33,441 bases of DNA from NCBI GenBank assembly GCA_012797845.1, contig JAAZOH010000005.1, forward strand, positions 1-33,441. The letters run 5' to 3'. Positions 1 through 33,441 of this stretch are shown piece after piece. The stretch is from Candidatus Beckwithbacteria bacterium (GTDB lineage: Bacteria; Patescibacteriota; Microgenomatia; UBA1400; UBA1449). The notes below the pieces were generated by a model. The model had not been told where the DNA came from. It was given only the letters and a program-made list of their open reading frames with translations, and ran no database searches. Position 1 is the first letter of the stretch, and the number at the start of each line of letters is the position of its first letter. Both the position numbers and the translations under genes were made by a program.

Positions 1-65
1 ATGAATACTAGATGGTAAAGCAACCTATGCTTGGTATGAGCACCCATCCAATATTTGAGTCCCAT
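1..65 (-). CDS. tnpA: IS200-like transposase TnpA (Y1_Tnp), N-terminal fragment cut by the window edge
   Basis: The frame starts at ATG 65 and stays open to base 1. It reads MGLKYWMGAHTKHRLLYHLV and then F. The AHTKHRLLYHLVF core is the characteristic first beta strand of IS200/IS605 TnpA, the small HUH/Y1 single-strand transposase. Its catalytic HUH and Tyr residues would lie beyond the edge. An in-frame TAA four codons upstream of the ATG supports this start. No Shine-Dalgarno is visible. The 97-116 hairpin lies where the element end should be. Identification rests on 21 residues, so it is good but not certain. Confidence 0.7.
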   Translation of the reverse strand, partial: MGLKYWMGAHTKHRLLYHLVF

Positions 66-122
66 ACCAGAAATTATGCCAGAACTAATCTTTCACCTCT
101 AGTCTAAAGACTAGGGATTAAT
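1..122 (-). mobile_element. End of an IS200/IS605-family element (partial, runs off the left edge)
   Basis: The minus strand carries the first 21 codons of a TnpA-like protein (65 to 1). Upstream of them is a subterminal hairpin at 97-116 with stem CTAGTC/GACTAG (99-104 with 109-114), extended by a C-G pair and a G-U wobble, and loop TTTA on the minus strand. IS200/IS605 elements have such imperfect subterminal hairpins instead of terminal inverted repeats and leave no target duplication. The outer boundary is probably just beyond the hairpin, near 117-122, but I cannot place it exactly. Only the tnpA-start end is in the window, so intactness and the presence of a tnpB are unknown. Confidence 0.65.
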
Positions 123-147
123 GAGCGGTATCATTTAATTCGTCTAC

Positions 148-606
148 ATGGATCAAAATATCAAATTTCCAACTCTTGAAGAAATTAAAACATTTTTGAG
201 TAATTATGGCTGGAATTATAAAGAAACTAATGCTGATGGTAAAACTGTTCTTTTATCTCCTTTAACATTGGAAGGAAAAGCCAAAGCCATTTTATTAAGT
301 TTTCGGACCGAAGGTGAATTTGTTATGGTAAATAGTGTTGGCTTATTAAAACAAGTGCCAGCTAATTATTGCCAGTCCCTTTTGGACTTAAATGACAAAC
401 TAAAACTTACCAAGATCTTTATAACTAAACAGAGTGAGCCAGGCAAAATTGATGCTGATATGGGATTTGAGCTTTGGGATGGAGCTTGGAATCAAGATAC
501 TTTTTTTGCATTTCTAGATATGTTAACACTTGGTATTCATAAAGTACTTAATACTTTGGATTATGAAAAGGTTCCTTACAAAACTAGTTTTGTCACATAT
601 ATCTAA
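148..606 (+). CDS. YbjN-like domain protein, function unknown
   Basis: A 152-residue soluble protein with no signal peptide or membrane segment. Its pattern resembles the YbjN/type III secretion chaperone-like fold: a short N-terminal helix (about 8-20), a beta hairpin with a G-W-N-Y-K-E turn, a hydrophobic strand (AILLSF, about 47-52), a helix with L-D-L-N-D-K (about 78-84), a strand KIFIT, and a C-terminal helix rich in F, L and D (about 117-132). The resemblance is to fold pattern, not clear sequence identity. It starts about 26 bases outside the IS element. A poor -10 candidate (TTTAAT) lies 8 bases before the ATG, and no Shine-Dalgarno is visible. It ends before the bidirectional hairpin at 621-655. 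Confidence 0.65.
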   Translation: MDQNIKFPTLEEIKTFLSNYGWNYKETNADGKTVLLSPLTLEGKAKAILLSFRTEGEFVMVNSVGLLKQVPANYCQSLLDLNDKLKLTKIFITKQSEPGKIDADMGFELWDGAWNQDTFFAFLDMLTLGIHKVLNTLDYEKVPYKTSFVTYI

Positions 607-620
607 TTAATTGCTCTAAA

Positions 621-655
621 AACCGTAGCACCAGTATTCAACTGGTACTACGGTT
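621..655. terminator. Bidirectional intrinsic terminator between convergent genes
   Basis: Arms AACCGTAGCACCAGT (621-635) and ACTGGTACTACGGTT (641-655) form a 15-bp stem with one C/A mismatch and a 5-base loop. T-rich tracts follow on both strands: AAATTTTT on plus and GGTTTTT on minus. It serves the 148-606 gene and the convergent 683-892 gene. Confidence 0.85.
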
Positions 656-682
656 AAATTTTTCTGTTGGCTGGAATTTATT

Positions 683-892
683 CTAATTTGGAGGCGGTGC
701 ATGACAAGTGGCTATATCATCGTCCATCATAGTTCCGGCTCCATCAACCTGGCTTGTTAAAACTTCACCTCCTGAAAATTGTTGCTCAATTTGATCCTGA
801 TTATGACCATAAATTGGCGCTGAAAAAGCAACAACTGCAAAAGTAACCATGAATAGGAGAGAAAAAGCGGTTAGTAAAGATGGGGTTGGCAT
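683..892 (-). CDS. Small exported or membrane-anchored peptide, unknown
   Basis: A 69-residue ORF with a strong Shine-Dalgarno (AGGAGG, 6 bases before ATG 892). Residues 4-26 are a hydrophobic stretch (LLTAFSLLFMVTFAVVAF) that could be a signal peptide or a single membrane helix. The remaining 40 or so residues are polar and acidic (MMDDD) with a single Cys near the C-terminus and a final PPPN. The hydrophobic stretch has no clear positive charge before it, so a cleavable signal is uncertain. It is divergent from coaD and shares a 118-base promoter region with it. No family is recognised. The excellent ribosome site is the main evidence that it is real. Confidence 0.6.
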   Translation of the reverse strand: MPTPSLLTAFSLLFMVTFAVVAFSAPIYGHNQDQIEQQFSGGEVLTSQVDGAGTMMDDDIATCHAPPPN

Positions 893-921
893 ATGTGCCT
901 CCTTTTTTTGATTTGTTAATA

Positions 922-944
922 ACTCATACTATACAACTATGAGT
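922..944. promoter_or_regulatory. Operator-like palindrome between divergent genes
   Basis: Perfect inverted repeat ACTCATA (922-928) and TATGAGT (938-944) with a 9-base spacer. On the minus strand a possible -10 (TATAGT) for the 69-codon gene overlaps it, so a dimeric repressor bound here could control that gene. No regulator gene is visible nearby. Confidence 0.35.
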
Positions 945-996
945 ATGAAGAGGGTGTGAAATTAAAATTAGTTTTTAGTTAAAAATAGATGTAGGA

Positions 997-1002
997 TACA
1001 AT
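997..1002 (+). promoter_or_regulatory. -10 box for coaD, probably leaderless
   Basis: TACAAT lies 8 bases before ATG 1011, so a start site about 7 bases downstream would fall at or next to the ATG. There is no Shine-Dalgarno in the gap. The -35 is poor (TTTAGT at 17-base spacing). Confidence 0.5.
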
Positions 1003-1010
1003 AAACTATT

Positions 1011-1979
1011 ATGAATAAGTACCAGTTCGCTGCTTTAGGCGGCACTTTTGACCATCTTCACAAAGGCCATCAAACTTTGCTTACTCATGCTTTTTCAGTG
1101 GCTGAAAAGGTAGCAATTGGGATTACCAGAAATGGTATGAATAGCCATAAAGATTTAGCCTTTGCTATCCAAGATTTTGAGCTACGCAAGGCCGATATTG
1201 AAGCTTTTGCCAATGAGCGAGGCTGGCAAAATCGTTTTAATATAGTCGAATTACATGATATGTATGGTCCGACACTCGATGGTGAACAGATCGACTGTTT
1301 GGTCGTCAGCCCTTTGACAAAACCAGGAGCTGAAGCTATCAATCAAAAACGGCAAGAATTAGATAAACCGGTCTTACCTATTGAAGTTTGCCATCTGGAA
1401 GAAAGTAGTGATGGCCAACATATCAGCTCAACCAGAATTCGCGAAGGCGAAATTGATCGTGATGGTTTTGTGTATAGGCAGATATTTGACCATGATTTAG
1501 CTATGAGTGATATGCAAAAACAAATTTTAAAAGAACCATTGGGAGAACTGATACGAAACCCTGATTTAGAACAAATTGCTAGCAAGCTTGATACCAGACA
1601 ACTTAATGTAGCTATTGGTGATATTTCTTCGCTCTATGCTCATCAAAATAATTTGCCTGTTCAGGTATATGTGTTTGATAAGCGTGAACAGCGTCAAAAC
1701 CTAGAAACTTCAGTCGATAATTTTCTGCAAAGTCCAAATTTGATCACCTGCCAAAATCCTGCCGGTACTATCTCTCAAGAACTAGTTTCAGCTTTGCAAA
1801 GTGGTTTAACACATCGCCAACATCTCAAAATTGATGGCGAAGAGGATTTAGCACTTTTGCCGGCAATTTTATTTCTACCTCTTGGCAGCACTATTCTCTA
1901 CGGCCAACCCAATCAGGGTATTGTCCTTGTTACCGTAACTGAAGAAAAGAAACAATGGTGCAAAGAGCTCTTGATTTAG
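1011..1979 (+). CDS. Fused phosphopantetheine adenylyltransferase / DUF359 dephospho-CoA kinase (archaeal type)
   Basis: A 322-residue bifunctional CoA-pathway protein. Residues 1-160 form a nucleotidyltransferase domain: GGTFDHLHKGHQ at 10-21 holds the HxGH motif (H17, H20), and ISSTRIR at 138-144 is the second nucleotide-binding motif. The stretch around residues 98-114 (VVSPLTKPGAEAINQKR) is typical of archaeal/eukaryotic PPAT (COG1019) rather than bacterial CoaD. Residues 170-322 match archaeal DUF359, the GTP-dependent dephospho-CoA kinase: KEPLGELI, GDISS, NPAGTI, GEEDLALLPAI, then PLGSTILYGQP and VTVTEEKK. Together they would convert phosphopantetheine to CoA. Each domain assignment is strong by motif. 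Activity of both halves is inferred. The stop overlaps the end of the minus-strand 63-codon ORF by 4 bases. Confidence 0.9.
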   Translation: MNKYQFAALGGTFDHLHKGHQTLLTHAFSVAEKVAIGITRNGMNSHKDLAFAIQDFELRKADIEAFANERGWQNRFNIVELHDMYGPTLDGEQIDCLVVSPLTKPGAEAINQKRQELDKPVLPIEVCHLEESSDGQHISSTRIREGEIDRDGFVYRQIFDHDLAMSDMQKQILKEPLGELIRNPDLEQIASKLDTRQLNVAIGDISSLYAHQNNLPVQVYVFDKREQRQNLETSVDNFLQSPNLITCQNPAGTISQELVSALQSGLTHRQHLKIDGEEDLALLPAILFLPLGSTILYGQPNQGIVLVTVTEEKKQWCKELLI

Positions 1980-2167
1980 ATTAGATCATTTAATATTAAA
2001 ATAGCATCTGGACACTGCGTTAAAGCTTCTGCCATAGCTATGACGTCACACCCTTCTTCTCCTCTATGATTTCTTTGACTTGTTTCAAAAGCTTCATTCC
2101 ATCGAGCAATAACTTCTTCAATCCCAGCTTTTGGTCTTCGTTCTGCTACTTGGTCTGGTCCCATCAT
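1976..2167 (-). CDS. Small hypothetical protein (63 codons)
   Basis: No family recognised. The start is supported by GGAGG 5 bases before ATG 2167; a second ATG follows directly. The protein is soluble and helical-looking, with a charged N-terminal half (about 5-40) and a hydrophobic C-terminus (DAILILNDL). It has two Cys. It ends 4 bases inside the stop of the convergent CoA fusion gene. A strong terminator hairpin (2194-2213) sits between its ribosome site and any upstream promoter, so its expression would depend on readthrough. It could be a fortuitous ORF, but the Shine-Dalgarno argues against that. Confidence 0.5.
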   Translation of the reverse strand: MMGPDQVAERRPKAGIEEVIARWNEAFETSQRNHRGEEGCDVIAMAEALTQCPDAILILNDLI

Positions 2168-2180
2168 ACTTTCCTCCTTT

Positions 2181-2213
2181 TAAAAATAAAAAACCGCTTC
2201 CTTCTGGAAGCGG
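2181..2213 (-). terminator. Intrinsic terminator or attenuator in front of the 63-codon ORF
   Basis: On the minus strand CCGCTTCC-AGAA-GGAAGCGG (arms 2206-2213 and 2194-2201) is followed by TTTTTTATTTTT. This is a perfect 8-bp GC-rich stem with a tetraloop and a strong U-tract. It begins 26 bases before ATG 2167, just upstream of the Shine-Dalgarno. Confidence 0.8.
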
Positions 2214-2245
2214 CTTGGGTTTATAAATTTTAAAAACCAAAACTA

Positions 2246-2266
2246 AGCGCTTCCAAATAAGCGGCT
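2246..2266 (-). promoter_or_regulatory. Second hairpin with a segment complementary to the terminator (possible antiterminator)
   Basis: AGCGCTT (2246-2252) pairs with AAGCGGCT (2259-2266) apart from one bulged G, with loop CCAAAT. On the minus strand its GGAAGCG (from 2248-2254) is also complementary to the first arm of the 2194-2213 terminator, so the two hairpins could be mutually exclusive. Seen by eye, not folded. Confidence 0.35.
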
Positions 2267-2350
2267 AAAAAAATAAAAATAAAACCAATTTAGATTTATA
2301 ATCATAAAACGATTCTTGCCTTCATAAGAATGACAAACACTAAAGTCACG

Positions 2351-2431
2351 TGTCATTCTGAGTCCCAATGAAAATTGGGGCGAAGAATCTTTCTTTTAAA
2401 TTTTAGATCCTTCACTTCGTTCAGGATGACA
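2351..2431. repeat. REP-like palindromic intergenic element
   Basis: TGTCATTCTGAG (2351-2362) and TTCAGGATGACA (2420-2431) are imperfect inverted ends. GAAGAATCT (2382-2390) and AGATCCTTC (2405-2413) form an inner pair, and CCCAAT/ATTGGG a small palindrome between. A further half-site GAATGACA lies at 2328-2335. Related degenerate copies occur at 8801-8861 and 12235-12260. This sequence type (GTCATTCTGA...TCAGGATGAC) is a widespread dispersed bacterial intergenic repeat. Confidence 0.7.
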
Positions 2432-2441
2432 AATGCTTACT

Positions 2442-2477
2442 AAAAAACCCTCTGCTTGAGAGGGTTTTATTTTTTTA
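2442..2477. terminator. Bidirectional terminator downstream of rpsI
   Basis: AAAACCCTCT (2444-2453), loop GCTTG and AGAGGGTTTT (2459-2468) form a 10-bp stem. On plus it is followed by TTTTATTTTTTT, on minus by TTTTTT. On the minus strand it is the first strong terminator after rpsI and probably ends the superoperon transcript. Confidence 0.85.
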
Positions 2478-2496
2478 CTTTTTGCAATCCACTAAC

Positions 2497-2551
2497 CTCT
2501 CAAACAAACTTTGGGTTCATCCAAAAATAAAAAAAGCTAAAGGTTTGAGAG
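2497..2551. repeat. Inverted repeat with long loop after rpsI
   Basis: CTCTCAAAC (2497-2505) and GTTTGAGAG (2543-2551) are exact reverse complements 37 bases apart. On the minus strand the loop holds T-rich tracts. It may act as an RNA 3'-end structure. No function is assigned. Confidence 0.45.
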
Positions 2552-2599
2552 TTTGTAATCATATAATTATTCTAAACAAGAATACTGCCTTTGTAAACT

Positions 2600-3031
2600 T
2601 TACCGTCTCGGAGATTGCTTCTTAGCTCGAGCTTTTCCACCCATACCAGCTTTGCGGCGTTCTTTAGCCCGAGGATCTCGGGTTAATAAACCTCGTTTTT
2701 TCAAAATTGGGTGATATTTTTCCGGATCAATTTTATCAATAGCTCGAGCCATACCATGTACAATAGCTCCTAATTGGCTATTTTTACCAGAACCGTTCAC
2801 TTTGATTGAAATAGCATGTTTGCCAATCAAATTACAAGTTCGCAATGGTTCAGCATACATTGATTTAGCAATTTCTCCAGGAAAATATTCTTCAATTCGT
2901 TTGCCATTGACTTCAATCTCACCTTTTTTGGTCAGATACAGACGAACTCGAGCAGTGGCTTCTTTGCGTCGGCCAACTGCAGCCACGTAATCTTTTTTAA
3001 CTATTTTTGGTTTAGCGATGGTATCAGCCAT
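2600..3031 (-). CDS. rpsI: 30S ribosomal protein S9
   Basis: A 143-residue S9 (uS9) of the small-subunit head; its basic C-terminal tail reaches toward P-site tRNA. The core GRRKEATARVRL (about 20-31) and the family's conserved ending with KERRKAGMGGKARAKKQ then SPRR are present. An N-terminal extension of roughly a dozen residues precedes YVAAVGRR. It is the last gene of the superoperon, one base downstream of rplM, as in the usual rplM-rpsI pair. Strong terminators follow at 2442-2477. Confidence 0.98.
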   Translation of the reverse strand: MADTIAKPKIVKKDYVAAVGRRKEATARVRLYLTKKGEIEVNGKRIEEYFPGEIAKSMYAEPLRTCNLIGKHAISIKVNGSGKNSQLGAIVHGMARAIDKIDPEKYHPILKKRGLLTRDPRAKERRKAGMGGKARAKKQSPRR

Positions 3032-3032
3032 A

Positions 3033-3449
3033 TTATTTTTCTAATTTATCAGCATAAGGATGCTTATCATCAACAAAAATTCTAAGCCTCTTCATGCGGT
3101 CTTTTTTAAGTTTGTTTTTAGGTAACATGCCGGAAATAGCATGTTCGATAATTTTTCTTGGATCTTTAACCATTTGTTGGGTGTAGTTAACTTCTTTGAA
3201 ACCACCGGGAAAGCCACTATGACTGTAGTACATTTTTTGTTTAGCTTTTCGTCCAGTCACCTCAACTTTAGCAGCATTAATAGCTACTACATAATCTCCA
3301 CAATCAACATGAGCATTAAAACAAGATTTGTGTTTACCAATCAACAGTTCGGCAATTTGCGTTGAAGCTCGACCTAAAACTTGATGTTTTAGATCAATAA
3401 CATGCCAAGTGCGTTTGATATCAGTTTTTTTAGTCGCAGTTGTAGTCAT
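3033..3449 (-). CDS. rplM: 50S ribosomal protein L13
   Basis: A 138-residue L13 (uL13), an early-assembling 23S rRNA binder. It shows the family's TWHVIDLKHQVLGRAST start, YVVAINAAKVEVTGRKAKQK, YYSHSGFPGG and the MLPKNKLKKDRMKRL block. Length is near normal. It lies 5 bases after rplQ and one base before rpsI, so it is translated within the same operon. In E. coli L13/S9 is a separate operon, so its attachment to the alpha operon here is a compact arrangement. Confidence 0.98.
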   Translation of the reverse strand: MTTTATKKTDIKRTWHVIDLKHQVLGRASTQIAELLIGKHKSCFNAHVDCGDYVVAINAAKVEVTGRKAKQKMYYSHSGFPGGFKEVNYTQQMVKDPRKIIEHAISGMLPKNKLKKDRMKRLRIFVDDKHPYADKLEK

Positions 3450-3454
3450 ATGTT

Positions 3455-3910
3455 TTATTTTTTCTTTGATTCAGCTTTGTCGGTTTTTTTGACAGGTTTT
3501 TTAGCTATCTTTTTTTCTTCTTTAGCTTTTTGAGCCTGTTCTTGAATCAGCTCTTTTACAACCGGTAGTTCAAGTTTAATCATCATAGTGTTGTCACCGC
3601 GACGAGTTCCTTGACGAACCATAGTTACAAACCCACCTGGAGCATCAGCTAGTTTTGGGGCAATATGATCCATCATTTGCTTGACAGCCTGAGGATTACC
3701 CAGTTGAGCAATCAGTTGACGTCTGATATGAAGGGTATTTTCCTTGGCTTTAACCAAGAGTTTTTGGGTCACATTGCGAATTAGCTTAGCTTTAGCTTCA
3801 GTTGTAACCATGCTTCCTTGTAGAACCAACTGGCTTACCATGGTTTTAACAAGTTGTTTGCGATGATTGGTGTCTCGGTTTAGTTTTAAACCAGATACTT
3901 GATGTCTCAT
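3455..3910 (-). CDS. rplQ: 50S ribosomal protein L17
   Basis: A 151-residue L17 (bL17) near the exit tunnel. It starts with the canonical MRHQVSGLKLNRDTNHRK and has TEAKAKLIRNVTQKL (about 38-52) and GGFVTMVRQGTRRGDNTMM. The last 25-30 residues (KEEKKIAKKPVKKTDKAESK and on) are a Lys-rich low-complexity tail beyond the usual fold. It follows rpoA by 3 bases, the normal end of the alpha operon. Confidence 0.98.
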   Translation of the reverse strand: MRHQVSGLKLNRDTNHRKQLVKTMVSQLVLQGSMVTTEAKAKLIRNVTQKLLVKAKENTLHIRRQLIAQLGNPQAVKQMMDHIAPKLADAPGGFVTMVRQGTRRGDNTMMIKLELPVVKELIQEQAQKAKEEKKIAKKPVKKTDKAESKKK

Positions 3911-3913
3911 ACC

Positions 3914-4834
3914 TTACTCAGCAGCAACGCTGATTCCTTTTTCAACTAATTTTTCAACTACAATATCAACCGATTTACCGCCAAGATTTTTGACTTTGGC
4001 AATTTCATCTTTACTAGCCTTAGATAAATCTTTAACGGTTTCAAAACCGCCTTTGCGCAGAGCATTGGCAATTCTGGTAGGTAAATCCAGCTCTTCAACA
4101 GTTAGTCTCATGACTTCTTGTTCATGAGGATCAATTTCCTCTTTTTCTTCTTTTTCTGGTAAAACTGGATCGACGATTTGGTTAAAATAGCTGATTAAGG
4201 TTTTAGCAGCTGAAACCACAGCATCCTGAGGTTTGACTGTACCATCAGTCCAAATGTCCAACAGTAAATTGTCAAAGTCAGTTCGTTGTCCGACCCGGGT
4301 TTCTTTAACATCATACTTAACCCGTAAAATCGGTGAATAAGCTGTATCCAAAGGAATTACGCCAACTGTTGAAGTACGGCGTTCTTCAGCTAATTTGTAG
4401 CCATAGCCGGATTCGACAGTAATAATAGCTTTAAGTTTGGCTTTGGCATCTGATAAATGAGCTAAAACCAATTCTGGATTTAAGATTTCGACTCCAGCTG
4501 GAGCTTCAATAGCTGCAGCGGTAATCTCTTTTTTGCCTGAAACTTCTAAGCGTAACTCGACTGGCTCATCACCTTCGTATTTAATCCGAAGCTGTTTTAG
4601 TTGTAAACAAAACTCGACTACATCTTCTTTCATGCCTGAAAGGGTACTAAAACGATGTTTGACTCCGTCAATTTTGACTGAAGCAGCAGCAGCCCCTTTG
4701 ATAGAGGTCAGTAGAGTTCGGCGTAGAGCATTACCTAAAGTATGACCATAGCCTTGTTCCAATGGTTCAATCGAAAGCTTGGCATAGCCATCTTTCTCTT
4801 CAAGAGTTTCGATTTTAAATTGTGGTTGCAACAT
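3914..4834 (-). CDS. rpoA: RNA polymerase alpha subunit
   Basis: A 306-residue RNA polymerase alpha subunit. The N-terminal assembly domain (1-225) contains GYGHTLGNALRRTLL (about 29-43) and the dimerisation and beta/beta' binding surface. A short acidic linker with EKEEKEEIDPHE (about 226-238) leads to a complete alpha-CTD (about 242-300) with the helix-hairpin-helix NLGGKSVDIV, which contacts UP elements and activators. AGGAGG lies 7 bases before ATG 4834, one of the clearest ribosome sites in the operon, and a small hairpin lies just upstream. That suggests alpha is translated independently of the upstream S4. Confidence 0.98.
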   Translation of the reverse strand: MLQPQFKIETLEEKDGYAKLSIEPLEQGYGHTLGNALRRTLLTSIKGAAAASVKIDGVKHRFSTLSGMKEDVVEFCLQLKQLRIKYEGDEPVELRLEVSGKKEITAAAIEAPAGVEILNPELVLAHLSDAKAKLKAIITVESGYGYKLAEERRTSTVGVIPLDTAYSPILRVKYDVKETRVGQRTDFDNLLLDIWTDGTVKPQDAVVSAAKTLISYFNQIVDPVLPEKEEKEEIDPHEQEVMRLTVEELDLPTRIANALRKGGFETVKDLSKASKDEIAKVKNLGGKSVDIVVEKLVEKGISVAAE

Positions 4835-4856
4835 AGTGCCTCCTTTTCCTGCTCAC

Positions 4857-4870
4857 TCCACAATAGTGGA
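4857..4870 (-). promoter_or_regulatory. Small hairpin in the rpoA leader
   Basis: TCCAC (4857-4861), loop AATA, GTGGA (4866-4870), between rpsD and the rpoA ribosome site. No T-tract follows, so it is not a terminator. It may affect rpoA translation or processing. Confidence 0.3.
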
Positions 4871-4891
4871 ATATCCCGCAGGCTTAATTTA

Positions 4892-5503
4892 TTAACGAGA
4901 ATAATACTCAACGATTAATTGTTCAGAAATATCTGAATCCATTTCATTCCGTTCCGGCTCTCTGACAATTTTACCAACTGCAGCTTTACGCTCCATCCAT
5001 TTGGGTATTTGATATTTTTTATTTTCCAATAATGTTTTAACTACTGGAGTTTCCAATAGTTTATTGACTAAAGTCACGGTATCACCTGTTTTGACTTGAT
5101 AAGATGGAATATCAACTTTTTTACCATTTACTAAAACATGGCCATGAGTCACAAACTGGCGGGCTGCAGTTCGGGTTGGGGCTAATCCAGCTCGGAAAAT
5201 AGCATTATCTAATCTCAGCTCTAAAAGCTGAAGCAAGCGGGTACCAGTAGCTTTAGGATTTTTGCGAGCTTCTTCAAAGTAACGACGGAATTGACGCTCT
5301 AAAACTCCATACGTCCAGCGGACTTTTTGTTTTTCTTTAAGCTGTAAACTATAGTCAGATGGCTTACCGCGTCGACCCTTTGGTCCATGCTGTCCAGGAG
5401 GAACTTGCAGGCGGCGATCCAGTTTGGCTGCATTAGTTTTAAGACCTAATTCTCGGCCTAAGCTACGAGCTAATCGATTTTTTGGTCCAGTATATCTTGC
5501 CAT
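4892..5503 (-). CDS. rpsD: 30S ribosomal protein S4
   Basis: A 203-residue S4 (uS4), a primary 16S rRNA binder. The N-terminal domain begins MARYTGPKNRLARSLGREL and carries VPPGQHGPKGRRGKPSDY. The S4 RNA-binding domain (about 94-155) has LELRLDNAIFRAGLAPTRTAARQFVTHGHVLVNGKKV in pieces typical of the family. There are no cysteines, so this is the zinc-free form. In E. coli S4 represses the alpha operon. The short rpsD-rpoA gap here gives no clear sign of an equivalent pseudoknot. Confidence 0.98.
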   Translation of the reverse strand: MARYTGPKNRLARSLGRELGLKTNAAKLDRRLQVPPGQHGPKGRRGKPSDYSLQLKEKQKVRWTYGVLERQFRRYFEEARKNPKATGTRLLQLLELRLDNAIFRAGLAPTRTAARQFVTHGHVLVNGKKVDIPSYQVKTGDTVTLVNKLLETPVVKTLLENKKYQIPKWMERKAAVGKIVREPERNEMDSDISEQLIVEYYSR

Positions 5504-5525
5504 AATTTTCTATGATAACTATTTA

Positions 5526-5903
5526 TTAGGCTCGGCGTCTTTTCTTGGGTCGACAGCCATTGTGAGGAATTGGGGTCACATCAGCAATCATGCTGACTTT
5601 GACACCGCTACTACGCAAAACTCGCAGAGCTGCATCTCGACCTACACCAGGGCCTTTAATAAAGACTTTAACTTGTTTTAAACCCATTTGCTTGGCTTCT
5701 TGAATGACTTTATCAATTGCAGTAGTAGCTGCATATGGAGTAGATTTTCGGGAACCTTTAAAACCACTGCTACCACTAGAACCCCAACATAGCGCATCAC
5801 CCTCTTCGTTAGTCACCATAACCAACGTATTATTGAAGGTAGCGGTCACATAGACGCGACCATTAGTTACTTGTTTGTTTTTAGCTTTACTTACTGTTGC
5901 CAT
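5526..5903 (-). CDS. rpsK: 30S ribosomal protein S11
   Basis: A 125-residue S11 (uS11) of the small-subunit platform. It has the family motifs NNTLVMVT (about 25-32), GSSGFKGSRKSTPYAA (about 45-60), VKVFIKGPGVGRDAALRVL and the C-terminal DVTPIPHNGCRPKKRRR. Length is normal. It sits between rpsM and rpsD as in the classical alpha operon. Confidence 0.98.
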   Translation of the reverse strand: MATVSKAKNKQVTNGRVYVTATFNNTLVMVTNEEGDALCWGSSGSSGFKGSRKSTPYAATTAIDKVIQEAKQMGLKQVKVFIKGPGVGRDAALRVLRSSGVKVSMIADVTPIPHNGCRPKKRRRA

Positions 5904-5916
5904 AGCACATTAAATT

Positions 5917-6318
5917 TTAACTTTTTTTAGCTTCATCTAATTTTTGAGCCATTTCTTTGGTTAGGGCTCCTACTGTCATTCTGCGACCTCTACGAGTCCG
6001 AGCGTTTACTCTGGTCCGTTGACCTCGAGCTGGCAGTCTAGCTGCGTGACGCATACCTCGATAACTTCGAATTTGTTTAAGTCGTTGAATGTTTTCGCCT
6101 ACAATTTTACGTAAAGCTCCTTCAACCGGCATGGTTTCTAGAGCTTTAACAATTCGGGACACTTCTTGATCGGTCAAATCTTTAGCCCGTTTATCTCCAT
6201 CCACATTGGCTAATTTTAAAATTTGAGCTACATTAGAACGCCCAATCCCATAAATATAGGTTAGGGCTATTTCGGTTCGTTTTTGTTCTGGTATATCAAC
6301 TCCGGCAATTCTTGGCAT
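5917..6318 (-). CDS. rpsM: 30S ribosomal protein S13
   Basis: A 133-residue S13 (uS13), head protein contacting the large subunit and tRNAs. It starts MPRIAGVDIPEQKR and has the helix-two-turn-helix with YIYGIGRSNVAQIL (about 22-35), then RSYRGMRHAARLPARGQRT and the basic NARTRRGR segment. The C-terminal KEMAQKLDEAKKS is slightly longer than usual. It starts 5 bases beyond the rpmJ stop. Confidence 0.98.
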   Translation of the reverse strand: MPRIAGVDIPEQKRTEIALTYIYGIGRSNVAQILKLANVDGDKRAKDLTDQEVSRIVKALETMPVEGALRKIVGENIQRLKQIRSYRGMRHAARLPARGQRTRVNARTRRGRRMTVGALTKEMAQKLDEAKKS

Positions 6319-6323
6319 AGGTT

Positions 6324-6440
6324 TTATCCTTGACGTTGTTTATGACGTTTATTACGTTTACAAATAACCGTCAGTCGTCCACGACGACGAACGATTTTAC
6401 ACTCCCGACAAATTTTTTTAACACTAGCTTGTACTTTCAT
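6324..6440 (-). CDS. rpmJ: 50S ribosomal protein L36
   Basis: A 38-residue ORF between rpsM and infA, where rpmJ normally lies. It begins [15 protein letters not shown] and ends [14 protein letters not shown]. It is the zinc-binding form of L36 (bL36), with ligands C11, C14, C27 and H33. Retention of the zinc form suggests no swap to a zinc-free paralogue here. Confidence 0.97.
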
Positions 6441-6476
6441 AATATCTTACCTTTGCTAATTACAAATAGTGGGAAA

Positions 6477-6698
6477 TTACTTGCTTCTAAAGACTATTCT
6501 CCCCTTATTTTCATCGTATGGAGTAAACTCAACTTTGACCCGATCACCTGGTAAAACTCGAATTTTATACATTCTCATTTTGCCAGATAAAGTACATAGA
6601 ACCACCCGTTCATCTTCGTCTAATTTTACTCTAAAGGTTGTATTTGGCAGGGCTTCAACGACCTCTCCCTCTTTTGTTTCAAAGTTTTGTTTCCCCAT
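6477..6698 (-). CDS. infA: Translation initiation factor IF-1
   Basis: A 73-residue OB-fold protein that binds the A-site region of the 30S subunit. It has [19 protein letters not shown] (about 10-28), [25 protein letters not shown] in two typical blocks, and ends GRIVFRSK. Length matches the family. A promoter (TTGCTA, 16 bases, TATAAT at 6713-6718) lies just in front, so it and the genes behind it can be transcribed separately from map. With that promoter the 5' leader would be only about 7 bases, and no Shine-Dalgarno is visible. Confidence 0.97.
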
Positions 6699-6712
6699 AG
6701 TTACAGAGGTGA

Positions 6713-6740
6713 ATTATATCAAAAAAAAGCTCGTTAGCAA
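6713..6740 (-). promoter_or_regulatory. Promoter for infA-rpmJ-alpha operon
   Basis: -35 TTGCTA (6735-6740), 16-base spacer, -10 TATAAT (6713-6718), with infA ATG 14 bases beyond. It lies in the 59-base map-infA gap. Confidence 0.65.
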
Positions 6741-6757
6741 AGTGCATTTTTTTGGTT

Positions 6758-7516
6758 TTAAGGTGTTAGAATCAAATAACCATCGTCAGTTACGGCGATG
6801 GTCTTTTCAAAGACAGCAGCAATTTTACCATCAGCAGTGGAAATTGTCCATCCGTCTTCTTTTGATGTTTTATTTTGATAGGTTCCTTGAGCATAAATGA
6901 CCTCTATAGCCAAAGTCATCCCTGCCTTAATTAAAGGGGTTTGATCAATATCCTGAACTAAAATACAGGGAATTTGGGGGTATTCATGTAGCGTCCGACC
7001 CACTCCATGACCTGTCAGATTACGGGAACAGCTATAGCCCTGACCTTCTACTATATCTTCAATCACCTGAGAAATGTGTCCAATGCGGTTGCCAGGTTTG
7101 ACTTGAGCAATAGCTTTTTCTAAGGCTTTTTGACCGGTTTGCAAAAAGTGGTCAATTTCTTTATTATGTTGAGGTTCAACCTGAAAAGTAGTCGACATAT
7201 CGGTATGAAAACCTTTGTAGTACATGCCGATATCTATTGAAACGACATCTTCTGGCCGCAGCTGATACTGATTGGGAATACCGTGCACAATGCCGTCATT
7301 AATATTAATACAGGTTGCCCAATCATAGCCAGGCACCATGGCAAAACCAGCCTTACCCCCTTCTTCGGCAATTAGTTTTTGGGCTAAGTTTTCAATCTCC
7401 AAAAGAGTTTTGCCTGTGGTACTAAAAGGAATAAGTCGCTCTAAAACTGAAGACAGCTTATAACCACACTCACGCATGGCTTCTATTTCGGCTTTGGTCT
7501 TTAAATCAGCTTTCAT
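6758..7516 (-). CDS. map: Methionine aminopeptidase, type I
   Basis: A 252-residue two-metal hydrolase that removes the initiator Met from nascent proteins in the cytoplasm. The pita-bread fold is complete: H78 (VHGIP), metal ligands D95 (SIDIG), D106 (HTDMS), H170 (GHGVGR), E205 (AIEV) and E237 (FEKT) are all visible, with H177 in LHEYP. It overlaps the end of cmk by 11 bases, implying translational coupling. adk-map-infA is the usual downstream part of the spc operon; here cmk is placed between adk and map. Confidence 0.97.
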   Translation of the reverse strand: MKADLKTKAEIEAMRECGYKLSSVLERLIPFSTTGKTLLEIENLAQKLIAEEGGKAGFAMVPGYDWATCININDGIVHGIPNQYQLRPEDVVSIDIGMYYKGFHTDMSTTFQVEPQHNKEIDHFLQTGQKALEKAIAQVKPGNRIGHISQVIEDIVEGQGYSCSRNLTGHGVGRTLHEYPQIPCILVQDIDQTPLIKAGMTLAIEVIYAQGTYQNKTSKEDGWTISTADGKIAAVFEKTIAVTDDGYLILTP

Positions 7517-8222
7517 ATGCTATCAGATTCTTTTCTTTCAATTTATCACAGATTAGTTCGATAACTTGAGAAATACTTAAATCAGTAGTATCAAGATACC
7601 AAGCATCCGAGGCTTGGACAAGTGGATCAGCTGCCCGATGACTGTCTTGATAATCTCGTTCTTCGGTTTCAGCAATCACTTCGTCAAGGGTTTTTGGATA
7701 ACCTTTTTTAACCAAATCCTCTAACCGACGCTGTGCTCGAATCTTGACATCAGCGGTCATAAAAATTTTAAGGTCTGCCTTAGGCAGTACCACGGTAGTA
7801 ATATCCCGACCTTCCATAATCACCGCGTGATCATCAGCCATTCGTTGCTGCTGTGTAACCAGTTCAGCCCGGATTTTTGGGTGTACAGCAACTTGCGAAG
7901 ACCCAGCACTAGCTTCAGGAGTAAATAGCGCTTCGGTTACATCCTGGTCATCAATCAAGACAGTGCAAACCCGATCTTCCTGATCAGTGGGTTTTAGTTT
8001 AATTGTGACTTTTTGGAGTAAATCTAAAATAGCATCTTCATTTTCTAAAGGAACACCAGCTTGTAAACCCAGGTAAGCCACCGCCCGGTACATGGCACCG
8101 GTATAAACATAGACAATGCCGAGTTTTTTGGATAGCAAATTGGCCACAATACTTTTACCAGCCCCAACCGGTCCATCAATTGCAATCTGCAGATTACTCT
8201 TTAGTAGCTGTACCATTGTCAT
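7506..8222 (-). CDS. cmk: Cytidylate kinase
   Basis: A 238-residue CMP/dCMP kinase that makes CDP for nucleotide supply. The P-loop GPVGAGKS lies at 17-24, followed by YTGAMYRAVA (about 40-49), the substrate-binding EGRDITTVVLPKADLK (about 136-151), and the LID-like RDYQDSHRAADPL with DAWYLDTT near the end. The start is ambiguous: ATG 8222 (used) or the in-frame ATG 8216. Neither has a clear Shine-Dalgarno. It overlaps adk by 29 bases and map by 11, so the three are probably coupled. Confidence 0.95.
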   Translation of the reverse strand: MTMVQLLKSNLQIAIDGPVGAGKSIVANLLSKKLGIVYVYTGAMYRAVAYLGLQAGVPLENEDAILDLLQKVTIKLKPTDQEDRVCTVLIDDQDVTEALFTPEASAGSSQVAVHPKIRAELVTQQQRMADDHAVIMEGRDITTVVLPKADLKIFMTADVKIRAQRRLEDLVKKGYPKTLDEVIAETEERDYQDSHRAADPLVQASDAWYLDTTDLSISQVIELICDKLKEKNLIAYES

Positions 8223-8793
8223 ATTTCTGGGCTAGCTTGACTAGATCTTCATGAATTTCTTCAATACTACGTTCGCCATCAACTTCATGAAGGATATCTT
8301 TACCTTTGTAAAACTCCAGCACGTCTTTTTCTTCGGCTTTGTAACGGCGCAACCGTTCTCTGATGTTTTCTGGCGAATCAGCTAATGAGCCATCAGGATT
8401 ACGACGGCCACGTTTGAGTAAACGTTTGATTGATTCTTTTTCCCGAACTTTAAGATAAATAACCAAAGTAGCTTCTTTTTTATATTTAGACAATTTGTCA
8501 TCTAAAAACAAAGCTTGGGTCATGTTGCGAGGAAAACCTTCAATTACAAAACCTTTATCCACATCCGGTTCTTTAAACCGTTGCTTCCACATCACAAACA
8601 TTTCGCTATCAGCAATATAGTGACCTTTTTGTAAACCGTCTCGGCAGATTTGACCAATAATCCCTTTATCCTCTTTAGCATACTTACGAACCAAATCACC
8701 AGAGCCTAATTTAGTTAAATCTAGTTTATCAGCCAGCATGACACATTGCGTGCTTTTGCCAGAACCTTCAGGACCATAAATGATAATAAACAT
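8194..8793 (-). CDS. adk: Adenylate kinase-family nucleoside monophosphate kinase
   Basis: A 199-residue P-loop kinase, at the adk position between secY and map. The Walker A GPEGSGKST lies at 7-15. LGSGDLVRKYAKE is the NMP-binding segment, and FVIEGFPRNMTQAL carries the family GFPR motif. The LID region (RLLKRGRRNPDGS to RERLRRY) is short and has no Cys4 zinc site. It is somewhat divergent from canonical Adk (SGDLVR for SGDMLR), so specificity for AMP is inferred from position and motifs. An REP-like element separates it from secY. Confidence 0.88.
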   Translation of the reverse strand: MFIIIYGPEGSGKSTQCVMLADKLDLTKLGSGDLVRKYAKEDKGIIGQICRDGLQKGHYIADSEMFVMWKQRFKEPDVDKGFVIEGFPRNMTQALFLDDKLSKYKKEATLVIYLKVREKESIKRLLKRGRRNPDGSLADSPENIRERLRRYKAEEKDVLEFYKGKDILHEVDGERSIEEIHEDLVKLAQKYDNGTATKE

Positions 8794-8800
8794 ATGACTT

Positions 8801-8861
8801 TCATCATCCTGAGTATATCGCAGGTCCCATAAAGGGATTCTGAAACAAGTTCAGAATGACA
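8801..8861. repeat. REP-like palindrome between secY and adk
   Basis: TCATCATCCTGAG (8801-8813) at one end and GTTCAGAATGACA at the other (8849-8861) are imperfect inverted ends. GTCCC/GGGATTCTGAAAC lies inside. It is the same repeat type as 2351-2431 and lies inside an operon, 8 bases before the adk start on the minus strand. Confidence 0.65.
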
Positions 8862-8872
8862 AGAACAAGTAC

Positions 8873-10162
8873 TTAATAAATAAACTTGTCGTAATTACGC
8901 ATCACCAACTGAGCTTGTAAACTCTTGCTGGTTTCTAAAATTACTGATACTACGATTAAGATTCCGGTTCCGCCAATCGCCAAGGTATTGATTTGAGTTA
9001 GTTCCCGGGCAATTGAGGGCAAAATCGCAATGGCTCCCAAAAATAGCGCTCCAGCCAAAGTAATTCGGGTTAGTACTCGATTGAGATAAGTAGAGGTTGG
9101 TTGACCTGGTCTGATCCCAGGGATAAACCCACCTTGTTTTTTAATATCATCGGCAATTTTATTGGGATTAAAAGTAATGGCTGTATAAAAATAGGTAAAA
9201 ACCACTACCAGCAAAAAGTAGAGCAAGTTGTACCACAAACCACTGGGATTAAAAATAGTATTTAAAGTTATGCCAAAATTACTCAAACCTTGGTTTGAAA
9301 GCGTCTGGAGGTAACGGCCAATAAATGAAGGCACTAAAACCAAGGAAATAGCAAAGATGATCGGGATCACCCCAGCTTGATTGACCCGTAGCGGAATATG
9401 GGATTCGACACTCCCGATGCCACTTTGACCCCTAATTCTCCTAGCATAAGAAATGGTGATTTTACGAGTAGCTTCATTGACTACTACAATCCCGGCAATA
9501 ACTAAAATGGCCATGGCTGCAAAAATCACAATATTCATAAAATTAAAAGTCTCAGCTACAGACAGAGTTTGAAATAAAGATACTGGCAGACGACCCACGA
9601 TCCCGGCAAAAATCAGCAGGGAAATACCATTGCCAATTCCGAACTCGGTGATCAGTTCTCCCAACCACATCAGCAAAACCGTTCCGGCTACCATAGTAAT
9701 TACCATAGCCGTAATTCCAATTGGGTTAATCTGGGTAATAATGGGAGGCTGCTGTGAGCGCAAAATCGCAATCATGGAAATAGATTGGAAAATTGCCAAA
9801 GGAATCGTCAAAAACCGAGTATACATATTGATCTTTTCCCGACCATAATCCCCTTCTTTGGATAGCTCTTCCAGCTTAGGGATAACGATTGTCAGTAGAT
9901 TTAAAATAATCGAGGCATTAATGTATGGCCCCAACCCTAAAGCCAAAATTGAAAAATTACCCAAAGTTCCCCCTGAGAAAATATCCAAAAGTCCCAATAG
10001 CTGATTGCTATTAAACAGAGCTTTTAGAGCATCGGTATCCACTCCTGGTAAAGGAATGTGGGCTACAAAACGGAAAATGACAAAAATAACTAAGGTAAAT
10101 AAAAGCTTGTTACGAAGCTCTTTGGCATTAAAAACTGATCGGATAAGTTCAGCAATGTTCAT
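8873..10162 (-). CDS. secY: Protein translocase subunit SecY
   Basis: A 429-residue channel subunit of the Sec translocon in the cytoplasmic membrane. About ten hydrophobic helices are visible, beginning at [20 protein letters not shown] (about 19-38). The plug region follows ([22 protein letters not shown] in pieces, about 55-76). Typical cytoplasmic-loop motifs are [17 protein letters not shown] and the [15 protein letters not shown] segment with [13 protein letters not shown]. Length is near normal. It is separated from rplO by three extra genes but has its own promoter and a terminator-like leader. No Shine-Dalgarno precedes ATG 10162. Confidence 0.98.
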
Positions 10163-10175
10163 GTAAGCACAAACT

Positions 10176-10205
10176 AAAAAACTGCTTATATTAAAGACTA
10201 AGCAG
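10176..10205 (-). terminator. Terminator-like hairpin in the secY leader (attenuator geometry)
   Basis: Minus strand CTGCTTA (199-205 of the 10,000s) and TAAGCAG (10182-10188) with a 10-base loop, followed by TTTTTT (10176-10181). It lies downstream of the secY promoter and 13 bases before the ATG. Confidence 0.7.
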
Positions 10206-10225
10206 CGTATTTATTTAGGCAACTT

Positions 10226-10254
10226 ATTGTAGCAAAGGAAAGAGGAAATACCAA
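10226..10254 (-). promoter_or_regulatory. secY promoter
   Basis: -35 TTGGTA (10249-10254), 17-base spacer, -10 TACAAT (10226-10231). The predicted start near 10219 gives a leader of about 57 bases that contains the hairpin at 10182-10205. Confidence 0.7.
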
Positions 10255-10329
10255 ATTAGGAGATCAAGATAACAAACTGTCTTAGAACAGGTTGCAAATC
10301 TGCTCTGGTTGGTAAAGAGGTCTGTGTAA

Positions 10330-10941
10330 TCATTTGATATTTTCCGCTAATGCTTCTTGAGATGCCCAAAGTCCAATAAATTTTGGAGTTTCATTGAAGA
10401 ACTGGAAGACATATACTGCACGAATAGCTCCTTCTTGGATGTTTAGCTTACTCTTCAAGTCTTTAATGTCAAAACTTTTTGTATTAGTCTCCTGCCCCCT
10501 CATTTGAGGGACAATAATAAGCCCTACCTGACTGGAGCGGTATTTATTCGCTTTTTCATTGATGAATGCTGCAAGTTTTTCGTTAGCCCTATCTAAGGAT
10601 GTAGAATAAAATCTCTTTATTTGAAACGGATAAGCATACCCTTCAAGTTTATCAGCACTTACTGGAGCCAATGCAAAATCCACAGGCGTATCTTCTTCAT
10701 TATATGTTGTAAGGATTTCTCGTAACTGTTCCAGACTAGGTGTAAAGCGGTTGGGAAAGTTGTGCCTCTTGCTATTTTGTTCAAAGGTAATAACAAACTG
10801 TTGGTTTAGTTTTTCTTCAAAGTATTCCTTAGCATGAACACTAATGGCAAATTCATAATCCTTTGAGTGTACCCCTCTCCCATACTGTTTTAAATACTGT
10901 TTGAGAATTTCTGCGTTTAAGAAAAAGATGTTATGTTTCAT
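10330..10941 (-). CDS. Hypothetical protein, possible PD-(D/E)XK-like nuclease fold
   Basis: A 203-residue soluble protein of no recognised family, inserted between rplO and secY. The central part reads TPVDFALAPV (about 85-94), a gap, then FQIKRF (about 106-111). A hydrophobic strand with D followed by a strand with Q-x-K is the pattern of PD-(D/E)XK nucleases with Gln in place of Glu. A further strand QVGLIIVPQM follows after a helix. The N-terminus has a Tyr-rich helix (EILKQYLKQYGRG). It ends with TGA. A GATAAT box lies 6 bases before the ATG and no Shine-Dalgarno is seen. The fold suggestion is tentative. Confidence 0.6.
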   Translation of the reverse strand: MKHNIFFLNAEILKQYLKQYGRGVHSKDYEFAISVHAKEYFEEKLNQQFVITFEQNSKRHNFPNRFTPSLEQLREILTTYNEEDTPVDFALAPVSADKLEGYAYPFQIKRFYSTSLDRANEKLAAFINEKANKYRSSQVGLIIVPQMRGQETNTKSFDIKDLKSKLNIQEGAIRAVYVFQFFNETPKFIGLWASQEALAENIK

Positions 10942-11005
10942 TATTCAATTATCAAGATTTTAGCATTTTTTTTCTGTTTCAAAGCAAATCCTGCTCAAAC
11001 AAACA

Positions 11006-11014
11006 TGTTACAAT
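11006..11014 (+). promoter_or_regulatory. Extended -10 promoter for the HAD gene, leaderless
   Basis: TGTTACAAT (TG at 11006-11007, TACAAT at 11009-11014) ends 6 bases before ATG 11021, so transcription should start at or next to the start codon. Confidence 0.6.
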
Positions 11015-11020
11015 CTTCCT

Positions 11021-11776
11021 ATGTCAAAATATAAAGCTATTGTTTCAGATATTGATGGAACTTTGACACAAATTAACCCAAATGCTTTACCTTCTGAAAA
11101 AGTAGCTGAAAGTATAAAGTCACTTTCAGAAAAAGGTTTTACATTTTCTTTCGCCACTGGCCGACCATTTTTTCTAGTTGAGTATTTGGTAAATCACTTG
11201 GGAACTCTGGGCCCATGTATCGTTGACAATGGTGCTGTCATTGTAGATAGCAAAAATGGCAATATTTTATGGGAAGCGATTTTATCTCCCCAAAAAGCTA
11301 ACCAAATTTTAAAATTAAGTAAAGATTGCCAGATGGTAAGAGCTTCGTGCGATATAGGAGGTATAGACAATCCTAAAACAATTCCAAGTCATGCTAAGGT
11401 CCGAAAAATTTCAATTCACGATATTGATTATGATTTAGCCGAACAGCTAATAAACGCTGTTACAGAAACGGTTTCTGATGTAGCTGCGGTTAAAGCTGCT
11501 TCTTATCAAAGTGATCATTTGACAGATGTGTATTTTTCAAATATCAAAGCTACTAAACAATATGCAGTTTTTGAGCTAGCCAAACTTTTACATATTTCTC
11601 CAAAAGAAATTATTGGTATTGGTGATGGCTATAATGATTTTCCTCTACTTATGGCTTGTGGTTTAAAAGTAGCTATGGGCAATGCCGTCGATGAACTTAA
11701 AGAAATAGCTGATGAAATAGCTCCATCAGTAAATGAAGACGGATTGGCTTTTATCATTGAAAAATATTTTTTATAG
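11021..11776 (+). CDS. HAD-superfamily phosphatase (Cof-like)
   Basis: A 251-residue cytoplasmic haloacid-dehalogenase-type phosphohydrolase. Motif I is SDIDGTL with nucleophile D10 and acid/base D12. Motif II is FATGR with T46. A Lys in NIKATKQYAV is the likely motif III, and GDGYNDFPLL near residue 197 is motif IV. The middle (about 80-175) is the size expected for a C2-type cap, as in Cof/phosphoglycolate and sugar-phosphate phosphatases. GYNDFPLL followed by KVAMGNAVDELKEIAD is typical of this subgroup. The substrate cannot be told. It is read opposite to the flanking ribosomal operon and appears to be leaderless. Confidence 0.9.
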   Translation: MSKYKAIVSDIDGTLTQINPNALPSEKVAESIKSLSEKGFTFSFATGRPFFLVEYLVNHLGTLGPCIVDNGAVIVDSKNGNILWEAILSPQKANQILKLSKDCQMVRASCDIGGIDNPKTIPSHAKVRKISIHDIDYDLAEQLINAVTETVSDVAAVKAASYQSDHLTDVYFSNIKATKQYAVFELAKLLHISPKEIIGIGDGYNDFPLLMACGLKVAMGNAVDELKEIADEIAPSVNEDGLAFIIEKYFL

Positions 11777-11793
11777 TTTCTTCTTCTGAGCCA

Positions 11794-11821
11794 CTTACAA
11801 TCTGTTCAGAAATGGTATTAT
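11794..11821 (+). promoter_or_regulatory. Promoter for the acidic ORF, leaderless
   Basis: -35-like CTTACA (11794-11799), 16-base spacer ending in TGG, -10 TATTAT (11816-11821). ATG 11829 lies 7 bases further, leaving no room for a leader. Confidence 0.5.
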
Positions 11822-11828
11822 TGATACT

Positions 11829-12212
11829 ATGGAAATACCTGGATGGACAAAAGACGATATTTTAAGAGTAGAACAGTTAAACAAAAAGCACGGAGATAAT
11901 CATTTGCCTAAAACCAAACCCGAAGATGATAGTCCAACTTGGTGGTTTTATGAAAGGTTTATTCATATTTTTGAAGGCGATACGGATTTTAGTTTTGATG
12001 ATTTTGAAGAACAAGATTTTAGAAGTATTGATTGGCAAGAGTTAAAAATTGTAGTTCAAAAACTTAATGGTGAAGAAGCAGAGGAATATGATGAAGAAAA
12101 TTCTAGTGAAAATCAAAAGAAATCAAATATGCAACTTGTGAGAGATTTTCTTATAGATAGGTTTGGTAAAGATTTTGATATTCCAGATCCAGAAGAAATG
12201 TTTCAATCTTAA
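11829..12212 (+). CDS. Acidic hypothetical protein
   Basis: A 127-residue, strongly acidic protein of no family I recognise. It begins MEIPGWTKDDILRVEQLNKK and has TWWFYERFIHIFEG (about 37-50), a D/E/F-rich stretch, a low-complexity linker (EEAEEYDEENSSENQKK, about 81-97) and a C-terminal helix LVRDFLIDRFGKDFDIPDP. There is no signal peptide or membrane helix. It is 52 bases downstream of the HAD gene in the same direction but has its own promoter-like sequence. Function unknown. Confidence 0.65.
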   Translation: MEIPGWTKDDILRVEQLNKKHGDNHLPKTKPEDDSPTWWFYERFIHIFEGDTDFSFDDFEEQDFRSIDWQELKIVVQKLNGEEAEEYDEENSSENQKKSNMQLVRDFLIDRFGKDFDIPDPEEMFQS

Positions 12213-12234
12213 AGTAAAAAGGTGATGGCAAAAA

Positions 12235-12260
12235 GATTCTAAAACAGGTTTAAAATGACA
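12235..12260. repeat. Degenerate REP-like half element after rplO
   Basis: GATTCTAAAACAGGTTTAAAATGACA is a decayed version of GATTCTGAAACAAGTTCAGAATGACA at 8836-8861. On the minus strand it lies just after the rplO stop and is followed by TTTTT, so it may act as the rplO terminator. Confidence 0.55.
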
Positions 12261-12264
12261 AACC

Positions 12265-12687
12265 TTATGCTTGAAGCGCTTTGATAGCCGCTTTGGAAGC
12301 TGGAACTTTGAGAATTAGTTTGACTCCCGGATCTTTGTCAAACAAAATTTTGACGGTTTTAGTTTTTTCCGGAATCAATTTTTTCTTGGTCAAAGCTTTG
12401 AGATCTACTTCATCTCCAGCTTTAAAAACAGATAAGCTGGAACTTTGGATCAGTACTGGTTTTTCATTAAATGATTTCAGCCGGTTTTTACCCCGTAACC
12501 ATGGCGTCCGGCGGAAAAAGTCTTTATTGGTTTTAGTTCCTTCAAATAGCAATTTGGCTGTAGTTCGGGATTTCTGGCCTTTTTGACCTCGGGAGGAAGT
12601 ATGGCCACCTTTACCACTACCATAACCTCGACCAAGTCGTTTTTTGCCTCTACTAACTGATGCTGGTAATTGATCTAATGTCACCAT
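12265..12687 (-). CDS. rplO: 50S ribosomal protein L15
   Basis: A 140-residue L15 (uL15), a central 23S rRNA binder. The Gly-rich N-terminal extension GRGYGSGKGGHTSSRGQKGQ (about 19-38) and FEGTKTNKDFFRRTP are typical of the family. The C-terminal KILFDKDPGVKLILKVPASKAAIKAL is shorter and more divergent than average. It follows rpsE by only 9 bases, so rpmD is missing. It is the last gene before the operon is broken by the insert. Confidence 0.97.
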   Translation of the reverse strand: MVTLDQLPASVSRGKKRLGRGYGSGKGGHTSSRGQKGQKSRTTAKLLFEGTKTNKDFFRRTPWLRGKNRLKSFNEKPVLIQSSSLSVFKAGDEVDLKALTKKKLIPEKTKTVKILFDKDPGVKLILKVPASKAAIKALQA

Positions 12688-12696
12688 AGGTATTAT

Positions 12697-13317
12697 TTAT
12701 TTAGTCTTTTGTTTAATTTCTTTTTTGACTGTCTTTTTAATCTCTTTTTTAAAAACTGGTTTAGTAGCTACAGGTTTCTTAATTTCAGCTTTTTTCTCTG
12801 GTTTTGCTTCAGTTGGTTTAGTGACTTTGACTTTTTTCAGTTGAGCTAAAGCTTCAAAGGTAGCATAAACATTGGAAGCTTTATTGGCTGTTCCCATACA
12901 TTTGGTCACAATATTTTGGACTCCAAAAGCTTCAACCACAGCCCGGACTGGACCACCAGCAATCACGCCAGTACCTTCTGGAGCGGGTTTAAGTAAAACG
13001 ACCGCTGCACCACGTTTGTGATAGACCTGATGAGCAATAGTATTAGCTCCAACCAAATCAATTGAGACCATGTTTTTCTTGCCTTTTTTAACCGATTTTC
13101 TAATAGAGTTTAAAACGTCTGGAGCTTTGCTAAATCCAATCCCAGCCTTACCTTTGTGATCACCAATCACCACTAGGCTGGTAAAACTAATATTATTACC
13201 ACCTTTAGTCTTTTTAGAAACCCGTTTGATTTGGATGATTTTTTCATCAAATTCTTTTTCTTCCGGTTTCTGATGTGGATCTTGGTTGCGACGTTGTTGT
13301 CCTTTTGGGTTCATCAT
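12697..13317 (-). CDS. rpsE: 30S ribosomal protein S5
   Basis: A 206-residue S5 (uS5). The family core runs from [18 protein letters not shown] (about 24-41) through [20 protein letters not shown] and [20 protein letters not shown] to [19 protein letters not shown]. Beyond about residue 165 a Lys-rich low-complexity tail of about 40 residues ([20 protein letters not shown] and on) is added. The start is MM, so either Met could be used. It is followed directly by rplO. Confidence 0.97.
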
Positions 13318-13330
13318 AGGTATGTATTTG

Positions 13331-13669
13331 TTAGATTACTAATTTAGCAGCTCGAGCACCTTCACAGACGGCTTTAACCCGACCATGAAATTTGTAAGCT
13401 CCTCGATCAAAAACTGCTTGCTTGATTTTAAGCTCTACTGCTTTTTTACCGATTTCTTCACCAACTGCCTGAGCTTTTTCAGTTTTAGTCCCTTTCTTAG
13501 CTTTGGCATCTGAAGCCGTAGCTAAAGTTTTACCTTTTTGATCAATAAGTTGAGCGTAGATGTGTTTACCAGAACGAAAGACAGTTAAATGAGCTCGATC
13601 ACTAGTTTGGGCAATTTTAGCTCGATTTCTCATTTGGCGTTTAGCTCGTATTTGATTAATTTTTTTCAT
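13331..13669 (-). CDS. rplR: 50S ribosomal protein L18
   Basis: A 112-residue L18 (uL18), a 5S rRNA binder with L5 in the central protuberance. It has LTVFRSGKHIYAQLIDQKGK (about 28-47) and FDRGAYKFHGRVKAVCEGAR (about 88-107), the expected family blocks. Length is normal. It lies 5 bases after rplF and 13 before rpsE. Confidence 0.97.
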   Translation of the reverse strand: MKKINQIRAKRQMRNRAKIAQTSDRAHLTVFRSGKHIYAQLIDQKGKTLATASDAKAKKGTKTEKAQAVGEEIGKKAVELKIKQAVFDRGAYKFHGRVKAVCEGARAAKLVI

Positions 13670-13674
13670 ATAGC

Positions 13675-14223
13675 TTAGGCTGCATCACCTTTACTGGTCT
13701 TACCAGCTTTCTTGATAATTTGTTCATTTTCATAGCGGATACCTTTACCTTTATATGGTTCAGGTGGGCGTTTGGCTCGAATATTGGCAGCCACTTGACC
13801 GACTAAGTGTTTGTTGCAACCGGAAACCACAATGGTATCTTGGCCGTCAACTGAGAAAGTAATCCCTTCAACTGGCTCAATATCAATCGGATGAGAAAAA
13901 CCCAAAGAAATCTGTAATTTACTACCCTGTTGAGCTACCCGATATCCAGTTCCAATCAGTTTTAACGTTTTTTGATATCCCTGAGCTGCACCAATAACGG
14001 CATTGTTGATCAAATTTCTGGTTGTCCCATGTAAAGCCTTGATGGCTTTAGCATCATTTTTGCGAGTAACTACTACTTCTTTGTCAGCTACCGTTACTGT
14101 AACGCCATGTTGAATTTTGACTCTGTTTTCGCCTTTAGGACCTTTGGCTACCAACTCTCGATCTTCAAGAGCAACAGTTACGCCTTCAGGAATTGATACT
14201 GGTTGTTTACCTATTCTTGACAT
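13675..14223 (-). CDS. rplF: 50S ribosomal protein L6
   Basis: A 182-residue L6 (uL6), near the GTPase-associated centre. I chose ATG 14223 because it gives the canonical MSRIGKQPVSIPEGV and lies 7 bases after the rpsH stop. An in-frame ATG at 14259 would overlap rpsH and add a non-family dozen residues. Typical blocks are TRNLINNAVIGAAQGYQK, LIGTGYRVAQQGSKLQISLG and the C-terminal IRAKRPPEPYKGKGIRY. Length is normal. Confidence 0.96.
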   Translation of the reverse strand: MSRIGKQPVSIPEGVTVALEDRELVAKGPKGENRVKIQHGVTVTVADKEVVVTRKNDAKAIKALHGTTRNLINNAVIGAAQGYQKTLKLIGTGYRVAQQGSKLQISLGFSHPIDIEPVEGITFSVDGQDTIVVSGCNKHLVGQVAANIRAKRPPEPYKGKGIRYENEQIIKKAGKTSKGDAA

Positions 14224-14230
14224 ATTATGT

Positions 14231-14623
14231 TTACCAAACTTGACACACAATTTCTCCACCTAAACCTTGCTTACGAGCCTGCTTATCAGTCATAACTCCT
14301 TTTGAGTTGGAAATAATAGCAATCCCTAGACCAGACAACACGTGCGGCAACTTGCTTTTAGACTGATACACTCGGCGACCAGCTTTAGAGATTCGGATCA
14401 TTTTAGTAATAGCTGGTTTACCTTGTTTGTATAAAAGTTCTACTACCAAAGTTTTCTTTTTATTCTCTTCTTGAACAGAAACTTCTTTAAGATATTGACT
14501 CTCCTTTAAAACCTCAGCAATAGCGGTTTTTAACTTGGAGTGAGGTATGACTACCTGTCCAGCCTTTGCCATATAGCCGTTTCTGATTCTGGTAAGCATG
14601 TCTGCGATTGGATCTGAATACAT
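14231..14623 (-). CDS. rpsH: 30S ribosomal protein S8
   Basis: A 130-residue S8 (uS8), a primary 16S binder; in E. coli it represses the spc operon. It starts MYSDPIADMLTRIRNGYMAK, has the central KMIRISKAGRRVYQ, and ends with GLGIAIISNSKGVMTDKQAR and GGEIVCQVW. Length is normal. It is in the usual place between rpsN and rplF. Confidence 0.98.
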   Translation of the reverse strand: MYSDPIADMLTRIRNGYMAKAGQVVIPHSKLKTAIAEVLKESQYLKEVSVQEENKKKTLVVELLYKQGKPAITKMIRISKAGRRVYQSKSKLPHVLSGLGIAIISNSKGVMTDKQARKQGLGGEIVCQVW

Positions 14624-14652
14624 AATCTTTTTTAAGTATTAATTTCTAATAA

Positions 14653-14841
14653 TTACCAACTAGCTTTGGTTACACCTGGTAACTCGCCTCTGTGAGCCCG
14701 CTCTCTAAAACACAAACGGCATAGTCCAAACATCCGGATATAACCTCTAGGTCGACCACATAATTGGCAGCGGTTACGTTTGCGGTTGGCAAACTTAGGT
14801 TTCTTTTCTAAATCTTTAACAAATTTTGCTGTGGTTGACAT
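14653..14841 (-). CDS. rpsN: 30S ribosomal protein S14 type Z (zinc-binding)
   Basis: A 62-residue S14 (uS14) of the short zinc form. C25-x2-C28 and C41-x2-C44 in [21 protein letters not shown] are the zinc ligands. I chose ATG 14841, one base beyond the rplE stop, since it gives [17 protein letters not shown]. The longer reading from 14865 overlaps rplE and adds eight residues foreign to the family. No sign of a zinc-free replacement is present here. Confidence 0.95.
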
Positions 14842-14842
14842 A

Positions 14843-15394
14843 TTAGTTCTCCTCTTTCTTTTCAAATGGCATGCCTAAGTATTTTAGTAATAAATAAGCT
14901 TCGTCCCGATTTTTGGCAGTGGTAGTAATCGTAATTTGCAGTCCTCGAACCCGATCGATTGTATCATAAACTACCTCTGGAAAGACAATTTGTTCCGAAA
15001 GACCCAAATTGTAGTTGCCTTGAGTGTCAAAAGCTTTAAGACTAACACCCTGGAAATCCCGTAACCGCGGCAAGACAATGGAGCAGAGTTTGTCATAAAA
15101 TTCATACATTCGTTCTCCTCGTAGGGTAGCTTTGATTCCAACAGCATCACCCTCACGAACACCAAAATCAGCAATCGATTTTTTAGCTTTTCTAAATTGA
15201 GGTCTTTGACCAGCGATTTGAGTCATATAAGCCATAATCTTTTCTTGAATTTGCTTATCCTTGGATGCATCACCCATTCCCATATTGACTACAATTTTAG
15301 CCAGTCTGGGTACAGCCATATTATTGGCAATCTCAAGCTCTTTTTTGAGCTGTGGTAAAATTTCCTTCTGGTATTTTTCTTGTAATCTATTCAT
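14843..15394 (-). CDS. rplE: 50S ribosomal protein L5
   Basis: A 183-residue L5 (uL5), which anchors 5S rRNA and contacts P-site tRNA. It has [18 protein letters not shown] (about 30-47), [21 protein letters not shown] (positions split across about 68-88), the [12 protein letters not shown] block and [19 protein letters not shown]. Length is normal. It sits between rplX and rpsN as expected for the spc operon. Confidence 0.98.
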
Positions 15395-15404
15395 AGGTTA
15401 AAAC

Positions 15405-15746
15405 TTACTTTTTATCTTCTTTTTTAAATTCCAAAACAGCTTTGCATTTTTTACAAATTCGCTGTTTTTCTTTACCTTCACCTTCAAAAGCAATTCTGGT
15501 TCGTTTCTTACAAGCTGGACAAACTACTTGCACATTGGCAATACTCATAGGTCGATTGACAGTGATAATACCACCTTGCTGATTACCCCGAGGCTTAACG
15601 TGCTTTTTGACCATGTTAATATTTTCCACTAAAACCTGGCCTTTGTTGGCTATGACTTTTTCAATAGATCCAGTTTTACCTTGGTCTTTACCTTTGGTAA
15701 CTGCAATTCTGTCTCCGACTCGTAGTTTAGTGTTTGTTTGTTTCAT
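15405..15746 (-). CDS. rplX: 50S ribosomal protein L24
   Basis: A 113-residue L24 (uL24), an assembly initiator near the exit tunnel. The KOW motif is in RVGDRIAVTKGKDQGKTGSI (about 9-28), followed by NMVKKHVKPRGNQQGGI. The C-terminal part has a zinc-ribbon-like pair of CxxC (CPAC and CKKC, about 76-100), which many bacterial L24 proteins carry. The KEDKK end is basic/acidic tail. Confidence 0.97.
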   Translation of the reverse strand: MKQTNTKLRVGDRIAVTKGKDQGKTGSIEKVIANKGQVLVENINMVKKHVKPRGNQQGGIITVNRPMSIANVQVVCPACKKRTRIAFEGEGKEKQRICKKCKAVLEFKKEDKK

Positions 15747-15752
15747 AGGTTT

Positions 15753-16127
15753 TTATAAAACTTCAGGTGCTAAGGATGCAATTTTGGCAAAACCGGCATC
15801 TTTAACTTCTCTGGCAATTGGCCCAAAAATTCTGGTTGCAATCGGATTTTTGGAAGTTAAACTTTCAATTACCACAGCTGCATTTTCATCAAAACGAATA
15901 TAAGAACCATCATTACGTCTGATTTCTTTTTTGGTCCGGACAATCACAGCCTTGACCTTATCGCCATCTTTAACTGCTCCAGTTGCATCAGCTTTGATGA
16001 CGCTGGCAGTTACAATATCAGCTACATAGCCAAAACGGCGTTTGCTGCCACCATGAACAAGCATGACTCTGAGTTTTTTAGCTCCTGAGTTATCGGCAAC
16101 TTGTAGGACGGTTCGTAGTTGTATCAT
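15753..16127 (-). CDS. rplN: 50S ribosomal protein L14
   Basis: A 124-residue L14 (uL14) at the subunit interface. It starts [19 protein letters not shown] and has [20 protein letters not shown]-type sequence (about 62-80), NAAVVI, and [20 protein letters not shown] near the end. Length is normal. It follows rpsQ by 3 bases. The family is very conserved and the assignment is certain. Confidence 0.98.
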
Positions 16128-16130
16128 ATA

Positions 16131-16487
16131 TTAATCTTTTTTAACAGTTTCTTTTTTAGTTTCAGCTAGAGTTGGTTTTGAGGGTTTTTCCTCAACGAGT
16201 TTTTTATCTTCTTCTTGAGCAGCTTGTTTAGTCGTTTGTTCAAGTACTTTCTTACTACCACCAGCTACAATTTCGATTACTTTCCAAGTTTTATTTTTAC
16301 TGACCGGTCTGGTTTCTCCAATAACAACAGTGGTTCCCAGGTCAATAATTTTATCAGTGTGAGCCAGTAAGGTCTTACTTCGCTTGATTTGTTTTCTATA
16401 CATCGGATGCATCCATAATCGGTCAATCTGAACTTTCACCGTTTTTTCCATTTTATTTGAAACGACAATTCCAGTTATTGTTTTCAT
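16131..16487 (-). CDS. rpsQ: 30S ribosomal protein S17
   Basis: A 118-residue S17 (uS17). The OB-fold core (1-80) reads GIVVSNKMEKTVKVQIDRLW, then MYRKQIKRSKTLLAHT, then GETRPVSKNKTWKVIEI. About 35 extra C-terminal residues (AQEEDKKLVEEKPSKPTLAE and on) are a charged low-complexity tail not in typical 80-90-residue S17. It lies 3 bases before rplN. Confidence 0.97.
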   Translation of the reverse strand: MKTITGIVVSNKMEKTVKVQIDRLWMHPMYRKQIKRSKTLLAHTDKIIDLGTTVVIGETRPVSKNKTWKVIEIVAGGSKKVLEQTTKQAAQEEDKKLVEEKPSKPTLAETKKETVKKD

Positions 16488-16496
16488 ACATTACTC

Positions 16497-16712
16497 CTAT
16501 TTACCAGGCTCAGCTTCCTGCTGACGTTTAGTTAAGATAGTTTTAATAAAAGCCATTTCGTGCCGTAGCAGCTTAATCTGATGAACATTTTTCAAAGTTC
16601 CCATAGCTAAACTCATTTTGGCATCAACCAATTCTTTAGTAATTTCAGTCAGACGTTTGCTTAGTTCACCAATACTCATCTCTCTAATAGTTTGCTTGCG
16701 ATCTTTTTTCAT
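16497..16712 (-). CDS. rpmC: 50S ribosomal protein L29
   Basis: A 71-residue two-helix L29 (uL29) by the tunnel exit, where signal recognition particle and trigger factor dock. It has IGELSKRLTEITKELVDAKM (about 15-34) and RHEMAFIKTILTKRQQE near the end. Length is normal. It lies 2 bases after rplP and 9 before rpsQ. Confidence 0.96.
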   Translation of the reverse strand: MKKDRKQTIREMSIGELSKRLTEITKELVDAKMSLAMGTLKNVHQIKLLRHEMAFIKTILTKRQQEAEPGK

Positions 16713-16714
16713 AC

Positions 16715-17125
16715 TTAATCTTCTTTTTCAATAAATTTTGTTCTAATACCAAATTTGTGACTGGCTCGGCGTAAAGCTTCTTGGGCAATTTCTCGGCTTA
16801 CTCCCGAAATTTCAAACATAATTCGGCCTGGTTTAACTACGGCTACATAGCCTTCTACATCACCTTTGCCGCTACCCATTCTTGATCCAGCTGCTCGTTT
16901 GGTATAGGGTTTGTCTGGAAAAATCCGAATCCAACTGCGACCCATACGTTTAGTGTAGCTGGTAATGGTTTTTCTAGCAGCTTCGATTTGTTGGCTAGTT
17001 ACCCAACCTCGACCCAATGATTGCAAAGCGTATTCTCCAAAAGAAATATCTGAACCAACCTCAGCATTACCTCTGCGTTTACCTCTAAATTGTTTCCGAT
17101 ATTTTGTTTTCTTTGGTTGTAACAT
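16715..17125 (-). CDS. rplP: 50S ribosomal protein L16
   Basis: A 136-residue L16 (uL16), which helps form the A-site region of the large subunit. It begins MLQPKKTKYRKQFRGK and has FGEYALQSLGRGWVTSQQIE (about 29-48), RIFPDKPYTKRAAGSRMGSG and VVKPGRIMFEISGVS. Length is normal. Spacing of 8 bases to rpsC. Confidence 0.98.
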   Translation of the reverse strand: MLQPKKTKYRKQFRGKRRGNAEVGSDISFGEYALQSLGRGWVTSQQIEAARKTITSYTKRMGRSWIRIFPDKPYTKRAAGSRMGSGKGDVEGYVAVVKPGRIMFEISGVSREIAQEALRRASHKFGIRTKFIEKED

Positions 17126-17133
17126 ACTAGTAC

Positions 17134-17790
17134 TTAATTAATTTTTCGCTCCCCTTTATACACCCAAACTTTAATACCTACATATCCTGATCTGGTTAAA
17201 GATGGTACTTCAGCATAATCAATATCGGCCCGCAAGGTTTGAGTTGGAACTGTACCTTCACTGTATTTTTCTGATCTACCAATTTCAGCTCCACCAATTC
17301 GGCCAGATAGTTGAATCTTAATTCCTTTAGCCCCACTTTCCATAGCCCGTTCAATAGCTTGGGTAACAGCTCGGCGATGAGGATAACGGCCAATCAGCTG
17401 ATCGGCAATCCGTTGAGCTATCAACCTAGCTTGAATATTAGCGTTTTTAACCTCTTCAACTTTAACATCAACTTTCATAGCTTTGCTGTCATTTTCTCTG
17501 ATATTGAGCCGTTTTTTAATTTCCTTTTTCAAATCTTCCATCCCAGTACCACCTTTACCAATTACCACCCCTGGACGATTAACATGAATAAAGATCTTAA
17601 TAACGTTAATAGATCGTTCAATCTCAACTTTAACAATTCCAGCATTTTTCAGCTTATCCATCAGATATTCTCGTAATTTAATGTCTTCCAATAAGAGTTT
17701 GCGGTAATCATGTCGGTTAGCAAACCAACGTGATTTCCAGGTATTTAAAACTCCTAAGCGAAAGCCGAATGGATTAACTTTTTTTCCCAT
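17134..17790 (-). CDS. rpsC: 30S ribosomal protein S3
   Basis: A 218-residue S3 (uS3) at the mRNA entry tunnel. It begins MGKKVNPFGFRLGVLNTWKS, has the KH domain with NRPGVVIGKGGTGMEDLKKE (about 73-92), and the C-terminal GAKGIKIQLSGRIGGAEIGR with VGIKVWVYKGE. Length is normal and there is no long C-terminal extension. It lies 2 bases after rplV. Confidence 0.98.
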   Translation of the reverse strand: MGKKVNPFGFRLGVLNTWKSRWFANRHDYRKLLLEDIKLREYLMDKLKNAGIVKVEIERSINVIKIFIHVNRPGVVIGKGGTGMEDLKKEIKKRLNIRENDSKAMKVDVKVEEVKNANIQARLIAQRIADQLIGRYPHRRAVTQAIERAMESGAKGIKIQLSGRIGGAEIGRSEKYSEGTVPTQTLRADIDYAEVPSLTRSGYVGIKVWVYKGERKIN

Positions 17791-17792
17791 AA

Positions 17793-18209
17793 TTATTTTT
17801 TAACTTCAGTTTTTACTTTTTTAACAGGTTTCTCTTCTTTTTTGACAGTTTCTTTGTGTTCCTCTACTTTGACTAGCTCTTTAGCTTCCAAGACAAATTT
17901 AATATGACTAGTTCGTTTCAAAATTGATCGGGCTCGACCTCTGGCGCCAGCTCGGAACCGTTTGTACGTTGGGCCATTTTCAATCAAAATGTGTTTGATC
18001 ACCAAATCCTGTTCAGACAATTTGTGGTTGTTAACTGCGTTAGAAATGGCTTGCTTTAAAACTTTATACAGCGTTTTAGCAGCCCGTTTATGAATAAACT
18101 GCAACTGTACCAGAGCATCGCTTGGATGTAAAGACCGAACTGAATCAGCTACTAAGCGTAGTTTTCTGGGTGTCATTCGGATTGATTTTTGATATGCAAC
18201 AATTTCCAT
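17793..18209 (-). CDS. rplV: 50S ribosomal protein L22
   Basis: A 138-residue L22 (uL22) lining the exit tunnel constriction. It has IRMTPRKLRLVADSVRS (about 10-26), the AISNAVNNHKLSEQDLVI block and the tunnel hairpin GPTYKRFRAGARGRARSILKRTSHI in two parts. The last 25 residues (EEHKETVKKEEKPVKKVKTE and on) are a Lys/Glu-rich tail not part of the core. It follows rpsS by 17 bases. Confidence 0.97.
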   Translation of the reverse strand: MEIVAYQKSIRMTPRKLRLVADSVRSLHPSDALVQLQFIHKRAAKTLYKVLKQAISNAVNNHKLSEQDLVIKHILIENGPTYKRFRAGARGRARSILKRTSHIKFVLEAKELVKVEEHKETVKKEEKPVKKVKTEVKK

Positions 18210-18226
18210 ATAGTAAAAAAGTAATA

Positions 18227-18511
18227 CTAAGTTTTGGTAATAAGTCGTTTAACCATCTTGCCATGACCTCTAAATGTTCTGGTAGGTGAAAATTCACCTA
18301 GCCGGTGTCCTACCATAGCTTCGGTAATATACACTTCCAAAAAGACTTTGCCGTTGTGAATTCCCATAGTGTGACCAACAAATTCTGGTGGGATTTGGCT
18401 AGCTCGAGCCCAAGTCTTGATCACATCTTTACGACCGTTTTCTTTTTGAGCTAAAACTTTTTTCAAAAGTTTTTCATCAATATATGGTCCTTTTTTTGAA
18501 CTTCTACTCAT
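18227..18511 (-). CDS. rpsS: 30S ribosomal protein S19
   Basis: A 94-residue S19 (uS19) in the subunit head. It begins [19 protein letters not shown], with [20 protein letters not shown] (about 35-54) and [18 protein letters not shown] near the end. Length is normal. The 30-base gap before it holds a tandem AGCTATC repeat instead of a Shine-Dalgarno. Confidence 0.98.
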
Positions 18512-18525
18512 AGTTGTAAACTAAA

Positions 18526-18544
18526 AGCTATCAGCTATCAGCTA
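18526..18544. repeat. Tandem 7-base repeat covering the rplB stop
   Basis: AGCTATC (18526-18532), AGCTATC (18533-18539), AGCTA (18540-18544). The rplB stop codon (18542-18544 on the minus strand) is inside the last unit, so the array lies between rplB and rpsS. Confidence 0.75.
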
Positions 18545-19372
18545 TTTTTTCCTTCTTTTAATAATAAGTTTATCTGAATACTTACGACGTTTTCGAGTTT
18601 TCTTACCCAAAGTTTTCTTACCCCAAGGTGATTTTGGTGAAGGCATACCAACACCTGATCGACCTTCTCCACCTCCATGAGGATGGGCATTGGGAGCCAT
18701 AGCTACTCCTCGCACGCCAGGCCTAATTCCCATGTGGCGTTTACGGCCAGCCTTACCTAAAGAGATATTTTGCCAATCACTATTACTCAGTTGGCCAATA
18801 GTAGCATAACATTCTTCTCTAATTTTGCGAATTTCACCTGATGGTAATTGGATATTGGCATAGCCACCTTCTTTAGCTTGGATAGTAGCGGCTGAACCGG
18901 CACTGCGAATAATTTGTCCGCCTTTGCCAGGTCGCAATTCAATATTATGAATTGGCATCCCCACTGGAATATTTTTAAGTGGTAAAGCATTACCAGGGTT
19001 AAATTCGGCAGTTTCTCCAGCAATGACCGTTTTACCAACTTCTAATTGTTCAGGTGCTAAGATATACCGTTTTTCCCCATCTTTATAAATAAGCAAAGCA
19101 ATATTAGCAGTTCGGTTTGGATCATATTCAATGGCTACTACTTTGGCTTCGATATTAAGTTTATTTCTCTTAAAGTCAATCATTCGATAGTACCGTTTTT
19201 GGCGTCCGCCTTGATGTCTAACCGTGACCCGACCCATATTATTTCGACCTGAATGTTTTTTCAAAATGGTAACTAAACCTTTTTCTGGCCGTTTTTTAGA
19301 TAACTTTTTAGTATCTAAAAAGCTTTTGTGTCGTTGAGCATTGGTGATCGGTTTAACTTTTCTAATTGCCAT
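18542..19372 (-). CDS. rplB: 50S ribosomal protein L2
   Basis: A 276-residue L2 (uL2), needed for subunit association and close to the peptidyl transferase centre. It has [19 protein letters not shown] (about 43-61), [12 protein letters not shown], the [19 protein letters not shown] block, and the C-terminal VAMNPVDHPHGG equivalent, here [19 protein letters not shown]. The family's NPVDHPHGG is changed to NAHPHGG with the conserved His retained (HPHGG). The start follows rplW by one base. Confidence 0.98.
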
Positions 19373-19373
19373 A

Positions 19374-19673
19374 TTATTTTTCTTCTCTTATTTCAAATAA
19401 ATCAATTTTTTGACCCTTTTTTAAAGTTACCATGGCTTTTTTACCAGCTCCAACATGGGCTTCTTTGCGTCTGCTCCCAAAACGACGGATTTTGCCTCTA
19501 ATACTGCTGGTAGCCACATCAACTACGCTAACTTTAAAAGCTGCTTCAATTGCTTGAGCAATCATAGTCTTGCTAGCTTTGGGATGAACTTCAAAAGTAA
19601 ATCGCCCCTGACCAGCAAGAGTCATGGATCGTTCAGTAATAATTGGTCGTTTCAAAACTAAATCTTGTCTCAT
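19374..19673 (-). CDS. rplW: 50S ribosomal protein L23
   Basis: A 99-residue L23 (uL23) at the tunnel exit and the docking site for trigger factor. It reads [21 protein letters not shown] early (shown here in pieces about 7-27), then [21 protein letters not shown] and the closing [17 protein letters not shown]. Length is normal. It is one base upstream of rplB and 5 bases after rplD. Confidence 0.97.
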
Positions 19674-19678
19674 AACTT

Positions 19679-20314
19679 TTAACTTAATCTCTTGGTAATT
19701 TGTTCTAAAGCTTCTTTTGCAAAAACCAGCTGATGAGCTTTTAAGACTTCATAGCTGGTTAGTTTATCGCTTGCTAAACAAGTAACAATTGGTAAATTAC
19801 GGAAAGCTTTTTGGGCTTGACCCAAGTCTTGGGTAAGTACTAAGCCAATACCTCGTTGTTTTTTGCCTTCGTAGACAGCTTGGATAAAACCAGCAGCATC
19901 TTTGGTTTTAGCTTGTTTGATCTTATCCAAACCAGCTATCACAATAATAGCTTTGTCTGATGCTTTTACACTTAGAGCACTTTTTAAAGCTTCACGTCGC
20001 ATTTTCTTAGGGAATTTAAGACGGAAATGTTGGGTTGGCTTTGGTCCGTGAGCTTTGGATCCTCCTACAAAAATTGGGGCTTTTTTATCACCATGTCTAG
20101 CTCCACCCGTACCTTTTTGTCTATAGAGTTTTTTACCGGTTCGAGCAATGTCAGATCTGGTTTTAGTGGAAGCTGAGGCAGCTCGTTGATTCGACTGATG
20201 AATTCGGATAGCTTGGGCCAGCAGTTCCGGATTAGCTTTAGCTTCGAATATGGCTTTATTAAGCGTTAATTCTTCAATTTGTTTACCGGTAAGATCAAAA
20301 ACTGGTATTTTCAT
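19679..20314 (-). CDS. rplD: 50S ribosomal protein L4
   Basis: A 211-residue L4 (uL4) whose loop lines the exit tunnel. It has the loop with GKKLYRQKGTGGARHGDKKA (about 60-79), FVGGSKAHGPKPTQHFRLKFPKK and the helix RREALKSALSVKA. In E. coli L4 also controls the S10 operon by attenuation and translation repression, which is relevant to the leader in front of rplC. Length is normal. It lies 2 bases after rplC. Confidence 0.97.
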   Translation of the reverse strand: MKIPVFDLTGKQIEELTLNKAIFEAKANPELLAQAIRIHQSNQRAASASTKTRSDIARTGKKLYRQKGTGGARHGDKKAPIFVGGSKAHGPKPTQHFRLKFPKKMRREALKSALSVKASDKAIIVIAGLDKIKQAKTKDAAGFIQAVYEGKKQRGIGLVLTQDLGQAQKAFRNLPIVTCLASDKLTSYEVLKAHQLVFAKEALEQITKRLS

Positions 20315-20316
20315 AG

Positions 20317-21108
20317 TTATTTAGTTTCTTCTTTCTTTTCTACTTCTCCATCTTGGGTTTTTTCTTCTACTACTGTTTCTTCAGCTGGCTTGGCTTCTGA
20401 TTCCTGAGCTTTGGGTTCTTGATTTGATTCTTGCACCTCTTCTACTGTAGTTGCTTCTGTGTTTTGGTTTTGTAGGGCAACAAATTTTTTCTTACCTTTC
20501 TTGCACAGCAAAACTAAACCATCTTTTGGTCCGGGAATAGCTCCGGTCAACCAAAGTTCATTAGCAGCTTCATCGATATGGACAATCTGACTACCGCTAA
20601 TGGTAATAGTCTGATTACCCATTTGACCTGCCATTCGTTTACCTTTATAGACTCGACCCGGAGTAGTTCCTTGCCCAATAGAGCCTGGAGATCGTTGCCG
20701 ATCTGACTGACCATGAGTCTTAGGACCACCACTAAATCCCCATCGTTTCATGCCACCGGCAAAACCCTTACCTTTGCTAACAGCCGAAACAGTTACGGTA
20801 TCACCAAGTTCAAAAATTTGTGATACGGTAATTTGGTCTCCTACTTTTTTATCACTTGCTTCACTTAGTCTAATCTCACGAACATAGCGAGGCGTAATTT
20901 GACTAGTTTTAGTATGACCAGCTAACGGTTTGTTAATTCTTTTTCGATTTAAAACACCTACCTGGATAGCCTCATAGCCATCTTTATCACCATGTTTGAC
21001 TTGAGTTACAGTCACTGGTTTCACTAAAAGCTTGCTTACAAATAACCGTTTTCCTTCGGTATTATAGGCATGTATTTGGTTTTTCTTAATAGCGTAAAAG
21101 ATATCCAT
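20317..21108 (-). CDS. rplC: 50S ribosomal protein L3 with acidic C-terminal tail
   Basis: A 263-residue L3 (uL3), an early assembly protein reaching the peptidyl transferase centre. The core (about 1-215) has VSKGKGFAGGMKRWGFSGGP (about 108-127), THGQSDRQRSPGSIGQGTTPGRVYKGKRMAGQMG in the usual order, and a typical end at KKGKKKFV. About 45 further residues (EEVQESNQEPKAQESEAKPA and on) are acidic low complexity. The first 45 residues are also divergent (DIFYAIKKNQIHAYNTEGKR). It is first after a promoter, leader and terminator-like hairpin. No Shine-Dalgarno precedes ATG 21108. Confidence 0.96.
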   Translation of the reverse strand: MDIFYAIKKNQIHAYNTEGKRLFVSKLLVKPVTVTQVKHGDKDGYEAIQVGVLNRKRINKPLAGHTKTSQITPRYVREIRLSEASDKKVGDQITVSQIFELGDTVTVSAVSKGKGFAGGMKRWGFSGGPKTHGQSDRQRSPGSIGQGTTPGRVYKGKRMAGQMGNQTITISGSQIVHIDEAANELWLTGAIPGPKDGLVLLCKKGKKKFVALQNQNTEATTVEEVQESNQEPKAQESEAKPAEETVVEEKTQDGEVEKKEETK

Positions 21109-21140
21109 ATTATTTGAGTTTTTAGCTATGCTTGTAAAAT

Positions 21141-21165
21141 AAAAAAACCCGACTGTCGGGTTTTT
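21141..21165 (-). terminator. Terminator-like hairpin in the rplC leader (attenuator geometry)
   Basis: Minus strand AAAAACCCGA-CAG-TCGGGTTTTT, centred on 21148-21160, followed by an uninterrupted T-run. It lies about 83 bases after the predicted start site and about 35 bases before the rplC ATG. Confidence 0.75.
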
Positions 21166-21189
21166 CTAAAACCAAACGTCACTATAAAC

Positions 21190-21243
21190 TCATTTTACGT
21201 ACTTTCTTTGGCAACACATGTTTTGTTTGTGTATTAGCCGCAT
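21190..21243 (-). other. Possible 17-codon leader ORF upstream of rplC
   Basis: ATG 21243 to TGA 21190 reads MRLIHKQNMCCQRKYVK. The ATG lies about 5 bases after the predicted transcription start, and the stop is 24 bases before the terminator-like hairpin. There is no Shine-Dalgarno, so translation would have to be leaderless. It may be fortuitous. Confidence 0.25.
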
Positions 21244-21254
21244 AAACGTCAGCT

Positions 21255-21283
21255 ATTATAGCTTTTTTTGACAAAAATTTCAA
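21255..21283 (-). promoter_or_regulatory. rplC-operon promoter
   Basis: -35 TTGAAA (21278-21283), 17-base spacer, perfect -10 TATAAT (21255-21260). This is the best consensus promoter in the window. It lies in the 200-base rpsJ-rplC gap and gives the rplC-onward operon its own transcription start near 21248. Confidence 0.8.
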
Positions 21284-21308
21284 AAGTATTTGGTTTTTAA
21301 ACCAAAAA

Positions 21309-21620
21309 CTACATTTTAATCTCAATTCCTACTCCGGCGGGTAATTCCAAGTGCATAAGTGAATCAATCGTCTTATCAGTCGGCTCCATAATGTCAATTA
21401 GACGTTTATGAGTCAAAACTTGAAAATGTTCCCGAGCATCTTTGTCAGTGTGCGGACTAATAGTCACCGGAAATTTTTTGCGTTTTGTCGGCAGAGGGAC
21501 TGGTCCAACCACTTTGGCGCCAGTAGACAGAGCAGTTTGCAAAATTTTGGCTCCACATTCATCAATCACTCGATGATCAAAAGCTTTGAGTTTAACTCTA
21601 ATTCTCTGTGCAGCTGCCAT
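21309..21620 (-). CDS. rpsJ: 30S ribosomal protein S10
   Basis: A 103-residue S10 (uS10), which also serves as NusE in transcription antitermination. It has [20 protein letters not shown] (about 5-24), [30 protein letters not shown] in the usual order and [20 protein letters not shown] near the end. Length is normal. It is not in the same tight cluster as rplC: a promoter and terminator-like hairpin separate them. A 12-bp hairpin lies just before its ATG, and no Shine-Dalgarno is seen. Confidence 0.98.
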
Positions 21621-21626
21621 TTTTTA

Positions 21627-21664
21627 GTAAAAAGAGCCTCTGAAACATAAGCTCAGAGGCTCTT
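21627..21664 (-). terminator. Strong terminator-like hairpin between tuf and rpsJ
   Basis: AAGAGCCTCTGA (21632-21643) and TCAGAGGCTCTT (21653-21664) form a perfect 12-bp stem with a 9-base loop. On the minus strand TTTTTACT follows. It ends only about 11 bases before the rpsJ ATG and 15 bases after the tuf stop. Confidence 0.8.
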
Positions 21665-21678
21665 TATGTTTTTCAAAT

Positions 21679-22857
21679 TTATTTAATAATTTTAGTAATT
21701 GCTCCAGCGCCCACAGTCTTACCACCTTCACGAATAGCAAATCTAAGTCCTTCTTCCATAGCTACGGGAACAATCAATTTAACAGTCATATCAGCATTAT
21801 CACCTGGCATAACCATTTCTACACCCTTTTGTAAGGTGACTTCACCTGTTACATCAGTAGTTCGGATATAGAATTGAGGTTTATAACCATTAAAGAACGG
21901 AGTATGACGACCACCTTCTTCTTTACTTAGGATGTAAACCCGAGCTTCGAATTCGGTATGTGGAGTGGTAGTTCCGGGTTTAGCCAAAACTTGTCCTCGT
22001 TCGACATCTTCTTTCTCAATACCTCGAAGTAATATTCCGACATTATCGCCGGCTTGACCTTGATCCAGTTGTTTACGAAACATCTCAACTCCGGTAACAG
22101 TGCTTTTTCGAGCATCTCTAATACCGACAATCTCGATTTCTTCACCAACCTTGACAACACCACGGTCAATTCTACCAGTAACCACGGTACCTCGACCCTT
22201 GATTGAAAAAACATCTTCAACAGCCATCAAGAAAGGCTTATCTAAAGGTCGTTCTGGAGTGGGGATATAATCATCAACAGCTTGCATCAATTTCATGATG
22301 TTTTCTTGTTCTTTAGCATCACCTTCCAGAGCTTTTAAAGCTGAGCCACGAACAACTGGAATTTCGTCTCCAGGAAATTCATACTTTTTAAGCAATTCGC
22401 GGACTTCTTCTTCAACCAAATCAATCAGCTCAGGGTCATCAACAGCATCGCATTTGTTTAAGAAAACTACGATAGCTGGGACGTTAACCTGACGAGCCAA
22501 AAGAATATGCTCTTTAGTCTGAGGCATTGGACCATCAGTAGCAGCAACTACTAAAATAGCACCATCCATCTGGGCTGCCCCAGTAATCATGTTTTTGATG
22601 TAATCTTTGTGTCCTGGACAGTCAATGTGAGCATAGTGACGTTTTTCAGTGTTGTACTCAACGTGAGTAATAGAGATGGTAATACCACGTTCTTTTTCCT
22701 CAGGAGCTTTATCGATTTTATCAAAAGCCACTGCCTCTGCTAACCCTTTGGCAGCCAAAGTGGTAGTAATAGCGGCTGTTAAGGTAGTTTTACCATGATC
22801 CACGTGACCAATAGTCCCAATGTTCATGTGAGGTTTATCTCGTGTGAATGTAGCCAT
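21679..22857 (-). CDS. tuf: Elongation factor Tu
   Basis: A 392-residue GTPase that brings aminoacyl-tRNA to the ribosome. G1 is GHVDHGKT (17-24), the switch I motif RGITIS, G3 DCPGHKDY, G4 NKCD and G5 GSALKALEG are all present. Domain 2 has [13 protein letters not shown] and domain 3 ends [14 protein letters not shown]. Length is normal. A strong GAAAGGAG ribosome site lies 6 bases before ATG 22857, unlike its neighbours. It has its own promoter in the gap after fusA. Confidence 0.98.
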
Positions 22858-22916
22858 AGCTAGCTCCTTTCAATATAAATAATTATTTTTATAATATCTA
22901 AATTTTAGACAGTGTT

Positions 22917-22922
22917 ATTATA
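22917..22922 (-). promoter_or_regulatory. -10 box for tuf
   Basis: TATAAT in the fusA-tuf gap. No convincing -35 is present at 16-18 bases (CTTTTA at 17). It would leave an A/T-rich leader of about 50 bases containing TCTAAA/TTTAGA and the Shine-Dalgarno. Confidence 0.5.
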
Positions 22923-22968
22923 CCTTATAAAAACGCTTTTAAAAGAGTATATTTATCTGTTGCTACTA

Positions 22969-25122
22969 CTATTCATTGCTAGTAGTTTTACCACGCGCAC
23001 TGACAATTTCTTCAGTAATGTTTTTGGGTACTTCTTCATAGTGACTGGGCAACAAGACAAAAGTAGCCCGACCCTGAGTCATAGATCGCAAGTTAGTTGC
23101 ATACTTAGACATTTCTGCTAATGGGACTAGGGCGGTAATAATTCGAACATTACCTCTGTTGGCGGTCCCTAAAATCTGAGCCCGTTTACTAGATAAATTA
23201 CCAATCACATCTCCCATAAATTCTTCAGGAGTAGAAACTTCCAACTTCATGACTGGTTCCAGTAAAACTAGGTCAGCTTTTTTGGTAGCAGATTGCAAAG
23301 CCATAGAACCAGCAATTTTAAAAGCTAGTTCTGATGAGTCAACTTCGTGGTAGGTACCATCATACACTGCTACTTCTATATCAACTAGTTGATAGCCGGC
23401 CAAAACTCCATTTTCTATAGCTTCTTTGACTCCTTTTTCCACAGCTGGAATAAAATCTTTAGGAATAGCTCCACCTTTAATTTCATCTTTAAATTCATAG
23501 CCTTCACCGCGCTTGCGAGGACTAACCCGTAGGAAACAGTGACCATATTGGCCTCGACCTCCAGATTGACGGATGTATTTTCCTTCAGCCGTAGCCTCTT
23601 GTTTGATAGTTTCTTTGTAAGCCACTTGAGGTTTGCCGGTATTAGCCATGACATTAAATTCTCTCATTAGTCGGTCGACGATAATTTCCAGATGTAATTC
23701 TCCCATACCAGCAATCACGGTTTGACCGGTTTCTTCATTGGAGGAAATTTTAAAGGTTGGATCTTCTTCAGACAGTTTTTTCAGAGCCAGACCCATTTTT
23801 TCCTGATCATTTTTGGTTTTGGGTTCAATAGCTAAAGAAATTACTGGTTCTGGGAAAGAAATAGATTCCAAAGCAATTGGGTGCTCTTCATCACAAAGTG
23901 TATCTCCGGTAGTCGTATCTTTCATGCCAACTATAGCCACAATCTCTCCAGCATAGGCTTCAGAGATTTCTTCCCGGTTATTGGCATGCATTAAAAGTAG
24001 CCGGCCAACCCGTTCTTTTTTATCTTTAGTCGAATTATAAATATAACTACCAGATTTGATAACTCCTGAGTAAACTCGACCATAAGTCAGTTTACCTACA
24101 TGAGGATCGGTTTGAATTTTAAACGCTAAAATAGTTAAGGGACCATCAGTCTTTGGTTCACGGCTTAAAGTAATAGCTTCATCTTTAGGATCAGTTCCTT
24201 CAACTGGTGGTTCATCAAGTGGGCTAGGAAGGTAATCAATCACTGCATCAAGTAGGACTTGAACGCCTTTGTTGCGTAGTGAAGAACCACACAAAACTGG
24301 TACTAAATCATTAGATATCGTTGCTTTTCGTAAACCTTCTTTAAGCTCTTTTAGACTAATTTCTTCTCCGCTTAAATATTTTTCTAGCAAAGCTTCATCA
24401 TTTTCAGCAATTGATTCGATGAGTTTATTGCGTTCACTTTCAAATTGGTCTTTAAGATCAGCTGGAATTTCGTCAGAAATCGTATATTTAGCTCCTAAAC
24501 TTTCTTCATCATAAAAAATAGTTTTTTTCTCAAGTAAAAGCACAATGCCTTTAAAGGTATTTTCTTTGCCAATAGGAATAGCTAAAATAGCTGGTTTAGC
24601 ACCTAGTTTTTCTTTAATATCATCAATGGTGGCAAAAAAGTCAGCTCCTAATTTATCCATCTTATTGATAAAACAAATTCGGGGCACTTTATATTTATCA
24701 GCTTGACGCCAAACAGTTTCAGACTGGGATTGGACCCCCTCTTCGGCATCCAAAACGGTAATACCTCCATCCAAAACCCGTAGTGACCGTTCTACTTCAG
24801 CTGTAAAGTCAACGTGACCTGGAGTGTCAATAATATTAATCCGATGTTCTTGGGGGAATAATGATTCAACCACCTGAGGAGTCCAAAAAGTGGTGGTAGC
24901 TGCTGACATAATGGTAATACCTCGCTCCCGCTCTTGTTCCATCCAATCCATAACTGCTTCGCCTTCATGCACTTCTCCGATCTTGTAGGATTTACCAGTG
25001 TAGTAAAGAATTCGTTCAGTGGTGGTAGTTTTGCCGGCATCAATATGGGCAATAATTCCAATATTTCGCAAGAGATTAAGTGGCATGTGACGTTTGTAGT
25101 CTTTGGTAGTTGGATTGGCCAT
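22969..25122 (-). CDS. fusA: Elongation factor G
   Basis: A 717-residue translocase GTPase. It has G1 AHIDAGKT (25-32), [20 protein letters not shown] and [10 protein letters not shown], followed by domains II to V, including the domain IV region with [14 protein letters not shown] and the C-terminal [18 protein letters not shown]. It is slightly longer than typical, mostly a short N-terminal addition. It follows rpsG by 87 bases, where a promoter and hairpin lie. No Shine-Dalgarno precedes the ATG. Confidence 0.98.
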
Positions 25123-25132
25123 AATTAAAATA

Positions 25133-25154
25133 GAAAAACTGCTTCAGCAGTCTT
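25133..25154 (-). terminator. Terminator-like hairpin in front of fusA
   Basis: Minus strand ACTGC-TGAA-GCAGT (arms 25147-25151 and 25138-25142), extended by AAG/TTT with a wobble, followed by TTTTTC. It ends about 11-16 bases before the fusA ATG. Sequence CTGCT...AGCAG plus T-run is shared with the secY leader. Confidence 0.6.
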
Positions 25155-25158
25155 GCTA

Positions 25159-25164
25159 ATTGTA
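25159..25164 (-). promoter_or_regulatory. -10 box for fusA
   Basis: TACAAT with a weak -35 (TTCACG at 18 bases). The predicted start near 25152 puts the hairpin at the very 5' end of the mRNA, so it could be a stabilising 5' stem-loop. Confidence 0.4.
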
Positions 25165-25209
25165 GCAGATTTAGTAACTAGTCGTGAATAATCGCAAAGT
25201 CTGAGCAAT

Positions 25210-25692
25210 TTACCACCTGAAGTGGGCAAAGGCTTTGTTAGCTTCTGCTGCCTTATGAGTATTGTCTCGCTTCTGCACTGCCTGACCTTCGCTTCTAAGC
25301 GCTGCCTCTAGTTCAGCTGCCAATTTTTGGGCAAAGGTTTTGTATTCACTATTTGACTTTGCTCGAGCTGCATCAACTAACCAGCGCAGAGCTAGAGCTT
25401 CCCGTCGATCACCCTTAACAGGCATTGGGACTTGGTAAGCAGCTCCTCCAACTCGGCGGGATCTGACTTCCATCACTGGTTTAATATTATCTAAAGCTTG
25501 ACGTAGTAGTTCTACCGGATCATCACTTTTTTGAGACTGCCCTAAATGTTTTAAAGCTTGATAAACTTGCTTAGCAGCAACAGTTTTTTTGCCTTCTTTC
25601 ATGACGTAGTTAATGAGTCGGCTTACCACCCGATTACCATAAATTGGATCGGCTTCGACTAAACGCTTATTGATTCTTCCTGATCTTGACAT
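25210..25692 (-). CDS. rpsG: 30S ribosomal protein S7
   Basis: A 160-residue S7 (uS7), primary binder of the 16S 3' domain. It has DPIYGNRVVSRLINYVMKEG (about 15-34), the block PVMEVRSRRVGGAAYQVPM and VDAARAKSNSEYKTFAQKLA. Length is normal, with C-terminal EANKAFAHFRW typical of the family. In E. coli S7 represses the str operon. It lies 25 bases after rpsL. Confidence 0.98.
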   Translation of the reverse strand: MSRSGRINKRLVEADPIYGNRVVSRLINYVMKEGKKTVAAKQVYQALKHLGQSQKSDDPVELLRQALDNIKPVMEVRSRRVGGAAYQVPMPVKGDRREALALRWLVDAARAKSNSEYKTFAQKLAAELEAALRSEGQAVQKRDNTHKAAEANKAFAHFRW

Positions 25693-25717
25693 ACGTTATT
25701 TTGTATAAATTAATAAA

Positions 25718-26164
25718 TTAAGCGGCAGCGGCAGTATTTTCTGATTTACTGGTTTTACCACCTTTACGGGTTCCGTATTTAGATCTACTTTGCATCCGGC
25801 CATCAACCCCCAAACAATCGTATTTACCTCGAACAATATGATACTTCACACCTGGTAAATCTTTGACCCGACCGCCGCGAACCAATACTACCGAGTGTTC
25901 AGCCAAATTATGGCCTTCACCCTGAATATAGGCGGTGACTTCGATTTTATTAGATAGTCTTACTCTGGCTACTTTTCGTAGTGCTGAGTTTGGTTTTTTT
26001 GGAGTCATGGTTTTAACTACAGTACAAACTCCTCGTTTTTGAGGATTAGTAGTAGCTATAACTCGACGTTTGGCAGAGTTAAATGACTTGCGCAAAGCCG
26101 AAGCTTTAACCCGATTAGGGCGACGAGTTCTGGGTTTTTTGATAAGTTGATTTATCGTTGGCAT
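25718..26164 (-). CDS. rpsL: 30S ribosomal protein S12
   Basis: A 148-residue S12 (uS12) at the decoding centre. It starts [12 protein letters not shown] and has the conserved [40 protein letters not shown] and [10 protein letters not shown]. The Lys equivalent to E. coli K42/K43 (TPKKPNS) is retained, so no streptomycin-resistance change is seen. A roughly 13-residue insertion before PQKRGVCT (about 26-40) resembles that in Firmicutes S12. The tail ENTAAAA is short and low complexity. Confidence 0.98.
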
Positions 26165-26178
26165 ATCAGTCTTTCCTT

Positions 26179-29100
26179 TTATGAATATACTATACCATCT
26201 TTGATCCGAGCTCGTTCTTCCGAGGTGGGGATCAAACGGCCAATAATAACATTTTCTTTCAGTCCTATCAAGTAATCTTTTTTACCTAGTGTCCCAGCAT
26301 CGGTTAAAACACTACTGGTCTCTTGGAACGAAGCGGCAGACAACCAGCTGTCGGTGTACAAAGCTGCTCGAGTTACTCCCAAGAGTAAAACTTGAGCAGT
26401 AGCTGGTTCCCCACCAGCCGCAATTACCGCTGCATTTTCAGATTCAAATTTCTGGCGATTAACCAATTCTCCAGGCAGCAAATCTGTGTCTCCAGTACTG
26501 TCAACTTTGACTTTGCTCGACATTTCGCGAACAATTACTTCAAAGTGTTTGTCGTTGATCGCAATACCTTGAGATTCATACACAGCCTGTAATTCGGAAA
26601 TAAGGTATTCCTGAGCAGCTTGCATGCCTTTAATCCGTAGCAATTCCTTAACATCTAAAGAGCCTGAAGCTAGTTGTTGACCAACGGGGATCAAATCGCC
26701 GGTTTTAACTTTTAGGGTACTAGTTAAAGGAATAGTGTATTTAGCTTCTTCAACTGGTTTGACTTTATTATTGGTCACAGTAATTTCATAACCTTGATCA
26801 GTTTCATCAACAGTAACCTTACCAGCTACTTCAGAAATAGCTGATAAAGCTTTTGGAGTTCTTAGCTCAAAAATCTCTTCAACTCTTGGTAAACCTTGAG
26901 TCACATCTTGCATCACCACACCTCCGGTATGCTTCACCCGCATGGTTAGCTGTGTCCCTGGCTCACCAATTGATTGAGCAGCCAAAACTCCTACCGGTAC
27001 TCCAATATTAACTAGTTTTTTGGTTGAAAAATCCCAACCATAACATTTTTGGCAAATACCAAATGGAGCCTGGCAGGTAATTGGTGAAAAGACATTAACT
27101 TTAGTCACCCCGGCTTTGTCAATTTCTTCAGCCAAAACATCAGTAATAACTTCATCTTTTTTGACTAAAACAGTATCGCTATTTGGTTTTTTGATAGCTT
27201 TAGCGGCTACCCGACCAGTAATTCGAGCTACAAAAGATTTTTCCCGACCTTTTTCATTGCGGATTTCAAAACTTTCTGAAGTCCCGCAATCTTCCATTCG
27301 GACAATAAGGTCATGGGAAACATCAACTAAACGACGGGTCAAATAACCAGCGTTAGCAGTTTTGACCGCTGAGTCAGTTAAGCCTTTTCGGGAACCCCGA
27401 GCTGCGGTGACGTATTCAAACACAGTCAGACCTTCTCTGAAGTTAGATTTGGTTGGTAGTTCCACGATTTTACCTAGTGGATCAACTGATAAACCTCTCA
27501 TAGCTGCCAACTGTTTAACCTGATCTTTAGAAGCCCGAGTACCTCCGGACTCAATCATTTGGCGAACTGGGTTGTCAATAGAAAAGGCATTCCAGGTTTG
27601 TTCAGCTACATCATCAGTGGTTTTTAGCCAAAGATCAATCGATAAGCGTTTGCGTTCTTCTTTGGTAATCAAACCTAATTTGTAGTTTTCTTCAATTTCT
27701 TCAGCTTTTTTATTAGCCTCAGCAATGACTTCAGCTTTGTTTGGAATAATCTTACAGTCATTGACTGCAACTGACATTCCTGACATTGTTTCGCCTTTAA
27801 AGCCTAATTCTTTAATACTGTCAATCAAATGCATGATTTCTTTAGTCTTATAAACTGGCATGGCTTCTTTGATTAAAGTTTTCAGTCTACCAGCATTAAC
27901 AGTCTCATTGATAAAGTCCATGTCATCAGGCAAGATTTCATTAAACCACAAACGACCTAGGGTGGTTTCTATGACTTTACCATCGACCCGAACTTTAATA
28001 GCTTGACGCAAAGCAATTCTGCCAAATTGATAAGCAGTGTTGGCTTCTAGGCTATCACTGTAAATAGTTTCTTCAGGCTTAATGCTCTCATCCAAAACCG
28101 TAATCAGGTAAATACCTAAAACCATGTTTTTGTTAGGAATAGTAATAGGTGAACCATCAGCTGGTTTTAATAAGTTCTTTTGAGGCATCATTTGTCTCCT
28201 GGCTTCTTTTTGTGCATCTTTGGAAAGCGGCACATGGACAGCCATTTGGTCACCGTCAAAGTCAGCATTGTAACCAGAACAGACACAAGGATGTAATCTG
28301 ATAGCATTTCCTTCGATCAAAACCGGGAAGAAAGCCTGAATACCCAATTTGTGTAGCGTTGGAGCCCGGTTCAGTAAAACAGGATGTTTATGAGTAATTT
28401 CTTCCAAAATATCATAAACTTCGGGTGGGCGGCGTTCCAAAACGTGCTTGGCACTCTTTACGTTTGGTGCCAATCCTCGCATAATCAGTTCTCGTAGGAC
28501 ATAAGGTTTAAACATTTCCAAAGCCATATCTTTTGGTAAGCCACACTGGTTTAAAGCCAGTTCTGGACCAACTACGATAACACTTCGACCTGAGTAATCA
28601 ACCCGTTTCCCTAGTAAGTTCTGACGGAACCGACCTTGTTTACCTTTTAGCATTTCAGATAGTGATTTCAGCTCTTTAGTCCCACGGCGTCTAGCTGATT
28701 GACGAGATTGAGTGGCATCAATTAAAGTGTCGACTGCTTCCTGCAACATCCGTTTTTCATTGCGTAAAATGATCTCGGGAGCACCTAAATTAATTAGGTG
28801 TTTGAGTCGGTTATTCCGGTTAATGACTCTTCGGTATAAATCATTTAAATCAGAAGTAGCAAAACGGCCACCAGAAAGTTGTACCATCGGCCGCAAGTCG
28901 GGTGGAATCACGGGCAAATTACGCATGATCATCCAAGTGGAATCAATACCAGCCTTACGTAAACCTTCAACTACCCGAAGGTGTTTGATAGCTTTAATTT
29001 TTTTCTGGCCTTTAGCTTCTCTGGTAGTTTGACGTAGTTTTTCAGCTTCTTTATCCAAATCCAAACGAGACAAAAGTTCTAAAATGCTTTCAGCTCCCAT

Positions 29101-29889
29101 ACCAACTTCTAAGAAACCATCGGCTTGGTAATCAACTAATTTCAGGTATTCATCTTCGGTCAGAACAGTTTTGACTTCCATGCGTTTGACCAAATTAGCT
29201 ACTGCTTTATAGACTTCATCAGCAGTTTCCTGCTCATTAACCGTATTTTCTTTGATTCGGGCAATATCACGTTTGATCTTAATCTTGGCTTCTTCAACAG
29301 CAATTTTTTGTTGATCTTTAGTTTTAACTTTTTTCTTAATGTCTTCTATTTGTTTATCACCTTCTGTTTCAGTTTTTTTGATTTCTTCAGAAGCTTTGTC
29401 GTCCAGTTCTTTTTTAACTTCTTCCAGCTGGGTATCTAAATTGGTTAAAACCTGTTTACGTTTTTCTTCATCAATCCCTAAAACTACATAACGGGCAAAG
29501 TAAATTACTCCAGCTAAAGCTCGAGGAGAAATATCTAAAAGTAGGGAAATTTTGGAAGGCACACCTTTGAAAAACCAGATATGAGCCACTGGACAAGCCA
29601 GTTTGATATGACCCATACGTTCGCGGCGAACTCGGGATTGAGTTACTTCCACACCGCATTTATCACAGATAATACCTCGATAGCGGATCCTCTTGTACTT
29701 GCCGCAGTAACATTCCCAATCTTTAGTGGGTCCAAAAATTCGTTCACAAAAAAGGCCATCTTTTTCTGGTTTCAAAGTCCGGTAATTGATAGTTTCTGGT
29801 TTGGTTACTTCGCCATATGACCATGACTTAATGTCGTCCGGGGAAGCAATTTTGACAGTTAAAGTTTCGAAATCAACAATGTTTTTCAT
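26179..29889 (-). CDS. rpoC: RNA polymerase beta' subunit
   Basis: A 1236-residue catalytic subunit. Zinc site 1 has C60, C62, C75 and C78. The active-site NADFDGD lies at 541-547, with D543, D545 and D547 as the Mg ligands. Zinc site 2 is formed by MEDCGTSES and [12 protein letters not shown] charged coiled-coil-like insertion (about 150-225, rich in K and E) lies between the clamp segments. It begins 22 bases after rpoB with no Shine-Dalgarno. The downstream rpsL start follows by 14 bases, giving rpoBC-rpsL fusion into one transcript. Confidence 0.98.
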
Positions 29890-29911
29890 ATGCTTTATTT
29901 AAAGTAGGTTA

Positions 29912-32900
29912 TTAATCCTCACTTCCCTCCTCTAAAAGTTCTTCATCACTTGGTTCTAGATCGTCAATATTTTCACTGCTTTGTTCCTCAAAACTGTCAT
30001 TGTTGGTGTCATCGGTGGAATCGTCACTACTTTCACTTTCTGCTACTGGCAAAGTCTCTTCGGTTTTAGTAGCTTCGAGTTCTGGATCATCAATTTGCTC
30101 TTCCTCTTCTTTAACTCCTTCAGGAATGACATTAAAGCTTAAACTGTTTAGTTCTTTGACCAAAACTTTAAAGGCTTCAGGAACGGTTGATTGCGGCATG
30201 TCGGTACCCTTAACAATGGCTTCAAAGGCTTTAGCCCGACCAACTACATCATCAGATTTGATGGTCAACATTTCTTGTAAGCCATAAGCAGCTCGATGCG
30301 CTTCCAGAGCCCAAACTTCCATTTCTCCCAATCTCTGACCTCCCATTTGGGCTTTACCGCCGAGAGGTTGTTGGGTTACCAATGAGTATGGACCGGTTGA
30401 ACGGGCATGCATCTTATCTTCAACCATGTGGACCAATTTCATGATATATCCAATTCCGACTGAGGTTTTATTAGTGTATGGCTCACCACTGCGACCATCA
30501 TAGAGCTGAACTTTACCATTAACAGGTAAACCAGCTTTAGTCATTTGTTCTTCAATAAAGTTCTCGTCAATTTTTTCAAAAACTGGCAAAGCTAATTTTT
30601 GACCTAAGCGAGAAGCTGCCCAACCTAGCTGAGCTTCTAAGAGTTGGCCCAAATTCATACGAGCCAACACTGACAACGGTGAAATAATGATGTCAACTGG
30701 AGTCCCATCTTCCAAATGAGGCATATCAGCTTCAGGCACAATTTTGGAAATAACCCCTTTATTACCGTGTCGACCAGCCAGTTTATCTCCAATTACCACC
30801 TTACGCATTTGAGCTACAAAAACTCGCACTTCTTTGATCACGCCTGGGTCTAGCTCATCACCTTCATCACGATCTAAAATATGCACGTCAATTACGGTTC
30901 CGTGTTCGCCATGAGGCATGCGCAGAGAAGTATCTCGAACTTCACGGGCTTTTTCTCCAAAAATAGCTCGCAGTAGCCGCTCTTCAGCTGTTAATTCAGT
31001 CTCACCTTTAGGAGCAATTTTGCCAACTAAAATATCGTTGGAACCAACATTGGAACCAACTACTACAATCCCATCTTCGCCAAGATTGGCCAGATCATCT
31101 TCACCTACATTGGGAATATCAGCTGTAATTTCCTCAGGTCCAAGTTTGGTATCCATAACTTGAATCGTATATTCATTGATGTGAATTGAGCTTAGTGTAT
31201 CGTCTTTAACTAATCGATCAGAGATGACGATAGCGTCTTCGTATCCAAGACCATCAAAAGCTCCATAAGCAATCAGTAAGTTCTTACCTAAAGCCAGTTC
31301 GCCACCATCAGCTGCTGGACCATCAATAATGACGTCACCAGTTGTAATTTTTTGATTAGCAAAAACTGCCGGACTTTGGCTATAGCAGGTACTTTGAGGA
31401 GAACGTTTAAATTTAGAAACTTCGTAGGTTACGGTAGTATCTTTAATTTTAGTGATAAAAGGATAAGCCAAACGGTTAGCTTTTACGGTTTCGGCATCAG
31501 CTTTTTTCAAAACTATATCAACTCTATCACCATCAACAAAACTAACTTCGCCATCAAAATCACTGGTAATCACGTGTTTCATAGCGGTAGCTACTGTTTT
31601 TTCCATGCCTGTACCAATAATAGGAGCACTGGGACTAACAAGAGGAACTGCCTGACATTGCATATGGGTTCCCATCAAAGCCCGGATAGCTTCATCATGA
31701 GCCAAGAAAGGAATCAAGGAGGCTGAAGTCCCAACCACTTGGCGGGAAGCTACATCCATGTATTGGATAGTTTCAGCATCAACTTCGATAAATTCTCCCT
31801 GATGTCTGGCTCCTACCCAATCTTCAGCCAAATAACCCTGATCATCAATAGTAACTTCAGCATGCGTAATGTAGTATTCCTCTTCCTCATCAGGTGAAAG
31901 ATATACTACCTCATCAGTGACTTTCATTTTAGTTTTGCGACCATTTTTTTCAGGGACAACTTTACGATAAGGAGCTTCTAAAAAGCCGTAGTCATTAACT
32001 TTGGTGTATAAAGAAAGATAAGTGACCAAACCAATATTGGGACCTTCTGGAGATCGGACCGGACAAATTCGGCTATATTGGGATTGATTAATGTCCCGCA
32101 TGGAAAATGAAGCCCGTTCTCTAGTTACTCCACCACTACCCATAACGGATAAACGCCTTAGGTTGTCAATTTCAGCCAAAGGATTAGCTTGATCTAAAAT
32201 AGTTGATAAGCGGTTTCTTCGGAAAAATTCTGAAATAGCTGCCACCATAGGTCTGGGGTTAACCAAACTACTTGGGGTAATTAACATGTCAGCTTTGGCT
32301 AAACTCATTTTCTCGCGAATAGAACGTTCCAGTCTCAGTAAACCAACTCGGAAGGCTACAGAAGAAACTAGCTCTCCCACTCGGCGAATCCGGCGGTTAG
32401 ATAAGTGATCAATATCATCAACTCGACCATCACCATTTTGTAATTTAATTAAGTAGGCTACAGTTGCAATAATATCTTGGACAGTTAGTACGTGATTTTC
32501 AGGAATATTTTCAACTTCTAAACTTAAGCGGCGATTGAGTTTATACCGGCCAACTTTACCCAAATCATAACGGCGAGGATCAAAAAACATACTTTGGACC
32601 AAGGCTTTAGCGTTGTCTAATACAGCTGGTTCACCAGGTCGCAGTTTGTCATGAATTTCAATCAAGGCTTCTTCTTGAGTTTTACTGGGATCTTTTTCTA
32701 GTGTTGCTTCAATAAATTTATGTTCTTTGTCAGTATCAACTTCAGAAAAGGTTTCAGTAAGTAATTCATCAGTAGCCAGTCCCAAAGCACGTAATAAGGT
32801 GGTAGCTGGGATTTTGCGGTGTCGGTCAATTTTGACAGAAATAACATTGTGACGGGAAACCGCAAATTCGAGCCAGGAACCTCGTAGTGGTCGCAATTCA

Positions 32901-33373
32901 GCCTGATACAGCATTTTTCCTGAAACAGGTTCAATAGCGCCAGAAAAGAAAACACCAGGGCTTCGAACCAATTGGCTCACAACTGCCCGATCAATACCGT
33001 TGATAACAAAAGTACCAACTGGAGTCATAACTGGAATATCGCCCAAAAAGACTTCTTGGTCCATGGCTTCGCCAGTCTTTTTATTAACTAGAGTAGCCAT
33101 AACTCGCAAAGGCGCATCATAAGTCAAACCTTTATCTCTGGCCTGTTGAGGAGTCAGTTTTGGTTGGCCAATAGTATGGTTACCAAATGATAAGGACCAG
33201 TTTTTACCGGTAAAATCATCAATAGGAGAAATTTCTTTAAGACGTTCGGAAATGCCTTGGTTCAAAAAATCTTCGTAGGACTTGGTCTGCAACTCAACTA
33301 AATCTATCTTGGGAAGGGGTAAATCGGTTTTTCCTAAATACAAACGATTATCAATGTGAGTTGCTGGTTTCAT
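29912..33373 (-). CDS. rpoB: RNA polymerase beta subunit
   Basis: A 1153-residue subunit. It has PVMTPVGTFVINGIDRAVVS early, the rifampicin region (about 386-415), PEGPNIGL, the active-site region around KIAPKGETELTAEERLL and the GDKLAGRHGNKGVI block, then LGGKAQMGGQRLGEMEVWAL near the end. About 80 further residues form an acidic low-complexity tail. Several rifampicin-contact positions differ from sensitive bacteria. A terminator-like hairpin lies immediately before the start, and there is no Shine-Dalgarno. Confidence 0.98.
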   Translation of the reverse strand: MKPATHIDNRLYLGKTDLPLPKIDLVELQTKSYEDFLNQGISERLKEISPIDDFTGKNWSLSFGNHTIGQPKLTPQQARDKGLTYDAPLRVMATLVNKKTGEAMDQEVFLGDIPVMTPVGTFVINGIDRAVVSQLVRSPGVFFSGAIEPVSGKMLYQAELRPLRGSWLEFAVSRHNVISVKIDRHRKIPATTLLRALGLATDELLTETFSEVDTDKEHKFIEATLEKDPSKTQEEALIEIHDKLRPGEPAVLDNAKALVQSMFFDPRRYDLGKVGRYKLNRRLSLEVENIPENHVLTVQDIIATVAYLIKLQNGDGRVDDIDHLSNRRIRRVGELVSSVAFRVGLLRLERSIREKMSLAKADMLITPSSLVNPRPMVAAISEFFRRNRLSTILDQANPLAEIDNLRRLSVMGSGGVTRERASFSMRDINQSQYSRICPVRSPEGPNIGLVTYLSLYTKVNDYGFLEAPYRKVVPEKNGRKTKMKVTDEVVYLSPDEEEEYYITHAEVTIDDQGYLAEDWVGARHQGEFIEVDAETIQYMDVASRQVVGTSASLIPFLAHDEAIRALMGTHMQCQAVPLVSPSAPIIGTGMEKTVATAMKHVITSDFDGEVSFVDGDRVDIVLKKADAETVKANRLAYPFITKIKDTTVTYEVSKFKRSPQSTCYSQSPAVFANQKITTGDVIIDGPAADGGELALGKNLLIAYGAFDGLGYEDAIVISDRLVKDDTLSSIHINEYTIQVMDTKLGPEEITADIPNVGEDDLANLGEDGIVVVGSNVGSNDILVGKIAPKGETELTAEERLLRAIFGEKAREVRDTSLRMPHGEHGTVIDVHILDRDEGDELDPGVIKEVRVFVAQMRKVVIGDKLAGRHGNKGVISKIVPEADMPHLEDGTPVDIIISPLSVLARMNLGQLLEAQLGWAASRLGQKLALPVFEKIDENFIEEQMTKAGLPVNGKVQLYDGRSGEPYTNKTSVGIGYIMKLVHMVEDKMHARSTGPYSLVTQQPLGGKAQMGGQRLGEMEVWALEAHRAAYGLQEMLTIKSDDVVGRAKAFEAIVKGTDMPQSTVPEAFKVLVKELNSLSFNVIPEGVKEEEEQIDDPELEATKTEETLPVAESESSDDSTDDTNNDSFEEQSSENIDDLEPSDEELLEEGSED

Positions 33374-33380
33374 AGTTTTA

Positions 33381-33413
33381 AAAATAAAAAATTCAGGTAG
33401 GATAAACCTGAAT
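33381..33413 (-). terminator. Terminator-like hairpin in front of rpoB
   Basis: ATTCAGGT (33391-33398) and ACCTGAAT (33406-33413) form an 8-bp stem with a 7-base loop. On the minus strand TTTTTTATTTT follows and ends about 7 bases before the rpoB ATG. Any promoter must lie upstream of it, at or beyond the window edge. Confidence 0.75.
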
Positions 33414-33441
33414 CAATATTTTATGAGACTAGTAGTAACAG

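Follow-up and report, generated by a model that had tools for sequence, protein, structure and literature searches.

An archaeal-type fusion on a bacterial contig

The window, the whole 33,441-nucleotide stretch of DNA analyzed here, carries an open reading frame of 322 amino acids at positions 1011-1979 of the forward strand, in which an archaeal-type PPAT and a DUF359 dephospho-CoA kinase share one frame. The first-pass annotation had assigned both halves to archaeal families. Its motifs KEPLGELI, NPAGTI, GEEDLALLP and YGQP are all found in the protein, and profile scans bear the assignment out. In Pfam, CTP_transf_like (PF01467) matched residues 9-145 (E = 3.7e-10) and DUF359 (PF04019) matched residues 211-321 (E = 1.1e-28; 99.8 bits, cut-off 25). 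In NCBIfam, the archaeal-type PPAT model NF001985 (PRK00777; COG1019-type) scored 147.4 bits, over its cut-off of 104 (E = 3.3e-43), and delimits an N-terminal domain of residues 3-155 (positions 1017-1475, forward strand), whereas the bacterial CoaD model TIGR01510 stayed at 22 bits, far short of its cut-off of 103.3. The C-terminal kinase domain, residues 169-321 (1515-1973, forward strand), is delimited by NF041125, the model for GTP-dependent dephospho-CoA kinase (E = 5e-28). The scores of NF041125 (97.8 bits) and NF041124 (79.9 bits) lie under the equivalog cut-offs of 300 and 290, as expected because both models are limited to Thermococcales. No CoaE match (PF01121/TIGR00152) was found within the protein in either scan. 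By sequence, the closest PDB entries are the dephospho-CoA kinase 8jvc (2.6e-21) and the Archaeoglobus PPAT 3do8 (4e-19). An ordinary bacterial CoaD/CoaE identity is ruled out by the profile scores, the C-terminal half matching DUF359 and neither half grouping with those families.

Gene names read from the translations give the contig a bacterial order: rpoB, rpoC, S12, S7, fusA, tuf and the S10-spc-alpha ribosomal cluster, ending with L13-S9, which the fused gene adjoins on the opposite strand. L15 directly follows S5 (12265-13317) with no L30 gene between them, the usual arrangement in CPR. We infer a CPR host of the Microgenomates type. Its genome is a draft of 46 contigs, 1.28 Mb in size and listed as 100% complete. 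Contamination of the bin is ruled out because the contig is bacterial and the same fusion recurs in genomes of the same family and in a single-contig relative (G007). In the trees of both halves, the protein encoded by a genome of the same family (G001) is grouped as identical to that of 'Patescibacteria group bacterium UBA1449', and the kinase tree likewise pairs several other same-order proteins, as identical, with named records of Chisholm- and Beckwithbacteria.

No conserved neighbor genes were found for the window's own group, the neighbors being lineage-specific, and Rfam gave no match in the window. Four open reading frames lack a Pfam match: 148-606 (152 aa), 683-892 (reverse strand, 69 aa), 10330-10941 (reverse strand, 203 aa) and 11829-12212 (127 aa). 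The 69-residue frame has a signal-peptide-like stretch at its start. The mRNA of the fused gene may be leaderless, because a TACAAT -10-like box lies about 9-14 bases 5' of the ATG and no clear Shine-Dalgarno sequence was seen ahead of it (990-1011).

Predicted structure and conserved residues

The AlphaFold2 model of the fused protein, computed from a 67-sequence alignment, has a mean pLDDT of 96.4 and a pTM of 0.92. In a Foldseek search with this predicted model, the dephospho-CoA kinases 8jvg, 8jvc and 8jvf filled the first four ranks and the archaeal PPAT 3do8 the next two, with all bacterial PPATs behind them. The kinase half matches the fold of 8jvg and 8jvc with a TMt of 0.77-0.83, and the PPAT half matches 3do8 with a TMt of 0.79-0.85 and E-values down to 1.3e-9.

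In TK1697, the dephospho-CoA kinase of T. kodakarensis, the substitutions D48A, D67A and D125A impair growth, the first two severely (PMC6650551). The aligned residues of the window protein are D204, within G203-D204 (1617-1622, forward strand), D223 (1677-1679, forward strand) and D279, which closes the GEED stretch of residues 276-279 (1836-1847, forward strand). All three are Asp in 107 of 107 fused proteins, and G-E-E-D is retained in essentially all of them, at an overall identity to the window protein of mostly 29-46%. Nearly as conserved are the PPAT motifs HKGH (HxGH) and SSTRIR (SSTxIR). Within the nucleotide-binding motif GGTFDHLHKGH (residues 10-20; 1038-1070, forward strand), G11, D14, H17, G19 and H20 are invariant in alignment A2 and retained in 106 or more of the 107 fused proteins. 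Within ISSTRIR of the nucleotidyltransferase fold (residues 138-144; 1422-1442, forward strand), S140 is present in 105 and R144 in all 107.

Distribution of the fusion

DUF359 is found in 21 of the 53 genomes of the same order, always in open frames of 324-382 aa, and 20 of these 21 proteins align over both domains. Across the phylum sample, only nine of 287 genomes have DUF359, eight of them in the window's class (frames of 321-382 aa). A scan of named genomes found both domains in one frame at 80 of 80 loci. The CPR hosts are Roizman-, Gottesman-, Levy-, Woese-, Beckwith-, Chisholm-, Pace-, Kaiser- and Yanofskybacteria, and the archaeal hosts are Poseidoniales, Micrarchaeota and one Aenigmatarchaeota genome. 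In Thermoplasmatota, DUF359 is present in 55 of 60 genomes and mostly stands alone; PPAT and DUF359 share a frame of 340-391 aa in nine genomes. The archaeal-type fusion in a bacterial genome that the first-pass annotation pointed out is real, but it is not peculiar to this genome, being shared with many Microgenomates-type CPR, a few other CPR and archaea. A PPAT-DUF359 fusion was already reported from uncultured archaea in 2019 (PMC6650551). A literature search, with preprints and most subscription papers outside its reach, returned no paper on a DUF359 or dephospho-CoA kinase fusion in bacteria (CPR/Patescibacteria). The architecture is known; its CPR host range was not found described in the literature searched.

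Longer frames of 486-555 aa occur at 13 Roizmanbacteria-type loci (L048, L071, L072, L073, L076, L078, L087, L094, L095, L097, L099, L100 and L104), where an archaeal-type NMN adenylyltransferase (NadM-type) is placed ahead of PPAT and DUF359. NF002243 matched at about 1e-34 to 1e-37 in the three of these frames that were scanned. An NAD synthase gene is nearby in 12 of the 13, and at 16 loci of the Roizmanbacteria type NadE adjoins the fused gene. At four loci outside the 13 (L034, L050, L064 and L070), the flank contains a NadM-like frame of its own. The three-domain protein looks like an NAD and CoA enzyme in a single chain. The NMN adenylyltransferase domain is absent from the window's fused protein.

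Alternation with a CoaD-CoaE fusion

CoaE scored over its cut-off in six of the 53 same-order genomes, all of one family (f10); the frames measure 376-397 aa. Two of the six frames were scanned with NCBIfam, and both are CoaD-CoaE fusions (TIGR01510 and TIGR00152). The fusions of this kind seen in the family lie at L021:1009-2145, L023:390-1580 (reverse strand) and L022:1417-2556 (reverse strand), with an ADP-forming acyl-CoA ligase close by in L021 and L023. DUF359 and CoaE occur together in none of the 53 genomes, and nine of the ten f10 genomes have exactly one of the two kinase types. By chance, 21 and 6 genomes among 53 would show zero overlap with a probability of 0.04 if the genomes are taken as independent, which they are not; the weight therefore rests on the f10 pattern and the two fusions instead. 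Because their kinase halves are unrelated folds, the CoaD-CoaE and PPAT-DUF359 fusions arose independently, so that two unrelated enzyme pairs are fused in sister genera for one predicted job. Neither kinase was seen in 26 of the 53 genomes, some of them single-contig and 99% complete, and CoA completion would thus be dispensable in many close kin.

Upstream steps and probable use of CoA

Profile searches of the 46-contig draft, which may overlook diverged or non-homologous enzymes, found no CoaE, no CoaBC (DFP) and no PanK I, PanK II (PF03630) or PanK III in the window's genome. The same search for CoaBC matched in 14 of 14 control genomes, and that for PanK II in 0 of 14. These absences agree with the salvage of phosphopantetheine that the first-pass annotation had proposed. 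Because neither CoaBC nor a pantothenate kinase is detectable, the organism probably completes CoA from an imported precursor of the phosphopantetheine type. Truncated CoA pathways needing an imported late precursor have been inferred for mycoplasmas, Rickettsia and Chlamydia (PMC8721197). One relative (G026) has the fusion and a type II PanK, without CoaBC, a gene set that fits pantetheine salvage; the type II gene lies at L178:1486-2220 (reverse strand), next to rubrerythrin.

The window's genome also encodes a 713-aa ADP-forming acyl-CoA ligase that adjoins a flavodiiron-type protein. Across the order, strong Succ_CoA_lig matches occur in 14 of 27 genomes with either CoA synthase and in 4 of 26 without (Fisher p = 0.008, kinship ignored).

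Origin of the fusion

The concatenated tree sets every fused protein, whether bacterial or archaeal, apart from the stand-alone Thermoplasmatota proteins (99/96), and the PPAT tree shows the same split (91/99); the stand-alone archaeal sample is narrow, drawn mostly from Thermoplasmatota, with a single Thermococcus kinase and a single Archaeoglobus PPAT. The tree of the kinase half places the T. kodakarensis enzyme with the fused proteins of Poseidoniales (90/88). The fused archaea are placed at several points inside or next to the CPR fused proteins. Given this grouping of bacterial with archaeal fused proteins and the patchy distribution, exchange of the fused gene between the two domains of life is likely. 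A single proven transfer of known direction is unsupported, as AU tests leave three alternative groupings open: a single clade of CPR fused proteins (p = 0.119), a single clade of fused archaea (p = 0.208) and Poseidoniales with the stand-alone Thermoplasmatota (p = 0.444).

The first-pass annotation had offered either transfer or an old shared pathway. Of these, transfer is favored by the patchy distribution and the mixed CPR-archaeal group, while the second keeps some ground in the AU tests, which rejected neither a single CPR clade nor a single clade of fused archaea. Vertical descent from an early CPR (or CPR-archaeal) ancestor followed by many losses is an unlikely account, though one to be taken seriously, as it would agree both with a single CPR clade, which the AU test did not reject, and with the supported clades formed by the Levy-, Gottesman-, Chisholm- and Beckwithbacteria proteins. 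It is harder to reconcile with a fusion confined to nine of 287 phylum genomes, eight of them in one class, with archaeal fused proteins that lie inside or beside the CPR ones rather than apart, and with the alternation of two unrelated enzyme pairs in f10. Taking exchange between domains as the preferred reading, we give about even credence to a wider account, in which the fused archaeal-type module displaced CoaD/CoaE in much of one CPR class, passed between CPR and several archaeal lineages, alternates with a CoaD-CoaE fusion between genera of one family, and grew in Roizmanbacteria into an NMNAT-PPAT-DPCK protein for NAD and CoA synthesis.

Discussion

The protein is very probably an archaeal-type bifunctional CoA synthase that replaces the usual bacterial enzymes, with both activities and the preference for GTP predicted. 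The grounds are domain identity, fold, conserved catalytic residues, the lack of a counterpart bacterial kinase and the exclusion with the CoaD-CoaE fusion. The N-terminal COG1019-type PPAT would convert ATP and 4'-phosphopantetheine to dephospho-CoA, and the C-terminal DUF359 domain would phosphorylate its 3'-OH, probably with GTP, to give CoA. GTP preference of a DUF359 kinase is known for one archaeal enzyme only. The feed would most likely be phosphopantetheine or dephospho-CoA taken up from a host or the surroundings, and the CoA would be spent in at least one reaction, that of the ADP-forming acyl-CoA ligase.

Activity is not readable from sequence, and half of the relatives manage without a terminal CoA kinase. 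One could therefore suppose that only one half, for example the PPAT, is active and that DUF359 is a structural or regulatory remnant. We regard this as very improbable, since nearly every one of the 107 fused proteins preserves the three catalytic aspartates and G-E-E-D at an overall identity of about 30-45%, and no other dephospho-CoA kinase was detected in the genome. That the C-terminal domain phosphorylates another substrate, such as a different nucleotide-linked metabolite, is less probable still: DUF359 has the thiamine pyrophosphokinases as distant relatives (PMC6650551), and in the literature consulted only one archaeal member is biochemically characterized, but the kinase is fused to the enzyme producing its presumed substrate, it excludes CoaE fusions in sister genera, and its closest solved fold is a dephospho-CoA kinase.

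With a bifunctional CoA synthase as the preferred reading, DUF359, described as an archaeal family (PMC6650551), gains a wider range, since it seems to catalyze the last step of CoA synthesis in many CPR. Searches for coaD and coaE alone would wrongly score fusion-bearing genomes as unable to complete CoA. The swap of two unrelated fused pairs among sister genera is a clear-cut example, in nature, of gene fusion by convergence. The missing upstream genes yield a concrete prediction of the precursor that these cells import.

Among known systems, the PPAT-arCOG04076 fusions of uncultured archaea (AIF21550.1, group II/III euryarchaea; PMC6650551) likewise carry both domains on one chain. The Poseidoniales fusions sampled here share the domain order of the window protein, and the trees place them within or next to its fused group. 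The difference lies in the host, which here is a CPR bacterium with neither CoaBC nor PanK detected, whereas PMC6650551 describes the family from archaea only. TK1697 (8jvc, 8jvf, 8jvg) has the fold, the DUF359 profile and the three tested catalytic aspartates in common with the window's kinase; TK1697 stands alone, whereas the window's kinase is fused behind PPAT and its GTP preference is presumed. The CoaD-CoaE fusion of close relatives (L021 and L023; family f10) has the same predicted two-step function in one protein, but it is built from bacterial CoaD (TIGR01510) and P-loop CoaE (TIGR00152). Eukaryotic CoA synthase (COASY) likewise joins PPAT and dephospho-CoA kinase in one polypeptide, with a kinase of the CoaE type rather than DUF359 (PMC6650551).

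Follow-up and report, generated by a model that had tools for sequence, protein, structure and literature searches.

A putative transcription attenuator with a short open reading frame near the RNA 5′ end precedes rplC in a class of Patescibacteria

Introduction

The S10 leader of Escherichia coli lies before rpsJ and carries, like the leader described here, an attenuator hairpin and a U run before an operon with rplC and rplD. It acts via uL4 and NusA, whereas the present leader occupies the rpsJ-rplC gap, begins with an open reading frame (ORF) and bears no 23S-like sequence. The rplJL operon of Bacillus subtilis, as described in excerpts of PMC4538822, combines L10(L12)4-dependent attenuation with a leader peptide, and thus shares with our locus a ribosomal-protein operon and a terminator, as well as an antiterminator and a leader peptide, both putative here. 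In those excerpts, however, the peptide is encoded 3′ of the terminator and its Shine-Dalgarno sequence lies inside the terminator hairpin, whereas our ORF is found near the RNA 5′ end and 5′ of the terminator; in a further difference from rplJL, no anti-antiterminator is supported in the rplC leader.

Two mycobacterial systems also offer parallels. Leaderless polycysteine short-ORF attenuators (Canestrari et al. 2020, as described in part of PMC9031893) resemble the present leader in that a short ORF at or near the RNA 5′ end controls, or here would control, downstream genes; their runs of cysteine codons sense cysteine, whereas the rplC leader favors no residue, precedes a ribosomal-protein operon and ends in an intrinsic terminator. 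The same source portion notes that 70S ribosomes initiate on leaderless AUG codons at or near the 5′ end in other systems. At ilvB1 of Mycobacterium tuberculosis, excerpts of PMC13236596 describe an upstream ORF and mutually exclusive antiterminator and terminator, features with putative counterparts here, and a ribosome at the ORF stop that masks about 26 nt and permits termination; unlike at rplC, regulatory codons there sense branched-chain amino acids. Searches of one open-access library yielded no comparable leader from Patescibacteria, most subscription papers being outside their scope. These bacteria are small, little studied and reduced in genome.

Here, we analyze a 33,441-nucleotide stretch of DNA (the window), one of the 46 contigs of a 1.28-Mb Patescibacteria genome whose nearest named record by L3 is a member of the Woesebacteria (Microgenomates group). 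The general order of a leader-ORF attenuator (promoter, short ORF, intrinsic terminator, gene) is found in the window and class-wide. The layout is a variant of this already known kind of attenuation, and on the evidence below we read the rplC operon leader, with moderate confidence, as a transcription attenuator whose near-leaderless ORF is translated.

Results

The rpsJ-rplC gap contains a promoter, a short ORF and a terminator

On the minus strand of the window, the gene order is rpsL, rpsG, fusA, tuf, rpsJ, a 200-nt gap, rplC, rplD, rplW and more ribosomal-protein genes. Pfam assigns S12, S7, S10, L3, L4 and L23; fusA and tuf are genes that we take to be such from their sequences. The leader occupies the position between rpsJ and rplC, not that before rpsJ, and the RNA of this gap is predicted to fold more stably than 200 of 200 shuffled versions (z −4.7). 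Its features are:

21309 to 21620, minus strand: rpsJ (uS10), 5′ of the leader (Pfam PF00338)
21278 to 21283, minus strand: −35 hexamer TTGAAA, from a promoter scan; TTGAAA or TTGAAT in both family relatives
21255 to 21260, minus strand: −10 hexamer TATAAT after a 17-nt spacer, from a promoter scan; kept in the family alignment
21246 to 21249, minus strand: predicted transcription start, about 7 nt past the −10, placed from the promoter position
21190 to 21243, minus strand: leader ORF MRLIHKQNMCCQRKYVK, 17 codons, from an ORF scan; start position conserved class-wide, missing here in G001
21210 to 21239, minus strand: hairpin within the leader ORF, from the predicted fold
21168 to 21177, minus strand: candidate antiterminator strand GUUUGGUUUU, which would pair with the 5′ arm of the terminator; equivalent pairing in 3/3 family members, combined z −3.6
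21142 to 21166, minus strand: intrinsic terminator hairpin and U tract, 33 nt before rplC, from a fold-based scan
20317 to 21108, minus strand: rplC (uL3), first gene 3′ of the leader (Pfam PF00297)
19679 to 20314, minus strand: rplD (uL4), the gene after rplC (Pfam PF00573)

The original prediction, made from the letters of the window, had placed a near-consensus promoter, a short ORF just past its start site and a terminator-like hairpin in this gap, and all three were recovered. The promoter, TTGAAA-17-TATAAT, matches the consensus at 11 of 12 positions; since a scan of 1.5 kb returned five promoter-like sites against 3.6 expected, it stands out by quality and conservation only. The ORF runs from an ATG at 21243, 11 nt past the −10 and with no Shine-Dalgarno sequence, to a TGA ending at 21190. 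Taken alone, an ORF of 17 codons is not above chance, and it gains weight because a start codon recurs at that place across the class more often than chance allows. The terminator (21166–21142) consists of GAAAAACCCGACAGTCGGGTTTTTT followed by TATTTT, has a predicted energy of −12.1 kcal/mol and ends 33 nt from the rplC ATG (21108); the fold-based scan found it, and a consensus scan listed none. An 8-base direct repeat, TGACGTTT, is present where it had been reported (21251–21244 and 21181–21174), but was rejected as a functional element, as it is absent from the two nearest relatives.

These two relatives, the other members of family f1, both keep promoter and terminator, so that these elements are found in 3/3 family members, but the ORF in only 2/3. 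In G002, an ATG at the identical 11-nt offset opens the peptide MQQTEKIIIY; G001, nearest of all by L3 score, lacks a start codon at that place despite its promoter and terminator.

A start codon recurs at a fixed distance from the promoter

We compared leaders across the order and the class. L3 was found in 83 of 89 order genomes searched and in 361 of 373 class genomes. All of the 83 were used, and upstream regions were read for 128 of the 361, picked largely by L3 score and not randomly, giving 211 records in total. The counts leave out the named Woesebacteria record (it duplicates the leader of a G genome), L317 and L367, for which no rplC start could be located, and every leader containing masked bases; L167 is among the 211 and lacks a usable gap. 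A terminator lies at most 110 nt before rplC in 150 of the 211 records. Strong −10 elements were called with a matrix blind to ORFs at a cut-off score of 7.5, by which 46 of these 150 leaders were set aside (−10 below 7.5 or, in one, masked bases). The resulting 105 leaders with a strong −10 include one from f14 whose terminator, at 111 nt from rplC, places it outside the 150.

An AUG or GUG begins 8–14 nt past the −10 in 88 of the 105 leaders and, judged from predicted start sites, would lie at or very near the RNA 5′ end. Among the first 72 leaders, 63 had a start in this interval, compared to 13.4 (sd 3.4) in dinucleotide shuffles and 23 in the highest of 300 shuffled sets; other 7-nt windows in these leaders held 4 to 27 starts, the 27 coming from the window that follows directly and takes in the GUG of AUGGAGGUG. 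A held-out test set of 40 genomes gave 39 terminators, 33 strong promoters and a start at 8–14 nt in 25 of the 33, and two families examined later (f20 and f26) gave 17/20. Because the sequences are related, the shuffle figures overstate independence; the most trustworthy figure is obtained by drawing a single genome from each family, which gives a start at 8–14 nt in 14.1 of 17, control windows yielding 1.8 and 2.5. The distance from the ORF stop to the terminator is 19–40 nt in 67 of 96 leaders.

This conservation bears on another explanation of the gap, that the hairpin is the ordinary intergenic terminator of the tuf-rpsJ unit, preceded by an incidental promoter and a chance ORF. In its favor, there is another terminator in the tuf-rpsJ gap, and terminators unaccompanied by a strong promoter are seen in several families. 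However, a terminator sited between promoter and gene would obstruct transcription from that promoter, the layout is also present where rpsJ was not found upstream, and the position of the start codon is far from chance. We regard this explanation as already disfavored and very unlikely.

The layout is unevenly distributed. A terminator is present throughout f2, f3, f4, f8, f9, f12 and f15 and in 10 of 15 f11 records, and f2, f3, f4, f8, f11, f12 and f15 have these terminators without a strong −10. In f5, f6 and f7 no terminator precedes rplC; f10 has one in just 4/37, most of its members being without such a leader, and none of the 11 f41 records has a gap or leader. Among 24 genomes of other classes, 12 have a terminator and none a short near-5′ ORF. 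As neither f41 nor these 24 genomes carry a leader with a near-5′ ORF, a wider distribution is disfavored.

Different arrangements were noticed in some of these records. In f8 and f4 (L005, L006, L007, L010), inspection by eye showed a strong Shine-Dalgarno sequence, AGGAGG, and after it, before the terminator, an ORF of 5–9 codons that opens with TTG or ATG, in place of the near-5′ start. In other Patescibacteria classes (L319, L321, L323, L324, L325, L329, L331), the rplC leader has a different motif resembling GGUAAGUCC..GGAAACUAUCC, mostly without a U-tract terminator.

The position and shortness of the ORF are kept, its residues are not

The leader ORFs span 2–17 codons (96 leaders), that of the window being the longest; in the null set for the first 72 leaders, 33% of ORFs are longer than 17 codons. 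Their peptides are alike inside families (M....EV.L(A/T)T in f30, MSKLLI.S.VT in f42, VSREN in f26, MQMV or MILLSG in f17) and differ between them; a peptide conserved between families, for which an alignment of relatives had been proposed as a check, was accordingly rejected. In f30, diversity at codon positions 1, 2 and 3 is 0.28, 0.12 and 0.30, a weakly coding-like pattern. The f26 ORFs (L334, L363–L372) are strikingly similar, with a GTG start and often VSREN(C), which suggests a constrained peptide or RNA.

No amino acid dominates: among 653 leader residues the most frequent, Val, accounts for 13.8%, and none exceeds 14%. Cysteine makes up 0.5% of the 653, with no run of cysteine codons of the kind looked for; a single CysCys pair occurs in the ORF of the window. 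In 26 of the 96 ORFs, chiefly from f30 and f42, Thr is the last residue, which could be read as a trace of trp- or ilv-type attenuation that senses an amino acid. Against such sensing stand the lack of a favored residue, the variation of the peptides between families and the controlled genes, which are not biosynthetic, and we consider it extremely improbable. Rather, because the position and shortness of the ORF are kept and its residues are not, the act of translation is the likely signal, not the peptide or an amino acid.

The source genome makes use of leaderless starts, 14 of 33 strong −10 elements lying 6–10 nt before a gene ATG; compared with most of these genes, the leader ORFs start a little farther from the −10. 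In the window, a gene that we take from its sequence to be infA also seems leaderless, with its ATG 14 nt after a TATAAT (about 6698–6718, minus strand). With the leaders of the class comes a large number of very short ORFs, probably translated, which escape gene finders.

Alternative RNA pairings are supported in some families

Among 19 f30 sequences, the ORF end complements the terminator arm and loop of its own leader better than it does the arms of its relatives in that family (z −3.2, 0/2000 permutations), and a control segment 5′ of the promoter gave p 0.62. In f1, putative antiterminator pairs form in 3/3 leaders (GUUUGGUUUU/AAAACCCGAC, CAUUUGG/CCGAAUG and UUGGAAGGUUUU/AAAACCCGCCAA; combined z −3.6), with loop bases and partner changing together. 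Covariation of the sequences thus supports antiterminator pairing in f30 and f1. Over all leaders, the mean z was −0.39 with loose terminator limits (104 leaders) and −0.56 with tightened limits (97 leaders). In f31, the spacer alone exceeds permutation for pairing with the terminator arm, weakly (p 0.02); pairing of the f31 ORF start GGAGGUG with the arm sequence CGCCUC, striking by eye, was rejected (p 0.18 by permutation).

We modeled a ribosome on the ORF by masking the bases it would cover. With the ribosome at the stop, predicted antiterminator pairing falls from 0.68 to 0.36 in f30 and is likewise halved in f42, so that ribosome position is predicted to choose between the structures in these two families. 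For the window no such choice is predicted: pairing is 0.68 in the free RNA, 0.65 with a ribosome at the start and 0.68 with one at the stop. Antiterminator pairing begins 11 nt past the ORF stop in the window (14 nt in G002), so that a terminating ribosome would abut the antiterminator without covering it, and masking has no effect. Nor does the window ORF offer an anti-antiterminator; the candidate was rejected as no better than chance (z −0.24), and the three f1 leaders together gave z values of −0.24, 0.12 and 1.18. The attenuation geometry originally proposed for this gap is borne out as a conserved layout, but masking lends no support to an effect of the ribosome on the window terminator itself.

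The window result accords with another use of the ORF, in which early ribosome loading raises expression, through protection from Rho or coupling to RNA polymerase, and the terminator is a fixed partial brake: the window antiterminator is predicted to stay formed with a ribosome on the ORF, and in B. subtilis, according to excerpts of PMC4538822, expression rises when the rplJL leader peptide is translated, presumably because Rho is hindered. In f30 and f42, however, the antiterminator would be lost with a ribosome at the stop, an effect of opposite sign, and early loading gives no reason to expect that the f30 ORF end and terminator arm should covary. We judge early loading to be unlikely as the main function.

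The f17 leaders hold a conserved RNA (e.g. L209, L211) of the form CAGUAGAUCGCGCGUC..GAUACGGCGAUU..GCGAAAUACUG, for which no Rfam match was found in the loci searched. A single strand of it covaries with two exclusive partners (19 sequences, 0/2000 permutations each; control p 0.21), 14 of 33 f17 leaders being outside the search pattern; this supports a two-state RNA, as read from covariation. Six of 10 genomes match the pattern, each with a single copy of the core, located at rplC, and f17 ORFs show no pairing with the terminator arm above permutation. The original prediction had also suggested a search with covariance models; the window returned no Rfam match at gathering score, and among 20 loci with leaders a relaxed limit of E ≤ 1 brought up a lone snoRNA match, far below its cut-off.

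The f17 two-state RNA directly before the terminator counts in favor of a ribosomal protein that regulates through the leader, which we treat as a serious rival to reading by ribosomes. By this account uL4 (or uL3) would bind the leader and promote termination, in the manner of the S10 leader of E. coli, with the ORF auxiliary; the operon indeed encodes uL3, uL4 and uL23, and E. coli uL4 causes premature termination in the S10 leader (part of PMC10931766). However, mimicry of 23S rRNA was not seen at the level of sequence, neither the f17 core nor the window leader having any likeness to its own 23S rRNA in this comparison. Moreover, the leader RNAs vary between families while the ORF position is common to them, and autogenous control leaves the start codon near the 5′ end unexplained. 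Overall, we think it rather unlikely.

In 295 kb of the source genome, the full layout is seen at rplC alone

As a control within the source genome, we surveyed 295 kb with 276 ORFs of at least 80 aa, 137 of which follow a gap of at least 60 nt. Nineteen of these 137 spaced genes have a terminator 5–70 nt upstream, and four also a strong promoter; among the four, only rplC has a near-5′ ORF. The other three leaders precede cysS-, ileS- and leuS-like genes (L304 before 2658, L305 before 1760 and L309 before 6468), whose products we take to be CysRS, IleRS and LeuRS from their N-terminal sequences. A T-box was rejected for these synthetase leaders, which have no match to the Rfam T-box model at gathering score.

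Discussion

A model for the leader

Comparison among genomes demonstrates, at the level of sequence, the promoter, the position of the start codon, the shortness of the ORF, the order and spacing of the parts and the terminator, and it supports the alternative pairing in f30 and f1. From this anatomy we infer translation of the ORF and switching of two structures in the cell, as well as the thing sensed and the sign of the effect. RNA polymerase would start from the TATAAT promoter in the rpsJ-rplC gap and produce a leader RNA bearing a start codon a few bases from its 5′ end, where a ribosome could translate the very short ORF. Terminator hairpin and antiterminator pairing would compete for the terminator 5′ arm, and owing to this competition a share of transcripts would stop before rplC.

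If the act of translation is what is read, then for a ribosomal-protein operon the supply of ribosomes is the natural signal, and we infer that the rplC leader may sense it. In its class-wide form, which we put forward tentatively and hold to be possible at best, free ribosomes would be read by the near-5′ start; when they are plentiful, the mini-ORF would be translated, the antiterminator blocked and the operon turned off, which would spare a bacterium of minimal genome any dedicated regulator of ribosome synthesis. The modeled anatomy of f30 and f42 predicts that translation lowers rplC, and that of the window predicts no sign. The layout may allow the cell to tune ribosome production via the efficiency with which the mini-ORF is translated. 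If true, this would be a feedback device built purely from RNA and the ribosome, in which the peptide is free to vary, and the leader offers a testable reporter for the whole class.

Further hairpins in the window

Other gaps in the window also contain hairpins with U runs. In the tuf-rpsJ gap, a strong hairpin with a U run (21633–21663, minus strand; −19.7 kcal/mol) ends 12 nt before the rpsJ ATG; as there is no space for a promoter between it and rpsJ, it is probably a partial terminator, which would lower rpsJ relative to tuf. The gap before secY (10163–10329, minus strand) has a TACAAT followed by a U-run hairpin (10206–10181), 18 nt before the secY ATG. Further U-run hairpins lie directly 5′ of fusA (25168–25139) and of the ORF at 33373 (33414–33390).
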